NCBI GenBank assembly: GCA_017517385.1
Contig: JAFWZG010000054.1
Span: forward strand, 1 to 64,000
DNA from: Akkermansia sp.
Lineage (GTDB): Bacteria > Verrucomicrobiota > Verrucomicrobiia > Verrucomicrobiales > Akkermansiaceae
Direction of reading: 5' to 3'
Length of the DNA stretch: 64,000 nucleotides
Shown: positions 1 through 64,000 of the stretch, piece after piece
Numbering within the stretch: the stretch's first letter is position 1
Layout of the letters: each line of letters begins with the position of its first letter
Translations under genes and position numbers: made by a program
Notes under the pieces: model-generated
What the model saw: only the letters and a program-made list of their open reading frames with translations
Told to the model about the DNA's origin: nothing
Databases searched by the model: none

Positions 1-137
1 GACTCGCTACGCTCGCTGTCATTTTGGGGCAGAAAAATGGTGGATTTGCCTTGTTTTTTAGTCAATTATCCGCTAAAATTTCGGTGACCGCAATTTTGAG
101 GCATCCACTTTTCGGTGACTGTTTTTTTTGAGGCAAT
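1..137 (+). mobile_element. end of an insertion sequence that lies left of the window
   Basis: Two related units lie 31 bp apart, at 80-103 and 111-135. Each reads TTCGGTGAC followed by a T-rich spacer and TGAGGCA. The second closely matches, in the same orientation, the right terminal repeat of the decayed insertion sequence at 20846-21523. Bases 1-20 also share GCTACGCTCGCTG with the hairpin just inside that other element's left end. The simplest reading is that the body of a related element lies outside the window and ends near 137. No transposase reading frame is visible here. Confidence 0.55.
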
Positions 138-813
138 ACGCATGCACGGGCAGCATGAGAAGGCGCAGCAGTGCCAGCACAGGCAGCTGAGCCCAGAGAT
201 AATACCAAGGCGCCGGTCCTAAATAGTCCAGCAGAGTACCTTCCACCGGAACACCCTGTGTATAGCCGTAATTTGTTTCCAGCCAGAGGTTAATGGGGTG
301 CACCAACAGCACGTAGGCATCCATCAGGAGAAGAGTCTTCATATCATCCCAGCCGCGAGCACGCCAGCCAAGCAAAAGCGGGATGGAAAGAGCCACCACC
401 AGCAGCAGGCTATGGGCCACGAAGAAAACAAAGAAAGCCATGCTCGGGTACCCATTTGCCATGGCCGGAGTGATAAGCCCCTGAATACTGCCGGCCAGTA
501 CCCCAAAATACACAACTGTACAGGCCCACCGCACACGCCACCAAAGAGCAATGAACGCAAACACGCTCATGAACGAACAGAAATGCAGCGGAAGGTTGTA
601 CTCCCACGAGCCGTAATCATCAGAAAACGCACGCCATATAAACTCGCTCACCAGCTGAAAAAGCACCACTGCGCCCAGAACACGGCAGAGAATAAAGCGC
701 CCCGGCACCTTCATTCTCCTCCCTAACCACAGGATGAGAGCAGCCACCAGTACAGTGAGAATAAGCGCGATAATATGAGGCGCTGACCAGCGAATGAAAG
801 GGATATATTCCAT
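73..813 (-). CDS. TIGR02206-type integral membrane protein, copy 2, with an IS-derived tail
   Basis: This 246-residue protein is predicted to have about seven membrane segments and resembles the TIGR02206/YwaF-like family, whose function is unknown. It is a tandem paralogue of the gene just upstream; the shared signatures include LPLHFCSFMS, YFGVLAGSIQ and PWYYLW. Its ATG follows the upstream stop codon directly (TAAATG), so translation is probably coupled. The last 20 residues, from CLKKNSH onward, are encoded by the insertion-sequence end repeats at 73-134. The paralogue ends at about the same point as the native part, so the original C-terminus was replaced or extended by the element. The core fold looks intact. 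Confidence 0.8.
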   Translation of the reverse strand: MEYIPFIRWSAPHIIALILTVLVAALILWLGRRMKVPGRFILCRVLGAVVLFQLVSEFIWRAFSDDYGSWEYNLPLHFCSFMSVFAFIALWWRVRWACTVVYFGVLAGSIQGLITPAMANGYPSMAFFVFFVAHSLLLVVALSIPLLLGWRARGWDDMKTLLLMDAYVLLVHPINLWLETNYGYTQGVPVEGTLLDYLGPAPWYYLWAQLPVLALLRLLMLPVHAYCLKKNSHRKVDASKLRSPKF

Positions 814-1521
814 TTATGCAACGGTGGGTTCAGGCTTTTTTTTGACGAACAGGTACATCAGCAAGAACAGACACAAAGCCGGTACGTCCAACCAAAGGTA
901 ATACCACGGGCCTTCGCCAAGAGAGGCTAGAATAGTTCCTTCCGGACCTATTCTTGTAAAGCCATAATTAGACCTCAGCAAAATGTTAACCGGGTGAATG
1001 CAGCAGATGTAAACATTCATCAACAGCAGAGCCACAAAAGGGTCTTTCAAACGAGCCCTCCACCCCAGCACAACAACCTGAAGCAGAGCCGTTATCAGAA
1101 GAAGGCTATGCGACGCAAAGAAAATGAAAAAGGGAATGCTCGGAAAATCTTCTTTCAGTACCGGCGTAAAAATCGCTTGTATACTGGCACTCAGTACTCC
1201 GAAATAGACAAGCGAACAGGCCCAGGAATACTGCCACCACAATGCAATGACGCATATGATACTCATGATGGCACAAAAGTGCAACGGCAGCATCTGATTT
1301 GCAAAAAACGCCTCCGTGCCGTAATGGCAAAACTTCCACGTGAACTCAAATACGTAAAAAGCTGCTATCAATAAGCCAAAGCGGCGAGCAAAATACACCC
1401 GATTCTCGGCTGTGAGCCGAAGGCCATACCATAACAGAGCAGTTGTGACAAGTGCGATAACGCCCACCGTTATCAGGTGGGTTGCAGACCACATAACAAA
1501 GGGAGAATATGAGGCATTCAT
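814..1521 (-). CDS. TIGR02206-type integral membrane protein, copy 1
   Basis: This 235-residue polytopic membrane protein is paralogous to the next gene in the operon. It shares the LPLHFCAIMS, YFGVLSASIQ and GPWYYLW signatures and the same spacing of hydrophobic segments. The family is often annotated as TIGR02206 or YwaF-like and has no established activity. Its start codon overlaps the stop of the preceding BASS-type transporter by ATGA, and its stop abuts the start of copy 2, so the three genes form a tightly coupled operon transcribed leftward. The short basic tail KKKPEPTVA is probably the natural C-terminus for the pair. Confidence 0.85.
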   Translation of the reverse strand: MNASYSPFVMWSATHLITVGVIALVTTALLWYGLRLTAENRVYFARRFGLLIAAFYVFEFTWKFCHYGTEAFFANQMLPLHFCAIMSIICVIALWWQYSWACSLVYFGVLSASIQAIFTPVLKEDFPSIPFFIFFASHSLLLITALLQVVVLGWRARLKDPFVALLLMNVYICCIHPVNILLRSNYGFTRIGPEGTILASLGEGPWYYLWLDVPALCLFLLMYLFVKKKPEPTVA

Positions 1522-2504
1522 GAATTCTTCTGAGCTTTAAGATGCCAGATTCGGGCCAGCTGAGCACAGGCCATAAGCTGCACCTGATGAAATACCATAA
1601 GCGGAAGCAGGAGGTTATTATCCAGCTTACCGAAGATGGCCAGCATCATGGGCGCGCCGACAGCAAGACTTTTCTTGGAGCCACAAAAAACGATGGTGAT
1701 GCGGTCCTCACGGCTGAAGCCCATCCAGAGGCTGCTGTAGTAGGTGGCGGCAAAGGTGATACAGAGGAAAATACTGCACACGAGAATCAGCCCCAAAAGA
1801 TAGCGTAGTTCCAGCTGCTGCCAGTACCCGTTCGCGGTGGCATTAGAGAAGGAGGTGTAGATTACCAGCCAGATAGTACCCTGATCATTCCACTTGATGA
1901 GCGACTTATGCTCGGACACCCAGTTTCGCAGCCACCGCTGGCTGAACTGTCCCAGTATAAAGGGTATCAGAATCTGATAACAGATTTTTAAGATGGTGTC
2001 CAATCCCACGGCAGCCCCGGCGGATGAAGCCTGAGAGAAAAGTAGCCCCACCAGAAAAGGGGTGAGAAATACACCCAGCAGGCTGGAGACGGAAGCAGAA
2101 CATACGGCAGCCGGCACATTTCCGCCAGCCACAGCAGTGAAGGCGATACTGCTCTGCACGGTAGACGGCAAACAGGCTACATAGATGAGCCCCATGTACA
2201 AAGCACTGCCGACCAGTGGTTCAAACAGCGGGCTCATCAGAGGCATGAGCACCGGGAAGAAGATGAAGGTGAAGAAAAACACCATCAGTTGCAGTCGCCA
2301 GTTCAACAGACCTGCAACGACGCTCTCGCGAGATAGCTTCACCCCGTACAGGTAGAACAGCAGTACAATAGCGGCATTTGTAAGCCAGTCAAAAACAGTG
2401 GCCGTTATCCCCGCGCAGGGAAGAAAAAGCCCCAAAATCACACTAAGGATGATTCCGGTGGTGAAGCGGTCTGCGCGCGAGAAAATTTTCTGCCAAAGGT
2501 TCAT
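1518..2504 (-). CDS. bile acid:sodium symporter (BASS/SBF-like) family transporter
   Basis: This 328-residue membrane protein has about nine to ten hydrophobic segments and resembles the SBF-like (YfeH-type) branch of the BASS superfamily. Typical features are the GVKLSRE segment after the second helix, the polar LPSTVQSSIAFT stretch in the crossover region and the GSKKSLAVG segment near the C-terminus. BASS proteins use the sodium gradient to import organic anions; the substrate here cannot be inferred. It is first in an operon with two TIGR02206-type membrane proteins (4-bp overlap). A promoter 8 bp before the ATG fits this start. Confidence 0.88.
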   Translation of the reverse strand: MNLWQKIFSRADRFTTGIILSVILGLFLPCAGITATVFDWLTNAAIVLLFYLYGVKLSRESVVAGLLNWRLQLMVFFFTFIFFPVLMPLMSPLFEPLVGSALYMGLIYVACLPSTVQSSIAFTAVAGGNVPAAVCSASVSSLLGVFLTPFLVGLLFSQASSAGAAVGLDTILKICYQILIPFILGQFSQRWLRNWVSEHKSLIKWNDQGTIWLVIYTSFSNATANGYWQQLELRYLLGLILVCSIFLCITFAATYYSSLWMGFSREDRITIVFCGSKKSLAVGAPMMLAIFGKLDNNLLLPLMVFHQVQLMACAQLARIWHLKAQKNS

Positions 2505-2512
2505 GCGGGGCT

Positions 2513-2540
2513 ATTGTAACACAAAAGACCATGTAGGCAA
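2513..2540 (-). promoter_or_regulatory. promoter of the BASS transporter operon, near-leaderless
   Basis: Read on the minus strand there is TTGCCT (2535-2540), 16 bp, then TACAAT (2513-2518), followed by 8 bp and the ATG at 2504. Transcription would begin at or within a couple of bases of the start codon. Confidence 0.55.
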
Positions 2541-2542
2541 GC

Positions 2543-4612
2543 TTAAACGCCCTCCACCTCAACAAGTGGGGCCGGAGCAAAATCCACAAAACAGGAAGCC
2601 ATATCCACATTCACTGGGATAACCTCAATATGGTCACCGGGGAGAAAGGAGCGACCATCCGTGGAGCTCCATCGGCGGCTATGGTTTTCAAACCACCAGC
2701 GCGCACCGAGAGTATCCGGCAAGTCGCCACCGGAAATAAACCCACGCATCTGCAGCTCCGGGATTTCCACCGCCAGCCCCTGCGGATACGTATCCGTGAT
2801 GGCTGCACACCAGCGGCGAGGATTCGAATTCTCACACTCGGCGGCGAGATAGAGGGCAAGCTTGGTTCGGTGCGCTTCTTTCTCTGCAGCTGCAGAATTT
2901 CTCTCCGTTTCCGAAATATGCTCCGCAATTTCGGCTAGGCGGGCAGGGGACGGAAGCTGAGTACGGGCATGTTTACCCTGTACCAACTTGGTAAAACCGC
3001 GGTGAACGATGAGGTCCGCATAACGGCGGATAGGGCTGGTGAAGTGGCAGTAATCACCCTTGGCCAGTCCGAAGTGCCCGAGAGCCTTGGTGGCGTAGCG
3101 AGCACGCATCATGGAGCGAAGCAGTGCCACAGTAAGAATCTGCTCATCGGCATGGCCTTTGATAGCAGCAGCCACACGGCTGAGCTCCTCACGAGAGTTT
3201 AGCGCACCGGCGGCGATGCCGTAACTACGTGCCGTAAGTGCAAAGGCATGCAGCTTTGAAGGGTCCGGCTCTTCATGCACACGATAAATAGTGGGCACGA
3301 GGGCAGTTTTCAACGCAGAAGCCACAGCTTCATTTGCTGCGAGCATGAACTCTTCAATCATCTGGTGGGCGATATCATGGCTCTCAGTTTCCACCCCGAG
3401 TGGTTTACCAAAATCATCCAGAACCACGCGTAGCTCCGGCATATCCAAGTCTAAGGCTCCCAGCTGCATACGGCGCTTTCTCAGAGCAGCAGCTGTTCGG
3501 TGGCCGAGGCGGAGCATCTCATCCAGCTCAGCATCCCCCGTGCTTTCACGGTTTTCCAGCACGGCCAAGGCTTCCTCATAACTTAAGCGGGCCCGTGAAC
3601 AGATAACTGCATCCGCAAACCTAGCATGCTTACACTCGCCCTCACGCGTGAGCCTCATCACACACAGCCGGGTAGGGCGGTTCACGCCGGCGCGCAGAGA
3701 GCAGAGGTCATCACAAAGCCGCGGTGGGAGCATGGGCAGCACGCGGTCGGGCAGGTAGGTGGAGTTACCACGAAGAGCGGCCTCGGCGTCCAGCGCGCTG
3801 CCGGGGCGAACGTAGTAACTCACATCCGCAATGTGCACGGCAAGCTCTACATCTCCACCGGCAAGAGCCTTCAGGGAGATGGCATCATCATAGTCGCGAG
3901 CACCGGCGGGATCTATGGTGAGCACGCAACAATCACGCCAGTCCTCGCGTCGCCTTAACTCTTCCTCAGACAAGGAGTCTGGAAGGGCTGCAGCTTCTTC
4001 TAGTACGGCGGGAGGGAACTCCGAGCGCAGCGTATAGCGGTGCATGATAGTGGTGATATCCACGCCGGAATCATCCGGCCAGCCCAGCACTTGTTCAATG
4101 GTGCCGGTGGCAGGCATTTTGCCACGTGGATAACTTTCCACACGCACCGTAACAGCCATCCCAACGAGAAGCTCGGGAGGAGGCGGGGCTGTGAGCATCA
4201 CTTGCTCCGGAGAAGTCCTACCATCTCCAACCATCACGCCAAAACGACCGCCAGGCCTGTAGATGCCTACCCAAGTACCGCGGCGACGCTCCAAAATCTC
4301 ATCCACGCGCACCTCCAAGCGAAGCTGCCCAGCGCTATCCGGTATGAAGATGTATTTTCCCTCCTTAATCTTGCGAATTCTGCCCTGAAGGGCCTCCTCA
4401 GATGGCGCTCGGAGCACATAGCGAGCTTGCCGCAGCTTCAACAGCTTTCCCTTGCTCTCCCATTCACGGATGAGCGCCCGCAGCGCAGCCCGGTTACGAG
4501 AATCTATACCAAGCCCGCGCGATAAGCCGGAAATATCCTGAGGCTCATAATCAGCTGCCTGCATGTAGGCCAGCAGCATCTCGCCCAGCTCACTGGGGTC
4601 AGAATAAATCAT
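2543..4612 (-). CDS. rnr: ribonuclease R (RNase II/RNB family 3'-5' exoribonuclease)
   Basis: This is an exoribonuclease of about 689 residues that degrades structured RNA in the 3' to 5' direction. The N-terminus looks like a winged-helix region, followed by cold-shock-type OB folds. The RNB catalytic core carries TIDPAGARDYDDAISL with the metal-binding aspartates, then LRAGVNRPTRLC, HRTAAALRKRR and SPIRRYADLIVHR. The C-terminal 100 residues fit an S1 domain. The frame is open up to 4648, which would overlap the upstream lipoprotein gene by 50 bp. I prefer the ATG at 4612 (ATG at 4621 is also possible) because it gives a short, coupling-type overlap. The order lipoprotein then rnr on the same strand suggests co-transcription. 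Confidence 0.93.
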   Translation of the reverse strand: MIYSDPSELGEMLLAYMQAADYEPQDISGLSRGLGIDSRNRAALRALIREWESKGKLLKLRQARYVLRAPSEEALQGRIRKIKEGKYIFIPDSAGQLRLEVRVDEILERRRGTWVGIYRPGGRFGVMVGDGRTSPEQVMLTAPPPPELLVGMAVTVRVESYPRGKMPATGTIEQVLGWPDDSGVDITTIMHRYTLRSEFPPAVLEEAAALPDSLSEEELRRREDWRDCCVLTIDPAGARDYDDAISLKALAGGDVELAVHIADVSYYVRPGSALDAEAALRGNSTYLPDRVLPMLPPRLCDDLCSLRAGVNRPTRLCVMRLTREGECKHARFADAVICSRARLSYEEALAVLENRESTGDAELDEMLRLGHRTAAALRKRRMQLGALDLDMPELRVVLDDFGKPLGVETESHDIAHQMIEEFMLAANEAVASALKTALVPTIYRVHEEPDPSKLHAFALTARSYGIAAGALNSREELSRVAAAIKGHADEQILTVALLRSMMRARYATKALGHFGLAKGDYCHFTSPIRRYADLIVHRGFTKLVQGKHARTQLPSPARLAEIAEHISETERNSAAAEKEAHRTKLALYLAAECENSNPRRWCAAITDTYPQGLAVEIPELQMRGFISGGDLPDTLGARWWFENHSRRWSSTDGRSFLPGDHIEVIPVNVDMASCFVDFAPAPLVEVEGV

Positions 4613-5387
4613 TACCGGCATTTCTTGCTCTGAGTGTTGCCACATCAAGAAGATTCATCTCCTCAATCCTCTGCCGGATATTCTTACCCTCACTGCGGTC
4701 ATAGGCACATTCGCGAATCACTCGGGCTAATTTCGCGGCCCATATGCGCAGAGCAGCAGTACCATTACCAATGCCGGAATAAGCCTCAGTTCTAAAATAG
4801 CGAGGGGCCCCGGGATTTTCATCCTTCACCGCCATCAGCAAAGCCCCGGTACGATTGTTGCGAATGGTAAGTTCCATGCAAACGTCACCCCTGTATAGCG
4901 GGGATGCAAGAGTGGATGTCATCGGAACAGGTGACCAGTTAGAGATGACATTTGTCAGGATTCTCACACCGGGGCGCTGACGCGAGTAATGTACGATGGC
5001 CATATCCACCTTCAAATCCGCAGCGGCCGGATTATTCGTCAGCGTCCAGTTGGCATGGTTTGCCTGATTCAGCTCAGTTAAGGACTCGTCGAGAGATTCC
5101 AGAACGAACTCATGCATTCTCTGCTGCATTTCAGCAGCGGCCTCCGGATCCGTCTGCTGCACAACAGCCACGTTCAAAGGTGCCACATAAATGGATCCCG
5201 ACTTCTGCTGGCTGAAATGAGCCCCATTACCGCTGAACCAGAATCCATGAAGCGGAATCTTGTAGGAACTCTCAAGCTTCACATTGTACAAACCACTCTC
5301 GGACTCAAGAGTGTGGCCGCATGAGGCAAGCAGAATACTGCATGCCATTAACACTATGCCGGTCAAGATTCGCGTAATTTTGGTCAT
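4599..5387 (-). CDS. secreted lipoprotein, possibly DUF3313-like
   Basis: This 262-residue lipoprotein has a typical type II signal: a basic N-terminus, a hydrophobic stretch and the lipobox LLASC, placing the lipidated cysteine near residue 23. The mature part has the pattern SGSIYVAPLNVAVV, then a helical stretch, then ADLKVDMAIVHYSR and LRIWAAKLARVIRE. This is reminiscent of DUF3313/DUF4410 envelope lipoproteins, but I am not certain of the family. No enzyme motif is visible. The 3' end overlaps the start of rnr. A promoter sits 10 bp before the ATG. Confidence 0.75.
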   Translation of the reverse strand: MTKITRILTGIVLMACSILLASCGHTLESESGLYNVKLESSYKIPLHGFWFSGNGAHFSQQKSGSIYVAPLNVAVVQQTDPEAAAEMQQRMHEFVLESLDESLTELNQANHANWTLTNNPAAADLKVDMAIVHYSRQRPGVRILTNVISNWSPVPMTSTLASPLYRGDVCMELTIRNNRTGALLMAVKDENPGAPRYFRTEAYSGIGNGTAALRIWAAKLARVIRECAYDRSEGKNIRQRIEEMNLLDVATLRARNAGNDLF

Positions 5388-5397
5388 ACCTGCGCTT

Positions 5398-5425
5398 AAT
5401 GTAGCAGTTTTTCGTGCTTTTTCAA
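5398..5425 (-). promoter_or_regulatory. promoter of the lipoprotein-rnr unit
   Basis: On the minus strand TTGAAA (5420-5425) is followed after 16 bp by TACATT (5398-5403). The start codon lies 10 bp further on, giving a leader of only a few bases at most. Confidence 0.5.
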
Positions 5426-5456
5426 TGCTTTTTTATCATGTAATACTAAATTTCTC

Positions 5457-5485
5457 TTGACTTTTCAGTTCTTTGGTGGCATTCT
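5457..5485 (+). promoter_or_regulatory. promoter of the bL25 gene
   Basis: TTGACT (5457-5462), 17 bp, then CATTCT (5480-5485). This would give a 5' leader of about 110 nt before the ATG at 5604. The leader contains a possible stem pairing CATCC near 5538 with GGATG near 5557, which could be a site of autogenous control, but I cannot show that. Confidence 0.5.
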
Positions 5486-5603
5486 GCGTGTCCGCTCTTT
5501 TCTTGTGAATTGGGCGAGACAAGCCCGGCGGGTGACATCCATCGCGCACCGACGTCGGATGAACGATACACAAAAACTTAATTTCCAAATCATCATTACG
5601 ACA

Positions 5604-6158
5604 ATGACAGATCTTACTCTTAAGGTCAGCAAGCGTGAGGTGCGTGGCACCGGTAAGCTCAATGCTCTGCGCGCTCAGGGTTACATGCCCGGCGTTGTAT
5701 ACGGTCCCGCCGTCAGCGAGAACATCAACATTCAGGTGAAGGTTTCTGACGTTCGCGTACTCCTTAACAGCGTGGATAGCGACAGCTTCCTCGTAAACCT
5801 TGATCTGGATGGCACCACCATCCTCGCCATGGTGAAGGACGTGCAGCGCAACTTCCTTACCGATAACACTATGCACATGGACTTCGAGGCAGTGACCCCC
5901 GACACCGTGGTGAAGACCAAGGTAGAGGTGAAGCTCGTAGGCACCCCCGTGGGTGTTGGCATGGGTGGTGTTGTTCACCAGATCGTACACGAGGTGCCCG
6001 TGAAGTGCGCAGTGAAGGATATCCCCTGCTGCATCACGGGTGACATCACCGCTGTGAAGCTGGGTGAGTCCTTCCGTCTGGGGCAGGTAGAACTGCCCGC
6101 CAACGTGGCTACTCCCTTCAACGGTACTGTGGTGCTTGCTTCCGTTGTGAAGCCCTAA
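5604..6158 (+). CDS. rplY: 50S ribosomal protein bL25 (Ctc/TL5 type, two-domain)
   Basis: This is a 184-residue bL25 of the long CTC/TL5 form. The N-terminal 5S-rRNA-binding domain starts LTLKVSKREVRGTGKLNALRAQG and contains MPGVVYGP, and the C-terminal beta domain contains DFEAV and VKTKVEVKLVG. It binds 5S rRNA in the large subunit. The frame is open from 5457, but family alignment begins at MTDLTLK, so the ATG at 5604 is the start. A strong intrinsic terminator follows 28 bp after the stop, so the gene looks monocistronic. The acidic tail seen in some homologues is absent. Confidence 0.93.
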   Translation: MTDLTLKVSKREVRGTGKLNALRAQGYMPGVVYGPAVSENINIQVKVSDVRVLLNSVDSDSFLVNLDLDGTTILAMVKDVQRNFLTDNTMHMDFEAVTPDTVVKTKVEVKLVGTPVGVGMGGVVHQIVHEVPVKCAVKDIPCCITGDITAVKLGESFRLGQVELPANVATPFNGTVVLASVVKP

Positions 6159-6186
6159 TCCGCATATCCATTTACTCTTTATGCAT

Positions 6187-6215
6187 GCCCCCATCTGCAC
6201 AAGATGGGGGCTTTT
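6187..6215 (+). terminator. intrinsic terminator after rplY
   Basis: A perfect 10-bp stem (GCCCCCATCT at 6187-6196 with AGATGGGGGC at 6202-6211), a 5-base loop, then TTTT. Confidence 0.9.
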
Positions 6216-6281
6216 ATATGCTCAGAGATTTGCTGCAAGCAGACGGGAGTCGACATGGAGTATATTCCTTTACCCGTTGAA

Positions 6282-6315
6282 AAAAGCGGGCAAACCCATC
6301 AAAACGGGTTTGCCC
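6282..6315 (-). terminator. intrinsic terminator after the LptF/LptG-type permease gene
   Basis: A perfect 10-bp stem GGGCAAACCC (6288-6297 and 6306-6315) with an 8-base loop. On the minus strand it is followed by GC and a run of six T at about 6280-6286. It lies just beyond the stop of the permease gene at 6342. Confidence 0.9.
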
Positions 6316-6341
6316 TGATGATATCAAAAGACTGAAACGCG

Positions 6342-7583
6342 TTAACCACGGTACTTGGCCTTAGCGTGCTGCCAGATGGCATAACCGGCGCAGATGACGT
6401 TCGGCAGCCAGAGCACGATGTATGGCGTAATGCCCCCGGACTTACGGGAAAGCTCACAGAATACAAGTGCCACGAAGTACACGGCTGCAACGATAATGCC
6501 TAGAGCGAAACCGGTGGACGTATCCTTACGGCGAGCCGTAATAGCCAAGGGCACACCGATAAGAGAGAAGACCAAGCAAGCACATGCGAATGACGCACGC
6601 TGAACGCCTTCAGTGCGGAAAGCACGTTCGTTCTTTTTAGACATCTCTGCGTGGTAGAACTCAGTATCACTTTTCGCGGCGTTCCACAGGTTAGCTGCGC
6701 AGGGGAAAGCTGGGGCAGCGCTAAGCTCAGCGGACTTGGAGTATTCAGCAATGGCCGTAGGTTCAACGTCTCGTACGATTTCCCAATGATCCAGCTCGGC
6801 GGCAATTTCAGCATTAGTGAAGCGATTAGGCTTCATCTTACGACGCGTGCGAATGGGAATGTGCACCTGCAAGGGCATTTCCTCAATCATGGGCATGTTC
6901 ACAGCATCATCCTGATTGTGAACGATTGTCACATTGTAAAGCACAAGGCTGAGCATGCGCGTACGGATATCAAACTCACCCACCAGAGCACTCCGAGCAT
7001 GCAGTGAAGAGAATCCGGACATACCGGTGCGGCTTGCACCCTCGTCATCCAAGGGATAGATAGCCACGCCTTTCAGCAGGTCACCATCACGCCCATCAAC
7101 GTATAGGCGCACACCGTCAAGCTTGGTTTCACCACCACCAGCAATCAGCAGATTACGGGGATTATCCATAGCCGCCTTCATTACCAGCTCACTCATGGCA
7201 TTCTTGCCCTTCGGTGCCACCTCTATATTAATATAATAACAGAGCAGGGATAGAGCAAGCCCCATTCCGATGGCCGGCATGCTCAGGCGCCAGAGGCTCA
7301 GGCCGGCCATTCGCATGGAGGTAAGCTCATTATCGGCAGCCAAGCGTCCATACACCAGAAGAACAGCCGTGAGGAAGCCCCAAGGTACGGAAAAGGTCAG
7401 CGAGAACGGAATCACCTGCACAATGAAATCAAACACGATGGAGGGAGGAGCCCCGCTTTCCACCAGCAATGAATGAAGCTCCTTGAACAACTGCCCCAGC
7501 AGCATGAGAAGGGTGAGGGACATCACCCCCAGAAAGGTCACGGCGATGAGCTGCCGTAAGATGTAGCGGTCTAAGGTTTTCAC
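6342..7583 (-). CDS. LptF/LptG family lipopolysaccharide export permease (YjgP/YjgQ)
   Basis: This 413-residue permease has the family layout: an N-terminal RYILRQL segment, three membrane helices, a large periplasmic beta-jellyroll region (about residues 100-310) and three C-terminal helices ending near IVLWLPNVICAGYA. Conserved segments include VPWGFLTAVLLVYGRLAADNEL and SLIGVPLAI. LptF/LptG pair with the LptB ATPase to pull lipopolysaccharide from the inner membrane. Only one of the two permeases is in the window, so F cannot be told from G. It follows hisB and hisH on the same strand, 26 bp after hisH, and ends with its own terminator. Confidence 0.88.
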   Translation of the reverse strand: MKTLDRYILRQLIAVTFLGVMSLTLLMLLGQLFKELHSLLVESGAPPSIVFDFIVQVIPFSLTFSVPWGFLTAVLLVYGRLAADNELTSMRMAGLSLWRLSMPAIGMGLALSLLCYYINIEVAPKGKNAMSELVMKAAMDNPRNLLIAGGGETKLDGVRLYVDGRDGDLLKGVAIYPLDDEGASRTGMSGFSSLHARSALVGEFDIRTRMLSLVLYNVTIVHNQDDAVNMPMIEEMPLQVHIPIRTRRKMKPNRFTNAEIAAELDHWEIVRDVEPTAIAEYSKSAELSAAPAFPCAANLWNAAKSDTEFYHAEMSKKNERAFRTEGVQRASFACACLVFSLIGVPLAITARRKDTSTGFALGIIVAAVYFVALVFCELSRKSGGITPYIVLWLPNVICAGYAIWQHAKAKYRG

Positions 7584-7591
7584 GGTAATAA

Positions 7592-7628
7592 ATGAGAGAG
7601 AGAAAGTGTTTAGAGAGAGAGAAAGTTA
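7592..7628. repeat. short GA-rich direct repeat at the hisH 3' end
   Basis: The motif GAGAGAGAGAAAGT occurs twice, about 7592-7605 and about 7614-7627. The second copy encodes the last residues of HisH (LSL and stop), and the first lies in the gap to the permease gene. It looks like a small tandem duplication or slippage product. Confidence 0.6.
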
Positions 7629-8218
7629 TTCAAAAACCGCAGCCCGAGAAGCTGACTTTTCTCAGGATGGAACTGCGTGGCCACGAGGCGCCCCCGCCTA
7701 ATGGCAGCGGCAAAGGTGGAGCCGTATGTAGTGGTTGCTGCTACAATGGATGAATCCTCCGGCTCAGGAAAATAGGAATGCACGTAATAGAAATGTGGGG
7801 AGTCCCCCATACCGGCCCACACGGTATCAGAAGCATCTACAGGATGAACAGTATTCCATCCCATGTGGGGAATCTTCAGCCCGCTTTCTGGGAAACGACG
7901 CACAGCGCCACGGAAAATCCCCAAGCCGGGAGCTCCGGGCGTCTCCTCACTGCTTTCGAAAAGAATTTGATAGCCGATGCAGATACCAAGGAAAGGCTTA
8001 TCCGCAGACACCCAGTCACGCACGGCAGAAGCCAGCCCCTGAGAGTGCAGGGCTGCTGAGCAGTCACCGAAAGCCCCCACTCCGGGCAACACCAGATGGG
8101 TGAGCCCTTCAAGCTCAGCCGGAGTACGCACAAGAGTGCCCTCCACGCCATTCGCACGGAAGGAATTGCATACGCTCGAAAGATTTCCTGCGCCGTAATC
8201 TATGATTCCAAGTTTCAT
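7610..8218 (-). CDS. hisH: imidazole glycerol phosphate synthase, glutaminase subunit HisH
   Basis: This 202-residue class I glutamine amidotransferase subunit supplies ammonia to HisF in histidine biosynthesis. The N-terminus IIDYGAGNLSSV and the oxyanion-strand segment VLPGVGAFGDC are typical. The nucleophile elbow is GICIGYQ, the interface motif is PHMGWN, and the catalytic His and Glu lie in FHPEKSQ. HisH normally has GICLGMQ; Ile-Gly-Tyr is a conservative variant. It lies 24 bp downstream of hisB on the same strand. HisF is not in the window. Confidence 0.95.
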   Translation of the reverse strand: MKLGIIDYGAGNLSSVCNSFRANGVEGTLVRTPAELEGLTHLVLPGVGAFGDCSAALHSQGLASAVRDWVSADKPFLGICIGYQILFESSEETPGAPGLGIFRGAVRRFPESGLKIPHMGWNTVHPVDASDTVWAGMGDSPHFYYVHSYFPEPEDSSIVAATTTYGSTFAAAIRRGRLVATQFHPEKSQLLGLRFLNNFLSL

Positions 8219-8242
8219 CTCAGCTTTTTACAACTCATTATA

Positions 8243-8830
8243 TCACAGCGCTCCTTTGGTGGAGGGTATCTGACCGGTGGCGCGGGAATCCGCCTCCACG
8301 GCCTGACGAAGTGCTCTAGCAAGGCTCTTAAAGATAGCCTCTGCAATGTGGTGCCCATCCATGCCGTAGAAAACCTCCACGTGCAGGTTGCAACGCAGAT
8401 TATTCACAAGCGCACGGAGGAACTCTACCGTAAGAGAAAGGGGCATATTCGGAGCATCCGGAGCCCCCTGAGGGGCACGAAACTCAAGGTACGGACGGTT
8501 GGAAAGGTCAATCACGCAGCGGCAGAGCGTCTCGTCCATTGGCACATATGAGCAGCCGTAGCGCTGAATACCTTTCTTATCGCCCAAGGCTTTCTGTATG
8601 GTTTCACCGATGACAATACCGGTATCCTCAATGGTGTGGTGAGCATCCACTTCCAAATCGCCATGCGCTGTAAGCTCCATATCTATGAGGCTGTGCCGAG
8701 ACAAGAGATGAAGCATGTGGTCAAAAAAAGCATGCCCTGTCTGTATGGCGCTCTTACCATTGCCATCCAGATTCAGATTCAGGGCAATATCCGTTTCTCC
8801 CGTGGTACGTTTACAGCTGGCGGTTCTCAT
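8243..8830 (-). CDS. hisB: imidazoleglycerol-phosphate dehydratase HisB
   Basis: This is a 195-residue monofunctional dehydratase that converts imidazole glycerol phosphate to imidazole acetol phosphate. The N-terminal RTTGETDI, the metal-binding motifs FFDHMLHLLSRHS and DAHHTIEDTGI, and the C-terminal HHIAEAIFKSLARALR repeat of the metal motif are all present. Length and motifs match the bacterial monofunctional type with no phosphatase domain. It is the first gene of a hisB-hisH-permease unit, and its promoter lies 8 bp upstream of the ATG. Confidence 0.96.
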   Translation of the reverse strand: MRTASCKRTTGETDIALNLNLDGNGKSAIQTGHAFFDHMLHLLSRHSLIDMELTAHGDLEVDAHHTIEDTGIVIGETIQKALGDKKGIQRYGCSYVPMDETLCRCVIDLSNRPYLEFRAPQGAPDAPNMPLSLTVEFLRALVNNLRCNLHVEVFYGMDGHHIAEAIFKSLARALRQAVEADSRATGQIPSTKGAL

Positions 8831-8838
8831 GCGCAGCC

Positions 8839-8868
8839 ATTATAGCACACAGTGCCTCCGCTTGCCAA
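8839..8868 (-). promoter_or_regulatory. promoter of hisB, near-leaderless
   Basis: On the minus strand TTGGCA (8863-8868) is followed after 18 bp by a consensus TATAAT (8839-8844). The ATG lies 8 bp downstream, so the mRNA should start at or very near the AUG. Confidence 0.65.
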
Positions 8869-9001
8869 CAGAAAATGTGTTTTTGATGGTCAAAATCAGG
8901 AAAAAGAGCATAAACCCATAGTCCTTCTCTATTTTTTTTCTTGTCAAGTGAGCATATATGTGGCAGATTGAAGGTAGAAATTTAATTTCCACCCAAAGCG
9001 T

Positions 9002-10183
9002 ATGAAATATCTCCATCTGATACTGACCATGCTGATGCCTCTCTGTGCAGCCTCTGAAGGGGAGGCTTGTGCAGCCCGCACAGAGCCTTCAGTTCCGGGC
9101 GAAGTTCTGGAAGAAGGGTATCTCCAACAGCAGCAAGCTCGCCGCACACGCAGCACCAGACGCAATGTAGGCAGAGCTGCCCAGCAGCGCAGACGCCAGC
9201 TTCGAGAGCAGGGTGTGCGTAATGTGCGCGCTCAGTCTCCAAGCGGCTGGCCCACAAAAGTTCCCGTACCGGATGAAACTACTCTTCAGGAACAGCCCAA
9301 ACAAGGTCAATTCTTTGTGTACGAGACGAATAACTACGTCTTCTATACTCCTGTGCAACTGGATCCGAACGCATGTGAAACCGTAGGCCGACTCTTCGAG
9401 TGTGCGTTTGCCGCTAATCAGGCGGTGGGAGAAGTAGTCCCGGTTCCCCGCACAGAGGCCGACCGTAGTGAGCGCAAGTACCGGGTAGATTTATGGCCCA
9501 CCATGGCGCAATACCATCAGAATGGAGGCCCTCAGAATTCCGCTGGTGTGTATGCTTTTGCTCTTCGCCGCACACCGGATCACCGGGGAGCGCTGACGGA
9601 ACAGCAGGTGGCATCAGACCGCGTTATCGTGCCATTCCCCTCTCTCGGGCTGGACGCTCAGGGACACGTGGTTCGCAACGATATCGAGACACACACCCTC
9701 GTTCATGAGCTGACTCACCAGAATTTCGTGCTGAATAACCTTCCCATCTGGATGAACGAAGGCTGGGCAGAATACATTGGCTCTGTTCCCTATGTGGGCG
9801 AGGATTTGGACTTCACACGCTGTTATGCTGTGGTGCTGCAGCGTGCCACAGAACGAGCCTCACAGGGCGCTCTTGATTTCCCCTTCACACTTGAGCAGTT
9901 CCTGACCATGAGCCAGGAGGAGATGTATTCCTACATGCCCCGAGGAAAAGACACCTACACACTGGCCACGATGATTCTCACCTTCTTCGTTCACTTGGAT
10001 GGCAAGCGCGGCGTGGAAGCACTGAAGAAGTACATGCAGGCGATTCTGGATGGCGAAAGCCACGCAGAAGCAGCACAGCATCTAATAGCTGCTCACCGCT
10101 CAGCGGAACAGCTTCAGAAGGACTTCATCAAGGCTTGGAAGCGCAAGCGCGTGGAAGTAGGCTTTGCTGAGGTTGAAGATTAA
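9002..10183 (+). CDS. secreted putative zinc metallopeptidase (HEXXH, gluzincin-like)
   Basis: This 393-residue protein has an N-terminal signal peptide cleaved near CAAS. A low-complexity Gln/Arg-rich stretch follows (about residues 41-76). A zincin domain contains HELTHQ (His235, Glu236, His239) and, 14 residues after the second His, a glutamate in NEGWAEY (Glu253 or Glu257) that could be the third ligand. This layout is that of gluzincins such as the DUF1570-like group. A peptidase role in envelope or host-glycoprotein breakdown is an inference. It has no close neighbours in an operon and converges on the lipocalin gene 9 bp away. Confidence 0.8.
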   Translation: MKYLHLILTMLMPLCAASEGEACAARTEPSVPGEVLEEGYLQQQQARRTRSTRRNVGRAAQQRRRQLREQGVRNVRAQSPSGWPTKVPVPDETTLQEQPKQGQFFVYETNNYVFYTPVQLDPNACETVGRLFECAFAANQAVGEVVPVPRTEADRSERKYRVDLWPTMAQYHQNGGPQNSAGVYAFALRRTPDHRGALTEQQVASDRVIVPFPSLGLDAQGHVVRNDIETHTLVHELTHQNFVLNNLPIWMNEGWAEYIGSVPYVGEDLDFTRCYAVVLQRATERASQGALDFPFTLEQFLTMSQEEMYSYMPRGKDTYTLATMILTFFVHLDGKRGVEALKKYMQAILDGESHAEAAQHLIAAHRSAEQLQKDFIKAWKRKRVEVGFAEVED

Positions 10184-10192
10184 GAGGGCCTG

Positions 10193-10702
10193 CTACCTAC
10201 GGCTATGGCGGGTGTAATGCAGCTCGCCCGTTTCAAAGCCCCGGCGTTGAGCCTCATCTCGCATCTTATTAAAGGCGTCCGGTATAATTACCGGGCGCCT
10301 GCTCAGTATCCAGAGGCTAGAGCCACTGCCATTGCTCACAAGGGCATGGTTATATTCCTTATCCACACTTAGTATGTTGTAGGGTGTGGATAAGAAGCGG
10401 AGCAGCGGAATGAAAGAAACCTTCAACTGGCCATCTGCTACGGGAGTACCAATAGCATGTGCCTCGCGATGGCAGCCTTCCTCATCCGTTCCATAGTTTG
10501 TGATGAGTAGCTTGCCATCAGACCGCATCTTGTACTCCGTGTACACATCTTCTAAACCGGTTTCAAAGGGCGCTCCATACCTCGCCAGCTCATACCAGCG
10601 GCCTAAGTAGCGGCTCAAATCAACCCCACGTGCAGGGCGCGTATCAGCCTTACCCGATGCACCTTGATGAAAAAAATAATGAATCAGCGCTTTAAAAATC
10701 AT
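10193..10702 (-). CDS. lipocalin family protein (Blc-like)
   Basis: This 169-residue protein has the lipocalin motif YLGRWYELARY near the N-terminus of the barrel, followed by Blc-like elements YTEYKMRSDG, ITNYG, LKVSF, YNILSVDKEYNHALVSN and SLWILSRRP. Blc-type lipocalins bind fatty acids or lysophospholipids at the envelope. The first 26 residues are weakly hydrophobic and contain no lipobox cysteine, so export is uncertain. Upstream on the same strand lies a structured leader of about 100 nt, plus further structured sequence. Confidence 0.85.
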   Translation of the reverse strand: MIFKALIHYFFHQGASGKADTRPARGVDLSRYLGRWYELARYGAPFETGLEDVYTEYKMRSDGKLLITNYGTDEEGCHREAHAIGTPVADGQLKVSFIPLLRFLSTPYNILSVDKEYNHALVSNGSGSSLWILSRRPVIIPDAFNKMRDEAQRRGFETGELHYTRHSRR

Positions 10703-10810
10703 AGTCCATAGGAAGAGACTTCCTCACATGCGGCGCTGTTCAGAATATATTAGACGCGGGGCGTCCGGATTTTCACCAGACCCTGGTCGAGCCTTCCCCG
10801 CATGCGTGAT
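10703..10810 (-). promoter_or_regulatory. structured 5' leader of the lipocalin gene, with a cobalamin-riboswitch-like core
   Basis: On the minus strand a stem GCGGGG/CCCCGC (10796-10801 with 10756-10761) encloses a hairpin whose stem is GTCTGG/CCGGAC and whose loop region reads GGTGAAAATCC. A GGGGAAG segment precedes it. These strings resemble the conserved core of cobalamin riboswitches, but the CCACTG box and the usual 3' part are missing. CATGCGG next to the first stem could instead pair with CCGCATG further downstream, giving an alternative fold. A short hairpin AGGAAG/CTTCCT lies directly before the start codon. Regulation of a lipocalin by such an element would be unusual. Confidence 0.3.
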
Positions 10811-10884
10811 TTCAACACAAAACACTTGAGATGTCAATATAAAACATAAATGTAGGAAAGACAATGAGAGAAGAATAATAAAAA

Positions 10885-10990
10885 GAGGTGCGGGAGCAGC
10901 CGCCGTTGCCTTCCAGCGGGGGCCATCAGGCATTTATCCTGACAGGTTGTCCCGAGGTCGTCGGCTGTCCCCACGAGCCCAGACTAATAC
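10885..10990 (-). ncRNA. possible structured RNA of unknown type
   Basis: On the minus strand GGGG near 10973 and CCCC near 10922 could close a multibranch fold. Inside are a CCGA/TCGG hairpin and an 8-bp stem CTGTCAGG/CCTGATGG (two G-U pairs). A third stem CCGCTG/CGGCGG follows, then TTTTT at about 10885. It does not fit the SRP RNA, tmRNA or RNase P RNA motifs I know. It may be part of a longer lipocalin leader. With 10703-10810 it accounts for most of the gene-free stretch 10703-11178. Confidence 0.25.
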
Positions 10991-11141
10991 CAACGTGAGA
11001 AAAAGTCAACCATTAATAGATGAGGCCAGTAGAGAAGCGTGAGTAAAAGCATTGTCTGCGGCTGGAATCTGAAATCCAGTGTAGAGAAACTGTTATCCTA
11101 AAAAAATCTGTGCCAGTATCATGAAAAAGTCGATATTGAGC

Positions 11142-11170
11142 TTGTCAAGAGAGGCGGAAAGGCGTACACT
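11142..11170 (+). promoter_or_regulatory. promoter of tdh, near-leaderless
   Basis: TTGTCA (11142-11147), 17 bp, TACACT (11165-11170), then 8 bp to the ATG at 11179. Confidence 0.6.
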
Positions 11171-11178
11171 TTTGCGCC

Positions 11179-12210
11179 ATGAAAGCTCTCGTGAAGACAA
11201 AGGCCGACAAAGGCCTCGAACTTATTGAGGTGCCGATGCCTGAGGTCGGCCCCAACGATGTACTTATTAAGATTTACAAAACGGCCATTTGCGGCACGGA
11301 TCTCCACATCTGGAACTGGGATTCCTGGGCACAGCAGACCATCCCGGTGGGTATGCACGTGGGGCACGAGTTCTGCGGCGTTATCGAGCGCGTGGGCTCT
11401 GCCGTTACCGAGTTCGCCCCCGGTGAAGTGGTAAGCGGAGAAGGCCACATCGTATGCGGTCACTGCCGTAATTGCCGCCGCGGAGCATTCCACCTCTGCC
11501 CGAACACTAAGGGCGTAGGCGTGAACCGCGCAGGCTGCTTCGCAGAGTATCTTTCCATTCCCCAGTCCAATGTCATTCGCATTCATAAGGACATGCCTAT
11601 GGAGATAGCCTCCATTCTTGACCCGCTGGGCAACGCCACTCACACGGCGCTTTCTTGGGATTTGGTGGGTGAGGACGTGCTCATCACCGGTGCAGGTCTC
11701 ATCGGCTCCATGGCCGCCGCTGTTTGTAAGAAAGCCGGTGCCCGTACAGTAACTATCACAGATGTAAGCGATTACAAGCTCGGCTTGGCTAGCACACTGG
11801 GAGCAGACCGCACGGTCAACGTCATTGGCGGTGACAGCATTGCTGCAGCCCGTGAGGACCTCGGTATTGATGAAGGCTACGGCGTATGCCTTGAGATGAG
11901 CGGTGCACCCGCCTGCCTGAAGGACATCATCACCCACTCTGCCTACGGTGCCAATATCTCCCTTCTGGGCATCCAGCCCGGCGGCTCTGGCATCGATTGG
12001 AACACCTTCGTATGGAAGGGACTGAAGATGAAGGGTATCTATGGCCGTGAAATGTACGCCACTTGGCAGAAGATGGACGCCATGCTGCGCAGCGGTCTTA
12101 ATGTATCCCCCATCATCACCCACCGCATGCCTTACACGGACTTCGAAGAGGGCTTCAATGTGATGAACTCCGGCAAGTCCGGCAAGGTGGTACTCACTTG
12201 GTCCGAGTAG
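11179..12210 (+). CDS. tdh: L-threonine 3-dehydrogenase
   Basis: This 343-residue zinc-dependent medium-chain dehydrogenase oxidises L-threonine with NAD to 2-amino-3-ketobutyrate, the first step to glycine and acetyl-CoA. The catalytic zinc site is Cys38 in CGTDLHIW with the histidine and glutamate of GHE. The structural zinc site is the four-cysteine cluster in CGHCRNC plus the cysteine of HLCPN. The nucleotide-binding Rossmann motif is GAGLIGSMAA. The length equals that of typical bacterial Tdh. Its usual partner kbl is not adjacent. The gene has its own promoter and terminator. Confidence 0.95.
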   Translation: MKALVKTKADKGLELIEVPMPEVGPNDVLIKIYKTAICGTDLHIWNWDSWAQQTIPVGMHVGHEFCGVIERVGSAVTEFAPGEVVSGEGHIVCGHCRNCRRGAFHLCPNTKGVGVNRAGCFAEYLSIPQSNVIRIHKDMPMEIASILDPLGNATHTALSWDLVGEDVLITGAGLIGSMAAAVCKKAGARTVTITDVSDYKLGLASTLGADRTVNVIGGDSIAAAREDLGIDEGYGVCLEMSGAPACLKDIITHSAYGANISLLGIQPGGSGIDWNTFVWKGLKMKGIYGREMYATWQKMDAMLRSGLNVSPIITHRMPYTDFEEGFNVMNSGKSGKVVLTWSE

Positions 12211-12245
12211 CACTCCGCTTCATTCGCCAATACAGAATTATTTTC

Positions 12246-12276
12246 AAAGCTGCGGCCAGTACAAGGCCGCGGCTTT
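12246..12276 (+). terminator. intrinsic terminator after tdh
   Basis: A 12-bp stem AAAGCTGCGGCC/GGCCGCGGCTTT (12246-12257 with 12265-12276, one G-U pair) with a 7-base loop, followed by a T-rich tract. Confidence 0.85.
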
Positions 12277-12307
12277 CTGTTTTCTGCAACACTAGCCATA
12301 AATAAAC

Positions 12308-12341
12308 GACACCCCTGCCGGAAATAAAACGAGCAGGGGTG
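12308..12341 (-). terminator. likely terminator of the large membrane protein gene
   Basis: A 9-bp perfect stem CACCCCTGC (12310-12318) with GCAGGGGTG (12333-12341). On the minus strand a T-rich but interrupted tract follows. It lies 27 bp after the stop codon at 12368. Confidence 0.6.
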
Positions 12342-12367
12342 CCGCTGATAGACAGGCTATATAATAT

Positions 12368-14158
12368 TCAATGGGCCGGGGTAACCGCCTTTACAACGAT
12401 GGGACGTGAGAGGATTTCCTCAGCAGTGGAGATGTCATCATAAGTGCTGAGACAGAACGTCACCCATGAGTTAGATGCAGCAGTTGCACGGCGTTCCACT
12501 TTACGCGCTGCGTTGAAAATTTCTTTACACAAACGATTATCATTCTTATCCTGATTATACACGTGCCAGGCGAAGGCAAGATTTTCTTCCACATCAAAGC
12601 ACCCGGATCGGAAATCTTGCGGGGTAAACTTCCAGTGGGAATGAGAACCCAGCCCCCAAAGATTCAAATCCCCGGCGAGACGTGCAGGGCTATATGAAGA
12701 GAGAAAGATTCCCAGAAGAGTCATCGTTGTAAAACAAATCCTGACGTGCTTCCAGAACCAGCCGCCGGAAATCATATACATGATAAGAATAACAAGACCA
12801 ACCACCCCGATAAGCATGGCTTCAGCAGCTTGGATACGCTGCGGAGTAAAACCAAAAGTATCAACCTGATGATACAAACGCAGGAAGACACTCACTGCAA
12901 GCATAGCGGTCTGAAGCACTAGGAAATACCCAAAGAACTGCCCCAACATGGAGGTACGAGCCCCACCTCTACGGCGGAATAAAATCACCAGTACAACCGT
13001 AGCCAAAGCGGAAGCCCACATGATGGATTCCGCCCCCTTGTACAGATAACTCGTAGCAGAAATTCCCTCAGGAACCTTGTTAAACCAAAGATAAGCCACA
13101 TCAGTAGCCGTAACTATAGCAAAGGCGGAGTTAATACCAAACAAAATGCTGACGGGGAGGTATGGCAGCATGGCGGCAGCTGGCTTTTCTTCCTGCGCCG
13201 CAGCCGGTTCAGGGAAGGCAGAAGCGCGGCGAAAACAGTAGAAACCGAATACAAAAAAGCCAACCAACCAGTACAGACCATGCTTCCACCATTCATTATT
13301 AAGAGTAATAAGCTTTATAACATCATTCCACCATTCGATAATGGCTGTCCACACCTGCATAACCACCGGATTCTCATCTGAGAAGATACTCATGAAGAAA
13401 ACAAAGAATGCCAAGCATACAAGCACGCAGATAAACAGATGCAGAAGAACACAAAGTCCGGGCAAACGAGATTTACGGCCGGATTCTGACGGACGGGCTA
13501 CAAGCCAGAAGCCCCACCATGTACGGTAACGAGTGAAGTAATCCCCCCCTCGCACATTACGGCTGGGGAGAATAATTACGAAAAGGGGCAGAATAAAACT
13601 CAGAATACAGTTCACGAGAGAACCGCTCATGGCAAGCGCCAGCATGTTGACGCAAGAAAAAATATGTAGGAAGCAATACTCCCCCCTGCTGAAATCCGTA
13701 CGTAACAGCAAAATGGCACTCACCCAGAGATAACATCCCAACCCGGCGCCAAGTCCCACGTATGAGTCACGCGGCCACATTAAATCTGCCGCCGTGCATA
13801 CCATCACAAGTACAAGCAACGGCACGATACCTCTGTGCCACCATATAGGGGTAGAGACAGTGTGCGCCACTGCCGGCATCTGCCCGGGAACCGCAGGAAG
13901 AGTGGCGACGGAAGAAGCAGTATGCGCAGCTGCCAGAACAGTCGTCTCAGGAATAGGGGGAAGAGAAACAGCGGCCGCCTCTGACGGAGAGGTCGGAACG
14001 GCGGCCGCCTCTTCTACTTGGGGCTCATTCGCTGCGTCAGCGGGCGAGGAGGCTGATTCTGGGGCCTCAGCCCGCGGTTCTGACGCAGGAGGAAGAGTAA
14101 CCTTTATCTCATCTGAGCTATCAGGTACGGGAGGAAGAGAAGTTGATGTTTCTTGCAT
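12368..14158 (-). CDS. large polytopic membrane protein, DUF4173-like
   Basis: This 596-residue protein begins with about 100 residues rich in Pro, Ala, Ser and Glu, with repeated LPPIP/LPPVP motifs; this part is probably a disordered cytoplasmic tail. About twelve hydrophobic segments follow. The stretch GINSAFAIVTATDVAYLWF followed by a glycine- and tyrosine-containing helix looks like DUF4173/DUF4153-type membrane proteins, whose role is unknown. A C-terminal soluble region of about 100 residues has no recognised motif. It stands alone between tdh and the ROK kinase, with a 43-bp gap to the kinase gene on the same strand. Confidence 0.7.
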   Translation of the reverse strand: MQETSTSLPPVPDSSDEIKVTLPPASEPRAEAPESASSPADAANEPQVEEAAAVPTSPSEAAAVSLPPIPETTVLAAAHTASSVATLPAVPGQMPAVAHTVSTPIWWHRGIVPLLVLVMVCTAADLMWPRDSYVGLGAGLGCYLWVSAILLLRTDFSRGEYCFLHIFSCVNMLALAMSGSLVNCILSFILPLFVIILPSRNVRGGDYFTRYRTWWGFWLVARPSESGRKSRLPGLCVLLHLFICVLVCLAFFVFFMSIFSDENPVVMQVWTAIIEWWNDVIKLITLNNEWWKHGLYWLVGFFVFGFYCFRRASAFPEPAAAQEEKPAAAMLPYLPVSILFGINSAFAIVTATDVAYLWFNKVPEGISATSYLYKGAESIMWASALATVVLVILFRRRGGARTSMLGQFFGYFLVLQTAMLAVSVFLRLYHQVDTFGFTPQRIQAAEAMLIGVVGLVILIMYMISGGWFWKHVRICFTTMTLLGIFLSSYSPARLAGDLNLWGLGSHSHWKFTPQDFRSGCFDVEENLAFAWHVYNQDKNDNRLCKEIFNAARKVERRATAASNSWVTFCLSTYDDISTAEEILSRPIVVKAVTPAH

Positions 14159-14201
14159 AATAGAGTGATACGCTTAGTAGGTTATAATTTCAGAAGATTG
14201 T

Positions 14202-15146
14202 TTAGTTTAGACCCCCCGCGGCATAATCTGTTGCCATTAAACCGGCCCCAATAAGACCGGAATCCGCGCCGAAGTGAGCAGGCAGGAGCTGCAAGGCAGC
14301 ATAATGCACGGGAAAGAGCTGCGCCTTCAGATGCTCGCGCAGCGGCTTAAAAAGCAAATCTCCTGCCTGAGCTACACCGCCACCGATGATGACAGCCTCA
14401 GGCACGATGGAATACATGAGATTCATGATAAGAGATGAGAGCTTCTCCGCGTAGCCATTATAAAGGGAATGAGCAATCGGGCAGCCATTCTGTGCGGCGA
14501 TAGTAAGCTGATAAGGCGTACATTCCTCAGCCGTGCGGGTAATACCTGCCGAGGCATATGCGGCCACGGCTTCTGCGGTAAACTCATTATTCCCGATATA
14601 TTCTTCAATAGCGCCGCGATTCCCGAAGGGGCCGCTGCGCCCGCGCCAATCAATGCAGGTTTGCCCCAGTTCCGCTGCGGAAACAGTTTTGCCACGCAGC
14701 ATGCGGTTATGAATTACAATACCTCCGCCAATGCCAGTGCCAAGGGTTAGGCATGCGAGGCTTTCCAGCCCACGGCCCGCGCCGAGCTTCCACTCGGCAT
14801 ATGTCATACAGTTGGCATCATTATCCAGTACAACGGGCAGGCCCAGCGCCTGCTGCATGATATCACGCGCAGGCACCTCATGATTCCACACTGGAACATT
14901 AGTCAGCTGATATAACACACCCCGGTGAAAATCCGTCCAACCGGGCATACCGAGCCCCACAGCGGAGGCATCCGGATGGCGCTGCAGCAAATCACGGGCC
15001 GTGGCGCACATGGCCTGAATGATGGCCTCAGGGCTATCATAAGCAGCCGTGAGCAGGGGGGCAGCTTTCACAAGAATGGAGTCCCCCTGAGTCACGCCCA
15101 TCTTAATGCTCGTGCCGCCGAAATCTGCTGCAATCGCCTTTTTCAT
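14202..15146 (-). CDS. ROK family sugar kinase lacking the zinc-binding cysteines
   Basis: This is a 314-residue ROK kinase. The N-terminal phosphate loop is DFGGTSIKMGV. The sugar-binding motif is GLGMPGW, the catalytic segment is DNDANCMTYAE, and GTGIGGGIV is present. It probably phosphorylates glucose, N-acetylhexosamine or a related sugar with ATP. The usual ROK zinc motif (GH followed by CxCGxxGC) is replaced: the His is Gln in ELGQ, and the three cysteines correspond to Gly, Phe and Ala in the segment ending GNRGAIEEY. It lies 6 bp downstream of the OgpA-like gene, which suggests use of sugars released from mucin glycopeptides. Confidence 0.88.
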   Translation of the reverse strand: MKKAIAADFGGTSIKMGVTQGDSILVKAAPLLTAAYDSPEAIIQAMCATARDLLQRHPDASAVGLGMPGWTDFHRGVLYQLTNVPVWNHEVPARDIMQQALGLPVVLDNDANCMTYAEWKLGAGRGLESLACLTLGTGIGGGIVIHNRMLRGKTVSAAELGQTCIDWRGRSGPFGNRGAIEEYIGNNEFTAEAVAAYASAGITRTAEECTPYQLTIAAQNGCPIAHSLYNGYAEKLSSLIMNLMYSIVPEAVIIGGGVAQAGDLLFKPLREHLKAQLFPVHYAALQLLPAHFGADSGLIGAGLMATDYAAGGLN

Positions 15147-15152
15147 ATCACA

Positions 15153-16355
15153 TCAATAGCCGCGGTGAAAAACAGGAGCTCCCATATCAATGGTACCATC
15201 CGCCGGTACCTGACTCAGATTAAAGGGAACGCGCCAGCGGAAGCGGCTACCCTCATCTGTCTGAATGAGAATATCAAGAGCAATCGTGCCATTATGCACC
15301 TTCTTCAGCTCGGCAAGCTCTGCAAGGGGAATATGCACAAAGGCACCGGTCTTCCCCTCATGCGTGCGGCTCATAACACAGGGGAAAGCGACGGCATCAT
15401 AGTCCTGATTCACTTGGAAGGGCGGATCCTGCACATAGGTGTTCACATTAACCACGTTACCCTCCAGCTCAAGATGCACTTCCAGCGCATCACCCACCCG
15501 TTTGAAGTTAGAGGCATAAACAGCAGGAGGCGTTGTATTCGTATAAAAACGCGTCGTGCATCCGGCTGGAGCAAATAGCTCAGAATGAGCCAATATGCGG
15601 CAGCTCGCCAGTGTCATGTATGTAGGACTATAGCCGAAAGTGTAATTACCGGCCTCCATCAGAGGAGTTCCCATCTGAGCGTTCTGGCTGGCTGTACCAT
15701 CATTGTGCGGGAGGTTCAGACCATGCCCCAGCTCATGAGCAAAACCGCCGAACCACTTGGTAAGCAGACGGCCCTCGCGGGTCTTCTGCCCAAGGTGGCG
15801 GATATCAAAGTGTCCGTAGTCCAAAGCAAAACAGTTAGTACCCAGCCCGTAGAAAGGCACGCCACCGGGGTTAAGATCATTGTACTTCTCGTCATAATAG
15901 GTAGGCATAATGACGAAGTTGTGCTGACTTGTGCGAAGCTCAGGGTGCTCATCCAGATAGGCATTCACCTCACGCAGACAGTCATTATGGCCTGTGCCGT
16001 AAGCGTAGTGGGTATGCGGCTTATCGCCACGCACCAGAATGATGTTAACATTACCATTCTCGTTAAGAACCAACCCAAAAGAGCGATTACCCAGCCCATT
16101 TCTGGCCATTTCTTTACCATAAAACTGCTGGACATAAATCAACAGCTCGCTGATGCGGCGCTCGTAATCAGCCAACGGCTCACGGTCATTACCGACAAAG
16201 TAAATAACATTGAGATGATTAGCGGTAGGCTCCAGCTGAATGCTGTCAGCCAGAAGCTCTTGGGCTCGAGGTTGAAAATGTGAGGGAACAGCGCCCACGG
16301 CGGCTGTAGTCAGCCCCAGGGCACACATCGTGGCTATTATTGCGCGCATGTGCAT
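15153..16355 (-). CDS. OgpA-like mucin O-glycopeptidase (secreted zincin)
   Basis: This 400-residue exported metallopeptidase has a signal peptide ending near residue 22. The domain carries HELGHGLNLPH (residues 207-217; His207, His211 and His217 as zinc ligands, Glu208 as catalytic base) and a likely Met-turn at GTPLMEAGNYTFG. The segments ADYERRISELL, QQFYGKEM, GGVPFYGLGTNCFALDY and EGRLLTKW closely match my recollection of Akkermansia muciniphila OgpA (Amuc_1119), which cleaves N-terminal to O-glycosylated Ser/Thr. That match is from memory, not an alignment. It heads a two-gene unit with a ROK kinase and is followed upstream by a ROK-type repressor. Confidence 0.88.
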   Translation of the reverse strand: MHMRAIIATMCALGLTTAAVGAVPSHFQPRAQELLADSIQLEPTANHLNVIYFVGNDREPLADYERRISELLIYVQQFYGKEMARNGLGNRSFGLVLNENGNVNIILVRGDKPHTHYAYGTGHNDCLREVNAYLDEHPELRTSQHNFVIMPTYYDEKYNDLNPGGVPFYGLGTNCFALDYGHFDIRHLGQKTREGRLLTKWFGGFAHELGHGLNLPHNDGTASQNAQMGTPLMEAGNYTFGYSPTYMTLASCRILAHSELFAPAGCTTRFYTNTTPPAVYASNFKRVGDALEVHLELEGNVVNVNTYVQDPPFQVNQDYDAVAFPCVMSRTHEGKTGAFVHIPLAELAELKKVHNGTIALDILIQTDEGSRFRWRVPFNLSQVPADGTIDMGAPVFHRGY

Positions 16356-16363
16356 ATGCGCAT

Positions 16364-16392
16364 TATTTTGACATGATTTTCTAAAAAGTCAA
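16364..16392 (-). promoter_or_regulatory. promoter of the OgpA-ROK kinase unit, near-leaderless
   Basis: On the minus strand TTGACT (16387-16392), 17 bp, AAAATA (16364-16369), then 8 bp to the ATG at 16355. Confidence 0.5.
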
Positions 16393-16449
16393 GCTCGGTT
16401 TTCTTTCCGCTTTCAGGCTGAATCTCTTAATCTATCATCTATCGAGCTT

Positions 16450-17334
16450 TTAATCATGGCGATAGTCAGTACAATAATTCCGCACGGCGGCATGCAAAGC
16501 TTCCTGAGTTAATGTAGAAAAATCCAGAGGAGGAAGCATATCTCGCAATTTTGTAGCAGCATTATAACGAATACGTTCAGTCAGCCTAGCTGTCAGGCCT
16601 TCTGCATACAATACGATATGATTCGGCCCGTGTGTGCAGGTGATAATAACAAGCAGGCGAGCTATCATCTCTTCCAATAAACTGCGATCACTATAATCCA
16701 AAGAGCTCCAGTCTGCCGGCATAGGCAAAAAGTGCAGGGGGCCACACTCCTGCAACTCTCCATGCCGATAAATGGAGCAGGAGGGTACCCCGCCTTGCGG
16801 CAAGCAGATGGTGGCCGTGTCATCTGCCGTTTTATCAGCAAAAAGAGAGGCCAAGCAAGGGCGGTTTACAGTACACTCATAGCGATGGCGAAGATGCGCG
16901 CTCAGCTCCAGCGGAGATAGCGTTTCTACTGTCGGCAGCAGGGTGATGCTCCGCAAGCGCTTTCCTCGCAGCATCTCATCCAACAAGCCGTCCAAACTTT
17001 CCACATCAAGGTACGCAAAACTTGCTACACGCCTTTTGAGCTCACACCCGTGCAAATCCATCATAGTAATCTCACAGCGCAGAAGATTCCCCTCCTTCTT
17101 GCCTTCAATAAGCGCATGAAGCGCATGACCAGCATGATATCGGTATAACTGTACCGGGCGGCCCCCGGCGGACGGCACTTCGCCCATTGCGTGGATTTCT
17201 CCTCGCATGCACAATGAAGCTACAGCTTTCCCCACCGTCACAAGACTCAGCCCTGTGGCAGCAGCTAGCTGCGGGCGGGTGGCCTCTCCTCGTTCATGCA
17301 TCAATTTCAGTACAGCTTGTTCCGCTTTCGTCAT
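16450..17334 (-). CDS. ROK-type transcriptional regulator with degenerate sugar-binding domain
   Basis: This 294-residue regulator has an N-terminal winged helix (about residues 1-60, with ATRPQLAAATGLSLVTVGKAV as the helix-turn-helix) followed by the ROK-repressor linker SAGGRPVQLYRY, as in NagC/Mlc/XylR proteins. The rest is shorter and more divergent than a standard ROK domain. I see no intact ATP-binding DxGGT or zinc cysteine motif, so it is a sensor rather than a kinase. It lies upstream of the OgpA-ROK kinase pair in the same direction and probably controls that locus and itself. Confidence 0.8.
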   Translation of the reverse strand: MTKAEQAVLKLMHERGEATRPQLAAATGLSLVTVGKAVASLCMRGEIHAMGEVPSAGGRPVQLYRYHAGHALHALIEGKKEGNLLRCEITMMDLHGCELKRRVASFAYLDVESLDGLLDEMLRGKRLRSITLLPTVETLSPLELSAHLRHRYECTVNRPCLASLFADKTADDTATICLPQGGVPSCSIYRHGELQECGPLHFLPMPADWSSLDYSDRSLLEEMIARLLVIITCTHGPNHIVLYAEGLTARLTERIRYNAATKLRDMLPPLDFSTLTQEALHAAVRNYCTDYRHD

Positions 17335-17356
17335 TAGGCTTTATAAACTTGGTTAA

Positions 17357-17385
17357 TTAAGTATATACTATCTCGGGGTACTTAA
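17357..17385. promoter_or_regulatory. operator-like inverted repeat upstream of the ROK regulator
   Basis: TTAAGTA (17357-17363) and TACTTAA (17379-17385) are perfect inverted half-sites whose centres are 22 bp apart, two helical turns. The site lies 23-51 bp upstream of the regulator's start codon. The geometry suits a dimeric repressor; autoregulation by the ROK protein is an inference. Confidence 0.45.
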
Positions 17386-17546
17386 CAAGAACAAAACGCA
17401 ACACATTGATTATGTATAGACTACAAGATTACCAACAAAACAAACACACGAACAAGAGGGAAGAAACAAAGGGCAAACGCTCGACAGTGTGATAACAATC
17501 TGTTAAAATAAGCGGCGTTAAGAACCTTTCACACACAAATAGACAC

Positions 17547-19160
17547 ATGAAATACATCTTTGTAACCGGCGGCGTAGTATCCTCACTGGGTAAAGGCCTT
17601 GCGGCAGCATCCATCGGCACATTGCTTGAGCACTGTGGTCTGGACGTGACCATGCAGAAGTTTGACCCCTATCTGAACATCGACCCGGGCACCATGAGCC
17701 CCTACCAGCACGGTGAGGTGTACGTGCTGAATGACGGTGCTGAGACGGATTTGGACCTCGGCCACTATGAGCGCTTCATCCACTGCCAGCTCTCCCGCCT
17801 GAACAACCTGACCAGCGGTAAGGTGTTCGAGCACGTGCTGGAGAAGGAGCGCCGTGGTGATTACCTCGGCAAGACCGTGCAGTACATCCCACACGTTACG
17901 GATGAGATTAAGCAGCGCCTTTATGACCTGACAGAAGCTAACAAGGAGTGCGACGTCATCATCACAGAAATCGGCGGTACCGTGGGCGATATCGAGGGCT
18001 ACCTCTTCTTGGAAGCTCTTCGCCAGTTCGCTCTGGAAGTTGGCAGACACAACTGCTGTTTCATCCATGTGACCCTGCTGCCCTTTATCAAAGCTGCAGG
18101 CGAGACAAAGACCAAGCCCACCCAGCAGAGTGTGGCCAAGCTGCGCGAAATCGGTATCCAGCCTGATATCATCGTGTGCCGCACCGAGATGGACAACCTC
18201 ACGGATGAAGAGAAGCGCAAGATTGGTATGTTCTGTAACGTATCTCCGCGCAACGTGGTGGCCTTCTGCGACGTGAAGCACAGCATTTACGAGTGCCCGC
18301 TGGATTTGGGGCGCGACCGCGTGGATCGCATTGTGACAGAGGTGCTGGGCATCACCGTTCCCAAGCCCAAGATGGATGAGTGGCAAAAGTTCGTGGGCCG
18401 TGTGATTCACCCCTCTCACAGCGTACGTATCGCCGTGGTGGGCAAGTACATCTCCCTGCAGGACGCCTACAAGTCCATTTACGAAAGCTTCACCCACGCC
18501 GGTGCCGCTAATGACTGCCGCGTTGAGATTGTCCGCGTGGATGCCGAGGCTTTGGAAAGCAGCAGCTGTGAGGCGCTCATCGGTGATGTGGACGGCATTC
18601 TGGTGCCGGGCGGTTTCGGCGAGCGTGGTGTAGAGGGCAAGATTATGGCCGTGCAGTATGCTCGCGAGAAGGGCATTCCCTTCTTTGGTATCTGTCTTGG
18701 CATGCAGGTGGCCGTTATCGAGTTTGCCCGCAATGTCCTCGGCCTGAAAGATGCCAATTCCACCGAGTTCGACAAGAGCACCCAGAGCCCCGTCATCTGC
18801 TTGCAGGAAGAGCAGAAGACCATCACGAACATGGGTGCCACCATGCGCTTGGGCGCTTATCCCGCACACATCCAGCCCGGCAGCCTCTGCAGCAAGCTGT
18901 ACGGCGGCGCTGAAATTATCTCCGAGCGTCACCGTCACCGCTATGAGTTCAATGCAGACTTCCGCGAAACCTGCGAGAAGGCCGGTCTGGTCATCTCCGC
19001 GGTGAATGATGAACATGGTCTGGTGGAGGTAGTGGAGCTGCCCACGCACCCGTACTTCATCGCCTGCCAGTACCACCCCGAGTTCCAGAGCCGCCCCACG
19101 GCACCACACCCGCTCTTCAATGGGCTTGTGGCGGCAGCGCTGGAGAAAAAGCAGGGCTAA
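17547..19160 (+). CDS. pyrG: CTP synthase
   Basis: This is a 537-residue CTP synthase that aminates UTP using glutamine and ATP. The N-terminal synthetase domain starts [16 protein letters not shown] with the P-loop-like [10 protein letters not shown], and carries [13 protein letters not shown] and [11 protein letters not shown]. The C-terminal class I glutaminase domain (about residues 290-537) has the oxyanion motif PGGFGERG, the nucleophile elbow GICLGMQ and the catalytic His/Glu in [10 protein letters not shown]. Length is normal. A strong terminator follows 19 bp after the stop. The long open frame on the opposite strand is a codon-bias shadow. Confidence 0.98.
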
Positions 19161-19179
19161 TAAAGAACAACTTACGAGT

Positions 19180-19220
19180 CGACGGTCAGAGCCGGAAAGG
19201 CCTGACCGTCGGCCCTTTTT
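19180..19220 (+). terminator. intrinsic terminator after pyrG
   Basis: A perfect 10-bp stem CGACGGTCAG (19180-19189) with CTGACCGTCG (19202-19211), followed by GCCC and five T. Confidence 0.9.
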
Positions 19221-19235
19221 CGTCTATCTGCATCT

Positions 19236-20831
19236 ATGATTGATATTCTGGTAGTACTGGCATACTTCTGCGCTATTTTCGGTATCGGCCTATACGTGGG
19301 CCGCAAGCAGGAAAGCCTGGAAAGCTACGCCCTCGGTAACAGGAATCTCCCTTGGTGGGCCATCCTTGCCTCTATTCTTGCCGCTGAAATCAGCGCCGCC
19401 ACCTTCCTCGGAGCTCCCGGAGAAGGTTTCGCCCTGCGAAACTTTACCTACGCACAGCTCGCTATCGGCACCATTTTGGGCCGCATCATCGTGGGCCGTC
19501 TTTTCCTGAAGCCTTATTACCAATACAATGTCGTATCCATTTACGAGTATCTGGAGAAACGCTTCGGACTGAGCACTCGCCGCTGGGCTAGTATCACCTT
19601 CCTCATCAGCCGCGTGCTGGCGAGTGGTACCCGCCTTTTCTTCGCGGGCATTCTGCTCGTCATCGCGTACATGATGATTACCGGCCAGGAAAGTGCCGGG
19701 CAGGTGGAAACCGTAGTCATTTACATTGCGGCGCTCACCTTCATCACCATCGCCACAGCCATATATACCACACTGGGTGGCCTGAAAGCTGTGGTGTGGA
19801 CGGACGTGCTGCAAGCTTCCATTCTCGCTATCTCTCTCATCACCACAATCGGCGTTCTGCTCTTTAGCATCAAAGCCGGAGGAAGCTGGGGCGAGGCTTG
19901 GGACGCTATCTGCTATCACCTCGGCAACAAGGATTATAACCCCTGCAAGATTGATAACCTGAAGCCTTGGGCATTCTTTGATAGCGGCATGACCGGGCAG
20001 GGGATTATAGCGGATATCAAGAATATCCTAGGCAGCGAATATACTCTGTGGTCGGCCATTCTCGGCTCTACGTTCATCACCATGGCCACCCATGGTACGG
20101 ATCAGGACATGGTGCAGCGTATGCTGGCTGCACCGGACAGCAAGAAGGGCGCTAAGGCTGTGATTCTTTCCGGGCTTATGGATATGCCCATCGTGCTCGT
20201 CTTCATCTCCTGCGGTATGCTGCTCTTCGTATACTTCGCACAGAACGGCATCACGCCGCCCGAGAAGCAGATTGAGATATTCCCTTGGTTCATCATTCAC
20301 TGTCTGCCAGCCGGTGTGCGCGGGCTTCTGGTGGCGGCTCTTCTGGCCACAGCCATGGGGTCACTTTCCACGGCGCTGAATGCCTTGGCAACGACGGCCA
20401 CGCGTGACTGGTACGTGGACGTATTCCGCCCGCAGGCCACACAGGAGCAACAGCTGCGAGCCGTGCGCCTGCTCACCGTCTTCTTTGCTGCGCTTCTCAT
20501 TATCGTAGGGGCCGGCACGGCTTGGCTCACGGTGATGGACCCGACTGTGCGTATTCTTCCCATCGCGCTGGGCATCTTCGGGTACACGTACGGCTCACTG
20601 CTGGGTATCTTCCTGCTTGGCATGCTGACCCGCGGTCGAGGCAATGATAAAGGCAACATCCTTGCCATGATTGCCGGCTTTGCCACTGTCATTACGCTGG
20701 AGATTCTCACCCGCTGTGATGCTATCCCTGCCATCGCTTTCCCGTGGCGCGTGACCATCGGCACCATCGCCACCTTTGCGGTGGGCTGCTGCTTCCGCAC
20801 GCCGCTGCAACTCATTAGGAAAGAAAATTAA
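19236..20831 (+). CDS. sodium:solute symporter (SSS/SLC5 family)
   Basis: This 531-residue transporter has about thirteen membrane segments. SSS hallmarks include YFCAIFGIGLYVGRK at the N-terminus, the broken first core helix LAAEISAATFLGAPGEGF, the GGLKAVVWTDVLQ segment and the ATAMGSLSTALNALATT helix with the Ser/Thr residues that bind sodium. Members import sugars, sialic acid, inositol or carboxylates with sodium; the substrate here is not evident. It starts only 16 bp after the pyrG terminator and has no obvious promoter of its own, so it may depend on read-through or on a promoter inside the terminator region. The decayed insertion sequence begins 15 bp after its stop. Confidence 0.92.
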   Translation: MIDILVVLAYFCAIFGIGLYVGRKQESLESYALGNRNLPWWAILASILAAEISAATFLGAPGEGFALRNFTYAQLAIGTILGRIIVGRLFLKPYYQYNVVSIYEYLEKRFGLSTRRWASITFLISRVLASGTRLFFAGILLVIAYMMITGQESAGQVETVVIYIAALTFITIATAIYTTLGGLKAVVWTDVLQASILAISLITTIGVLLFSIKAGGSWGEAWDAICYHLGNKDYNPCKIDNLKPWAFFDSGMTGQGIIADIKNILGSEYTLWSAILGSTFITMATHGTDQDMVQRMLAAPDSKKGAKAVILSGLMDMPIVLVFISCGMLLFVYFAQNGITPPEKQIEIFPWFIIHCLPAGVRGLLVAALLATAMGSLSTALNALATTATRDWYVDVFRPQATQEQQLRAVRLLTVFFAALLIIVGAGTAWLTVMDPTVRILPIALGIFGYTYGSLLGIFLLGMLTRGRGNDKGNILAMIAGFATVITLEILTRCDAIPAIAFPWRVTIGTIATFAVGCCFRTPLQLIRKEN

Positions 20832-20872
20832 GACTGATATAAACGTGTTGCCTCGAAAATAAACAGTCACTT

Positions 20873-20927
20873 CCGGGCAAAAAAAGCCAGCGAGCGTAGC
20901 AAATCGGCTTTTTTGCCCGGAAAAAAT
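20873..20927. repeat. long palindromic hairpin inside the left end of the decayed IS
   Basis: Two arms beginning TTCCGGGCAAAAAA and ending GCC face each other, at about 20871-20888 and about 20907-20924, differing by one extra A in the left arm. They flank a loop containing GCGAGCGTAGC. The loop motif recurs at the left window edge beside the matching IS end, so the hairpin seems to be part of the element. It may also act as a transcription terminator after the symporter gene. Confidence 0.65.
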
Positions 20928-20967
20928 CGGAGGATGGGGGGATAGGCTCATAAGATACTCTCGGTTT

Positions 20968-21480
20968 TCATGAGGAGGAAGAGTTTTTTTAGGGATTTTG
21001 GGATATTTGAGCATTCTTTGTAAATGGTGGTTGATAAACTCCGAGTCGTTGTCTGTGTCGATACTACGAACCATGAATGGCATCTCGCGTAGCAGGGTAC
21101 AGAAAGGCCGTGCATGTGGCGTCCTGACCTTTATTCCATATGGCGCGGTTGAGTGTCCATAAGGACAAATCATCCGTTACCGTTAACGACCAAACGAAAT
21201 TGCCGCGGATACTATCCCCGCAATGAGCTACTGTATCGGCATATAGATGCCCGGCAACATCAATCTTAAGGGTTGTGTCTATGATGGGTATGGATTGTTT
21301 GCTTATGGTTGTCATCCACCTTGCAAGCACGCAACACTCTGTCTAGGGTGGCAGGTGATACATTCAGTATACGCCTATAAGACGCCTCGTCAATTTCGTG
21401 CCGTTTTGAGTAGGCCGGCAGCTACGTTGGCAGCATGGGATGGAGCCTTTTACCGCAAGGTTGACACGTGTCAGCCGAAC
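20968..21480 (-). pseudogene. broken transposase with rve (DDE integrase-type) catalytic domain
   Basis: Reading leftward, three frames must be joined. The first runs CQPCGKRLHPMLP, a stop, then LPAYSKRHEIDEASYRRIL and VSPATLDRVLRACK, which looks like the helix-turn-helix region. The second carries the first catalytic aspartate in YADTVAHCGDSIRGNFVWSL and then WTLNRAIWNKGQ. The third carries the second aspartate in SIDTDNDSEFINHHL. The final glutamate region and C-terminus are missing. At least one nonsense codon and two frameshifts make it inactive. The pattern fits IS elements whose transposase has an integrase core. Confidence 0.82.
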
Positions 21481-21563
21481 TCGTGGGAAGTGTCAGTTTG
21501 GTGACTGGATTTTTTGAGGCAATGCGGGCCAAATAAATCGGAAAACGGTGCCGCAAAATATGC

Positions 21564-21592
21564 TTGCGCTCGTGGTGGCTCACATATATAAT
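21564..21592 (+). promoter_or_regulatory. promoter of the Sel1-repeat gene, near-leaderless
   Basis: TTGCGC (21564-21569), 17 bp, consensus TATAAT (21587-21592), then 7 bp to the ATG at 21600. The -10 box overlaps an upstream in-frame ATG, which argues against the longer start. Confidence 0.65.
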
Positions 21593-21599
21593 GAGCACC

Positions 21600-22967
21600 A
21601 TGAAGCGTTTATTTATTCTTTCTGTGGCGTTTGCCTGCTCTCTGGGGAGTGTTAGCCTTGCAACTGCACAGTCGGCTGCTCCTGCGTCTGCTCAGAGCAC
21701 CGAGGCTCGTCTGGCTACTGTTCTGCAGACGATGGTGCGGAATAACAGTGATGATTTTTATGATGCTGCGGCTTTGGTGTATGACGCCTCCGGCAATATG
21801 CTGAGCTTCATCGCCATGATGACCGCTGCTGCTGAGCAGGGGAACCCTGCCGCTCAGCTTTGGATGGCTCGGTATCTGCGAATGACGGCTGCTACGGAGC
21901 CCGCCGGTATGAGCCGCGCCAGAACTCTGCTGGAGCAGGCTGCGGGTAAGAAATATGTGCCCGCTATGGTGGAGTATGCCGGCCTGGTGTACGAGCAGGC
22001 TTCCTCTGAGCAAGAGGCTCGTCCGGGGCGTCAGGTGCTTATGGATGCCTGCCGTGCAGGCAGTGCTAAGGCTCGTGCTTTGTATTTGATGGTATCCGGC
22101 CGCATGCAGAACGCCAGTTTGACTGCACCTGAGGTGGCTTCTGAGCTCCGCCGCAAGAATTTCTATCTGGAAGAGATGATTGCTTCTGCTCAGCAGGAGC
22201 CGTCTTCTTTCGTGATGTGGATGGAACGTGCTTCTGAGCACGGTAGCTCTTTTGCTCCCTACGCGCTCTGCCGCTATGTATCGGCTGATAAGGTGGATGC
22301 TTGCCTGAAGCTGGCCGCAGAACGTCACTTGCCCGCAGCTTTGGGGCACATGGGAACCGGAATTGTGCGCACTGAAGCCGCCCGAATGGAGCAGTATGAT
22401 GCTCAGAAAGCTGCTGAGGGGCTGCGTATGCTTCATATAGCAGCCATGCTTTGTGAGCCGGCTGCGGTTTCCTCCCTTGCATCGTTCCTTGCAGAAGGGT
22501 ATGGCGCCACCATGAACAAGGAGCTGGTGCACGGCTTGTTCCTTCTGGCGCATCGCTGTGGTGATCCGAATGGTACTGCCGGCTTGGGCTATTGCATGGT
22601 GCTGGGTGCCGGTTGTTCTCGGGATGTGCCTAAGGGGCTGGAATATCTTGCTGTGGCTCGTACCAAGGGCTCTCAGTGGGTGAATCAGGCTTTAGCCAGT
22701 ATTTATTACAATGGTGATGGTGTGCCGGCTGATTTGAATAAAGCTATTAATGCGCTGACTGAGGATTATGCCAATGGTTCTCGCCATGCTTATGTGGTGA
22801 TGGCCGCCATTACTGCTATGGGGAATTCTTCTGCAGCCGGTGATGAACGCCGTGCACGCCTGTTCTTAGATATGGCTATTTCTGATGGCAATCTCCAAGC
22901 TGAGCCCTTCTATGATTTTATTGTTCAGCGTGGGAAGTGGCGTTTCCTTGAGGAGTTAGCTGAGTAA
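21600..22967 (+). CDS. secreted Sel1-repeat (tetratricopeptide-like) protein
   Basis: This protein of about 455 residues has a signal peptide (MKRLFILSVAF, with cleavage near ATAQ). It is then almost wholly alpha-helical with repeated Sel1-like motifs: AEQGNPAAQLWMARYL, ARTLLEQAAGKKYVPAMVEYAGL, LLAHRCGDPNGTAGLGYCMVLGAG, GLEYLAVARTKGSQWVNQALASIYYNGDGV and ARLFLDMAISDGNL. Such proteins act as scaffolds for envelope complexes; the partner is unknown. The frame is open from 21564, but the promoter position supports a start at 21600. A terminator follows. Confidence 0.85.
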   Translation: MKRLFILSVAFACSLGSVSLATAQSAAPASAQSTEARLATVLQTMVRNNSDDFYDAAALVYDASGNMLSFIAMMTAAAEQGNPAAQLWMARYLRMTAATEPAGMSRARTLLEQAAGKKYVPAMVEYAGLVYEQASSEQEARPGRQVLMDACRAGSAKARALYLMVSGRMQNASLTAPEVASELRRKNFYLEEMIASAQQEPSSFVMWMERASEHGSSFAPYALCRYVSADKVDACLKLAAERHLPAALGHMGTGIVRTEAARMEQYDAQKAAEGLRMLHIAAMLCEPAAVSSLASFLAEGYGATMNKELVHGLFLLAHRCGDPNGTAGLGYCMVLGAGCSRDVPKGLEYLAVARTKGSQWVNQALASIYYNGDGVPADLNKAINALTEDYANGSRHAYVVMAAITAMGNSSAAGDERRARLFLDMAISDGNLQAEPFYDFIVQRGKWRFLEELAE

Positions 22968-22996
22968 GCACGGAAAATAGTTTCTGAATGTCTGTC

Positions 22997-23020
22997 CGGG
23001 GAGCTTCTGCTCCCCGTTTT
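22997..23020 (+). terminator. intrinsic terminator after the Sel1-repeat gene
   Basis: A perfect 8-bp GC-rich stem CGGGGAGC/GCTCCCCG (22997-23004 with 23009-23016) with loop TTCT, followed by TTTTATTTT. Confidence 0.9.
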
Positions 23021-23125
23021 ATTTTGTGAGTTACTTAAAACTCTAAAAAATACGGGATTTTCCGTCACATCCGTCACTTTATGCTGGAAAGCGCAGGAGC
23101 AACGTGGTAGAGTAGGAACGATAAC

Positions 23126-24529
23126 ATGAGTGAAACATACATTTTCGATAACATAAACCAGTATCTGGAAGTAGCCCGGACAGAATACAGCCCCGCTCTG
23201 TATCTTGGTGTGGGCCTTCAGCCGTACTGGATGAAAGCCGGTGCCTATGAACCTATGGCAGATGACGCTCCCGCTCTGAGTGAGGAGGGTACCGTCTCTA
23301 TCATGAACAGCTGCACCACAGAAGAACAGCGTGCTATTCTGGAGACAGAGGGTATCGTGGATTTCATCGCGGAATCTCCCTCCGGCAAGTATCATGCTTA
23401 TATTTATAAGCAGGAGGTGGGCTACCTTATCATTATTCTCATGCTGAATGTGGATAGCTTCCTTAAGCTGGGTATTGATGCTAAGTGCTCAGACCTCCAC
23501 CTGCCGGCATCCTGTCCTCCTAGCTGGCGCCGCTTCGGTAATCTGCAGCCCATGTGGGAAGGTGCTCCCAACCTCACCCGTGAGGATGCTGAGGCCCTTG
23601 TGGACAGCTTCCTGACGGAGAAGGAATGGGCCCGACTGAAGGAAAAGGGTGATGTGGACTTCGCCTATCAGAATCCGCTTGGCCGTTATCGTTCCTCCGT
23701 GGTGGATCAGCGCCTCGGTTACTCAATTTGCTTCCGTATCATTAACAGCAAGCTGCTCACCATGCAGGATATCAACCTGCCTGAAGAATACGTGGTGCCG
23801 CTTACCCGCTTTACGAACGGCCTCATTCTCGTGACGGGTGCCGTAGGTTCCGGTAAATCCACCACGCTGGCAGCCATTATTGACTTCATTAACAAGGATC
23901 GCCACGACCACATTATTACGCTGGAGGACCCCATTGAGGCTATTTTCGAGCCCATTGGCTGCCAAGTGAACCAGCGTGAGGTGCACAAGCACACGGAATC
24001 TTTCGGCCGTGCTCTCCGTGGTGCACTTCGTCAGGACCCGGATGTTATCATGGTGGGTGAAATGCGTAACCTTGAGACAATCTCTCTGGCCTTGTCCGCT
24101 GCTGAAACCGGTCACCTTGTGCTGGGTACGCTGCACACCGGTTCCGCTGCCCGTACGATTGACCGAGTGCTGGACGCTTTCCCCGTGGATGAGCGTGAGC
24201 ACATCCGAATCATGGTGTCTGAGTCTCTCCGTGGTGTAATCTCCCAGCAGCTGGTGCCCAAGAAGGATGGCACAGGCCGCGTGATGGCTCTGGAAATGCT
24301 CGTGAATACATCCGCTATTGCCAACTGTATTCGTGAAGGTAAGACCTTCATGATTCCCGGTCTTATCCAGACCGGTAAGGCCCAGGGTATGCGCCTCATG
24401 GATGACTCCCTGCAGGAGCTTTACCTTAAGGGCATCATCAGTGCCGAGGAATGCACCACGCGCGCTACGGATAAGACCATGATGGACAAGTTCCTCAAGG
24501 ATCACCCCGAGCCCCCCGCAGCACAGTAA
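23126..24529 (+). CDS. PilT/PilU-like type IV pilus ATPase with a duplicated N-terminal domain
   Basis: This 467-residue secretion-type ATPase has Walker A GAVGSGKST (residues 238-246), the Asp-box ITLEDPIE, Walker B DVIMVGEMR (about 306-314) and the His-box GTLHTGSAARTIDRVLD. These are PilT-family features for pilus retraction. It is about 100 residues longer than PilT. Residues 26-106 look like a diverged first copy of the PilT N-terminal PAS-like domain, and residues 124-207 are the second, conserved copy; both run through a DFxxxxPxGxY segment and a GYxxxxR/L strand. It lies 24 bp upstream of a standard PilT gene, so the two may form mixed or alternative motors. Confidence 0.9.
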   Translation: MSETYIFDNINQYLEVARTEYSPALYLGVGLQPYWMKAGAYEPMADDAPALSEEGTVSIMNSCTTEEQRAILETEGIVDFIAESPSGKYHAYIYKQEVGYLIIILMLNVDSFLKLGIDAKCSDLHLPASCPPSWRRFGNLQPMWEGAPNLTREDAEALVDSFLTEKEWARLKEKGDVDFAYQNPLGRYRSSVVDQRLGYSICFRIINSKLLTMQDINLPEEYVVPLTRFTNGLILVTGAVGSGKSTTLAAIIDFINKDRHDHIITLEDPIEAIFEPIGCQVNQREVHKHTESFGRALRGALRQDPDVIMVGEMRNLETISLALSAAETGHLVLGTLHTGSAARTIDRVLDAFPVDEREHIRIMVSESLRGVISQQLVPKKDGTGRVMALEMLVNTSAIANCIREGKTFMIPGLIQTGKAQGMRLMDDSLQELYLKGIISAEECTTRATDKTMMDKFLKDHPEPPAAQ

Positions 24530-24553
24530 ACCACCAGCCCCCTTATAAACGAC

Positions 24554-25648
24554 ATGAAAAATCGCATTGATACATACTTTACCGCTCTTGTCGAGAACGG
24601 AGGTTCAGACTTGCACCTTTCCGAAGGCCAGCCGCCGAAAATGCGCGTGCACGGCGATATCGTGCCCATTGAGGAAAAGATTCTTACGCATGAGGACATG
24701 ATTGAGCTCATGGAGCCCATCTGCCCGCCCAGACTCTGGAAAGAGTACACCGAGGGTGGTGATGCGGACTTTGCTTATGAGATGGATGCCACCTCACGTT
24801 TCCGTTGTAACTTCCTGAAGCAGCAGAGAGGCTATGGCTGTGTGTTCCGTCTCATTCCCACCAAGATTCTCACCATGGAGCAGCTGAATGTGCCTGAGCA
24901 GATTAAGCGCTTCGGCGAGATGCGCTCCGGTCTTGTGCTGGTGACGGGCCCCACCGGCTCAGGTAAATCCACCACGCTGGCTGCTCTCATTGACTACATC
25001 AACACGAACTTCGCTCGTCACATTATCACGGTGGAGGAACCCATCGAGTTCGTGCACCCCTCCAAGAAGAGTATTATTACTCAGCGTGAGGTGCCGGTGA
25101 ACTGTCCTACTTTCGCTGATGGTCTGCGCGCCTCTCTCCGTGAGGATGCTGACATTGTGCTCGTGGGTGAGATGCGAGACCTTGAAACCATCTCTCTTGC
25201 ACTTACTGCTGCTGAGACGGGACTTCTGGTGTTCGGTACGCTGCACACGAATAACGCTCGTAAGACCATTGACCGTATTATTGACGTGTTCCCGGCAGAG
25301 CAACAGGCACAGGCTCGCACCATGCTTGCCGGCTCCCTCCGTGGTGTAGTGGCACAGCTGCTCATGAAGCGCTGTGACAAGCCCGGCCGTGTGGCTGTGA
25401 ACGAGATTCTCTTCGCCACGCCCGCCGTTGGTGCCATTATTCGTGAAGGTGCCACTCAGAAACTTGCAGACGTGATTACCGGCGGCAAGCAGCTGGGCAT
25501 GCAGTTCATGGATGACGCCATCTGGCAGAAACTCCAGCAGGGCCTCGTTACCCCGGAAGAAGCTTACATGAAGGCTATTGATAAGGCTAGGTTCAAGAAC
25601 TTCCTGCCGCCGGATAAGGCTTCCTTGGCAAATGCCGGTGGTGCATAA
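24554..25648 (+). CDS. pilT: type IV pilus twitching motility ATPase PilT
   Basis: This is a 364-residue PilT of standard length. The N-terminal domain has GGSDLHLSEGQPPKMRVHGD and the linker ends at FRLIPTKI. Walker A is GPTGSGKST (residues 132-140), followed by the Asp-box ITVEEPIEF, Walker B DIVLVGEMRDLETI and the His-box GTLHTNNARKTIDRIIDVF. The C-terminal PilT segment GRVAVNEILFATPAVGAIIREG is intact. PilT hexamers power pilus retraction at the inner membrane. It follows a longer PilT-like gene and ends with a hairpin; other pilus genes are not in the window. Confidence 0.95.
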   Translation: MKNRIDTYFTALVENGGSDLHLSEGQPPKMRVHGDIVPIEEKILTHEDMIELMEPICPPRLWKEYTEGGDADFAYEMDATSRFRCNFLKQQRGYGCVFRLIPTKILTMEQLNVPEQIKRFGEMRSGLVLVTGPTGSGKSTTLAALIDYINTNFARHIITVEEPIEFVHPSKKSIITQREVPVNCPTFADGLRASLREDADIVLVGEMRDLETISLALTAAETGLLVFGTLHTNNARKTIDRIIDVFPAEQQAQARTMLAGSLRGVVAQLLMKRCDKPGRVAVNEILFATPAVGAIIREGATQKLADVITGGKQLGMQFMDDAIWQKLQQGLVTPEEAYMKAIDKARFKNFLPPDKASLANAGGA

Positions 25649-25668
25649 AGAACAAATCCCCCCTTTGG

Positions 25669-25700
25669 CGCAGCGGGCCTGTTCCCGCTGCGTCACATTT
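25669..25700 (+). terminator. hairpin terminator after pilT
   Basis: A 9-bp stem CGCAGCGGG (25669-25677) with CCCGCTGCG (25684-25692), a 6-base loop, then a modest T-tract (CACATTTT). Confidence 0.65.
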
Positions 25701-25713
25701 TAATCATTGTGAT

Positions 25714-26211
25714 ATGATGAGTCGTACTGCCATTTACGCCGGAAGCTTTGACCCACCCACCAACGGGCATCTGTGGATGATATCCCGCGGCGCGGAGATG
25801 TTTGATGCGCTTATCGTTGTGCTGGCTGTTAATCCGGATAAGGCCGGTTTTCTTTCCATTGAGGAACGCCGACGCTTGCTGAGCAGTATGGTGACCGGAC
25901 TGCCCGGAAATGTCAGGGTGGAAGTGGTGAAGCAGGGCTTTTTGGTGGATTTTGCCTCGCGCGTGGATGCCTCTTACCTGCTGCGAGGGATTCGGAATAC
26001 CATAGATTTTGAATATGAGAAGGCTATGGCCCGTATGAATGCCCGCATGCAGCCGGATATTCAGAGCGTCTTTCTTATGCCTCCCTCTGAGTTGGAGGAA
26101 ATCAGCTCTTCCATGGTGCGTGGATTCGTCGGCTTGCCCGGGGGGGAGCGCTGGGTACAGGCATGTGTACCGCCCTGTGTTGCTGAGGTGATTTGTAAGC
26201 AGCGCAGCTGA
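25714..26211 (+). CDS. coaD: phosphopantetheine adenylyltransferase
   Basis: This 165-residue nucleotidyltransferase transfers AMP from ATP to 4'-phosphopantetheine, making dephospho-CoA. The substrate motif AGSFDPPTNGHL (with the TxGH-type nucleotide site), the VDASYLLRGIRNTIDFEYE segment and the C-terminal EISSSMVRG are typical of CoaD. Two adjacent ATG codons (25714 and 25717) are possible starts. It lies alone between the pilT terminator and its own downstream hairpin. Confidence 0.95.
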   Translation: MMSRTAIYAGSFDPPTNGHLWMISRGAEMFDALIVVLAVNPDKAGFLSIEERRRLLSSMVTGLPGNVRVEVVKQGFLVDFASRVDASYLLRGIRNTIDFEYEKAMARMNARMQPDIQSVFLMPPSELEEISSSMVRGFVGLPGGERWVQACVPPCVAEVICKQRS

Positions 26212-26238
26212 GAGCGTTATATTGACGCAGATTCTTGG

Positions 26239-26271
26239 GCCTCATCATTTTCTGAGTGGAAATGATGAGGC
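26239..26271 (+). terminator. perfect hairpin after coaD
   Basis: A 12-bp perfect stem GCCTCATCATTT (26239-26250) with AAATGATGAGGC (26260-26271) and a 9-base loop. The following tract is only weakly T-rich, so efficiency is uncertain. Confidence 0.65.
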
Positions 26272-26368
26272 TCTGTCATATATTTGCACGTGAATTGAAG
26301 TTGACTGTTTGTTTTAATGACGCGGTGAATTCTTGTAATAGGTATTAAAATGTTATATTATCTAATCC

Positions 26369-27181
26369 GTGACTACTTCTCCCAACAAAGCCCTGCGTCC
26401 GTATTGGCAATTAGCATCCCTTTGGGGAGTGGATGCAGCTTTGGCAGCAGTGTGTTGGAGTATATTCCTCGGTGTAGCATTTCAGGTGTCTATTTTGACT
26501 CCTTCTCCTGTGGTGAGTGTGTTTTCAGCGGTGTGGCTTGTGCTGCTGGGAGTTCGGCTCTTCAAGGCCATAGTAGGGGGAGATATTCGGAATGCTGATT
26601 ATTATCGCAGCCATCTCGCGGCGATGGTTGTTATCATACTTGCTGTAATCCTAGCAATCACGTGGATACTGCTTTGCGTGGCAGGCCAATCGATTCTGGA
26701 TTTTGCCAGTGTTCCTTTTCTGATATTACTGCTGGCATTTGTGCCCTTATTGAGCAGGTCACCTCAGTACAGAACCATCTGTTTATCTGCTGCTTTGGTG
26801 TTTACGCTTGCGGTACCTTCTCACTACTTCGCCTTTTTTGCATCACCGCTTCAGATGTTGCTGAATGCACCGCTGTGGTTATTGATAATTGTGTTTTTTA
26901 TGTTTTCGTCGATGCGGCGTCAGGATTGTGAGTCCGCCGAGCGTAGTATGGTGGTGTACTCAGTCAGCCTGATGGTGTTTTTCCTGTACTGCATATGGTA
27001 CTTGGCTGAGAGCCCAGAGTATCTGCATAGTATGTATTTGACTATTGCCGTATCCATTGTGAGTTTGCATATTCTTGGGCGGCTGAGGAAATACATGAGT
27101 GAGGAGGCTTGGTATGCCATTGGCTGGCCTATGATGGCCTTACCTCCTCTGCTGGGCATTTTTGCTTTTGCGCCGAATTAA
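26369..27181 (+). CDS. polytopic membrane protein, possibly a degenerate UbiA-like relative
   Basis: This 270-residue protein has about eight membrane segments, starts with GTG and has no recognised catalytic motif. The arrangement RPYWQLASLWGVDAALAA, then VWLVLLGVRLFKA and ADYYRSHL, loosely recalls UbiA-type prenyltransferase relatives in which a DRLxD motif sits at that position, but the aspartates are absent here. It converges on menC with a 4-bp overlap of the stop codons, so proximity to the menaquinone genes may be accidental. Otherwise I do not recognise it. Confidence 0.6.
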   Translation: MTTSPNKALRPYWQLASLWGVDAALAAVCWSIFLGVAFQVSILTPSPVVSVFSAVWLVLLGVRLFKAIVGGDIRNADYYRSHLAAMVVIILAVILAITWILLCVAGQSILDFASVPFLILLLAFVPLLSRSPQYRTICLSAALVFTLAVPSHYFAFFASPLQMLLNAPLWLLIIVFFMFSSMRRQDCESAERSMVVYSVSLMVFFLYCIWYLAESPEYLHSMYLTIAVSIVSLHILGRLRKYMSEEAWYAIGWPMMALPPLLGIFAFAPN

Positions 27182-28218
27182 ACGAAGGCTGTCGTAGCCT
27201 GTTCGTAGTACAATTGTGAGCCGATAAGGTGCACGGGATGGGGCTCGTCATCCGTAAAGAGTCTGCCCGTTCCCAGCCCCTGCAGCTGCCTTGGTGCAGC
27301 ATAGGCGCACCATTCTGCTAAAGCGGTGAGGCCTATGTGGCTTTCCAGCGCGGAGTTTACCCACCAGCTGATATTTCGTTCCTCTGCCAAGCTTGCCCAG
27401 CTCTCGGCGGCCAGAAGCCCACCATGGAGTGAAGGCTTGATGACGATAGCCTGCGGCCTGACGGTGTCCAGTAGGTGTTCACGTGAAGGGGAACAGATGA
27501 GCTCCTCATCCAGAGCAATAGGGAGGGGAGAATAGCGGCAAAGTTCAGCCAGCTCTTTACATTGTCCCGGGCGGATAGGCTGTTCAATGCTGTGAACTCC
27601 GGCGGCTGCCAGTTTTTCCAGTTTATTCAGGGCCTCTTGGGGGGTGAAGGCGCCATTGGCATCCACCCGGATTTCCGCCTGAGGAAAGGACAAATGAGCC
27701 TGACGAAGCATTTCCAGCTCGTGTGCAAAGGGGAGTGCTCCCACCTTCAGCTTTAGGCAGGTGAAACCCGCATTTATTCCTTTCGCCATGGCGGCGAGCA
27801 TGCTGTCCACGTCTGCCATCCAGATGAGATGGTGGATGGGGATTCCTTCTTCGCCCCGGGCAAAGGAGGTGTCCCAGCGCGGTTGCTCTGGGCGCAGGGC
27901 TGCGAGCAGGGCGCACTCTATACCGAATTGAATGGGTGAGGGTAGTGAGGCGTTTTTCAGCCCGCCTCGCTGTTCAATCTCGGCGCAACTTGCGGCCAGT
28001 TCGTCTGCTGTGGGAGCATGCAGCAGGCCGGGCATGGTGCAGCATTCACCATAGCCGCTACCTTCAGCCGTGTGCGCCTCGATGATATACGTCTCTCTCT
28101 CTGTTAAAGCTCCACGAGACGTCATAGCCGGCTTCCGGAAGTGCAGCACACGCCGCTCTACCCGCAGCGTGAAAGGCCGGGGGAAATCCAGAATCTGCGT
28201 GTGGTCAAAGCGGCGCAA
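27178..28218 (-). CDS. menC: o-succinylbenzoate synthase (menaquinone biosynthesis)
   Basis: This enolase-superfamily enzyme of about 346 residues dehydrates SHCHC to o-succinylbenzoate. Catalytic and metal residues are visible: KxK in TCLKLKVG, the aspartate of RVDANGAF, the glutamate of SIEQPI, the aspartate of ALDEEL and the C-terminal lysine in VIKPSLHGG. The frame is open back to 28380, but that would overlap menB by about 150 bp. Homology and spacing favour the TTG at 28218, 13 bp after the menB stop. It is the last gene of menD-menB-menC, and its stop overlaps the stop of the convergent membrane-protein gene. Confidence 0.9.
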   Translation of the reverse strand: MRRFDHTQILDFPRPFTLRVERRVLHFRKPAMTSRGALTERETYIIEAHTAEGSGYGECCTMPGLLHAPTADELAASCAEIEQRGGLKNASLPSPIQFGIECALLAALRPEQPRWDTSFARGEEGIPIHHLIWMADVDSMLAAMAKGINAGFTCLKLKVGALPFAHELEMLRQAHLSFPQAEIRVDANGAFTPQEALNKLEKLAAAGVHSIEQPIRPGQCKELAELCRYSPLPIALDEELICSPSREHLLDTVRPQAIVIKPSLHGGLLAAESWASLAEERNISWWVNSALESHIGLTALAEWCAYAAPRQLQGLGTGRLFTDDEPHPVHLIGSQLYYEQATTAFV

Positions 28219-28231
28219 AGGCTTGTGGGGC

Positions 28232-29050
28232 TTAGGGCATTTTGGGATACTTGGAGAAATCCGGCTTGCGTTTTTCCAAGAAAGCACGGGAGCCTTCATG
28301 CGCCTCGTCACACATGTAGAAAAGCATGGTGGCATCGCCTGCCAGTTCCTGGATGCCGGCTTGACCATCCAGCTCAGCATTCAAACCGGCCTTAATCATG
28401 CGTAAAGCAATGGGTGAGTGCATCATCATCTCTTCGGCCCACTGTACGTATTCATCCTCCAGCTGGGAGAGCGGCACTACTTTGTTCACGAGTCCCATTT
28501 CCAGAGCCTCCTGAGCATTGTATTTGCGGCAAAGGAACCAGATTTCACGCGTCTTCTTCTGGCCGATGCAGCGGGCCATGTAGGATGAGCCAAAGCCGGC
28601 ATCAAAGCTGCCTACGCGCGGGCCAGTCTGGCCGAAAATGGCATTTTCTGAAGCGATGGAGAGGTCACAGACAACGTGCAGCACATGCCCACCACCAATA
28701 GCGAAGCCGTTTACTGCTGCAATTACCGGCTTAGGCAGGGAGCGAATCTGTTTCTGCACATCCAGTACGGAGAGCCGGGGCACTCCGCCGCGGTCCATAT
28801 AACCGCCGTAACCTTTCACGTTCATGTCACCGCCGGCACAGAAGGCCACATCACCCGCTCCGGTGAGAACGACGACTGCTACATCCTGCATTTCTCGGCA
28901 GAGGTGCAGCGCATCGCTCATTTCAGCGGTGGTGAGAGGGGTGAAAGCGTTACGATAGCGCTCGCGGTTGATGGTGATACGGGCGATGCCGCCGTATTGC
29001 TCGAAGAGAATTTCCTCGTACTGTTTGATGGTTTTCCACTCGCGTTTCAT
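28232..29050 (-). CDS. menB: 1,4-dihydroxy-2-naphthoyl-CoA synthase
   Basis: This 272-residue crotonase-fold enzyme cyclises o-succinylbenzoyl-CoA to DHNA-CoA. Typical segments are [27 protein letters not shown] at the N-terminus (given here by its key residues: Tyr, Glu, Ile before GGIARI), [48 protein letters not shown] and [18 protein letters not shown]. The true start is the ATG at 29048-29050, because the longer open frame runs into menD. It lies 7 bp after menD and 13 bp before menC. MenE and MenF are not in the window. Confidence 0.94.
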
Positions 29051-29057
29051 GGTGATG

Positions 29058-30662
29058 TCAGTATTGTGCGTTGAATTGTTTGAAGAAGGCTGCGTCCTTG
29101 GCGCTGTCGGTGAAGGCCTCCACGAGAACAGGGCGTGTGCCCGGTGTGGTGAGTGCAGCAAGGGCAGCGGGCCAGTCATGCTCGCTGTGAACACTCAGGT
29201 ATTCAAAATTGCAGCTTTGAGCCCAACCGGAGGCTGTGGCATGGTGGCTGCCGTTTACCAGAGGATTATCCGGTGTGGGGATGTAATCAAAGATGCCGCC
29301 GCCGCCATTGTTGATAAGGAGGATTTTTACCTGTGCCGGGATGCCCTGAAGCCACAGCGCATTCATATCATAGAAGAAGGAGAGGTCACCGCAGATGATG
29401 TACTGCGGGCGGGAATCACCCATAGCATATCCGAGAGCCGCTGAGAGCGAGCCTTCAATGCCGTTCACCCCGCGGTTACATTCTACCTGAGTATCTGCGG
29501 GTAGGGGGTAAAGCTGGGCAAAACGCACGGCTGAGCTGTTTGCCAAGTGAAGCACGCTTCCCTCAGGCATAGCGCCAAGCATATCACCCACCAGCTGCAT
29601 GCCACTGTAAGGGAACTGCGGTACCGGTACCGGGGTGAGCCAACGCTCGGCGTAGGATTCGTCACCATCCTCAGCAAAGGCAGAAAGAAGCTCCCACAGC
29701 TCGGCGGGGTCGCCCTCAATGACGCGTGTCAAATTGCAGAACGTATCCACCACAGCGCCATCCGGGCAGATGTGCCAGTGTTCGCGGGGCGGATTGTTGC
29801 GCAGGAGCGTTTTTAGGCGTTTGGAGATGATGCAGCCACCGTAAGTAATGAGCAAATCCGGGCTCATCGCGGCATCCGGTTCCGGGCCAAGGATGGCATC
29901 CGGTTGGGTGATAGCCAGAGCAGTGTTACAGAGATGCTCGCCAATGATGGCAAAGGCTTTTTCTGCCGCGAGTGAAGGGGGAACTTGGGCGTCTGCCGGT
30001 AATTGTCCCAGTAATATCAGGCGGCGTGGGCAGGCGGCTACCGTATTAAGAAGCTCTGTTTCTTCATCCGCATTCATTCTTGCCAGCTCTGTGCGGCGAA
30101 TGACTCTCGGAGTGGGCAGGGGCTCTTCCGTGGTGGCAAACAGGGGCTCACTAAGAGGTATGTTGATATGTACCGGGCCTCCTGCGCGGTGCGTAAGCTC
30201 CAGCAGCGCTTCATTCAGCAAGCGGTTCCGGTGCCAGCCTTCCTCTGCGGCTTCAGGAATTTGAACACTCATGCGGCAGAGCGCTCCAAAACATCCGGGC
30301 TGCGGAAGTGTTTGGCCGTCCTGCTGTCCAATCCAGCTGGCAGGGCGGTCTGCCGAGATTATGAGCAGCGGCAGGTGGCGGTAATGTGCTTCCGCTACTG
30401 CCGGATGCAGATTTAGCAATGCTGAGCCGGAAGTCACACATACTGCCACCGGCGCCTGTGCTTGGGCGGCCCAGCCGCAGGCGGTAAAGCCGGCGCTGCG
30501 TTCATCCGTGGCACCACGCAGTTCTACGCCATCCAGCTCTGCCAGACTAGCCACGATGGGCGAGTTCCTGCTGCCGGGGCATGCTACACAGCGGGTGATG
30601 CCATGGGCGAGCATGAGGCTGATTAAATCGCGGATGGATGCAGTGCTGCTGATGGTTGCCAT
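29058..30662 (-). CDS. menD: 2-succinyl-5-enolpyruvyl-6-hydroxy-3-cyclohexene-1-carboxylate synthase
   Basis: This thiamine-diphosphate enzyme of about 534 residues joins isochorismate and 2-oxoglutarate in the first committed menaquinone step. The N-terminal domain has [11 protein letters not shown] with the nearby [14 protein letters not shown] (catalytic glutamate of the ThDP cycle) and SADRPASW. The C-terminal domain has the ThDP-binding [12 protein letters not shown] and [13 protein letters not shown]. The open frame continues to 30680, but a clear promoter places the start at the ATG at 30662. It is the first gene of menD-menB-menC. Confidence 0.95.
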
Positions 30663-30670
30663 ACATAAGC

Positions 30671-30699
30671 ATACTAGCACAGAGCGGAGCCTTGTTCAA
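30671..30699 (-). promoter_or_regulatory. promoter of menD-menB-menC, near-leaderless
   Basis: On the minus strand TTGAAC (30694-30699), 17 bp, TAGTAT (30671-30676), then 8 bp to the ATG at 30662. The promoter overlaps the alternative upstream start codon and so excludes it. Confidence 0.65.
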
Positions 30700-30736
30700 A
30701 CCTTGCGCGCGTCAGCGCGTATGACTCAGCATTCTC

Positions 30737-30764
30737 TTGCGGTAGAAAAGAAAGATGCTATGAT
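30737..30764 (+). promoter_or_regulatory. promoter of the FG-GAP-like secreted protein gene
   Basis: TTGCGG (30737-30742), 16 bp, TATGAT (30759-30764), then 7 bp to the ATG at 30772. Confidence 0.5.
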
Positions 30765-30771
30765 GATTAGT

Positions 30772-31482
30772 ATGAAGGGCTTCTTCGTTTCTCTCAGTAT
30801 CTTTGCCTCCGCCGCTCATGCAGCAGAGGCCCATAGTGATTTCGGCTATTTCGGGGATTTACCTGAGTTTACACCGGGTGCCGGTGAGCGCCAGTCATAC
30901 TTTATTCCTGCTGCCATCGATGTAGGGGGCCGTCTTCCTGACCTCATCATGCAGGCTCATTCTCGGCTTTGGTTCTTCATTAATGAGTCTAAGCGTGGGA
31001 AGGTTCTGTTCTCTGAGCCCATTGTGCTGAAGTCAACGGATAATCAGAATGTGGAAACGGATGGTGTTGCCGTGGTGGAGGGCTATAAACTCATTGTTCG
31101 CATGAAGGATGGCTCTCTTGTGTATGCCGCTGTGGTGGGTGAAGACGTACCCGTTCTTCAGCTGGGGACCCCGGTCCGGCGGACGGATGGTACTCCGCTT
31201 TGTATTCCGAATCACCGTTTTCTGTTGGTGGATGAGAATGCGGATTCTATCCCTGATTTGAATACTCCCTCGGGGACATATTTCGGTGAAATACTGAATG
31301 GCGAATTGCGCTTTGGGAACCGGCTGCTGCCAGCTGAGAATGAAGTGGCGCATTATGCAACCTCTCGCCAGTACTCGGCCATCGCTGATTTTGATGGTGA
31401 CGGCACTCCGGATATGGTGAAAGGCGGTGAAGATACACGTCATCCTTGCAGTTTAATAGGAATTAAATCAGAATCTGATTAA
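30772..31482 (+). CDS. secreted protein with FG-GAP/VCBS-like calcium motifs
   Basis: This protein of about 236 residues has a clear signal peptide (MKGFFVSLSIFASAAHAAEA). The body shows beta-propeller-like strands and two Asp-rich calcium-type loops, DENADSIPDLNT and ADFDGDGTPDMVKGG, like those of FG-GAP/VCBS repeats. It may be an extracellular binding protein, but no catalytic residues are recognisable. The frame is open far upstream into the divergent menD region, yet the promoter and signal peptide support the ATG at 30772. About 150 bp separate it from the GH109 gene. Confidence 0.75.
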   Translation: MKGFFVSLSIFASAAHAAEAHSDFGYFGDLPEFTPGAGERQSYFIPAAIDVGGRLPDLIMQAHSRLWFFINESKRGKVLFSEPIVLKSTDNQNVETDGVAVVEGYKLIVRMKDGSLVYAAVVGEDVPVLQLGTPVRRTDGTPLCIPNHRFLLVDENADSIPDLNTPSGTYFGEILNGELRFGNRLLPAENEVAHYATSRQYSAIADFDGDGTPDMVKGGEDTRHPCSLIGIKSESD

Positions 31483-31522
31483 CTGATAGTCAGTGTGCTG
31501 TGGAGGGTGGCGTAGAAATGGC

Positions 31523-31551
31523 TTGACAAAATATACTTAAATTAATAGAAT
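31523..31551 (+). promoter_or_regulatory. strong promoter of the GH109 gene
   Basis: Consensus TTGACA (31523-31528), 17 bp, TAGAAT (31546-31551). Transcription would start near 31558, giving a leader of about 73 nt, unlike the leaderless genes in this window. Confidence 0.75.
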
Positions 31552-31630
31552 AACACAAGTCAAACGTGGGCACTGTGACAGTGTGTCTACCGCTTGCACC
31601 ACATATTTCTTCTAATACCATAACAAACAT

Positions 31631-33271
31631 ATGAAACTGAACAAAGTATTCGCTTTAGCGTTTGCAGTCGTTTTCGCTGCAACGGGTCTGAATGCTCAGT
31701 CTCTTTCTCCTGATACCAGGACGCATTGGGATAAGGGTACGCTTGTTGTTGAGACTCCTGAGCGCCCCGAGGGGCAGCAGCACGCCATCGGTCTGACAGC
31801 TCCCGCCATGAAGACTGTGCGCGTGGCTTTCGTGGGCCTTGGTATGCGTGGTTCCAGTGCAGTTCCTCGCTTCACCCACATCCCCGGTGTGGAAGTAGTA
31901 GCTCTGTGTGACTACAGCCGTGAGCGCGCTGAGAAGTGCCAGGAATCCCTTCGTCGCGCGGGCTTGGCTCCTGCTGCTATTTACTACGGTGCTGAGGGCT
32001 ACAAGGAGCTCTGCCAGCGTCCTGATGTGGACCTTGTTTACATCGCTACGGACTGGGATCATCACTTCCCCGTGGCTGAGTATGCCATGCAGAACGGCAA
32101 GCATGCAGCCATCGAGGTGCCTAGTGCTATGAATCTCCAGCAGTGCTGGGCTCTCATTAACCTTGCTGAGTCCAAGCGCGTACACTGCATGATTCTTGAG
32201 AACTGCTGCTATGACTGGTTTGAGTTGGACTGCCTTAACATGGCTCAGCAGGGCGTTCTCGGTGAGGTGATTTACGCCAAGGGTGCTTACATTCACAATC
32301 TGGACGAGTTCTGGGACGAATACTGGGTGAACCCCGAGAACGATCCTCAGAAGCTCGGCTGGCGTATGCTTTACAACCGCGATAACCGTGGTGACGTGTA
32401 TGCCACTCACGGCCTCGGTCCTGTGGCTCAGGTGATGAACATTCACCGCGGTGACCGCTTCCGCACGCTCGTTGCTATGGATACCCGTTCCGTTCGCGGT
32501 CGTCAGTATGTGGAGCGTGTAACCGGCGAGCCTTGCCCGAACTTCCGCAACGGCGACCACACCACCACCCTCATGCGCACTGAGAATGGTTGCGTGGTGG
32601 AGATTCAGCACAATGTGATGACTCCCCAGCCCTACAACCGCCTCTTCCAGCTTGTCGGTACTCAGGGCTTTGCCAACAAGTACCCCATCGAGGGCTTTGC
32701 TATTGATGCTGCTCAGCTGGCTGCTAACGGTGCTGCTCCCCGCATCGATGACCTCAGCTCCCACAGCTTCATGCCTGAGGAGGAGATGGAAGCTCTCCGC
32801 GAGCGTTATCGTCACCCCATCATTAAGCGCTATGGCGAGATGGCTGAGCGCGTAGGTGGCCACGGCGGTATGGACTTCTTCATGGACGCCCGCCTCGTCT
32901 ACTGCCTCCAGAACGGTCTGCCGCTGGACATGGACGTGTACGACCTTGCTGAGTGGTGCTGCCTTGCAGAGCTGGGTACCCTCTCCATGGATAACAACAA
33001 CTGTGCCGTGGCTTTCCCGGACTTCACCCGTGGCCACTGGAATGAGGTGCAGGGTTACAAGCATGCTTGGGCTTCCCCCGAGCAGGAGGCTGCTACCACC
33101 GCAGCCGCTGAGGCTTACACCGCTGCTCAGCGTGCCGCCGTTCAGGCTTGCGACCTCTGGAATCTGTACGACGCCGCACGGAACGCCGAGGAAGGCGAGG
33201 CTAAGGAGGCTGCTCAGCGCGCTTACGATGAAGCCGCAGCCCGCGCCCGCGCTATCTACAACGCAAACTGA
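31631..33271 (+). CDS. GH109-type alpha-N-acetylgalactosaminidase (Gfo/Idh/MocA fold)
   Basis: This 546-residue exported protein has a signal peptide (to about GLNA). The Gfo/Idh/MocA Rossmann domain has VGLGMRGSSAV for NAD binding, followed by VALCDYSRERAEKC, DLVYIATDWDHHFPVAEYAM and HAAIEVPSAM. The second domain includes YNRDNRGDVYATHGLGPVAQ, GGHGGMDFFMDARLVYCL and GLPLDMDVYDLAEWCCL, which are hallmarks of GH109 enzymes that remove terminal GalNAc (A antigen, mucin glycans) by an NAD-dependent mechanism. After the catalytic part comes an alanine-rich helical tail of about 60 residues, not usual for the family as I know it. It fits mucin foraging with the OgpA-like gene. Confidence 0.92.
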   Translation: MKLNKVFALAFAVVFAATGLNAQSLSPDTRTHWDKGTLVVETPERPEGQQHAIGLTAPAMKTVRVAFVGLGMRGSSAVPRFTHIPGVEVVALCDYSRERAEKCQESLRRAGLAPAAIYYGAEGYKELCQRPDVDLVYIATDWDHHFPVAEYAMQNGKHAAIEVPSAMNLQQCWALINLAESKRVHCMILENCCYDWFELDCLNMAQQGVLGEVIYAKGAYIHNLDEFWDEYWVNPENDPQKLGWRMLYNRDNRGDVYATHGLGPVAQVMNIHRGDRFRTLVAMDTRSVRGRQYVERVTGEPCPNFRNGDHTTTLMRTENGCVVEIQHNVMTPQPYNRLFQLVGTQGFANKYPIEGFAIDAAQLAANGAAPRIDDLSSHSFMPEEEMEALRERYRHPIIKRYGEMAERVGGHGGMDFFMDARLVYCLQNGLPLDMDVYDLAEWCCLAELGTLSMDNNNCAVAFPDFTRGHWNEVQGYKHAWASPEQEAATTAAAEAYTAAQRAAVQACDLWNLYDAARNAEEGEAKEAAQRAYDEAAARARAIYNAN

Positions 33272-33295
33272 TAGCTTCTACAATTCATAACAATC

Positions 33296-33334
33296 GCTCT
33301 GCCGCTAATCTTTGATTGACGGCAGAGCTTTTTT
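33296..33334 (+). terminator. intrinsic terminator after the GH109 gene
   Basis: A perfect 9-bp stem GCTCTGCCG (33296-33304) with CGGCAGAGC (33320-33328), then six T. It overlaps the predicted promoter of the next gene. Confidence 0.88.
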
Positions 33335-33339
33335 ATTCC
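33312..33339 (+). promoter_or_regulatory. possible promoter embedded in the GH109 terminator
   Basis: TTGATT (33312-33317), 16 bp, TATTCC (33334-33339), then 6 bp to the ATG at 33346. The -35 box lies in the terminator loop and the -10 directly after the T-run. Confidence 0.35.
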
Positions 33340-33345
33340 CTGAGT

Positions 33346-33978
33346 ATGAAGTGGGTACTTGCAAGACTTTTGATGATATTTGCCGTCTGTTTATCGTCCT
33401 GTACAGTAGTCAGCGTCACTAGCCGTGAATACGTGGACTCCATCGGTAATGAAGTTTACGAAATAGGGACGGAAAAACAGTACGAAATTTACTTCAAAGA
33501 CGGTGCTTATTACGCTCGAGTACCCTTGGTTCTTGCGCCGATGCATCCTTCTCTCATCTCGGTGGATACTCTCAGTATTTCTTCTGAAGGTTCTCTCCAC
33601 AGGTTCTCCTATCCACAGCGCAGATTTCCGCAAGGGAGGAAGCTAGGTGAAGTTTACGTGAAAGTAGAGCTGCTGAAATGGAATCCTCGTTATGCTCATT
33701 ATGAGGAAGTGGTTGCTCCCAACGCAGACTCTGCCCCCAAAGTGCTGACTAGCGCTGATTTTGCCGGCCAGAGATCCATTCTGCGTATTTCTCGTATGGA
33801 GTCCAATTGTCAGTATGACTTCAGGTGGGATTATGGTTTCACCTTGTACGATAATGAGCGTAGCTGGTTGCACTACGCGCTCTATCCGGTGCAGGGTGTA
33901 TGTCTGGTGCTCGATACTGCGCTTTCCCTCGCTCTTTCTCCCGTCGCTTTTCTGTTGTACGATTTGGGGCCATTGTAA
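33346..33978 (+). CDS. lipoprotein of unknown function
   Basis: This lipoprotein of about 210 residues begins MKWVLARLLMIFAVCLSSC with lipobox LSSC. The mature region contains beta-rich segments (SREYVDSIGNEVYEIG, YEIYFKDGAYYARVPLV), a middle part rich in Tyr and Arg, and a C-terminal hydrophobic stretch VCLVLDTALSLALSPVAFLLYDL that may be a membrane-embedded helix. I do not recognise the family. The frame is open from 33316, but that start lies in the terminator loop, so the ATG at 33346 is preferred. Confidence 0.75.
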   Translation: MKWVLARLLMIFAVCLSSCTVVSVTSREYVDSIGNEVYEIGTEKQYEIYFKDGAYYARVPLVLAPMHPSLISVDTLSISSEGSLHRFSYPQRRFPQGRKLGEVYVKVELLKWNPRYAHYEEVVAPNADSAPKVLTSADFAGQRSILRISRMESNCQYDFRWDYGFTLYDNERSWLHYALYPVQGVCLVLDTALSLALSPVAFLLYDLGPL

Positions 33979-34126
33979 TACAACATATCCCCAGGAAGTC
34001 GTACAAGCCTTGTGATACGGCCATTTGCATGGGGCTTCGATAGGGATGAATAATCATCTGCTCAGCCGGATAGTGCAGAGTTTGATATTATTTTTTTAGA
34101 ATCTTTTAAAATTTGGGCGATTCGTC

Positions 34127-34155
34127 TTGACTTTAAAAGTAAAAACAGATACTAT
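34127..34155 (+). promoter_or_regulatory. promoter of pflB-pflA
   Basis: TTGACT (34127-34132), 17 bp, TACTAT (34150-34155). The leader would be about 43 nt. I saw no convincing FNR box. Confidence 0.7.
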
Positions 34156-34204
34156 TCTTACACGGAAAAAGAGTCCGAAATTTCAACCCTAAACACGCTA
34201 TTTT

Positions 34205-36454
34205 ATGACTGAGACAGCAACTGAAACTCCCAATCCGTGGGAGGGTTTTAAGGGCGGCGTATGGACTGAGTCCATTAATGTACGCGACTTCATTCAGCAG
34301 AACTACACCCCCTATGAAGGTGATGGCTCTTTCCTTGCTGGTCCTACCTCCCGCACTAATGATTTGTGGGACGAGGTGAAGGATCTTATGAAGAAGGAAA
34401 TCGATGCCGGTGGCTTGCTGGATGCTGATACTGAAGTGGTTTCCACTATCGTGTCTCACGGTCCCGGTTATATCGACAAGGACAAAGAGCAGATAGTCGG
34501 TCTGCAGACGGATGCTCCTCTGAAGCGCGCTCTCATGCCTTTCGGCGGTCTGCGCATGGCTCAGAAGGCTCTTGAGTCCTACGGCCTCCAGATGTGCCCG
34601 CACACGGCTGAGTTCTTCGGCCGCATTCGCAAGACCCACAATGAGGGCGTGTTCGATGCCTATACCAGCGATATCCGTGCTGCCCGCTCCGCTGGTATCA
34701 TCACCGGTCTGCCTGATGCTTATGGCCGTGGCCGTATCATCGGTGACTATCGCCGTGTGGCTCTGTACGGTACTGATAAGCTGATTGCTGCTCGCCGCAA
34801 GGATCTGAAGGATCGTGAGGCAGGGGAGATGACCGAGTCCCTTATCCGTCTTCGTGAGGAGATGAATGAGCAGATTCGTGCTCTTGACGAGCTTGCCCGC
34901 ATGGGCCAGAGCTATGGCTGCGACCTGACTCGCCCCGCTCTGAACTCCCGTGAGGCTGTGCAGTGGACCTACCTCGGCTACCTCGCCGCGGTGAAGGAGC
35001 AGAACGGTGCCGCTATGTCTCTTGGCCGCGTATCTACCTTCCTTGACATCTACTTTGAGCGTGACCTCGCCGCCGGCACCATTACTGAGTCCGAGATTCA
35101 GGAACTCATGGATCACTTCGTGATGAAGCTGCGTATGGTACGTTTCATCCGTACTCCCGAGTACAACAGCCTCTTCTCCGGTGACCCCACTTGGGTAACT
35201 GAATCCATCGGTGGTATGGGCGAGGACGGTCGCACTCTGGTAACCCGCAGCTCCTTCCGTATGCTGCAGACCCTGTACAATCTGGGACCGGCTCCGGAGC
35301 CGAACCTTACCGTGCTGTGGGCACAGGGCTTGCCTGACGGCTTCAAGAAGTTCTGCGCCAAGGTGTCCATCGAGACTTCATCCGTGCAGTATGAGAATGA
35401 CGACCTGATGCGCCCGTACTGGGGTGATGACTACGGCATTGCCTGCTGTGTGTCAGCCATGCGCATTGGTAAGCAGATGCAGTTCTTCGGTGCCCGCGCC
35501 AACTTGGCCAAGTGCCTTCTCTATGCTCTTAATGGTGGTGTAGACGAGGTGAAGGGCAAGCAGGTTACCCCCGTTGCCCCCCGTTATGAGGGCGAGTACT
35601 TGGAGTATGACAAGGTGATGGAGCTCTTCAGCAACATGCAGGACTGGCTCGCTAAGACCTATGTGGATGCCCTTAACATCATCCACTACATGCACGACAA
35701 GTACTGCTACGAGCGCATCGAGATGGCCCTGCACGACCCCGAGATTCTGCGCACGATGGCCTGCGGTATCGCTGGTCTCTCTGTGGCAGCTGACTCTCTG
35801 TCCGCCATTAAGTACGCCAAGGTGAAGGCTATCCGCAACGAGGAGGGGCTTATCGTGGACTTCGAGACCGAGGGTGAGTTCCCCTGCTACGGCAACAACG
35901 ATCCCCGTGTGGACGACATCGCTTGCGAGCTTGTCACGAACTTCATGAACAAGATTCGAAGCCTGCATACTTACCGCGATTCTCTGCCCACACAGTCCGT
36001 GCTTACCATCACTTCCAACGTGGTATACGGCAAGAAGACCGGCAACACCCCCGATGGTCGCCGTGCCGGCGAGCCCTTCGCTCCGGGTGCTAACCCCATG
36101 CACGGCCGCGACAAGAATGGTTCCGTGGCTTCCATGCTCTCCGTGGCTAAGCTCAACTATGACGACAGCCAGGACGGTATCTCCTACACATTCTCCATCG
36201 TTCCCGGTGCTCTGGGCAAGGAGGACGAGGAGCGCCGCTCCAAGCTTGTAGGCCTGCTGGATGCTTACTTTGCCGCTACCGGTCACCACATCAACGTGAA
36301 CGTGCTGGAGCGCGAGACTCTCATGGACGCTATGGAGCATCCCGAGAAGTACCCGCAGCTTACCATCCGCGTGTCTGGCTACGCCGTGAACTTCATTAAG
36401 CTCACGCCCGAGCAGCAGCGCGAGGTAATCTCCCGCACCTTCCACACCAGATAA
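34205..36454 (+). CDS. pflB: formate C-acetyltransferase (pyruvate formate-lyase)
   Basis: This is a 749-residue glycyl-radical enzyme converting pyruvate and CoA to acetyl-CoA and formate. The adjacent catalytic cysteines are Cys414-Cys415 in [10 protein letters not shown]. The glycyl-radical loop is RVSGYAVNF with the radical glycine at residue 725, 24 residues from the C-terminus. The segment [20 protein letters not shown] and the final YAVNFIKL agree with true PFL rather than a diol dehydratase. The gene for its activase follows after 114 bp, which contain a long hairpin. The enzyme implies anaerobic mixed-acid fermentation. Confidence 0.97.
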
Positions 36455-36477
36455 TCTGAAACTCTGAAAACTATCTC

Positions 36478-36535
36478 AACCTGCAAGGCTGGGACTCGGT
36501 AGCACCACAAGTGCCCGAATCCTGCTTTGCAGGTT
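36478..36535 (+). promoter_or_regulatory. long imperfect hairpin between pflB and pflA
   Basis: AACCTGCAAGG (36478-36488) can pair with CTTTGCAGGTT (36525-36535) with one mismatch. Inside, GGACTCGG pairs with CCGAATCC (one mismatch), and GCAC/GTGC closes a 5-base loop. There is no T-run after it, so it is not a standard terminator. It could set the ratio of enzyme to activase by RNA processing, mRNA stabilisation or partial termination. Confidence 0.6.
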
Positions 36536-36568
36536 GACAGTAAATAAGGATAAGCCGCCTGTAAGCCT

Positions 36569-37333
36569 ATGAATACAGAACAAAACAGCGAGGAAACCGC
36601 CCCTCTTGGTCTAGTGCATTCTGTGGAGTCCTGTGGCACCGTGGATGGGCCAGGCGTGCGTTTCATTTTATTCCTCAGCGGTTGCAGTCTTCGCTGCCGC
36701 TATTGCCATAATCCTGATACCTCCTTCGTACGCCGAGGCAAAGAGCGCTCTGCTGATGATGTATTGGAGGAGATCAGCCGCTATGCTGCCTTCATGAAAG
36801 CTGCCGGCGGTGGGGTAACTATCAGCGGTGGTGACCCCTTGTTCCAGCCTCGTTTCACCCGGGCTATCCTGAAGGGCTGCAAGGCCCAAGGCCTCCACAC
36901 CTGCATAGATACCTCCGGGCATCTTGGTGCATCGGTTGATGATGAAATGCTGGCGGATATTGACCTTGTGCTGCTGGATATCAAAGCTTGGAATCCTGAG
37001 GTGTATCAGGAGCTGGTGAAGCAGCCCCTGCAGCCTACTTTGGATTTTGCTGAGCGCCTTGCTGCAGCCGGCAAGCCGATGTGGCTGCGCTATGTTCTGG
37101 TGCCCGGTATCACTGATAATCCGGCGGATGTGGAGAAGCTTGCCCGTTATGCTGCCGGTCTTGGTAATGTGCAGCGTGTGGACGTACTCCCGTTCCACCA
37201 GATTGGCAAGTTTAAGTGGGAAGAGCTTGGCTTGGAATATACGTTGGCGGATGTGGAGCCTCCGGAGCCGCAGCTTACGAACTCTATTAAGGAGATTTTC
37301 CGTGCGAATGGCTTCGCGGATTGTACATATTAA
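36569..37333 (+). CDS. pflA: pyruvate formate-lyase activating enzyme
   Basis: This 254-residue radical-SAM enzyme generates the glycyl radical on PflB. The iron-sulfur motif is CSLRCRYC (Cys39, Cys43, Cys46), preceded by the PFL-activase signature SVESCGTVDGPGVRFI, and followed by GGGVTISGGDPLFQP and CIDTSGHLG. The absence of extra ferredoxin-type clusters separates it from the longer activases of other glycyl-radical enzymes. Its stop codon overlaps that of the convergent gcvT-like gene. Confidence 0.96.
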   Translation: MNTEQNSEETAPLGLVHSVESCGTVDGPGVRFILFLSGCSLRCRYCHNPDTSFVRRGKERSADDVLEEISRYAAFMKAAGGGVTISGGDPLFQPRFTRAILKGCKAQGLHTCIDTSGHLGASVDDEMLADIDLVLLDIKAWNPEVYQELVKQPLQPTLDFAERLAAAGKPMWLRYVLVPGITDNPADVEKLARYAAGLGNVQRVDVLPFHQIGKFKWEELGLEYTLADVEPPEPQLTNSIKEIFRANGFADCTY

Positions 37334-38394
37334 GCCGTTGGTTCGCTATCTTCTTTTTCTGCCACTGTGGCGGGTACCTTTTGTCCATCACAGATGACTT
37401 GCAGTTTTGTTCCCGCTTCGGCATAAGGTGATTTCACATAAGCCATGGCGTAGCTATGAGCGCCCGGCGATGGGGCCGCGCTTGTTACTTTGCCTATGAT
37501 TTCACCTTTCTCATTTTGTACTTTACTGCCGACAGTGGGAGTGTGCCCTTGTGAGTGGCATCTGAGAGGAATGAGTAGAGCCTCAGCTGGCTGATGTGTG
37601 TTTACAGAGTCTGACCCAGTGTAATTTTTTCCTCTGGAACAAAGGTGAGACAGGCCCGCGCTTGCGGGCAGCTTTTTCTGAAAATCTTTTGCGGCATCTC
37701 CGTAGCCACGCGAAATTCTCAGGTAATTCCGCGTCAGAATACCGCATGGCACCGCACCCGCAGCCATGCATTGTTCAAATAAACTGATGCCACTTGCCGC
37801 CGGGCAGAATATCTCCAGACTCCCGCTTCCGGATAGGTCTGCATGGGAAAGAATACAATTCATCCGACCATGACGGAACTGGTGAAATGTGCCTTTGGCT
37901 GGGATGGGCGTATCGTAGAATACTCTGGCAAGAACTTTGCGAGAATCCGGCCCACTGAGGGCGATGATGCAGAGTCTATCCGTCTCATTGGTGAATTGTA
38001 AGGACGTGTTCTGGAGCTCCTTGCTCAATATCTTGTAATCGGAATCTGCCAGAGAAACCGAGCCGATGAGCAGGAAACGCTCGCTGTTTTCTCTCATGAG
38101 GGTGAATCTATCCAGAATGGCACCGTCCTCGCGCAGCATGAGGGTTTGTTGCAGGGCTCCATCGCGGCATGAGGCAATGTCGTTGGAGAGGTGTTGTTCC
38201 AGCCAAGCGAGCGCGCCTTTGCCTGTCAGTAAGAACTTGCCGAAATGAGAGATATCGAAGACGGCGCAGGAGGCTCGTGCTGCGATGTGTTCATTTATCA
38301 AGTTCGTATACTGCTGCGGCATACTCCAGCCCCCATCGTTACTCATGCGGGCTGACAGGCGTTCATGAAGGGGGGCAAGCGGGCTTTGTTTCAT
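37330..38394 (-). CDS. gcvT: GcvT-like aminomethyltransferase (glycine cleavage T protein family)
   Basis: This 354-residue protein has the GcvT fold: SPLAPLHERLSARM, CAVFDISHFGKFLLTGKGALAWLEQHLSNDI (key: DISHFGK), REDGAILDRFTLMRE, SGPDSRKVL and the C-terminal barrel with GEIIGKVTSAAPSPG. In the glycine cleavage system this protein transfers the methylene group to tetrahydrofolate. The central region is more diverged than in typical GcvT and no gcvH or gcvP is nearby, so a role as a folate-dependent YgfZ-like protein is an alternative. The promoter lies 8 bp upstream of the ATG. Confidence 0.8.
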   Translation of the reverse strand: MKQSPLAPLHERLSARMSNDGGWSMPQQYTNLINEHIAARASCAVFDISHFGKFLLTGKGALAWLEQHLSNDIASCRDGALQQTLMLREDGAILDRFTLMRENSERFLLIGSVSLADSDYKILSKELQNTSLQFTNETDRLCIIALSGPDSRKVLARVFYDTPIPAKGTFHQFRHGRMNCILSHADLSGSGSLEIFCPAASGISLFEQCMAAGAVPCGILTRNYLRISRGYGDAAKDFQKKLPASAGLSHLCSRGKNYTGSDSVNTHQPAEALLIPLRCHSQGHTPTVGSKVQNEKGEIIGKVTSAAPSPGAHSYAMAYVKSPYAEAGTKLQVICDGQKVPATVAEKEDSEPTA

Positions 38395-38402
38395 ATGCCC
38401 CC

Positions 38403-38431
38403 ATTCTGGCCCATATCAATGTCTCTCGCAA
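38403..38431 (-). promoter_or_regulatory. promoter of the gcvT-like gene, near-leaderless
   Basis: On the minus strand TTGCGA (38426-38431), 17 bp, CAGAAT (38403-38408), then 8 bp to the ATG at 38394. Confidence 0.5.
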
Positions 38432-38454
38432 GAGGTTAGCGCCAACTATTAGCG

Positions 38455-39399
38455 TTATTCCTTGGCTGAGCGCGGGTCAATGGCATCCCTCAGGCCATCA
38501 CCGAGGAAATTGAGGGAAAGCAATGTAAGGCAGAAGAAGACTGCCGGGAAGATGAGCAGCTCCGGCGTGACTTCCATGCGGTCCGCGCCTTCTTTAATGA
38601 GTGTGCCCCATGATGAGTTCGGCGCTTTGACGCCCAAGCCGATGAAGGAGAGGGTGGATTCCGTGAGCATGATGCCCGGCACGGCCAGAGTGGTATATAC
38701 CACGACTGTGCCCAGCAAGTTCGGTGCAATGTGGCGGAAGAGGATGTTCAGATGGCTCAGCCCGAGTGATTGAGCAGCCATGATGTACTCCTGCGCTTTG
38801 ATCTCCAGCGTTTGGGTGCGGACAATGCGTGCCAGTGTGAGCCAACCCAGTGCGCCAATGGCGATGAAGAGCGGCACCAGCCCCAGAATGGGAGCCACGG
38901 CTTCCCGTTTCCAGCCCGTCAGTTCCACGATAGCCGCCGTCAGTTCTCGGCTGGGCTCTTCTATGCTCAGGGAGAAGACAATCACCAGCACGATGAAAGG
39001 AAGCGCGAAGAGCACGTCCACCGTGCGCATCATAAAAGCGTCCACTCGGCCACCAGCGTAGCCGGATATCAGGCCGTATATGAGGCCTATGATGAGTGCC
39101 ACCACCGTGGCTACTAGTCCTACCAGCAGCGAGATGCGGCCGCCGTACAGCACACGTGCCAGCAGGTCACGCCCGAGCTGGTCTGTGCCGAACGGGTGTT
39201 CGGTGCAGCAGGGGCCTGCAATGTTGTTCAGGTCGGTGGCGTTCGGGTTCGGGATGATGGGGAAAAGCGGCAGCACGAAGCAAGCCAGCACCATGAGAAC
39301 AAGGAATGCGAGCGCAGCCATGGCTGCACGGTTGCGAGTAAGGCGCAGCCAAGCGTCTTTCCACAGTGAATTGCCCTGAATGTATGTTTTTGCCGCCAT
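38455..39399 (-). CDS. oppC: oligopeptide ABC transporter permease OppC
   Basis: This 314-residue inner-membrane permease has the N-terminal OppC extension (LWKDAWLRLTRNRAAM) with its first membrane helix. It has HPFGTDQLGRDLLARVLYGGRISLLVG (key: GTDxxGRD), five further helices and the ABC-permease EAA loop AAQSLGLSHLNILFRHIAPN. The C-terminal SWGTLIKEG and FLGDGLRDAIDPR are family markers. It is the last of an oppA-oppB-oppC unit. No ATPase gene (oppD, oppF) follows; gcvT comes next. Confidence 0.94.
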   Translation of the reverse strand: MAAKTYIQGNSLWKDAWLRLTRNRAAMAALAFLVLMVLACFVLPLFPIIPNPNATDLNNIAGPCCTEHPFGTDQLGRDLLARVLYGGRISLLVGLVATVVALIIGLIYGLISGYAGGRVDAFMMRTVDVLFALPFIVLVIVFSLSIEEPSRELTAAIVELTGWKREAVAPILGLVPLFIAIGALGWLTLARIVRTQTLEIKAQEYIMAAQSLGLSHLNILFRHIAPNLLGTVVVYTTLAVPGIMLTESTLSFIGLGVKAPNSSWGTLIKEGADRMEVTPELLIFPAVFFCLTLLSLNFLGDGLRDAIDPRSAKE

Positions 39400-39402
39400 G
39401 AT

Positions 39403-40332
39403 TTATGCCGTGCCCTGCGTACGCAGGCGGGGGTTAAGTGCTACGAGAACTAAATCCACCACGAGGTTGGCCATGACTATCAGCACGCCGTAGCACAGAA
39501 CAAGCCCCTGAATGAGGAAATAATCACGGTCTGTCGTGGCATTGACGAAGTGCAAGCCCATGCCCGGTACTTGGAAACAAGTTTCCACCACGAAAGAGCC
39601 CGTAATGAGAGCCGCGAAGGCCGGGCCCAGATAGGAAACTGCCGGCAGCAGACCGCTACGCAGCGCATGAACGAACAACTGCCGCACCGGGTTTGCGCCT
39701 TTGGCGCGCGCTGTGCGCATAAAATCCTGTGAGAGTACTTCCAGCATACCTCCTCGTGTAAGTCGCGCCAGATAGGCGGCATTGATGAGGCCCAAGGTGA
39801 GGGCCGGCAGCACTGCACAGAGCGCATTATCCCAGCCGGCCACACTCAGGCCGGGAATATGCATGCCCAGGGTTTTACCCAGTACGGGGCCAATGACGAA
39901 GGCCGGAACACAGATGCCCAGCATGGCGGCAAACATGAGCACGGCATCAGGCCAGCGGTTCTTGCACCATGCAGCCAGCATGCCCGCGGGAATGCCTACA
40001 ATGATGGCGATACCCATGCCGAGCACACCCAGCCACAGGGATACGGGGAAAGCTTCAGCAATGATATCACTCACCTGAATACCCTCACGCACGAGCGAGG
40101 GGCCAAAATCTCCGGAGGAGAGGATGTTTTTCCAGTAATTGAAGTACTGCACGAGAGCACTCTGATCCAGCCCGTAAAGGGAGTTCAGCTGCTCCATAAC
40201 GTGCTGAGGCAGCTTGCGTTCACCAAGGAAGGGATTCCCGGGCAGCATACGCACAAGGAAGAAGGTGATAGTCTCCAGTACGAATATCACGAGGGCGCCT
40301 TGGAGCAGTCGTTTGAAGAGTAACTTAATCAT
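39403..40332 (-). CDS. oppB: oligopeptide ABC transporter permease OppB
   Basis: This is a 309-residue permease of the OppB/DppB type with six membrane helices. Markers are LLKRLLQGALVIFVLETITFF at the N-terminus, RMLPGNPF, YGLDQSALVQYFNYW and the EAA loop RTARAKGANPVRQLFVHALR. The C-terminal GLVLCYGVLIVMANLVVDL ends with NPRLR. It overlaps oppA by 8 bp upstream and is 3 bp from oppC downstream, so the three are co-transcribed. Confidence 0.94.
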   Translation of the reverse strand: MIKLLFKRLLQGALVIFVLETITFFLVRMLPGNPFLGERKLPQHVMEQLNSLYGLDQSALVQYFNYWKNILSSGDFGPSLVREGIQVSDIIAEAFPVSLWLGVLGMGIAIIVGIPAGMLAAWCKNRWPDAVLMFAAMLGICVPAFVIGPVLGKTLGMHIPGLSVAGWDNALCAVLPALTLGLINAAYLARLTRGGMLEVLSQDFMRTARAKGANPVRQLFVHALRSGLLPAVSYLGPAFAALITGSFVVETCFQVPGMGLHFVNATTDRDYFLIQGLVLCYGVLIVMANLVVDLVLVALNPRLRTQGTA

Positions 40333-41956
40333 GGTTTCTGACTTCTACGGCATCCAGAGGGAAGTTATCCAGCAGGCGCGGCTGCCAGCCCCGCACGTGA
40401 CGTGGTGAGCGGAGGTAGGTACGCTCGCTGTGGTAAAGGGGGATGATTGGGTACTGCTGTAGCATGAGCGCCTCTGCGCGGCTCAGGTGGGCTCGGCGAG
40501 CTGCCGCATCGCCCGTGCTACGGGCTGCCTCCAGCTCAGCGTCAAATTCAGCAGAGCCCCAGCCGGTGCAGTTATTGCCACCGCCGCTGCGCCAGAGCTC
40601 CACGAAGGTGGCGGCATCCAGATAATCACCGCTCCATGAAGATGAGGAAATATCATACTCCATGTTCTGTTGGGCTGCCTTGTAAGCGGTCCATTCACAG
40701 GAGCGGATGTCCACGTGAATGCCGAGTACTTCTTCCCACATGGCCTGAATGGTTTCAGCCATCACGCGCTGTACATCTCGTGAGGTGGTCATGAGTTCCA
40801 GCACGGGGAAGCCTTTACCGTCCGGATACCCGGCCTCAGCCAGTAGGCGGCGGGCAAGCGCTGCGCGCTCGGCTTGAGTGGCCGGTTCTTGCGGGGCTGT
40901 GGCTGCATAACCGGCACCGGGCGGCGTAAATGTGGTGCTGGGTGCACCGGCACCGCGCACTACACGGCCCACGAGTGCCTCGCGGTCTATGGCCAGATGC
41001 AGCGCACGGCGCACGCGCGCATCATTGAGCGGGGCTCGCGTGGTGTTCAGACGGTAAAAGATGGTGCAGTAGTAGGGGTCTTGGCAGTAGGCATCCGGGC
41101 TGACGCTGCGCGCATGAGAAATCATCTCCGGCGGCACGTTGTTGGTAATGTGGAGCTTACCGCCCATGTACATGCGTGTTTCCGTATACCCGTTAACAAT
41201 AGGAAGAAAGCGGATGCCGCGGTTGCGCAGCTCGTTGGCACGGAGGTAACGGGGATTGGGGCGAACGCTCAGGTAATTATTGCAGCGGTGCTCGTCCAGT
41301 ACGTAAGCGCCATTGCCCACCCAGTGCTCCGGGCGCGTCCAGAGGCTACGGCGGTCCAGCATGCCTCCGAGCTCTTCTACGCGGTGTGCCGGTACCGGGC
41401 ACCATGTGAAGTGCAGCAGCAAGCGGGGGAGATGCGGAGTCGGGCCACTCAGCGTCAGCTGTAGGGTGTAATCATCTATGGCCTTTACGCCAACTTCGTT
41501 CCACTCGCATTCCCCTTTGTTGTATGCCTCCGCGTTCTGCAGGGGGTAAAGCATTTCCGCATATTTGCCGGCAAACTGGGGGTGCAGCAGGCGCTGATAG
41601 GCGTATGCAAAATCGTGCGCGGTTACCGGCCGGCCATCGCTCCATGTGGCGGCTCGGTTCAGATGGAAGGTCCAGACATCGGCGTTTTCATTTTGTTCCC
41701 ATCGTTCAGCGGCGGCGGGAAGCACCTCGCCATCTTCTGTAGCGGAGGGGCGCACGAGGCCCTCCAGAAGCGTGGATATAATTTTGCCGTCAGCCACGGC
41801 AGTAGCTTTGTGAGGGTCTAAGCTCTGGGGCTCTGCATTATTGCCTATGACGAGGATGCCATCATGAGCAAAACGCTCGGCAGAACTTTGCTGCTCACCG
41901 CAGGTCGCCAGTAGGCAGCTCATAGCAGCGGCGATGATGATTTTCCTTACTCTCAC
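40325..41956 (-). CDS. oppA: peptide ABC transporter substrate-binding lipoprotein OppA
   Basis: This solute-binding protein of about 543 residues belongs to family 5 (SBP_bac_5). The signal sequence ends in the lipobox LLATC, so the mature protein is a lipoprotein. Family markers are GNNAEPQSLDPHKA, EDGEVLPAAAERWEQ, TFHLNRAATWSDGRPVTAHDF and YYCTIFYRLNTTRAPLNDARVRRAL (key residues only). The frame is open to 41992, but the GTG at 41956 is chosen because it gives a proper lipoprotein signal and has a promoter 7 bp upstream. It probably delivers peptides, perhaps from mucin proteolysis, to OppBC. Confidence 0.92.
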   Translation of the reverse strand: MRVRKIIIAAAMSCLLATCGEQQSSAERFAHDGILVIGNNAEPQSLDPHKATAVADGKIISTLLEGLVRPSATEDGEVLPAAAERWEQNENADVWTFHLNRAATWSDGRPVTAHDFAYAYQRLLHPQFAGKYAEMLYPLQNAEAYNKGECEWNEVGVKAIDDYTLQLTLSGPTPHLPRLLLHFTWCPVPAHRVEELGGMLDRRSLWTRPEHWVGNGAYVLDEHRCNNYLSVRPNPRYLRANELRNRGIRFLPIVNGYTETRMYMGGKLHITNNVPPEMISHARSVSPDAYCQDPYYCTIFYRLNTTRAPLNDARVRRALHLAIDREALVGRVVRGAGAPSTTFTPPGAGYAATAPQEPATQAERAALARRLLAEAGYPDGKGFPVLELMTTSRDVQRVMAETIQAMWEEVLGIHVDIRSCEWTAYKAAQQNMEYDISSSSWSGDYLDAATFVELWRSGGGNNCTGWGSAEFDAELEAARSTGDAAARRAHLSRAEALMLQQYPIIPLYHSERTYLRSPRHVRGWQPRLLDNFPLDAVEVRNHD

Positions 41957-41963
41957 GGCGCGG

Positions 41964-41992
41964 AGTCTAGCATATTTTACCCTGTACTGCAA
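41964..41992 (-). promoter_or_regulatory. promoter of oppABC, near-leaderless with GTG start
   Basis: On the minus strand TTGCAG (41987-41992), 17 bp, TAGACT (41964-41969), then 7 bp to GTG at 41956. Confidence 0.55.
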
Positions 41993-42010
41993 GCTCGAAT
42001 GCTGCCTGCA

Positions 42011-42715
42011 TTACTTGCCTCTGTCCTCAGGGAAGTTTCTGTAGCCAATGGGCAGAGGGCTGTGGTGATCCAGCAGCCCTCGGTCATAGCGGCGGGTGGG
42101 GGGCTTCATATTGCCGATGGTGGGTACACCTGTGAAGAAGTACTGGAGGAAGTAGGTGCCGTTGTATCCAAGTTTGTGGGCTTCTCGAATCATCTGCAGG
42201 ATGTCAGCTTCATCCAGCAAATCCGGGTGTACGGTAGTGCGGATTTCGTACGGAAGCCCGGAGGCTGCCAGCAGACTGAGGCTTTCAGCAAAGCGTTCGT
42301 AGAGCACCTTTCCGCCCGGCAGCTGCCAGCTGCGGCTGGAGGGCATCTTGTTATCCATAGCTGCATAGTCAATGAGCTTTTGTTCCAGCAGTTCGGCTAT
42401 GATGTGCGGGTTACTGCCGTTGGTGTCAATCTTTACAAGATAGCCCATGGCTTTGATCTTGCGGCAAAGCTCTGCCAGCCCCGGTTGCAGGGTAATCTCA
42501 CCGCCGGAAAGTACCACGGCATCCAGAAAGCCTTCTCGCTCTCGCAGGAACTCCATCTCATCCACCTGTGTGGTTGATTTCTCTGTTACCAGCTCAGGAT
42601 TATAGCAATAGGGGCAGCGGAGGTTGCAGCCATTGAACCACATGATACATGCGGCCTTTTTGGGGTAATCCAGAAAGGTTAGCGGAGTGATGTCTACCGG
42701 GTGGCGGTGGGGCAT
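42011..42715 (-). CDS. nrdG: anaerobic ribonucleoside-triphosphate reductase activating protein
   Basis: This 234-residue radical-SAM activase has the cluster motif CNLRCPYC (Cys30, Cys34, Cys37), followed by YNPELV, the SAM-binding GGEITLQPG and VKIDTNGSNP. The start TPLTFLDYPKKAACIMWFNGC (key: DYP, FNGC) is typical of NrdG-like proteins of the longer, about 230-residue type. It should install the glycyl radical needed by the class III reductase encoded upstream. It is separated from the small glycyl-radical gene by a long hairpin. Confidence 0.93.
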   Translation of the reverse strand: MPHRHPVDITPLTFLDYPKKAACIMWFNGCNLRCPYCYNPELVTEKSTTQVDEMEFLREREGFLDAVVLSGGEITLQPGLAELCRKIKAMGYLVKIDTNGSNPHIIAELLEQKLIDYAAMDNKMPSSRSWQLPGGKVLYERFAESLSLLAASGLPYEIRTTVHPDLLDEADILQMIREAHKLGYNGTYFLQYFFTGVPTIGNMKPPTRRYDRGLLDHHSPLPIGYRNFPEDRGK

Positions 42716-42727
42716 ATTGTCAGGGGG

Positions 42728-42797
42728 CAGAGAAGCCCTGCAACGGCTCAGCGCGAGCTGGCGCTTTGTTCTATGCCGTTACAGGGCTTGGCCTCTG
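42728..42797 (-). promoter_or_regulatory. long imperfect hairpin between the nrdD genes and nrdG
   Basis: GCCCTGCAACGGC (42735-42747) pairs with GCCGTTACAGGGC (42775-42787) with a single mismatch. An outer stem CAGAG/CTCTG (42728-42732 with 42793-42797) and an inner stem AGCGC/GCGCT extend the fold. No T-run follows on the minus strand. Its position mirrors that of the hairpin between pflB and pflA. Confidence 0.65.
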
Positions 42798-42824
42798 TAC
42801 AGAAAATAAAATTGCTGTATCTGA

Positions 42825-43037
42825 TTACTTGAGGATGGCATCGCAGCCGCAGCCACAGCCGGGCTCAGCGAAGTGGGCGCGCTCCTCGAACTCGCCCTGC
42901 TTGCCGGCGTTGAAGGTTTCAACGGGGCGGTGGTAGCCCATCACGCGGGTGTATACGGTGCACTTGGTACGCTCGGACTCGTGCTCGGCGAGAATCTGCT
43001 CATCAGTCTTTACGACCGGCTTTACTTCAGGTTCCAT
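42825..43037 (-). CDS. separate glycyl-radical subunit of class III ribonucleotide reductase
   Basis: This 70-residue protein carries the glycyl-radical segment normally found at the C-terminus of NrdD: KCTVYTRVMGYHRPVETFNAG, with RVMGY at residues 31-35 and Gly34 as the predicted radical site, followed by GKQGEFEERAHF. The large NrdD protein encoded upstream ends before this segment. The gene has its own ATG and is separated from the large gene by a 53-bp gap with a stop codon. Its N-terminal 25 residues (EPEVKPVVKTDEQ) have no counterpart in the fused form I know, so it is not a simple frameshift. A cysteine-rich tail (GCGCGC) is unusual. Confidence 0.85.
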   Translation of the reverse strand: MEPEVKPVVKTDEQILAEHESERTKCTVYTRVMGYHRPVETFNAGKQGEFEERAHFAEPGCGCGCDAILK

Positions 43038-43090
43038 GGTGGTATGAATGTAAGGTTTGGGGTTGATATTGTTTCGTTCGTTCGATAAGA

Positions 43091-45202
43091 TTAGAAGAGG
43101 GGAAGTTCCGGCTGCTCTTCGGCACGCGCCTTAGCGATAAGCTCCTCGTCGCAGAGCGGGCAGTAGTCATGGCGGCCCTTCAGGTAGCCGTGCTTATCAC
43201 ACACGGAGAAGAGCGGCGTGACCGTGATGTAGGGCATCTTGAAGTTGGTGAGTACCTTGCGTACGATGTCGCGGCAGGCTTCCGGGGAGGAGATGGCCTC
43301 GTTCATGTACATGTGGAACACGGTACCGCCGGTATAGCAGCACTGCAGCTTGTCCTGCATCTTGAGGGCCTTGAAGAGGTCATGCGTGTAGCCGGCCGGC
43401 AGCTGGGAGCTGTTGGTATAGTAACGGTGGCCGGGAGTACCGGACTGGATGATATCCGGGTAGCGCTTGAGGTCTTCGCGGGCGAAGCGGTGAGTGGTAC
43501 CTTCAGCGGGAGTGGCCTCCAGATTGTAGAGGTTACCGGTCTGCTCCTGATAGCCACGGATACGCTCACGCATGAAGTGCAGAACTTCCTCCGCGAAGGA
43601 GATGCCCTCGGGGGTTGCGGTGTTCATGGTGTCACCGGAGAAGTTCCGCAGCATTTCGTTGATGCCGTTAAGACCGATGGTGGAGAAGTGGTTGCGAAGG
43701 TGCGGCAGATAACGCTTGGTGTACGGATAGAGACCGCGCTGGTAGAGTGTATTGATGAATACGCGCTTCTTTTCCAGTGTATCCTTAGCGAGATCCATTA
43801 GCTCACCGAGCTTACTGTACATGAGGTTCTTGTTACCCTTGTACAGGTAGCCGAGGCGGGCCATGTTAATGGTCACCACGCCGATGGAACCGGTCATTTC
43901 AGCAGAACCGAACAGACCGCCACCGCGCTTGAGTAGCTCGCGCAGGTCCAGCTGCAGGCGGCAGCACATGGAGCGTACGGCATCCGGCTTATAAGCATCC
44001 TCGTCAATCACGCGGTTGCCGTTCTCGTCAAACTTGTACTGAGAGCCGATGAAGTTCTGGAAGTAGGAGGAGCCTATCTTAGCTGCGTTCTCGAAGAGAA
44101 GCGGCACATTCTCGCCGTCCCAGTCAAAGTCCTCCGTGATGTTGACGGTGGGAATGGGGAAGGTGAAGGGCTGACCGGTGCTGTCGCCCTCCGTGAGCAC
44201 TTCGTAGAAGGCACGCTGGATGATGGTCATTTCCGGCTGGAAGTGCTTATAGGTCAGAGCGGTGAGGCTGTCAACGCCACGCTCTCGGGCCTTGGCAAGA
44301 AGGGTTTCATCCTGAACGCCTTCGAAGATGTGGGCACCACCGGAGAAGGGGCTCTGCTCGCGCAGGTCGCGGGGAACAGTCCAATCAATCGTGACGTTGG
44401 TGAAGGGGCTCTGGCCCCAGCGGGAAGGCACGTTCAGGTTGTACACGAAGTTACGCAGAGCCTTCTTAACCGCCTTGTATGGAAGCTGGTCCTTGAAGAG
44501 GTAGGGGGACAGGTAGGTATCAAAGGAGCTGAATGCCTGTGCACCGGCCCATTCGGACTGGAGAATACCCAGGAAGTTTGCCATTTGGCCCAGAGCTTCA
44601 CGGAAGTGCTTGGGCGGACGGCTGTTCACGCGGCTGCGCACACCGTTGAAGCCTTCGTTGAGGAGATTGCGCAGACTCCAGCCGGCGCAGTAACCGGTAA
44701 GGCAGTCCAAGTCGTGGATGTGGTAGTCACCATTACGGTGAGCGGCGCCTTCCTCGGGAGTGTATACCTGATCGAGCCAGTAGTTGGCGATGACCTTACC
44801 GGCGGTGTTATTTACGAGACCGGCGTTGGAGTATGTGGTGTTGGAGTTGGCCTTAATACGCCAGTCGGTGTTGCCGATGTACTCCTCGATAGTCTGCTTA
44901 CAGTCTACCCAAGTGTTACCCTGATATACGCCTGCTATCTGTTCGCGCTGCAGCTTGTGCAGGAAGCGGTACTTAATGAAGTTACGGGCGGTCTCAAATG
45001 CACCGGCACGCATCAGCTCACGCTCAATCGTGTCCTGAACCTTCTCTACCGGCAGGTATTCCTCCTTCTTCAGAGCGTCAAGTACGTTGGCATAGACGAG
45101 GGGATTGTACTCCTCCTGAGAGGCATGGTATGCTTTTTCGATGGCCTGCTGTACTTTGTAGGCCTCAAAGCGTTCGCGTTTTCCGTTGCGCTTGATAATC
45201 AT
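43091..45202 (-). CDS. nrdD: class III anaerobic ribonucleoside-triphosphate reductase, large part without the glycyl-radical segment
   Basis: This 703-residue reductase has an N-terminal ATP-cone (KRNGKRERFEAYKVQQAIEKA, key: KRNG, F, KVQ), then the ten-stranded barrel with HNGDYHIHDLD-like HRNGDYHIHDLDCL, GGAHIFEG, TFPIPTVNIT, MCCRLQLDL and GSIGVVTINMARLGY. The C-terminal zinc-type cysteines are in SVCDKHGYLKGRHDYCPLC. It ends at ELPLF without the RVxGY loop. That loop is encoded by the next gene. Together with NrdG they would reduce ribonucleoside triphosphates without oxygen. A good NrdR box lies about 275 bp upstream. Confidence 0.95.
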   Translation of the reverse strand: MIIKRNGKRERFEAYKVQQAIEKAYHASQEEYNPLVYANVLDALKKEEYLPVEKVQDTIERELMRAGAFETARNFIKYRFLHKLQREQIAGVYQGNTWVDCKQTIEEYIGNTDWRIKANSNTTYSNAGLVNNTAGKVIANYWLDQVYTPEEGAAHRNGDYHIHDLDCLTGYCAGWSLRNLLNEGFNGVRSRVNSRPPKHFREALGQMANFLGILQSEWAGAQAFSSFDTYLSPYLFKDQLPYKAVKKALRNFVYNLNVPSRWGQSPFTNVTIDWTVPRDLREQSPFSGGAHIFEGVQDETLLAKARERGVDSLTALTYKHFQPEMTIIQRAFYEVLTEGDSTGQPFTFPIPTVNITEDFDWDGENVPLLFENAAKIGSSYFQNFIGSQYKFDENGNRVIDEDAYKPDAVRSMCCRLQLDLRELLKRGGGLFGSAEMTGSIGVVTINMARLGYLYKGNKNLMYSKLGELMDLAKDTLEKKRVFINTLYQRGLYPYTKRYLPHLRNHFSTIGLNGINEMLRNFSGDTMNTATPEGISFAEEVLHFMRERIRGYQEQTGNLYNLEATPAEGTTHRFAREDLKRYPDIIQSGTPGHRYYTNSSQLPAGYTHDLFKALKMQDKLQCCYTGGTVFHMYMNEAISSPEACRDIVRKVLTNFKMPYITVTPLFSVCDKHGYLKGRHDYCPLCDEELIAKARAEEQPELPLF

Positions 45203-45440
45203 GGCGTGCGTGTCGTGAGAGTCTTAATGGTAAAAGTTTCTGTGGCGGTTCACCCGCGCGCTGGCGTGCACGTGTGTTGCCTCCCGGTTGCGTTTGCACC
45301 TGCGAACTCACGAGCGTATCCTGCTCATGCCTGCGCGAAATGGTGTGGTTACCCACCGATGGCCTCTTGAGGTGAACGCCGCAGACTTTATCATATTTTT
45401 TCGCACCTTGCAAGCAGAAAAATGACTTCGCCGTATCTTT
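45203..45440 (-). promoter_or_regulatory. long GC-rich leader of nrdD
   Basis: The gene-free stretch 45203-45689 contains a GC-rich, hairpin-prone leader next to nrdD. One clear stem is CACGAGC (45309-45315) with GCTCATG (45323-45329), one G-U pair on the transcribed strand. I could not match it to a known riboswitch. The rest of the stretch holds the NrdR box and a palindrome, and 45530-45689 shows nothing I recognise. Confidence 0.4.
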
Positions 45441-45476
45441 TTATTTTCTAAATATGGCACAATGAAGAACCTTGTA

Positions 45477-45492
45477 CCACAATATATAGTAT
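45477..45492 (-). promoter_or_regulatory. NrdR box upstream of nrdD
   Basis: CCACAATATATAGTAT matches the NrdR consensus ACACWATATATWGTGT at 14 of 16 positions. NrdR is the usual repressor of ribonucleotide reductase operons. A weaker half-site with CTAAATAT lies about 30 bp nearer the gene. NrdR boxes usually occur in pairs on the same face of the helix. Confidence 0.7.
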
Positions 45493-45506
45493 GTTTACTT
45501 ATTCAC

Positions 45507-45529
45507 AAAATTAGAAATAATCTAATTTT
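45507..45529. promoter_or_regulatory. perfect palindrome upstream of the NrdR box
   Basis: AAAATTAGA (45507-45515) and TCTAATTTT (45521-45529) form a perfect inverted repeat with a 5-bp spacer, 15 bp from the NrdR box. It may be a second operator or the -35 region of the nrdD promoter; the binding protein is unknown. Confidence 0.5.
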
Positions 45530-45689
45530 GGGTGCCAAGCTGTGAGATTCAAAGGCGTTGATGTTACGGCAGGGCAGGAAGAGGATGGTAACGCAAGATG
45601 TGGCTGTATTTTTCTTCCGTGCTTAAAAAATGACACAAGATGTGGGGGTGAAAAATTTTTCTGAAAAAATTTCTTGTGCTAGCGGTAAA

Positions 45690-46571
45690 TTAGCTGTGTA
45701 CCCAGAGTGTTTTCAGGTAATCCTCGCCATCGTAGTCAAAAGTCATGGGGGAGGATGTGATGTGGGCACCGGGCGCGCCGGAAGCGACGAGGCTTCGGAA
45801 CTGGCTGTGGGAGACTTTTCGGCAGTTCGTGGTGCAGAGAATCCACCCGTGAGGCGCGAGGCATGCCATAGCTTTTTTGACGAGGCTGCCGTAATCTTTT
45901 TCCACTCGCCAGATGCGCCCTTTTTCATCACGCGAAAAGGTGGGAGGATCCAGCACAATGGCATCAAAGGTGCGGCCTTGGCGTGCGAAGCGGTCCAGCC
46001 AGTGAAGGGTGTCGCCTTTGCAGAAGAAATGGGCTGAAGGGTCTATGCCATTGAGCTGCATATTTTCCTTGCACCATGTCAGGCAAGGCTGGGCTAAATC
46101 CAGCGTGGTGGTGGTGGCACCGGCCAGCGCCGCGCATACGGAGAAGGCTCCGGTGTATGAGAAGGTGTTCAGTAGGCGCATGCCTCGGTGGCATTTGCTG
46201 CGGACGGTGGCACGGTTATCGCGTTGGTCCAGAAAGATACCCTGAGAGTAGCCGGCGGCCATATCCATGATATATTTGACGCCGTTTTCTTCTATCTCGA
46301 AGCGCAGCGGTGCCTCCGGGCCACACAAGTGCAGGGGGGCATCCTTCACGTCCTTGTCCAAGCGCTTCAGGTAAACGGGGCGGCCGGTTTCTTCCAGCAA
46401 AGTCCTGAGGCCACGGGGCACGGCAGTATCGCGCACGGAAACGAGTAGCCTGTCCGCCAGAGCATCGATGAAAATCCCCGGCCAAGGGGTGCCGTCCGCC
46501 ACGCGGTAGGCGTTTGTATGAGCCGGCAGGCGGGAGGCTTTCTGCTCGATGAGGTCTGTCAGGGCGGACAT
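45690..46571 (-). CDS. class I SAM-dependent methyltransferase, rRNA-type (PF10672-like)
   Basis: This 293-residue enzyme resembles the RlmI/RlmK group of rRNA methyltransferases. The N-terminal part has GIFIDALADRLLVS and EENGVKYIMDMAAGYSQGIFLDQRDNR (key: GxxxGxFLDQR). The SAM-binding motif is LLNTFSYTGAFSV and the catalytic motif is VLDPPTFSR. Ribosomal RNA is the expected substrate, but position and base cannot be told. No PUA domain is present. It lies 24 bp downstream of sufE in a run argF-sufE-methyltransferase on the minus strand. Confidence 0.88.
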   Translation of the reverse strand: MSALTDLIEQKASRLPAHTNAYRVADGTPWPGIFIDALADRLLVSVRDTAVPRGLRTLLEETGRPVYLKRLDKDVKDAPLHLCGPEAPLRFEIEENGVKYIMDMAAGYSQGIFLDQRDNRATVRSKCHRGMRLLNTFSYTGAFSVCAALAGATTTTLDLAQPCLTWCKENMQLNGIDPSAHFFCKGDTLHWLDRFARQGRTFDAIVLDPPTFSRDEKGRIWRVEKDYGSLVKKAMACLAPHGWILCTTNCRKVSHSQFRSLVASGAPGAHITSSPMTFDYDGEDYLKTLWVHS

Positions 46572-46595
46572 GGCTTGTACTGTGCTGTACTTGTT

Positions 46596-47006
46596 TCAGG
46601 CCAAGGCAGCGGCTGCCTTTCTGATGGTGGCAGCCATGGTGGAAAGAGCATTGGCTCGGGTGGAGGCGAGGTGCTCCTTCAGGCCGCATTCATCCAGTCG
46701 CTTGAGGTCAGCGCTGAGGATTTCCGCAGGCGTGAGGCCACTGAGCAGGCGCACGAAAAGGGCGATGAGCCCTTTAGTGATGAGGGAATCACTGTCAGCC
46801 ATAATCTGCATGCAGCCATCCTTAAGCTCCGTGCCTACCCACACACGGCTCTGGCAGCCTTTGATAAGGTTGCCCGGCTTGCGGTATTCTTCCGGAAGAG
46901 CGGGGAGCTTGCGGCCCAGAGAGATGATGAACTCATACTTCTCCGTCCAGTCCTCAAATACGGACATGTCCTCCAGTAGCTCTTCTATGCGTTCGTTAAA
47001 ACTCAT
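46596..47006 (-). CDS. sufE: SufE family cysteine desulfuration protein
   Basis: This 136-residue SufE homologue accepts persulfide sulfur from SufS for iron-sulfur cluster assembly. The active cysteine is in LIKGCQSRVWV, preceded by LPALPEEYRKPGN. The helix ADSDSLITKGLIALFVRLLSG and the final helices match the family in order and length. The sufBCDS genes are not present here. It lies between argF (13 bp) and a methyltransferase gene (24 bp). Confidence 0.94.
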   Translation of the reverse strand: MSFNERIEELLEDMSVFEDWTEKYEFIISLGRKLPALPEEYRKPGNLIKGCQSRVWVGTELKDGCMQIMADSDSLITKGLIALFVRLLSGLTPAEILSADLKRLDECGLKEHLASTRANALSTMAATIRKAAAALA

Positions 47007-47019
47007 GATGGCGGCGCGT

Positions 47020-47931
47020 TCAGCAGGAGGTGGCTAAGGTGTACAGCACAGCCTTCTGGGCATGCAAGCGGTTTTCGGCCTCAGTGAAGATGACAGGGGC
47101 GTGGGCCTCCAGCACTTCATCCGTAATTTCGTAACCGCGGTAGGCGGGCAAGCAGTGGAAGACGCTGTGGCCGGGGGCAGCGAGGCGGAGCAGCTCATCA
47201 TTTACCTGATAGGGGAAGAATGCCTTTTCTTCGGTGCCCTTTTCGGACTCTTGGCCCATGGAAATCCATGTGTCGGTGTTGATAACGGTGCAGTCTTTCA
47301 CAGCCTCCTCAGCATCCGTGGTGCAGATGATGTTCGGGCAGTCAAGGGCGGCAAGGGTTTCAGCCTTGGGCAGAGCGTGCTCGGGGCCGGCGAGGGCGAG
47401 GGTGAAGCCCAAGCGCTTGGCTGCCCACATCCAGGAGCGGCCCATGTTGTTATCCACATCACCCAAGAAGGAAACTTTCATGTCCTTCCATGAGCCTACA
47501 CCATACTTCTCCTCCAGTGTGAGAAGGTCCGCCAGAATCTGGCAGGGGTGCTCTTGGTCAGTCAGCGCGTTGATTGTGGGAAGCTTAGAGTAACGGGCGA
47601 AGTCCACCACCTCGTCCTGTCCATAGGTGCGGATGACGGCACCATGAATCATGCGGCCCAGCACACGGGCTGTGTCCTTAATGGGCTCGCCACGGCCCAG
47701 CTGGATATCGCGCGTGGAAAGGAACATGGGTCTGCCGCCCAGCTCAGAGATACCTACCTCGAAGGAAACACGCGTACGGGTGGAGGACTTGGAGAAAATG
47801 AGCGCCCAAGTCTGCCCGGCAAGGGGCTGGAGACTGTGGTTGCCACGTTCTGCCTTAAGTTTGTGCCCGAGTGCGAGGAGGTCTTTAATCTGCTCGCCTG
47901 TCAATTCTTCGATGGAAAGTAACTGCTTCAT
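47020..47931 (-). CDS. argF: ornithine carbamoyltransferase
   Basis: This is a 303-residue transcarbamylase that makes citrulline from ornithine and carbamoyl phosphate in arginine synthesis. The carbamoyl-phosphate motif is SKSSTRTRVSFE, followed by RMIHGAVIRTYGQ, the PTINALTDQEHPCQ segment with the HPCQ motif, TDTWISMGQE for ornithine, and HCLPAYRG near the C-terminus. These agree with OTCase rather than aspartate or acetylornithine carbamoyltransferase. It is the first gene of a minus-strand run with sufE. Confidence 0.95.
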   Translation of the reverse strand: MKQLLSIEELTGEQIKDLLALGHKLKAERGNHSLQPLAGQTWALIFSKSSTRTRVSFEVGISELGGRPMFLSTRDIQLGRGEPIKDTARVLGRMIHGAVIRTYGQDEVVDFARYSKLPTINALTDQEHPCQILADLLTLEEKYGVGSWKDMKVSFLGDVDNNMGRSWMWAAKRLGFTLALAGPEHALPKAETLAALDCPNIICTTDAEEAVKDCTVINTDTWISMGQESEKGTEEKAFFPYQVNDELLRLAAPGHSVFHCLPAYRGYEITDEVLEAHAPVIFTEAENRLHAQKAVLYTLATSC

Positions 47932-48127
47932 AGTTATGTGCCGACTGGTGGAAGTTCACAGGCTAGCACAAGAGTGAAGGGATGTAAAGCATGGAATGAG
48001 TCAGTTCTGCAAAAGTGTGTGGCTTATAGATATCTGAGGTGCTATAAATCCGCACTCCGGCTGTGCCGTTATAATCGTAAATCTTGTCAGTCTTGTTGTC
48101 ATTTTACGGCGGAGGGTGACATTTTAC

Positions 48128-48156
48128 TTGCCAGCTTGGGGGTGAAGTGTTAGCAT
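48128..48156 (+). promoter_or_regulatory. promoter of tatA, near-leaderless
   Basis: TTGCCA (48128-48133), 17 bp, TAGCAT (48151-48156), then 6 bp to the ATG at 48163. Confidence 0.55.
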
Positions 48157-48162
48157 ACAGCT

Positions 48163-48408
48163 ATGATGACGCCTGTATTAGCTCAGTTCGGTTCTCCCGG
48201 TCAGTGGATGATTTTTATCGCCATTATTCTGGTGGTATTCGGGGCTAGGCGTCTGCCGGAGATTGCGAGGAATCTCGGCAAGAGCTTGGGGGAGTTTAAG
48301 AAGGCTCGCCGTGAGTTTGAGGAGGAGCTGATGAAGTCCGAGGCTGAAGCTCAAAAGAAAAATGCTGCTGCCTCGGAGGACAGCAGCACGAAAGACTCTG
48401 AGAAGTAA
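48163..48408 (+). CDS. tatA: Sec-independent protein translocase TatA/E
   Basis: This 81-residue TatA-type protein has a periplasmic N-terminus with FGSPGQWMIFIAIILVVFGARRLPEIARNLGKSLGEFKKA (hinge residues FG and PEIARNLG). It has one membrane helix, an amphipathic helix and a charged tail. The protein forms the pore-like component of the twin-arginine translocation pathway. TatB and TatC are not in the window. Two in-frame ATG codons (48163, 48166) are possible. It converges on the next gene with 17 bp between the stops and no terminator. Confidence 0.93.
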   Translation: MMTPVLAQFGSPGQWMIFIAIILVVFGARRLPEIARNLGKSLGEFKKARREFEEELMKSEAEAQKKNAAASEDSSTKDSEK

Positions 48409-48425
48409 TTGTTTATCCGCGCTTA

Positions 48426-49496
48426 TTAGCGCTGCGGCTCAGGCCCGAGCAAGGCTTCCAGGAATTTGCGGAGCGGCTCGGAGTCATAGCAGTTTTGCTC
48501 TCTATGGCGAGAGGCTGCTGCCCGGAATGCCGTAAAATCAAACTGCGGGGCCAGATTAGTCATCAGCAGCAGGGAGGTGTCCTGCGTTTCTGCAATTTCT
48601 CGCAGCGGAGTGATTTCCCGGATAAGTTTTGCCATTTCGGCAGTTGCGGAGTCCGCTGAGGCTTTGTCGCTGATGCCGACCATGAGTTCCTGCATTCTCA
48701 CGAGATTTGCGATGATTTTCTGAAGAGCCGCCTGTTGTTCTTCTTCACTGTAGACCGGGCGCGATGCTGTAATATCTGCCCAGATTTCAGGCTGATATTT
48801 TTTGCCGTTCCTGATGAGGGTCATGGTGTAGACAAGGTAGCGGCGCTGCTCCTTCACTTCCAAGCGGTGGCTGCAGATGGTCCAGTCTGAGAAGGATTCT
48901 GAGGCGAGTTCTGTGACAATTCGGAAGCTTTCGCGAGAATCTGTCGTGTTGATAATCCACGCGGTATCAGCCGTCAGCCCGGGACCGCCATCAATGCCTT
49001 CCAGAGCTTCAGCTGGCCAGGTGGACAGGTTTTGTTCGGCCTCGTTTCTGAAGGCGGTAAGCATATCATCATCTATCTGTGTGGGGAGGAGGGCATCTTC
49101 CGGGCTGAAGTTCAGAAGCTCAGCCAGAGCAGGTACTCCGAAGAAGTGGGCGTCCTTCAGGCGGTTTATGTGGGATGCAAGCTGCATCTGCAGGATGTTA
49201 AGGGGGGTATCCGGTGCGGCGTCTGCCGACAGATGCTCGCGGAACAGCAGCTTGAGATTCACTACGGCATCAAGCGCGGAAGCGGAATCCTGCACGGCGG
49301 AGAGAATTCTCAGCCTTTCTGCTAGGTACACAGCTATTCGAGCGCTATCCGGTTCTTCTTCACCACGGATGTACGGCACGTCCGTATAAGTGCCGGGATC
49401 TGCAGAGTCAAAAGTATTTGTTTGTGCAGCATTCGGCTGCTCTGCATATGTAAATGTAGGAATAAGTATAAGCGTACAAGCGAGAGAGAGTTTCAT
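48426..49496 (-). CDS. secreted protein with SAD-type motifs, paralogue of the 52.5-kb gene
   Basis: This exported protein of about 356 residues has a signal peptide (MKLSLACTLILIPTFTYA) and an alpha-helical body. The motif DSASALDAVVNLKLLF (N-terminal third) and the motif SDKASADSATAEMAKLIREI (C-terminal third) resemble each other and three copies in the protein at 52535. Both proteins end with a similar segment, here NCYDSEPLRKFLEALLG. I do not recognise a named family. The frame is open to 49580, but promoter and signal peptide place the start at 49496. It is divergent from the dynamin-like gene. Confidence 0.75.
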   Translation of the reverse strand: MKLSLACTLILIPTFTYAEQPNAAQTNTFDSADPGTYTDVPYIRGEEEPDSARIAVYLAERLRILSAVQDSASALDAVVNLKLLFREHLSADAAPDTPLNILQMQLASHINRLKDAHFFGVPALAELLNFSPEDALLPTQIDDDMLTAFRNEAEQNLSTWPAEALEGIDGGPGLTADTAWIINTTDSRESFRIVTELASESFSDWTICSHRLEVKEQRRYLVYTMTLIRNGKKYQPEIWADITASRPVYSEEEQQAALQKIIANLVRMQELMVGISDKASADSATAEMAKLIREITPLREIAETQDTSLLLMTNLAPQFDFTAFRAAASRHREQNCYDSEPLRKFLEALLGPEPQR

Positions 49497-49506
49497 TCTG
49501 CCATGA

Positions 49507-49535
49507 ATGTTACAGAGGTAACTCAGCAGAGTCAA
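49507..49535 (-). promoter_or_regulatory. promoter of the SAD-motif protein gene
   Basis: On the minus strand TTGACT (49530-49535), 17 bp, TAACAT (49507-49512), then 10 bp to the ATG at 49496. Confidence 0.55.
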
Positions 49536-49607
49536 GAAGAAAAAGAGGTTTTGACTTTTCTGAGAGTTATTCTTGTTCATGTGAACGCAATTCGATAATT
49601 TTTGTGG

Positions 49608-49636
49608 TGGACAACTCGGGGTTGAGCGCTTATAAT
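49608..49636 (+). promoter_or_regulatory. promoter of the dynamin-like gene
   Basis: TGGACA (49608-49613), 17 bp, consensus TATAAT (49631-49636), then 10 bp to the ATG at 49647. The earlier in-frame ATG at 49635 lies inside the -10 box. Confidence 0.6.
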
Positions 49637-49646
49637 GTGCTCGGAT

Positions 49647-51290
49647 ATGCTGAGCCGTTGTTTCAGAACAGAAGAGAGCCGCGCACGCTATTGGGTGCAG
49701 CAGGCTGTTGAACTGTGCTCAGGTATTGAGGATGAGTCTCTGAGCGAATATGTGGAGCCCGTAATGGCTGCAGAAGCAGAGCTTGACAGAGACCGCCGTA
49801 TCATCGTGATAGGTGGTGAGCGTTGCGGGAAATCTTCTCTTCTGGCGGCAATCGCCGGATACCCGCTGATTGCTCGGGTACCGTTGCAAGATGATTACGT
49901 GTGCTGGCGTTATCGCAGCAAGGATGGTGAATCCACCTGTTCCCGTTTCATCCCTCTGGAGAATCTTGAAGGGCTGGAGTTAGTGGACACTGTATCCTGT
50001 GCGGATGAAGGGGCTGCTGCCACCGTGCGGCAGTTGCTGAGCCGGGCAGATGTGGTGATTGCAGTGGTGGATGGGCGCAATTACGAGGCCTCACCCGTCT
50101 GGCCTCTGTTGGCATCCCTAAGTGATGTGCGCAAGGCTGCGACCTTGGTAGCCGTCACGTATACAGAGACTTTCGGTGCTGAAGTGGCATTGAACCTGAA
50201 GGAATCCCTCCGCGAGTTCTGCAAGAGCCAGGCGGGCGTGCCTCTGCCTATCTGTTTTGTCAATCCTAATAGCTCCAGAGAGAATCTGGAGACTTTCATT
50301 CAGCTGATTCAGGAAGCTCTTGCTCAGCCCGTTGGTGTGCGCAGTGCCATTCGTCACCTCGTAGAGTGTGGTAAAGAGCTTACTCGCAAGCAGGCTTTTG
50401 TGCTCAATGCGAGAGACCGAGTGGCTAGAACGGATAGTGGATTCCTTGCCGGTATCGAGCAGGAAATTGATTACTTCCTTGCCCGCCAGAGGGAAGGGGT
50501 TACCAGTTGTACGGAGGCTTATGCTGAGGCTTTCATGCGTGCGCTTCCGACAACTGTGAGCAAGCTGCAGCGGACGTTGGGGTGGTTCCTCTCTCCTGTA
50601 ACGCTGATGCGATTGGAGTTTCTGGGGGCCGGTACGGAAAAACACTTGTACCGTACCTTGCGAATGGAGGCTCTTACTCAGCAGGAGGTGAGCGATGATA
50701 ACTTTGTGCTTTCTTGCATGAGCCACTGGCGTAGTGTGCGCCCTCGCATGAAAAAGACGCTTGAGTGTGAAATCGGCGAGTTCCCGGATGTTGCACTTCG
50801 CGAGGAGTTGGAGCAACTCCGTTTGCGGATGGGCCGCGAGCTTTATAAAGTCTTTACAGATATCAAGCTGCGCAGCAGTTACAGCCGTGTGTTCAATGCT
50901 CAGGTTGGGTGGATGCGTGCGTGCTGCGGTCTTATCTGTCTGTTCTTGGTTCTTGCCGGCATTTTGGGACTGCTGGGGCTTGTGATGATGGCGTTTATGA
51001 CGCTGGCGATTTCCGGTGCTGTGTGGGTGCTCGGCTCGCTTGCTCATTGTATAGCGGTGCGGAGAATGTGCGGGGATATTGTCCAGCTTTCCTTGGAATT
51101 GCATGAGCGCCTGAGTGCTTCTATCGGTGATGAAGTGGAAGGGCTTCTCGTGTCACGAGTGGCCGCATACCGCCGCCTTTATACGGCGCCCCGTGAGAAA
51201 GTGGCGCGCCACGAGGCCAATCTCAAGCCTCTTCAGGATAAACATAAGGACATTAATATGCAGTTGAATGCTGCAGCGCCGAGAATGTGA
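49647..51290 (+). CDS. dynamin-like GTPase with C-terminal membrane hairpin
   Basis: This P-loop GTPase has about 547 residues. The P-loop is IGGERCGKSSLL, about 55-65 residues in, followed by the switch-type VDTVSCADEG (G3-like) and VAVTYTETF in place of a normal N/TKxD motif. The middle is a long helical region. A hydrophobic hairpin (VGWMRACCGLICLFLVLAGILGLL and a second helix, given by start residues) lies near residues 420-470, and a coiled-coil tail of about 75 residues ends the protein. This order matches bacterial dynamin-like proteins that remodel membranes. The G4 motif is weak, so nucleotide specificity is uncertain. Confidence 0.75.
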   Translation: MLSRCFRTEESRARYWVQQAVELCSGIEDESLSEYVEPVMAAEAELDRDRRIIVIGGERCGKSSLLAAIAGYPLIARVPLQDDYVCWRYRSKDGESTCSRFIPLENLEGLELVDTVSCADEGAAATVRQLLSRADVVIAVVDGRNYEASPVWPLLASLSDVRKAATLVAVTYTETFGAEVALNLKESLREFCKSQAGVPLPICFVNPNSSRENLETFIQLIQEALAQPVGVRSAIRHLVECGKELTRKQAFVLNARDRVARTDSGFLAGIEQEIDYFLARQREGVTSCTEAYAEAFMRALPTTVSKLQRTLGWFLSPVTLMRLEFLGAGTEKHLYRTLRMEALTQQEVSDDNFVLSCMSHWRSVRPRMKKTLECEIGEFPDVALREELEQLRLRMGRELYKVFTDIKLRSSYSRVFNAQVGWMRACCGLICLFLVLAGILGLLGLVMMAFMTLAISGAVWVLGSLAHCIAVRRMCGDIVQLSLELHERLSASIGDEVEGLLVSRVAAYRRLYTAPREKVARHEANLKPLQDKHKDINMQLNAAAPRM

Positions 51291-51301
51291 TTGCTTATGG
51301 C

Positions 51302-51330
51302 TTGCATGTGCCGGCATAATCTGCTAGAAT
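51302..51330 (+). promoter_or_regulatory. promoter of the ankyrin-like membrane protein gene
   Basis: TTGCAT (51302-51307), 17 bp, TAGAAT (51325-51330), then 10 bp to the ATG at 51341. Confidence 0.55.
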
Positions 51331-51340
51331 ATATGCAGTC

Positions 51341-52513
51341 ATGGAATATGTTGAACGCGGCACGGATGGAGTTTACAGAAATACCCCTGTGAGGGTCATG
51401 TTCTGTGTGATGGCTTATGTGATGATGGCCATGTTTTCCCTCCTGTTCATGCTGGGACTACTGGGATTATCCGTTAGTCATGTGCCGCACTATAGCTGGT
51501 TGCTGAGGGGGGATGATTGTTATGCGCAGGGGTGGACGCCGGCGCAGCGGGAGACTCTGGCGGCATTCGCTCATGACCTGAGATACAACAATGAACCCTT
51601 GCTGCGAGCTCCTGTTTATCGTGCTCAATGCTTGCAAGGGGGGCAGACGCGCCCTCATCCGGGTACGTGGGAATACGCCTTATTGAAAGATGCCGCTGTA
51701 ATGCCGCTGGCCGCTGAGGCTGATGCTGAGTTTCGAGAGTTCGTACGGAATGGCAGCCTGACTACCGTCACCTCCGAGAGAGCATATGGCTCGTTGGCTC
51801 ATGTAGCGGTGAGGTTGGGGCATCTGGAGGCGGCACGCATTTTCTTGGAAAGAGGATGTGCGGCACAAAACACTTTGGATGAACACGGGGAGAGCCTTCT
51901 TACGCTACTCCTCGCTAACTCAGCTTCTCGTTCTCAGGAAGAGGTGGACGCTTTTGCGGAGTGGCTGAAGAGCAGGGGCGAGACCCTGAAGATGGATGCC
52001 GCGGCACAGCGTTGTATTCTTATTGCATTTGACAGCGTAGGTATGCTGCAGAAGATGATGGAATACGGCTTGATGCCTGAGCTGTGGGAAGATAATGGTA
52101 AGATAAAGCTACCGTTCATTCATCTGGTTAATCATCATACCGGGATACTTCCTCTTAACTATCTTTTGAACGAAGGAATCATTGCAGCTGATGACCGCCG
52201 GGGTGAGAAGACCTATTTACAGGCAGCCATGGAGAGTGATGAAGTGAGTGAAAAATTGATTCTTAGCCTTCTTAGGCATGGGGCTCATTCGGATACGGTT
52301 CCGGAGTCCGGAGATGCAGAGCATACTCCGCTGAATATGTTGCTGAACCGCCTTGCTTTAGCTGAGACTCCTCAGCCGCAGCTCCTCTCCGTTCTCCGTT
52401 TATTGCTTCAACATGGTGCTGAACTTCAGAGTTTACCACAAACTTGGACAAACGAAAAAAATCATCAGCAAGCTGTAATCATTATTAGCGAGAAGTCCTC
52501 GCATTCCAACTAA
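51341..52513 (+). CDS. membrane-anchored ankyrin-repeat-like protein
   Basis: This 390-residue protein has a single N-terminal membrane helix (about residues 18-45). The body is helical with ankyrin-like units: GSLAHVAVRLGHLEAARIFLERGC, SLLTLLLANSASRSQEE, TYLQAAMESDEVSEKLILSLLRHGA and TPLNMLLNRLALAETPQPQLLSVLRLLLQHGAEL (each a partial LHxAxxxGHxxxxxxLL pattern). Such repeats mediate protein binding; the partner is unknown. It follows the dynamin-like gene by 50 bp but has its own promoter. Confidence 0.7.
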   Translation: MEYVERGTDGVYRNTPVRVMFCVMAYVMMAMFSLLFMLGLLGLSVSHVPHYSWLLRGDDCYAQGWTPAQRETLAAFAHDLRYNNEPLLRAPVYRAQCLQGGQTRPHPGTWEYALLKDAAVMPLAAEADAEFREFVRNGSLTTVTSERAYGSLAHVAVRLGHLEAARIFLERGCAAQNTLDEHGESLLTLLLANSASRSQEEVDAFAEWLKSRGETLKMDAAAQRCILIAFDSVGMLQKMMEYGLMPELWEDNGKIKLPFIHLVNHHTGILPLNYLLNEGIIAADDRRGEKTYLQAAMESDEVSEKLILSLLRHGAHSDTVPESGDAEHTPLNMLLNRLALAETPQPQLLSVLRLLLQHGAELQSLPQTWTNEKNHQQAVIIISEKSSHSN

Positions 52514-52534
52514 ATAACTTGATATCTGGGCATT

Positions 52535-53527
52535 ATGAAAACCTCCTTTTCTCTCATCCCTCTTTTTCTCGGGGCCTCTCTTTCGGCGCAGGAACTTACT
52601 GCAGAGCCCTCGCAGGAGTCTCTTAGCCCCATTCTCATGTTTGTGGCAGATCGTCCCAGTGCGGATGCCGCCGCTCCTCGGATTCGCGCTCTGATTGAAC
52701 GCGTGGGTGCAGAGCGAGTATATGTGGATAGCTATGATTTGCAGCTTCTGCGCAGCACGGGATGTTTTGGCTCTGCTGACTTGCAGGCCGTCATGAACGG
52801 CTTCATAACCGGTCTCTCAAATCAGGAGGTGGCTGAGCTGCGCCCTTTCCTCGCAGTGTGCTCAGATATGTGCCTGGCCATGAATGACCTGACAGAAACC
52901 TTGAAAAATGTGCATAATAAGCGCTCGGCTGATGAGGCGGCTGAGATGGCGGATACTTTCCGTGCTTACATGACCTCCTGCGGTGAGCGTGTGGCCGCTC
53001 TGCCTCAACCGAGCACGGAATCCGCTCGCATGGAGTTAAACATGAAGTACAGGCTGGCGATTCGCCGCAGCACTTCTTCTTTGCTTCAGGTATGGGGCGA
53101 GTTGGCACTGCGCTCTCCTGAATATTACAAATCAGAGCGGCTCGTGGAGGGGCTCATGGTGGTGCGAGATGTGCTGGAAAACATGAACATGCAGGTGGAC
53201 CCCTCTGTTATCCCCGGTGTGATGAGGGCCGCCGGAAGCATGCAGAGCCTCATGCAGCAGTGGATAGCTGTCATCTCACTTGTGCGTGATAAGGACAGTG
53301 CGGATGCCGCTGCGGTGCAGCTGGCCCGCCTGCGCCGTGAGCTTGCCTCCGTCGCCATGCATGCGGGCGTGAGCCGTAGCTATGAAGAGGATTTATTTTT
53401 GTTCCATCCCGCACTTGAGGTAAAAGCGCATGTTATTGACAGAGTGGCTCATTATCTTCAGGAAGAAGTAACGCCTGCCTATTATGGTTCCGAAAGCCTG
53501 CGCAAGGTGCTCGAACATGAGGATTGA
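52535..53527 (+). CDS. secreted SAD-motif repeat protein
   Basis: This 330-residue exported protein has a signal peptide (to about SLSA). Three copies of a motif occur at residues 37-57 (VADRPSADAAAPRIRALIERV, key: DRPSADAAA), 126-146 (NKRSADEAAEMADTF) and 250-270 (RDKDSADAAAVQLARLRREL), each about 100 residues apart. The body is predicted to be helical. The end segment YYGSESLRKVLE resembles that of the paralogue at 48426. No enzyme motif is visible. It lies 21 bp after the ankyrin-like gene and 54 bp before dacA. Confidence 0.75.
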   Translation: MKTSFSLIPLFLGASLSAQELTAEPSQESLSPILMFVADRPSADAAAPRIRALIERVGAERVYVDSYDLQLLRSTGCFGSADLQAVMNGFITGLSNQEVAELRPFLAVCSDMCLAMNDLTETLKNVHNKRSADEAAEMADTFRAYMTSCGERVAALPQPSTESARMELNMKYRLAIRRSTSSLLQVWGELALRSPEYYKSERLVEGLMVVRDVLENMNMQVDPSVIPGVMRAAGSMQSLMQQWIAVISLVRDKDSADAAAVQLARLRRELASVAMHAGVSRSYEEDLFLFHPALEVKAHVIDRVAHYLQEEVTPAYYGSESLRKVLEHED

Positions 53528-53545
53528 TACAGCCGGAATTATGGC

Positions 53546-53574
53546 TTGCCATAGGCTAGGAAAAAGAGTAAGAT
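53546..53574 (+). promoter_or_regulatory. promoter of dacA, near-leaderless
   Basis: TTGCCA (53546-53551), 17 bp, TAAGAT (53569-53574), then 7 bp to the ATG at 53582. An upstream in-frame ATG at 53573 overlaps the -10 box. Confidence 0.6.
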
Positions 53575-53581
53575 GACGCGC

Positions 53582-54376
53582 ATGGATTTCCCGTTCATAC
53601 TGAGAGCTGTCTTTGAGATAGTTGTTCTCTGGATAATATTTTACCAAATATACCGCACCTTCAAGGATTCTCGCGCGGCGGCCATTATGGCTGGTCTGGT
53701 GTTCATCATAGTCCTTGCAGCCGTGCTTCTGGAGCTTACGCATGCAGCCGTGCTGCAGCAGATTGCCGGCTCGTTCCTCGGGCCCGGTACACTTCTGCTT
53801 ATTCTTTTTATCCTTTTCCATCCGGAGTTGAGAACTGCTCTGGCCAAGCTGGGCGCCAACCGTGTGCTGGGTAGGCTCTGGGACCGCGAGAAAAATGAAG
53901 ACTTTATTTCCTGCGTCTGTGACTCCGTATCCTTCCTTGTGAGCAAGCGCTATGGCGCCCTCATTGCCATCTGCAGGAATAATAAGCTCTCTGAGTATGT
54001 AAAAACGGGTACTGAACTGGATTCTATCTGCAGCCGAGAGCTCATAGGTACCATCTTCATGCCCAAGACGATGCTGCATGACGGTGCAGTCATTATCAAT
54101 AATGAACGAATTGTAGCTGCTGCGTGCATCTTGCCTGTTTCCAACCGTGAGTTGAAGGACCGCTCTCTTGGTCTGCGCCACCGTGCCGGCATTGGTCTGG
54201 CAGAGGCCTCGGATGCAGTGGTTATCATCGTTTCTGAGGAAACGGGCTCTGTATCTCTCGTGGTGGGTAATGTGGTGCAGCGTGATATTTCTGTGCAGAT
54301 GTTAGCTGCTCGATTAACTGAACTTATATATAGCCATGTCTCTACTGAGAAAAATACGCGGAGTGTTAAATCCTGA
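53582..54376 (+). CDS. dacA: diadenylate cyclase, CdaA type
   Basis: This 264-residue c-di-AMP synthase has three N-terminal membrane helices (about residues 9-80) and a DAC domain. The catalytic motifs are HDGAVII (Asp-Gly-Ala at 167-169) and LGLRHRAGIG (Arg-His-Arg at 199-201), and the C-terminal part has DAVVIIVSEETGSVSLV. CdaA proteins condense two ATP to c-di-AMP for osmotic and envelope control. The start at 53582 follows from the promoter position. It overlaps the CdaR-like gene by 41 bp. Confidence 0.95.
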   Translation: MDFPFILRAVFEIVVLWIIFYQIYRTFKDSRAAAIMAGLVFIIVLAAVLLELTHAAVLQQIAGSFLGPGTLLLILFILFHPELRTALAKLGANRVLGRLWDREKNEDFISCVCDSVSFLVSKRYGALIAICRNNKLSEYVKTGTELDSICSRELIGTIFMPKTMLHDGAVIINNERIVAAACILPVSNRELKDRSLGLRHRAGIGLAEASDAVVIIVSEETGSVSLVVGNVVQRDISVQMLAARLTELIYSHVSTEKNTRSVKS

Positions 54377-54533
54377 GCGCCGCAGTTTGCGCTCGCGATT
54401 GATTGAGAACTGGAAGCCCAAGCTCATTTGCCTGTTGCTGGCAGTGCTGGTATGGGTGTGGGTGGAGGTGCGCTATGTGGAAAGTGATGATGAGTGGGGG
54501 CTGGATGAAATCCGCCTTTCTCTTCCTGAATAA
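54336..54533 (+). CDS. minimal CdaR-like (YbbR N-terminus) protein
   Basis: This is a 65-residue protein. It has a basic N-terminus (LRKIRGVLNPERRSLRSR) and one membrane helix, ENWKPKLICLLLAVLVWVWVEV (key: NWxxKLxxLLLAVLVW), as at the start of YbbR/CdaR proteins that control CdaA. The extracytoplasmic YbbR repeats are absent; only about 18 residues follow the helix. It starts inside the end of dacA (41-bp overlap) and ends directly before the next gene (stop TAA, then ATG). If real, it would be a membrane regulator without a sensor domain. Confidence 0.7.
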   Translation: MSLLRKIRGVLNPERRSLRSRLIENWKPKLICLLLAVLVWVWVEVRYVESDDEWGLDEIRLSLPE

Positions 54534-55181
54534 ATGAAGCCTATGCAGAACTTTTATATAATTGGCACGGACAGTGGAGCAGGGGTGACGTATGTTACCT
54601 GCGCTCTTCTCAGGGATTTAGCTGCTCGTGGTATGGATGCCATGGGGTTTAAGCCTGTGGCATGCGGTGACCGCAAGGAAGCCCGGGAAATCCGCACGGC
54701 TACCGGTCAGGAAAATTATCGTCTGGAAGCTATTAACCCCGTATACCTGCGTACCTTGGCTGAGCCAATAGTGGCTGCGGAGTTTGAGCATAAGAGTCTC
54801 TCTCTTTCTGAACTGATCCAAGGGTATGAGCAGCTGGCTTCTGCTCATCATATCGTGTTGGCGGATTCTTGCGGAGGCTGGGAAACACCGTTAGGTGCGG
54901 GGGTAAGTGTGGCGCAGCTTGCCGAGGCTTTAGCTCTCCCTGTCATTATCGTGGCTAATAATCGCCCTGGTGCGGCTTCACTTGTAAAACTTACGGCGGA
55001 TGCCATACGCTCTCGCGGGTTGAAGTGCCATGGCGTCATTCTGAATCACATCAGCGAGGAGTGGAGCACTGCTTCCGTTACGAATGCACACGTTATCAGT
55101 GAGCTCTGTAATCTCCCCATTCTGGCTGAGCTTATTCATGGCCAAGATGAGTTGGACTCTTGCGAGATTCTCGGATTCTGA
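54534..55181 (+). CDS. BioD (dethiobiotin synthetase)-like protein with altered P-loop
   Basis: This 215-residue protein has the BioD fold: the N-terminal IIGTDSGAGVTYVTCALL, FKPVACGD, TLAEPIVAAEFE, SLSELIQGYEQLA, LADSCGGWETPLG and the segment VIIVANNRPGAASLVKLTADAI. BioD normally has GTDTxxGKT; here the catalytic Lys is Val (GTG at about 54585-54587) and the acidic residue before it is Gly. ATP binding in the usual way is therefore doubtful. It is the third gene of dacA-CdaR stub-bioD, translationally adjacent. A relationship to c-di-AMP control is possible; no other biotin genes are nearby. Confidence 0.75.
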   Translation: MKPMQNFYIIGTDSGAGVTYVTCALLRDLAARGMDAMGFKPVACGDRKEAREIRTATGQENYRLEAINPVYLRTLAEPIVAAEFEHKSLSLSELIQGYEQLASAHHIVLADSCGGWETPLGAGVSVAQLAEALALPVIIVANNRPGAASLVKLTADAIRSRGLKCHGVILNHISEEWSTASVTNAHVISELCNLPILAELIHGQDELDSCEILGF

Positions 55182-55190
55182 AATGTAGCG

Positions 55191-55219
55191 AAGCCTGCCA
55201 TATGGCAGGCTTCTTTGTT
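55191..55219 (+). terminator. intrinsic terminator after the bioD-like gene
   Basis: A 9-bp perfect stem AAGCCTGCC/GGCAGGCTT (55191-55199 with 55204-55212), loop ATAT, then CTTTGTTT. Confidence 0.8.
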
Positions 55220-55237
55220 TCAGTAAATCGGAGTTGC

Positions 55238-55705
55238 TTATCTTGCTCCGGCTTGGCGGAGTACCTCTGCTGTCTCCCGGTGACGGTCTCCCAGAGCCTT
55301 GCGCAGAGCGGTTTCGCCATCTTCGTCCTCGGCGTTCACATCTGCTCCGGCGGAGATGAGTGAGCGCACTACGGCTGTGTGGCCTTCGTCTGCTGCCATC
55401 ATGAGGGCTGTTTCCGCGTCTTCATTACGCAGGTTCACGTTGGCTCCGGCTGCAATCAGATTGTTTACCGCGCGGAGATTACCGTCATCGGCAGCCTCCA
55501 TCAGTGCCGTCTCTCCGTCGTCATCCGTTGCATTGATGTCAAGGCCTCCGGCGAGCGCTTGTTGCAGCTGTTCTGCTCCGGCTCTGGCCGCGCGAAGAAT
55601 GACGCGCTGCGGGGCGTTGTAGGGGGTATCCGCCTGAACATAAGCTCCTGTCCACACTAATGACAGTACGGCGCCCAACATAATATGAGTGATTTTAGTT
55701 TTCAT
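55238..55705 (-). CDS. secreted ankyrin-repeat protein
   Basis: This 155-residue protein has a signal peptide and about three and a half ankyrin repeats. They read in order AGGLDINATDDDGETALMEAADDGNL, AAGANVNLRNEDAETALMMAADEGHT and SAGADVNAEDEDGETALRKALGDRHR (key: GETALMxAAxxGH). Ankyrin repeats bind other proteins; the target is not evident. The start is preceded by AAGGAG about 11 bp upstream, one of the few clear Shine-Dalgarno sequences in the window. It converges on bioD across a terminator. Confidence 0.9.
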   Translation of the reverse strand: MKTKITHIMLGAVLSLVWTGAYVQADTPYNAPQRVILRAARAGAEQLQQALAGGLDINATDDDGETALMEAADDGNLRAVNNLIAAGANVNLRNEDAETALMMAADEGHTAVVRSLISAGADVNAEDEDGETALRKALGDRHRETAEVLRQAGAR

Positions 55706-55757
55706 TCTGTTATTTCTCCTTTCTCTGTGGCCGGGCTTTTATCCCCGCCGCAACTTT

Positions 55758-55786
55758 GTTTTATTCTAAATTATCCCTTCAGTCAA
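55758..55786 (-). promoter_or_regulatory. promoter of the ankyrin protein gene
   Basis: On the minus strand TTGACT (55781-55786), 17 bp, TAAAAC (55758-55763), giving a leader of about 45 nt with a Shine-Dalgarno sequence. It contrasts with the leaderless genes. Confidence 0.5.
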
Positions 55787-55834
55787 GTAAATTATACAAA
55801 AATTATAGGAATAACAATAAATGAGTGATTTTTA

Positions 55835-55863
55835 TTGCCAAAAGCGGGTAAATAGACTATTCT
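55835..55863 (+). promoter_or_regulatory. promoter of the MFS transporter gene
   Basis: TTGCCA (55835-55840), 17 bp, TATTCT (55858-55863), then 10 bp to the ATG at 55874. Confidence 0.55.
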
Positions 55864-55873
55864 TGGGCCGGAT

Positions 55874-57049
55874 ATGAACGACGGGCTGAGAATAAGGAGG
55901 GTGATGGTAGCAGTGCTGGCTGCGTTATTTCTGGCACAGTTGGGCGGGGGAGTGTATGATATGCTGTTCAGCAATTACATGAGTGATGTGCTGCATCTGA
56001 ACGCTGAGCAGCGAGGGCTGATGGAACTGCCGCGTGAGTTGCCGGGGGTGCTGAGCTTGCTGGTGATGGGGGCGTTATTCTTTCTGAATGAGGTAAGACT
56101 GGCGGCGGTATCAGTACTTCTGGCGGCCGCCGGAACCTTCTTTATGATGCACCTTGGTTCCGGTGCTGGGTTGTGGGCTGTGAGTTTGTGTGTGGTAACG
56201 GCCAGTCTCGGGCTTCATATTCTGATGGGCACGGTGGATTCTATTGTGATGCATACAGCCCGGCCGGAAAATCGCAGTCTACGCTTGGGGCAGATGAGAG
56301 CTCTTGGAACCGCAGCCACCTTAGTAGGGGCGCTGGCAATCTGGCTAAAATGGAAGTTCAATGACGATTTTGCCTGGGACTACCTGTTTATTATCATTGT
56401 TTTCATCGTATCTGCATTACTACTGTTCTGTATTAAGAGCCCGGAGTTTCCTCGCCGTAAAAGCATCAAAGAGAACTTCATTCTGCGCAGAGAATATGCC
56501 GTGTATTATGGTATAGAAACACTGCACGGTATCCGGAAACAGCTTTATATGACCTTTGGTTACTGGCTGTTGGTGAACACTCTTCAGCAACCTCCCGGTC
56601 GAGTGGCTATGATTGTGCTTTGTGCCGGTGTTATAGGCCTCTTTACGCAGCCTTTTATTGGCTGGAGTATCAAGCGCTATGGCGAGAAACGTGTAACCAT
56701 CTTTGACAGCATAGCTCTTTCCGTACTCTGCTTAGCCTATGCCTTTGCTCCTGATTTACTGCCTGCGCATTGGGCCGTGGCGGTAGTAGGCTGCTGTTTT
56801 ATTCTTGATAAGCTTCTGTTTGCGATGGGAATGGCCCGTACGACATATATAGCCAGAATATGCGGGGAACGTAAGAGTGATATCACGCCCTGTATTTATA
56901 CCGGAATTGCCATTAATCATGTAGCATCCATTGCCTATGGTATAGTGGGTGGTATCATATGGACGAGCACAGGTGGCCCTCAGTTTGTGTTCCTTACCGG
57001 AGGGCTAGCAGTTGTGGGTGCTGGGTTGCTGGCTCGCAAGATGAAGTAA
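55874..57049 (+). CDS. major facilitator superfamily transporter
   Basis: This 391-residue membrane protein has twelve predicted helices in two six-helix halves. The first half has FLAQLGGGVYDMLFSNYMSDVL and LMELPRELPGVLSLL in the loop position of MFS motif A. The central loop holds KSPEFPRRKSIKE. The second half shows GVIGLFTQPFIGWSIKRYGEKR (motif-A-like). The substrate is unknown; some families of this type are annotated as permeases of unclassified drugs or sugars. It converges on recF with one base between the stops. Confidence 0.85.
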   Translation: MNDGLRIRRVMVAVLAALFLAQLGGGVYDMLFSNYMSDVLHLNAEQRGLMELPRELPGVLSLLVMGALFFLNEVRLAAVSVLLAAAGTFFMMHLGSGAGLWAVSLCVVTASLGLHILMGTVDSIVMHTARPENRSLRLGQMRALGTAATLVGALAIWLKWKFNDDFAWDYLFIIIVFIVSALLLFCIKSPEFPRRKSIKENFILRREYAVYYGIETLHGIRKQLYMTFGYWLLVNTLQQPPGRVAMIVLCAGVIGLFTQPFIGWSIKRYGEKRVTIFDSIALSVLCLAYAFAPDLLPAHWAVAVVGCCFILDKLLFAMGMARTTYIARICGERKSDITPCIYTGIAINHVASIAYGIVGGIIWTSTGGPQFVFLTGGLAVVGAGLLARKMK

Positions 57050-57050
57050 T

Positions 57051-58100
57051 TCACCTGCCTGCGATATCGTTGATGTGGATGACGGGCAGGGGCGGCGTGT
57101 TCCCGCCCAGCCAATCAAGATGGGTTGTGGTGATGAATACCTGAGTATCCGGCGGCAGCAGTGACAGCAAGGCTTTTCTGCGCGCCGGATCCAGCTCCCC
57201 GAAAATGTCATCTATCAGTAGAGCCGGAGCCTGACCGGTCTCGACCTGTAATAAGCCCGCTTGGGCCATTACCAAAGCCGTAGCTAGCGTGCGTTGCTGG
57301 CCTTCAGATGCAAAATCAGCCGCGGCCTTATCCGCTATCAGCAGGCTGAAGTCATCACGATGTGGCCCCACGGTGGTGAATCCGGCCCGTTCGTCTGCTT
57401 CTATAGCCTCTTCCAGAGCGATAAGTAAGGGCTTATCCGTTGATGGGCGGTAATAAAGCTGAACCTCTTCGCGGCCTGAGGATATCCTGGCATGGTAGTC
57501 GCAAATATGAGGCTGTAGGAGGGATATCAGCTGGCGCCGCAGGGCTGTGATGATTTCTCCGTGCCTGCTAAGCAGTACTGCGTAACTCAGCAACGTGGCG
57601 CGATTGCGGCGAGGATTGCGCAGCAGAAGATTGCGGCTCTTGAGGGCTTTCCGGTATTCTCTCAGGGCGGCTCGATAGGTCGGGTGCCATTGAGCTCCGA
57701 GGAAATCCAGATAGTGCCGGCGCTCGTCCGCCCCTCCTGTCACCAGTGAGATATCTCCATTGCCCAGCCAGACGACCGGCGGCGCATCTGCGAGATACTC
57801 ATTATAGTCCTTGCGAGGGGCGCCATTTACCTGCATGCCGAGCTTTCTTTGCTCCCACACGAGGCGGCGAGGGCCCTCATCCGTGCTCAGGGATATGCCG
57901 AAATTATTCTCACCATGAGTCACCAGCTTGTCCATTTTTGAGGCCCGGGGGCTATGCAGAGTCAGTGCAAAGCAGATGGCCTCCAGCAGGCTGGTTTTGC
58001 CGCGGGCGTTTTCTCCGAGAATCAACGCGCCCTCAGCCGGTATTTGCCAGTTGAGGGCCTGATAGCACCTGAAGTGCCTTAAGCGAAGCGCGTTGAGCAT
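57051..58100 (-). CDS. recF: DNA replication and repair protein RecF
   Basis: This 349-residue SMC-like ATPase loads RecA at gaps with RecO and RecR. Walker A is GENARGKTS (residues 29-37) after LRLRHFRCYQALNW. ILLRNPRRNRA-like LKSRNLLLR follows, then the ABC signature region FASEGQQRTLATALVMAQA and Walker B ALLIDDIFGELDPARR. The order agrees with RecF rather than RecN or SMC. It is the third gene of cmk-plsC-recF, 14 bp after plsC, so it is not in its classical place beside dnaA/dnaN. Confidence 0.95.
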   Translation of the reverse strand: MLNALRLRHFRCYQALNWQIPAEGALILGENARGKTSLLEAICFALTLHSPRASKMDKLVTHGENNFGISLSTDEGPRRLVWEQRKLGMQVNGAPRKDYNEYLADAPPVVWLGNGDISLVTGGADERRHYLDFLGAQWHPTYRAALREYRKALKSRNLLLRNPRRNRATLLSYAVLLSRHGEIITALRRQLISLLQPHICDYHARISSGREEVQLYYRPSTDKPLLIALEEAIEADERAGFTTVGPHRDDFSLLIADKAAADFASEGQQRTLATALVMAQAGLLQVETGQAPALLIDDIFGELDPARRKALLSLLPPDTQVFITTTHLDWLGGNTPPLPVIHINDIAGR

Positions 58101-58114
58101 GTATGTGCCTGATG

Positions 58115-58747
58115 TCAGGCTTCAAGGGGAAGCGCCTTAATGGCATCCATAATTTTTTTGCCGATAGCCAGCTGGCTCTCACGGCTTCGGGCCTTGAGCT
58201 CTTCTTTGGTGAAGGGGATGGGATCACCAATGCTCAGCGTAATGGGGTGCAGCTCCAACTTGCTTCTGTGGGGCGGCAGGCAGTCATACGCGCCTTCAAT
58301 GCGGATAGGCTGCACCGGAACACCTGCCAAGCGGCCGAGAATAAGGCCGATGCCGGGCATGGCGTCATGAATTTGACCATCCTCACAGCGGGAACCCTCA
58401 GGGAAAATGACGATGCTCTCACCCTGACGCACAAGACGCAGAACTTTCAGAATGCTGCCGGGATCCGGTCTCTCCTGATCAATGGGAACGACATTGCAGT
58501 ACGGAAGAGCAAAATTCATAATCGGGTGGTTCAGCAGAGTCTTACGAGCAAGGAAATACACCTGACGCTCAAAAAGCTGGCCAATCATGGGCGGATCCAA
58601 GAAGCTCTGGTGATTCGCCACATAGATGCAGGGGCCATGCTCAATGAGCTTCTCTCTGTTGATTACTTTAGCGTCAAACAGACTCTTGGCCGCTGCTTTG
58701 ACCAGAGTGATAACGAGAAAGTAAATGGGGTTCATTTTGTATTCCAT
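58115..58747 (-). CDS. plsC: 1-acyl-sn-glycerol-3-phosphate acyltransferase
   Basis: This 210-residue membrane-associated acyltransferase acylates lysophosphatidic acid to phosphatidic acid. The catalytic HX4D motif is NHQSFLD (His and Asp), followed by FLARKTLLNHP (motif II region), FPEGSRCEDG (motif III) and GVPVQPIRIEG (motif IV). The N-terminal hydrophobic helix is short. Length is normal. It lies 18 bp after cmk and 14 bp before recF. Confidence 0.92.
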   Translation of the reverse strand: MEYKMNPIYFLVITLVKAAAKSLFDAKVINREKLIEHGPCIYVANHQSFLDPPMIGQLFERQVYFLARKTLLNHPIMNFALPYCNVVPIDQERPDPGSILKVLRLVRQGESIVIFPEGSRCEDGQIHDAMPGIGLILGRLAGVPVQPIRIEGAYDCLPPHRSKLELHPITLSIGDPIPFTKEELKARSRESQLAIGKKIMDAIKALPLEA

Positions 58748-58765
58748 GTCTGGAGCTCTTTCTTA

Positions 58766-59404
58766 TCAAAGTTTGCTTTTAATGTCTGCTACAACTTTTT
58801 CCACCACTTGCTCAATCGTCAGCTCAGAGGTATCCACCAGTGTGGCATCTTCAGCCATGACGAGAGGGGCGCAGGCTCGGGCGGAGTCCTTACGATCACG
58901 CTCCGCGATGGAGTCCGTAAGCCCCTGAGCAGCACGTCTTGCGGCGCGCACCTCTTCGGAAGCTGTCACAAAGTACTTGAAACGCGTGTTCGGGAATACG
59001 ACCGTGCCAATATCACGGCCTTCCATCACTACGGGTTCAGTGCTGTTGTACTCTCTCTGTTTTTCCACCAGCAGTGCACGCACCTCCGGAATGGCTGCGA
59101 TTGCGGAAACATTGTTGTTTACGTCTGTCTCCGTCAGCTCATCGCTCAGAACTTTTCCTTCGCACATGACAGTGGAGTTCGCTCCGTCCTTGCCGAATGC
59201 AAGCGGAATGCCCGGCAGTAGGGCACGTACCGCGTTCACGTCCGCCGGGTTCACGCCCTGCTTCAGGGTGTACCATGTTACGGCACGGTACATAGCACCG
59301 GTGTTAATGAAAGTATAGCCCAGTTCCCGGGCAATCAGCTTTGCTACGGTTGATTTACCGGATGCGGCCGGGCCGTCTATGGCGATGGCGGGAGGAGGAT
59401 TCAT
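58766..59404 (-). CDS. cmk: cytidylate kinase
   Basis: This 212-residue nucleoside monophosphate kinase phosphorylates CMP and dCMP. The P-loop is DGPAASGKSTVAKLIA near the N-terminus, followed by YTFINTGAMYRAVTW for substrate binding, the NNNVSAIAAIPEVRALLVEKQRE segment, VMEGRDIGTVVFP and the lid EERDRKDSARACAPL-like region (key: RDRKDSAR). Cmk often lies next to plsC or rpsA. It is the first gene of cmk-plsC-recF and has a promoter 9 bp upstream. Confidence 0.95.
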   Translation of the reverse strand: MNPPPAIAIDGPAASGKSTVAKLIARELGYTFINTGAMYRAVTWYTLKQGVNPADVNAVRALLPGIPLAFGKDGANSTVMCEGKVLSDELTETDVNNNVSAIAAIPEVRALLVEKQREYNSTEPVVMEGRDIGTVVFPNTRFKYFVTASEEVRAARRAAQGLTDSIAERDRKDSARACAPLVMAEDATLVDTSELTIEQVVEKVVADIKSKL

Positions 59405-59413
59405 ACGCCGCTT

Positions 59414-59442
59414 ATTCTACTGCAAAAAGCTCAAAATGTCGA
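59414..59442 (-). promoter_or_regulatory. promoter of cmk-plsC-recF, near-leaderless
   Basis: On the minus strand TCGACA (59437-59442), 17 bp, TAGAAT (59414-59419), then 9 bp to the ATG at 59404. Confidence 0.55.
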
Positions 59443-59466
59443 GCTATTTTTTTCGTTAGACCATTA

Positions 59467-60222
59467 TCAGCGGCCTATAGTGGCCCTGAAGCGTACCGGT
59501 GAGGCGGTTCTCTCGCAATTTGTGTATGAGTGAAGGACAAACTGGAGTTTTTCAGCCTTATGTTGGATAACGTAAGTGGCTTGTGAGTGCTGATTTTCTG
59601 AATTATAGTACCCATCCACAATAGCGGTGGGCAGAGGAGTGCCGTCTTCTGCGTTCAGGACAATCTCTGCAATGTCAGCATTGTTGGTGTACTCAATATG
59701 TAGAACTGTGTGTTCCGGGTCCTCTGCGCCGGTTTCCGCAGGGGTTATCTTAAAAATATGGCCGTTAACCGTTACGGTGGAGGGCTCGCCGGTGGAGATA
59801 ATTTGCGGCTCATGTTCAGTGCGTCCTGCTGAAACCGGGATATCTATCTGTGAATCCACTACCATGTAACCGCCCTGCGGCCTCGCCTTAAAGTTATATA
59901 CTGCGATAATGCAGTTGGATTCGGAGTCGTCAAAACAAATTTCCCATTCGCTGAAGCTGCCGTGAAGCTCATTCCCCTTGGCATCTCGTGCAATGAGGGG
60001 GAGCTGAGGCGCGGCCTCTGTGGCGCGGATGCGGATAAAATGGCCTTGGGCCGGCGTGAGGTGCAGGCGGATTGTGCACAGCACGGCATTTGTTTCATCT
60101 GCTGGGTAAAAACACTCCACACTCTGTGGGGTGACCTTCACCGGGGGGATTGTTACGGCCTGTTCCGCTGCCGGTAGTGTATGTACCAGCAGAAGTGAGG
60201 TAAGAAGGGTAAGGTATCTCAT
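59467..60222 (-). CDS. secreted protein of unknown function, paralogue of its upstream neighbour
   Basis: This 251-residue protein has a signal peptide (to about LPAA) and a beta-rich body. It has about the same length and order of segments as the protein encoded at 60237: NAVLCTIRLHLTPAQG near residue 50, then a strand pair, GYMVVDSQIDIPVSAGRTEHEP, and a C-terminal region of beta strands. No catalytic or metal motif stands out. The start is 14 bp after the upstream gene's stop, so they are co-transcribed and probably act together at the envelope. Confidence 0.7.
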   Translation of the reverse strand: MRYLTLLTSLLLVHTLPAAEQAVTIPPVKVTPQSVECFYPADETNAVLCTIRLHLTPAQGHFIRIRATEAAPQLPLIARDAKGNELHGSFSEWEICFDDSESNCIIAVYNFKARPQGGYMVVDSQIDIPVSAGRTEHEPQIISTGEPSTVTVNGHIFKITPAETGAEDPEHTVLHIEYTNNADIAEIVLNAEDGTPLPTAIVDGYYNSENQHSQATYVIQHKAEKLQFVLHSYTNCERTASPVRFRATIGR

Positions 60223-60236
60223 GATTCCGGTGTCGT

Positions 60237-60995
60237 TTATCTTGTCGTAACTTCTCCCAGTGAAACATTCAGTCGGAAGTTGACATTCTCTCTGCGGGGA
60301 TTCCGAACGGTGACGATGCGCAGGGACTCGCTCTCATCGGTATCCCACAGGGAGAGGGATACGCAGCCATCAGACGGTCTGCCTACTGTGTTGATTTCCA
60401 CCGGCTGAGTGAATTCTTCGCCGTTTTCGCCTTTCCAGATACGCTCTACGCGGCGTATGATGTTTCCATTTGAGCTAGTAAGGGTAAGATCCGCTCTACG
60501 GAGTTTTCCTCGTTCCCGGTTGGTTCGGGCTCTGTTTGTGGAGGAAGGATTGACCCGGAGTTTAATTTCTCCGAGTTGGTATTCTCCTGTCTCCAGAAGA
60601 TTGATATTGATGGAGGGGTGTACTATCCGGTTATCCGCTACAGTGACAACAAGCTCCCCGTCCAGTTCAATTTTGCTGCCTGATGGTCTGTGTGGGGAAG
60701 TAAATGTGGTGAAGGCCCGGTTATTTGCCGAAATGTCAAGACTGCGCCTATCTGCCAAGCGTACACCTCCTCGGCCGTCTTTTATGCGTATGACTCCGGT
60801 TAGACTTGCGCTTTCACACATGTACTTGCCGGGTGGGGGAATGAGTTCCAACGTGCATACTAGCCCCGGCGCTGTGGACCTCGCATGAGTGCGGTACTCA
60901 GTGCGGCAGCTTCGCAGCTCCACAGTCACGCCGGACTGGGCAGCCGAAACGAGTCCGCCACAAAATATCAAAAGTGAGTACAAGGCCGATTTCAT
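60237..60995 (-). CDS. secreted protein of unknown function, first of a paralogous pair
   Basis: This 252-residue exported protein has a signal peptide (MKSALYSLLIFCGGLVSA). The mature part is beta-rich and basic: PGLVCTLELIPPPGKYMCESASL, a central KIELDGELVVTVADNRIVHP, INLLETGEYQLGEIKLRV and an Arg-rich stretch RARTNRERGKLRRADLTL. It resembles the next gene's product in length, strand order and the VxCTLxLxPxxG and GExxVTVAxxR segments. I do not recognise the family. A TATAAC box (61004-61009) lies 8 bp before the ATG. Confidence 0.7.
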   Translation of the reverse strand: MKSALYSLLIFCGGLVSAAQSGVTVELRSCRTEYRTHARSTAPGLVCTLELIPPPGKYMCESASLTGVIRIKDGRGGVRLADRRSLDISANNRAFTTFTSPHRPSGSKIELDGELVVTVADNRIVHPSININLLETGEYQLGEIKLRVNPSSTNRARTNRERGKLRRADLTLTSSNGNIIRRVERIWKGENGEEFTQPVEINTVGRPSDGCVSLSLWDTDESESLRIVTVRNPRRENVNFRLNVSLGEVTTR

Positions 60996-61003
60996 GCTAA
61001 TAT

Positions 61004-61009
61004 GTTATA
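61004..61009 (-). promoter_or_regulatory. -10 box of the paralogous secreted-protein pair
   Basis: TATAAC on the minus strand ends 8 bp before the ATG at 60995. The -35 region is poor. Confidence 0.35.
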
Positions 61010-61099
61010 TCTTTCTCTTATATAGCTTATTTGAGGTATGATTGCAAGCAAAAAGCGGCCTGCGGCAAGGGCTGAGGCTTGAATGAGCACATATTTACC

Positions 61100-61128
61100 T
61101 TGTCAGAAGCGAAAAAGTGGTGCATAAT
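61100..61128 (+). promoter_or_regulatory. promoter of the squalene/phytoene synthase-like gene, near-leaderless
   Basis: TTGTCA (61100-61105), 17 bp, CATAAT (61123-61128), then 7 bp to the ATG at 61136. Confidence 0.6.
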
Positions 61129-61135
61129 GGGCTTC

Positions 61136-62044
61136 ATGAAGCGGGGAATAGACCTCACAGGTGAGTTGCTCAAGGCGGTGTCGCGCTCGTTTTATCTCAC
61201 GATCTACTGGCTGCCGGCCGAGATGCGTCCCGGGGTGGCTCTGGGTTATCTGCTGGCTCGTGCTACGGATAGCGTGGCAGATACGTCTACCTCAGAGAGC
61301 TCACTGAGGGAATCCGTGCTTCGTGGAATGGGCAGGAGCATAGCTGGAATGGCTACTCCTGAAGAGACGCAAGAGCTCCTTGGATTGCTGTCTGGTGATA
61401 TGGCGGCTGCGCAACCCTCGGAATCTGAGCGAACGCTACTGCGTTCATTCGGAGATTGTTTGAAAGCGCTGGATTCTTTCCCAGCGGAACAACAGGCATG
61501 CATCCGGAAGGTGCTGCATACGATTATTGAAGGGCAGCTGTGGGATATCACTTACTTCCGAAATCGCACAGCCGTGGAGAGTGATGAGGAGACCTTGCTA
61601 TATACTTACCGCGTGGCCGGCTGTGTGGGGGAGTTCTGGACAGATTTGGGCTATGCTGCCATGGGAGAACGTTTTTGTGCCCCTGCCATGCAAGAGGACA
61701 TGACTGAGGCTGGTATACGTTATGGCCGAGGCTTGCAGCTTATCAATATTCTGCGAGATGAGCAGGAAGATGAAGCTCGCGGGCGTGCCTATCTGTGCTC
61801 TGCTCGTGGTAAGTGGTTGAACCGTGCTGAGTATTACATGAACGACGGGCTGGATTATTGCCGCCGCCTGCGGAGTATGCGGCTTCGTTTTGCCAGTATG
61901 CTTCCGGCGCTCATTGGTAAAAAAACAATAGCCTTGCTCCGTAGAGCAAGGCTGGAAGATGGGCGAGTTAAGATACCGCGCCGGGCTGTTTACGCCAGTA
62001 TGCTGAAAGCTTTCTGGTTTAGCCTTCTTTGGCGAGGCGCTTAA
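61136..62044 (+). CDS. squalene/phytoene synthase family protein
   Basis: This prenyl-transferase of about 302 residues belongs to the head-to-head synthase family (SQS/PSY). The N-terminal part has SRSFYLTIYWLPAEMRPGVALGYLLARATDSVADT, with the first aspartate motif DSVAD. The second aspartate motif is in GLQLINILRDEQEDEARGRAYL (key: NILRDxxED). It would condense two farnesyl or geranylgeranyl diphosphates; HpnC/HpnD-type or carotenoid roles are both possible. The frame is open from 61079, but the promoter places the start at 61136. Its last 26 bp overlap the end of def on the other strand. Confidence 0.88.
   Translation: MKRGIDLTGELLKAVSRSFYLTIYWLPAEMRPGVALGYLLARATDSVADTSTSESSLRESVLRGMGRSIAGMATPEETQELLGLLSGDMAAAQPSESERTLLRSFGDCLKALDSFPAEQQACIRKVLHTIIEGQLWDITYFRNRTAVESDEETLLYTYRVAGCVGEFWTDLGYAAMGERFCAPAMQEDMTEAGIRYGRGLQLINILRDEQEDEARGRAYLCSARGKWLNRAEYYMNDGLDYCRRLRSMRLRFASMLPALIGKKTIALLRRARLEDGRVKIPRRAVYASMLKAFWFSLLWRGA
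61919..61952 (-). terminator. terminator for def, located inside the squalene synthase gene
   Basis: A perfect 10-bp stem AGCCTTGCTC (61929-61938) with GAGCAAGGCT (61943-61952), loop CGTA. On the minus strand it is followed by ATTG and TTTTTT. It lies 67 bp beyond the def stop, within the coding region of the convergent gene. Confidence 0.75.
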
Positions 62045-62582
62045 GCTTTTTAGCCAGCGTGAGTTTTACCGCGGAGGAGGTGCGGTCTGTAAAGAGGAAA
62101 CCCTCCAGATGATCGCACTCGTGCTGCAAGCAACGTGCCAGCAGGCCGCCACAATCAATCTCTATCACGCTACCATCCAGCTGGGGCAGGGTGGCTTTCA
62201 CTCTCTCCGGGCGAGCCACATTTGCGCGGATGTTACGCACGCTCAGGCAGCCTTCCGTGCAAAGACTCTGGTTGCCGTACGGTTCAATGACAGGGTTGAT
62301 GAACACAAGGGGCATGATTTCACGGATATTGCGCAGCTCGCCGTTAATCGTGGCCATTTGCTCTTCGGGATTAGCCTCCTCATCTTCGTCCTCGGGGATG
62401 TCGATGACAACAAGGCGGATGTTTTCTCCCACTTGGGGGGCAGCAAGGCCTACGCCATTAGCAGCATACATGGTTTCAATCATGTTTGCGGCAAGGGCAT
62501 GGATAGCCTCGTCTACGTGCTCAACCGGTGCACTCACAGCGCGAAGAACAGGATTTCCGTATTGTGTGATGGAAAGAAGCAT
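62019..62582 (-). CDS. def: peptide deformylase
   Basis: This 187-residue metalloenzyme removes the formyl group from nascent N-terminal methionine. Motif 1 is GVGLAAPQVG, motif 2 is EGCLSVRN (the cysteine binds metal), and motif 3 is QHECDHLEG (the two histidines bind metal, the glutamate is catalytic). Motif 3 has Cys where many have Tyr or Leu, which is tolerated. An acidic insert (PEDEDEEANPEEQ) lies between motifs 1 and 2. It is transcribed from a promoter shared back to back with that of mutL. Its 3' end overlaps a convergent gene. Confidence 0.95.
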   Translation of the reverse strand: MLLSITQYGNPVLRAVSAPVEHVDEAIHALAANMIETMYAANGVGLAAPQVGENIRLVVIDIPEDEDEEANPEEQMATINGELRNIREIMPLVFINPVIEPYGNQSLCTEGCLSVRNIRANVARPERVKATLPQLDGSVIEIDCGGLLARCLQHECDHLEGFLFTDRTSSAVKLTLAKKLKRLAKEG

Positions 62583-62606
62583 AGTCTCGTCAGATTTGTG
62601 ACCTGT

Positions 62607-62635
62607 ATTCTGCCTACTTGTATTGCTGTTGTCAA
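62607..62635 (-). promoter_or_regulatory. promoter of def
   Basis: On the minus strand TTGACA (62630-62635), 17 bp, CAGAAT (62607-62612), leaving a leader of under 25 nt before the ATG at 62582. Confidence 0.65.
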
Positions 62636-62687
62636 GATTATGTCAAGTCATTTTGACATGCAGTCACATTACGGGCAGCATGCAGAG

Positions 62688-62716
62688 TTGACGTCCTTGC
62701 GCTGAGGTGTTACTAT
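62688..62716 (+). promoter_or_regulatory. promoter of mutL
   Basis: TTGACG (62688-62693), 17 bp, TACTAT (62711-62716), then 16 bp to the ATG at 62733. Confidence 0.65.
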
Positions 62717-62732
62717 TACTCCCGCACACAAC

Positions 62733-64000
62733 ATGGAGGATAAGCCAACAGAACAGATAATACACCGCATGAGTGATGTGCTGGCCAGTCAGGTGGCGGC
62801 CGGTGAGGTGGTGGAGCGTCCAGCCTCCGTGGTTAAAGAGCTCATTGAGAACAGTATTGATGCCGGCGCTACCATGATTCGCGTGGAAATTGTTCGCGGC
62901 GGTATTTCCCTTATCAGAGTAACAGATAATGGTTCTGGAATGAGCCGGGCGGATGCCGCCATGTGCTTGGAGCGCCACGCCACCAGTAAGCTCGTGAATT
63001 TTGATGACCTCTCCTGTATTGATAAACTCGGCTTCCGTGGTGAGGCTATACCCAGTATTGCCTCCATTGCGGAGCTTCGTATTACAACGCGCCGTGAGGA
63101 GGATGTGGAAGGCACGCTTATTACCTGCTGCGGCGGTGAGATGGAAGAGCCGTCCAATGCCGGCTGCGCTCCCGGTACGGATATCTCTGTTAGCAACCTT
63201 TTCTTTAATACACCTGTTCGCCGTAAGTTCCTGAAGAGTAATGAAACGGAGGCCGGCCATATTGAGCATGAGATTAAGCTGCATGCTCTGGCGTATCCGG
63301 CGCTGCGCTTTGTCTATGTGAGAGATGGTCAGCTCGTGTTTGACTGGCCCGGTACGGCAGACCTTCGCCAGCGAATAGCTGATTTCGCCGGGCGGGATGT
63401 GGCAGAAAAGCTGCTCCGAATTAAACCTCAGCTTGGCCCGGGTATTCATGTGAGCGGTTTTCTCATGCCTCTGAGTGAAGCTCGCAGGAACAGGCGTATG
63501 CAGTTCGTGTTCCTGAATACGCGCCCGATTGAGGATAAGATTGTGGCTAGAGCCATTCGGGATGGTTATGGCGGTTTCCCCACGGGCTTGCACCCGGCCC
63601 TCTTCCTGTATCTGGAAGTGGACCCCGCGCTAGTGGATGTGAATGTACACCCTGCCAAGAAGGAAGTGCGCTTCCTTCGCCCTTCGGATATAACTAATAG
63701 CATTCTTGATGCTGTAGCCGGTACCTTGGCTGAGCATGCTCGTGGTATTGCGGTGGAGGCACCCGCGTCGCCGCGCGCTCCTGAGCCGGTAACACCTGCA
63801 CCGGTGAGGCCTGCAACGTCAAGTCTTCGTCCTGCGCCTGTTCTTGAACAGCAGGTTTCCACTCCGGTGGAGAAAAAACAGCCGCTTGGACGGGTGAAAG
63901 AAACGGTTCCGGAGGCGCCTGTTCGTCCGGCACTCGTGTTGACGCCGGTGCTGACGCCGGTGCAGAAGGAGCTCGGACTTTCGGCTCCTCCCGTTTCACC
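62733..64000 (+). CDS. mutL: DNA mismatch repair protein MutL (5' part, runs off the window)
   Basis: Open from the ATG at 62733 to the window end, this gives about 422 residues of MutL. The GHKL ATPase motifs are intact: VVKELIENSIDAGAT (motif I, with the catalytic Glu and Mg-binding Asn), VTDNGSGM (motif II) and TSKLVNFDDL with LGFRGEAIPSIASI (motif III). NLFFNTPVRRKFLKS follows, and VNVHPAKKEVRF closes the N-terminal domain. The last visible part is the Pro/Ala/Val-rich linker. Whether the C-terminal endonuclease motif exists cannot be seen. Its first ATG is used because the promoter lies 16 bp upstream. Confidence 0.95.
   Translation, partial: MEDKPTEQIIHRMSDVLASQVAAGEVVERPASVVKELIENSIDAGATMIRVEIVRGGISLIRVTDNGSGMSRADAAMCLERHATSKLVNFDDLSCIDKLGFRGEAIPSIASIAELRITTRREEDVEGTLITCCGGEMEEPSNAGCAPGTDISVSNLFFNTPVRRKFLKSNETEAGHIEHEIKLHALAYPALRFVYVRDGQLVFDWPGTADLRQRIADFAGRDVAEKLLRIKPQLGPGIHVSGFLMPLSEARRNRRMQFVFLNTRPIEDKIVARAIRDGYGGFPTGLHPALFLYLEVDPALVDVNVHPAKKEVRFLRPSDITNSILDAVAGTLAEHARGIAVEAPASPRAPEPVTPAPVRPATSSLRPAPVLEQQVSTPVEKKQPLGRVKETVPEAPVRPALVLTPVLTPVQKELGLSAPPVS

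Follow-up and report, generated by a model that had tools for sequence, protein, structure and literature searches.

The introduction of PMC10104851 links known bacterial dynamin-like proteins to the stabilisation, fusion and fission of membranes, to the release of vesicles and to cytokinesis. These proteins (Nostoc BDLP, LeoA, C. jejuni DLP1 and DLP2, IniA) and mitofusin, the ankyrin-repeat proteins and, in structure only, the fungal HsbA/MP1 ligand-binding domain are the closest described counterparts of the genes analyzed here. The genes lie in a stretch of 64,000 nucleotides (hereafter, the window) from an Akkermansia genome of 2.66 Mb, the nearest named relatives of which are Akkermansia sp. 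bins from the guts of roe deer, sheep, water buffalo, goat and cattle; the source is an Akkermansia of a ruminant and other herbivore-gut clade. An earlier note had proposed that four neighboring genes, encoding a protein with a recurrent SAD motif (A, minus strand), a dynamin-like GTPase, an ankyrin-like protein (ANK) and a second SAD-motif protein (D), could form a membrane-remodelling or vesicle system with exported partners. All four genes are present where they had been placed, with corrections to the starts of A and the GTPase; the parts are real and uncharacterised, but they are not a demonstrated system.

The GTPase gene (49647..51290, plus strand) encodes a P-loop membrane protein with a predicted mitofusin/BDLP-type fold. 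When the AlphaFold (AF2) model of this protein (pLDDT 89.7) was compared with known structures using Foldseek, BDLP ranked first (E = 4.0e-10), followed by LeoA, the C. jejuni DLP pair and IniA (up to E = 2e-7), and VIA-align superposed the model on mitofusin-1 over 298 residues (Z = 20.6, 4.2 Å). TM-scores were low, the best being 0.38 for BDLP, as expected for proteins with differently hinged domains. In the model, as in the known dynamin-like proteins and mitofusin, a G domain (49782..50324; residues ~50-230 in a frame of 551 residues) is positioned between helical segments and is combined with a long helical bundle and a C-terminal hydrophobic membrane hairpin (residues ~422-475; 50898..51059), a two-pass segment with a hydropathy maximum of 2.93; the dynamin-like fold and the hairpin described previously are thus both borne out by prediction. 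The hydrophobic C-terminal segment is found in all 69 homologues, and the gene itself is present in 75 of the 76 Akkermansia genomes, with weakly matched homologues in other Akkermansiaceae.

Beyond the shared fold, the GTPase differs from its described counterparts in several respects. Sequence identity is only ~11-15% and, whereas the C. jejuni DLPs work as a pair, the Akkermansia protein is encoded by a single-copy gene. The G1 motif (GxxxxGKS/T) is kept as GGERCGKS at residue 60, and all 14 of the commonest variants among the 69 homologues fit GxxxxGKS. In contrast, the G3 motif reads DTVS instead of DxxG, with DTIG retained in 10 of the 69 homologues, including that of genome G040 (which we take to be A. 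muciniphila ATCC BAA-835 and hence refer to as A. muciniphila-like), and G4 reads TYTE instead of T/NKxD, with THTD or THAE in many homologues and Lys absent from the variants listed. The match to the Pfam family Dynamin_N falls below the cut-off (15.7 vs. 27 bits), and 12 of 29 orthologues match this family with E values no higher than 0.1, the lowest being 4.8e-4. Given the degeneration of G3 and G4, GTP hydrolysis may be slow or absent, and we make no claim that the protein is an active GTPase; it looks like a diverged dynamin-like protein that perhaps works like one. Searches of the literature for dynamin-like proteins of Akkermansia or bacterial dynamin-like proteins of Verrucomicrobia yielded nothing on this GTPase, and dynamin goes unmentioned in a paper on the essential genome of V. 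spinosum.

The GTPase probably starts at the fifth residue of the open frame (49647 instead of 49635), a methionine that is invariant in 29 orthologues. Ten bases 5' of this start is a promoter match, TGGACA-17-TATAAT (49608..49636, plus strand), which agrees with the consensus in 11 of 12 positions; TGGACA accompanied by TATAAT is present in the orthologue examples listed, and a TAnnnT box ending 10-11 bases before the start was found in 33 of 56 orthologues. A Shine-Dalgarno-like sequence was detected in only 5 of the 56. The proximity of the box to the start, together with the rarity of Shine-Dalgarno-like sequences, suggests that the mRNA is probably near-leaderless, which would be ordinary for the genus given that leaderless starts account for 10% of the mapped A. 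muciniphila start sites (PMC4782308).

Proteins A and D share a helical unit of ~95 residues, for which an iterated profile search revealed a second signature, FYGS..L, at its end. The unit consists of a helix, a second helix that opens with the motif V-x-D-K-x-S-A-D-A-A-A, further helical sequence and a last helix that opens with the motif [FY]-[FY]-G-S-x-x-L; D contains three such units, the first of them short, and A contains two. The C-terminal segment previously reported as common to A and D is real, and it is the last helix of this unit, with its FYGS-x-x-L signature recurring in the repeats. Direct comparison of A with D by BLASTP gave a weak match (E = 7e-4). A hidden Markov model that excluded A and D and was built from 16 single-unit paralogues only nevertheless recovered D at E = 6.7e-31 and A at E = 5.1e-13, compared to 0.12 for the best of 1,000 shuffled copies. 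In the AF2 model of D (pLDDT 88.1, pTM 0.80; alignment of 18 relatives), each SAD motif (residues 42, 131 and 255) is part of the opening turn of a helix (40-57, 129-155 and 253-277, respectively), and each GS motif (residues 78, 198 and 317) immediately precedes one (81-87, 201-216 and 320-327). Since both signatures mark helix starts in all three repeats of D, the repeat is structural and not a chance helical pattern. The three copies in D are present as the earlier note had it, but the spacing of about 100 residues that it gave is inexact, the intervals being 89 and 124 residues; the two copies claimed for A are likewise there (SALDA at residue 101 and SADSA at 308).

Protein D (52535..53527, plus strand) has a signal-peptide-like N-terminus and 18 full-length relatives. 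Its short first unit (SADAAA, FGS; 52604..52795, E = 9e-5) is followed by unit 2 (SADEAA, YKS; 52862..53155, E = 9e-25) and unit 3 (SADAAA, YGS; 53237..53512, E = 4e-26). Protein A is encoded on the minus strand in a frame open to 49580, and probably starts at residue 29 (49496, MKLSLACTLILIPTFTYA), the beginning of a signal-peptide-like N-terminus, so that the exported two-unit protein would span 48429..49496; a promoter-like element with 9 of 12 consensus matches lies at 49535-49507 on the same strand. The first SAD unit of A comprises residues 80-156 (SALDA...FFGV; 49113..49343, domain E = 2.4e-10 with the family HMM searched against the window ORFs) and the second comprises residues 287-374 (SADSA...YDS; 48459..48722, domain E = 5.1e-17). 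Between them is a 'GGPG...AW...WxDITA..VY' domain (approximately 48741..48998), defined as a conserved block in a 12-member alignment, which recurs in relatives of A; no Pfam family was matched by more than two of the 12 members of this alignment.

The SAD units are a lineage expansion. We counted 23 units in the present genome, 41 in the genome G056, 24 in G076 and 4 in the A. muciniphila-like G040, and the same search found only three SAD proteins in A. muciniphila. Of 387 genomes sampled from the phylum, 32 carry the unit, 23 of these within the genus Akkermansia; outside the genus, single copies occur in a few other Akkermansiaceae and in more distant Verrucomicrobiota, several of these relatives having lipobox-like N-termini. 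The longest array consists of six units in one protein of ~990 residues. With so many copies per genome, it is unremarkable to find two SAD genes only a few genes apart. Searches of Pfam, NCBIfam and PADLOC found no family for A or D, and SAD units did not match any Pfam family consistently. Against the PADLOC library (dated 2023), the four proteins gave only a weak match, which covers the ankyrin stretch of ANK at E = 0.007. Searches of the PDB by sequence yielded only designed or generic helical proteins with the SAD units and nothing useful with the A family.

ANK (51341..52513, plus strand) was described earlier as an anchored ankyrin-like protein, and the data agree: a hydrophobic segment is located at residues 15-49, and a profile of nine orthologues matches solved ankyrin repeats in the PDB, including ankyrin and DARPins (best E = 3.4e-18). 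It differs from known ankyrin-repeat proteins in that its repeats are degenerate and, taken singly, fall below the Pfam cut-off, and in having an N-terminal membrane anchor and an N-terminal region of ~90 residues of its own. Signal-peptide-like N-termini are present in A, D and the ankyrin-like proteins encoded downstream of D in other species; judging from these N-termini and the anchor of ANK, A, D, ANK and the downstream ankyrin-like proteins are probably envelope proteins that face the periplasm. For ANK, the direction of the anchor is ambiguous by charge, and the ankyrin part could be cytoplasmic. The G domain of the GTPase should lie on the cytoplasmic side, opposite A, ANK and D, so that a direct complex of the four proteins would need to bridge the inner membrane. 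Downstream of D, by 45 bases, is a gene named from its sequence as a CdaA-type diadenylate cyclase (53573..54376, plus strand).

That the SAD unit is a helical bundle binding lipid or another hydrophobic ligand, like the HsbA/MP1 domain, appears very unlikely. The likeness lies in residues 96-229 of D, comprising unit 2, for which the four best structural matches are two entries of the MP1 ligand-binding domain (Z = 11.0 over 129 residues at 3.1 Å, and Z = 10.5), a laccase small subunit (Z = 9.3) and g7941 (Z = 8.8); a Z of 11.0, though, is in the range of common helical bundles and falls short of the tool's caution level (~13) for such folds. Foldseek with the D model returned nothing below E = 0.26, no sequence relation to the SAD unit was found, and the HsbA family profile (PF12296) had no match at E = 10 anywhere in the genome; assignment of the SAD unit to HsbA was accordingly rejected. 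We infer that SAD units are binding or scaffold modules of the envelope that have expanded in herbivore-gut Akkermansia. Highly improbable, in our estimate, is the more specific combination in which the SAD units are an undescribed envelope family that binds a hydrophobic or a host- or diet-derived ligand, D and its ankyrin-like neighbor make up a two-part receptor or scaffold, and one clade has coupled this pair, through an operon, to a degenerate mitofusin-like protein.

Whether the four genes belong together can be judged from their distribution. Among the 76 Akkermansia species, close relatives of A were found in 5, all of which also have ANK, those of ANK in 9 and those of D in 18, in nested clades to which the three genes are confined. 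Where contig ends leave the arrangement readable, in G000, G074 and G055, A is close to ANK-D. The order GTPase-ANK-D-CdaA, on one strand and with short gaps (50 bases between GTPase and ANK, 21 between ANK and D), occurs in six species only (G000, G059, G060, G064, G022 and G075), in each of which CdaA directly follows D. This arrangement, together with the dynamin fold of the GTPase, speaks for the single membrane-remodelling or vesicle system of the earlier note, in which A, ANK and D would be exported partners of a membrane-bound GTPase, but the GTPase is found in nearly every species, mostly elsewhere in the genome and in most cases without close relatives of ANK, D or A, and even in three of the nine ANK species (G074, G052 and G055) an MFS gene adjoins ANK-D and the GTPase lies apart. 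Moreover, ANK occurs in exactly the source species and the eight others nearest to it in GTPase identity (63-74%), D being found in these and 9 more, so that common ancestry explains the joint occurrence. The genes thus scatter largely independently in relatives, and a four-gene system has, in our view, a very slim chance of being correct. The neighbors of the GTPase vary in other species, rarA being one example; a same-strand neighbor of ~453 residues that recurs in several species was considered as a linked gene and dismissed, because by sequence it is RarA itself. The six-species order with its short gaps still looks like an operon and may reflect a functional link of some kind within that clade. 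A core dynamin-like protein might there have joined the D-ANK pair and CdaA in one operon, which would couple an inner-membrane protein to the state of the envelope or turgor, in agreement with the spacing and with the fact that the GTPase alone is preceded by a strong promoter match. We regard this as unlikely, considering that a weaker promoter-like element (at 53546) precedes CdaA as well, that synteny among close relatives is weak evidence, and that G074, G052 and G055 retain ANK-D without an adjoining GTPase.

The best-supported link at the locus is that between D and an ankyrin-like neighbor, and it is the one association that persists in relatives (15 of 18): ANK is directly upstream of D in 9 of 9 species, and an ankyrin-like gene is directly downstream of D in 6 more. 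Outside the ankyrin repeats, the two groups of neighbors may belong to different families (hhalign probability 16%). A general linkage of SAD and ankyrin-like genes beyond D was rejected (3 of 71 neighbors ankyrin-like vs. 5 of 295 background genes, Fisher p = 0.19). The locus is therefore fairly likely to be a loose neighborhood of separate envelope genes and not one machine, made up of a core GTPase, an exported D-ankyrin pair and A as a further SAD protein.

Under this loose-neighborhood reading, the GTPase would most likely be held in the inner membrane by the C-terminal hairpin and have a cytoplasmic G domain, a topology suggested by the sequence. It would bind nucleotide through its intact P-loop and, by assembly through the G domain and the helical bundle, remodel or stabilise the membrane, a role suggested by those of known bacterial dynamin-like proteins as outlined in PMC10104851. 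D and the ankyrin-like protein would be an exported pair, in which the three SAD units of D form a bundle or rod in the periplasm and the ankyrin domain is the likely partner or docking surface of D, and A would be another member of the large SAD family, placed divergently beside the D-ANK pair.

Of the leads that this locus offers, three are the most useful: a degenerate dynamin-like protein found throughout the genus, a SAD family that is undescribed, and the pairing of D with an ankyrin-like protein. In a much-studied gut genus, a protein encoded in essentially all species has a predicted fold of the mitofusin/bacterial-dynamin type in which G3 and G4 are degenerate, and the SAD unit, of which one species carries 41 copies, is without a Pfam or NCBIfam family. 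Because A. muciniphila is cultivable and has the GTPase along with a mere trio of SAD proteins, both can be tested in that organism.

Upstream of the likely start codons of four genes in the window, namely those for the dynamin-like GTPase (49647; element region, 49608-49646), the minus-strand exported two-unit SAD protein (49496), TatA (48163) and the CdaA-type diadenylate cyclase (53582), a −10-like box ends 6-10 bases short of the start. Because of this spacing, the mRNAs of all four genes are predicted from sequence to be near-leaderless. The box ahead of the start is retained in orthologues of the GTPase gene; when counted across 55 genes of the window, no general excess of −10-like boxes before starts was observed.

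A conserved block, GGPGF-x-x-E-x-AW ... EQWxDITA-x-x-VY, separate from the SAD units (helical repeats of ~95 residues), is encoded at 48741-48998 on the minus strand, and a search for a known family matching it found none. In several proteins, including relatives such as L057, this block sits between SAD units. Six SAD units were identified in each of two giant proteins, L274 (990-residue ORF; genome G050) and L269 (992-residue ORF; genome G063), and two single-unit SAD genes lie in tandem and overlap elsewhere on the contig that carries the cluster (locus L176, G000:C91:138000-150000, positions 5567-6486).

Close to the cluster, a minus-strand gene (55238-55705) encodes a small exported protein whose ankyrin repeats are clearly recognised by Pfam (Ank_2, E = 4.7 × 10−31), and this proximity is retained in several relatives. 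In genomes G055 and G075, the cluster is interrupted by extra, unassigned genes (L118, 7783-8784; L112, 5480-6184), one of whose products contains hydrophobic segments and the other is of low complexity.

In the single-contig genome G048, the GTPase is split into two pieces (G048:C1:3032877-3034464), through either disruption of the gene or an error in sequencing, and this split bears on the question of whether the gene is dispensable.
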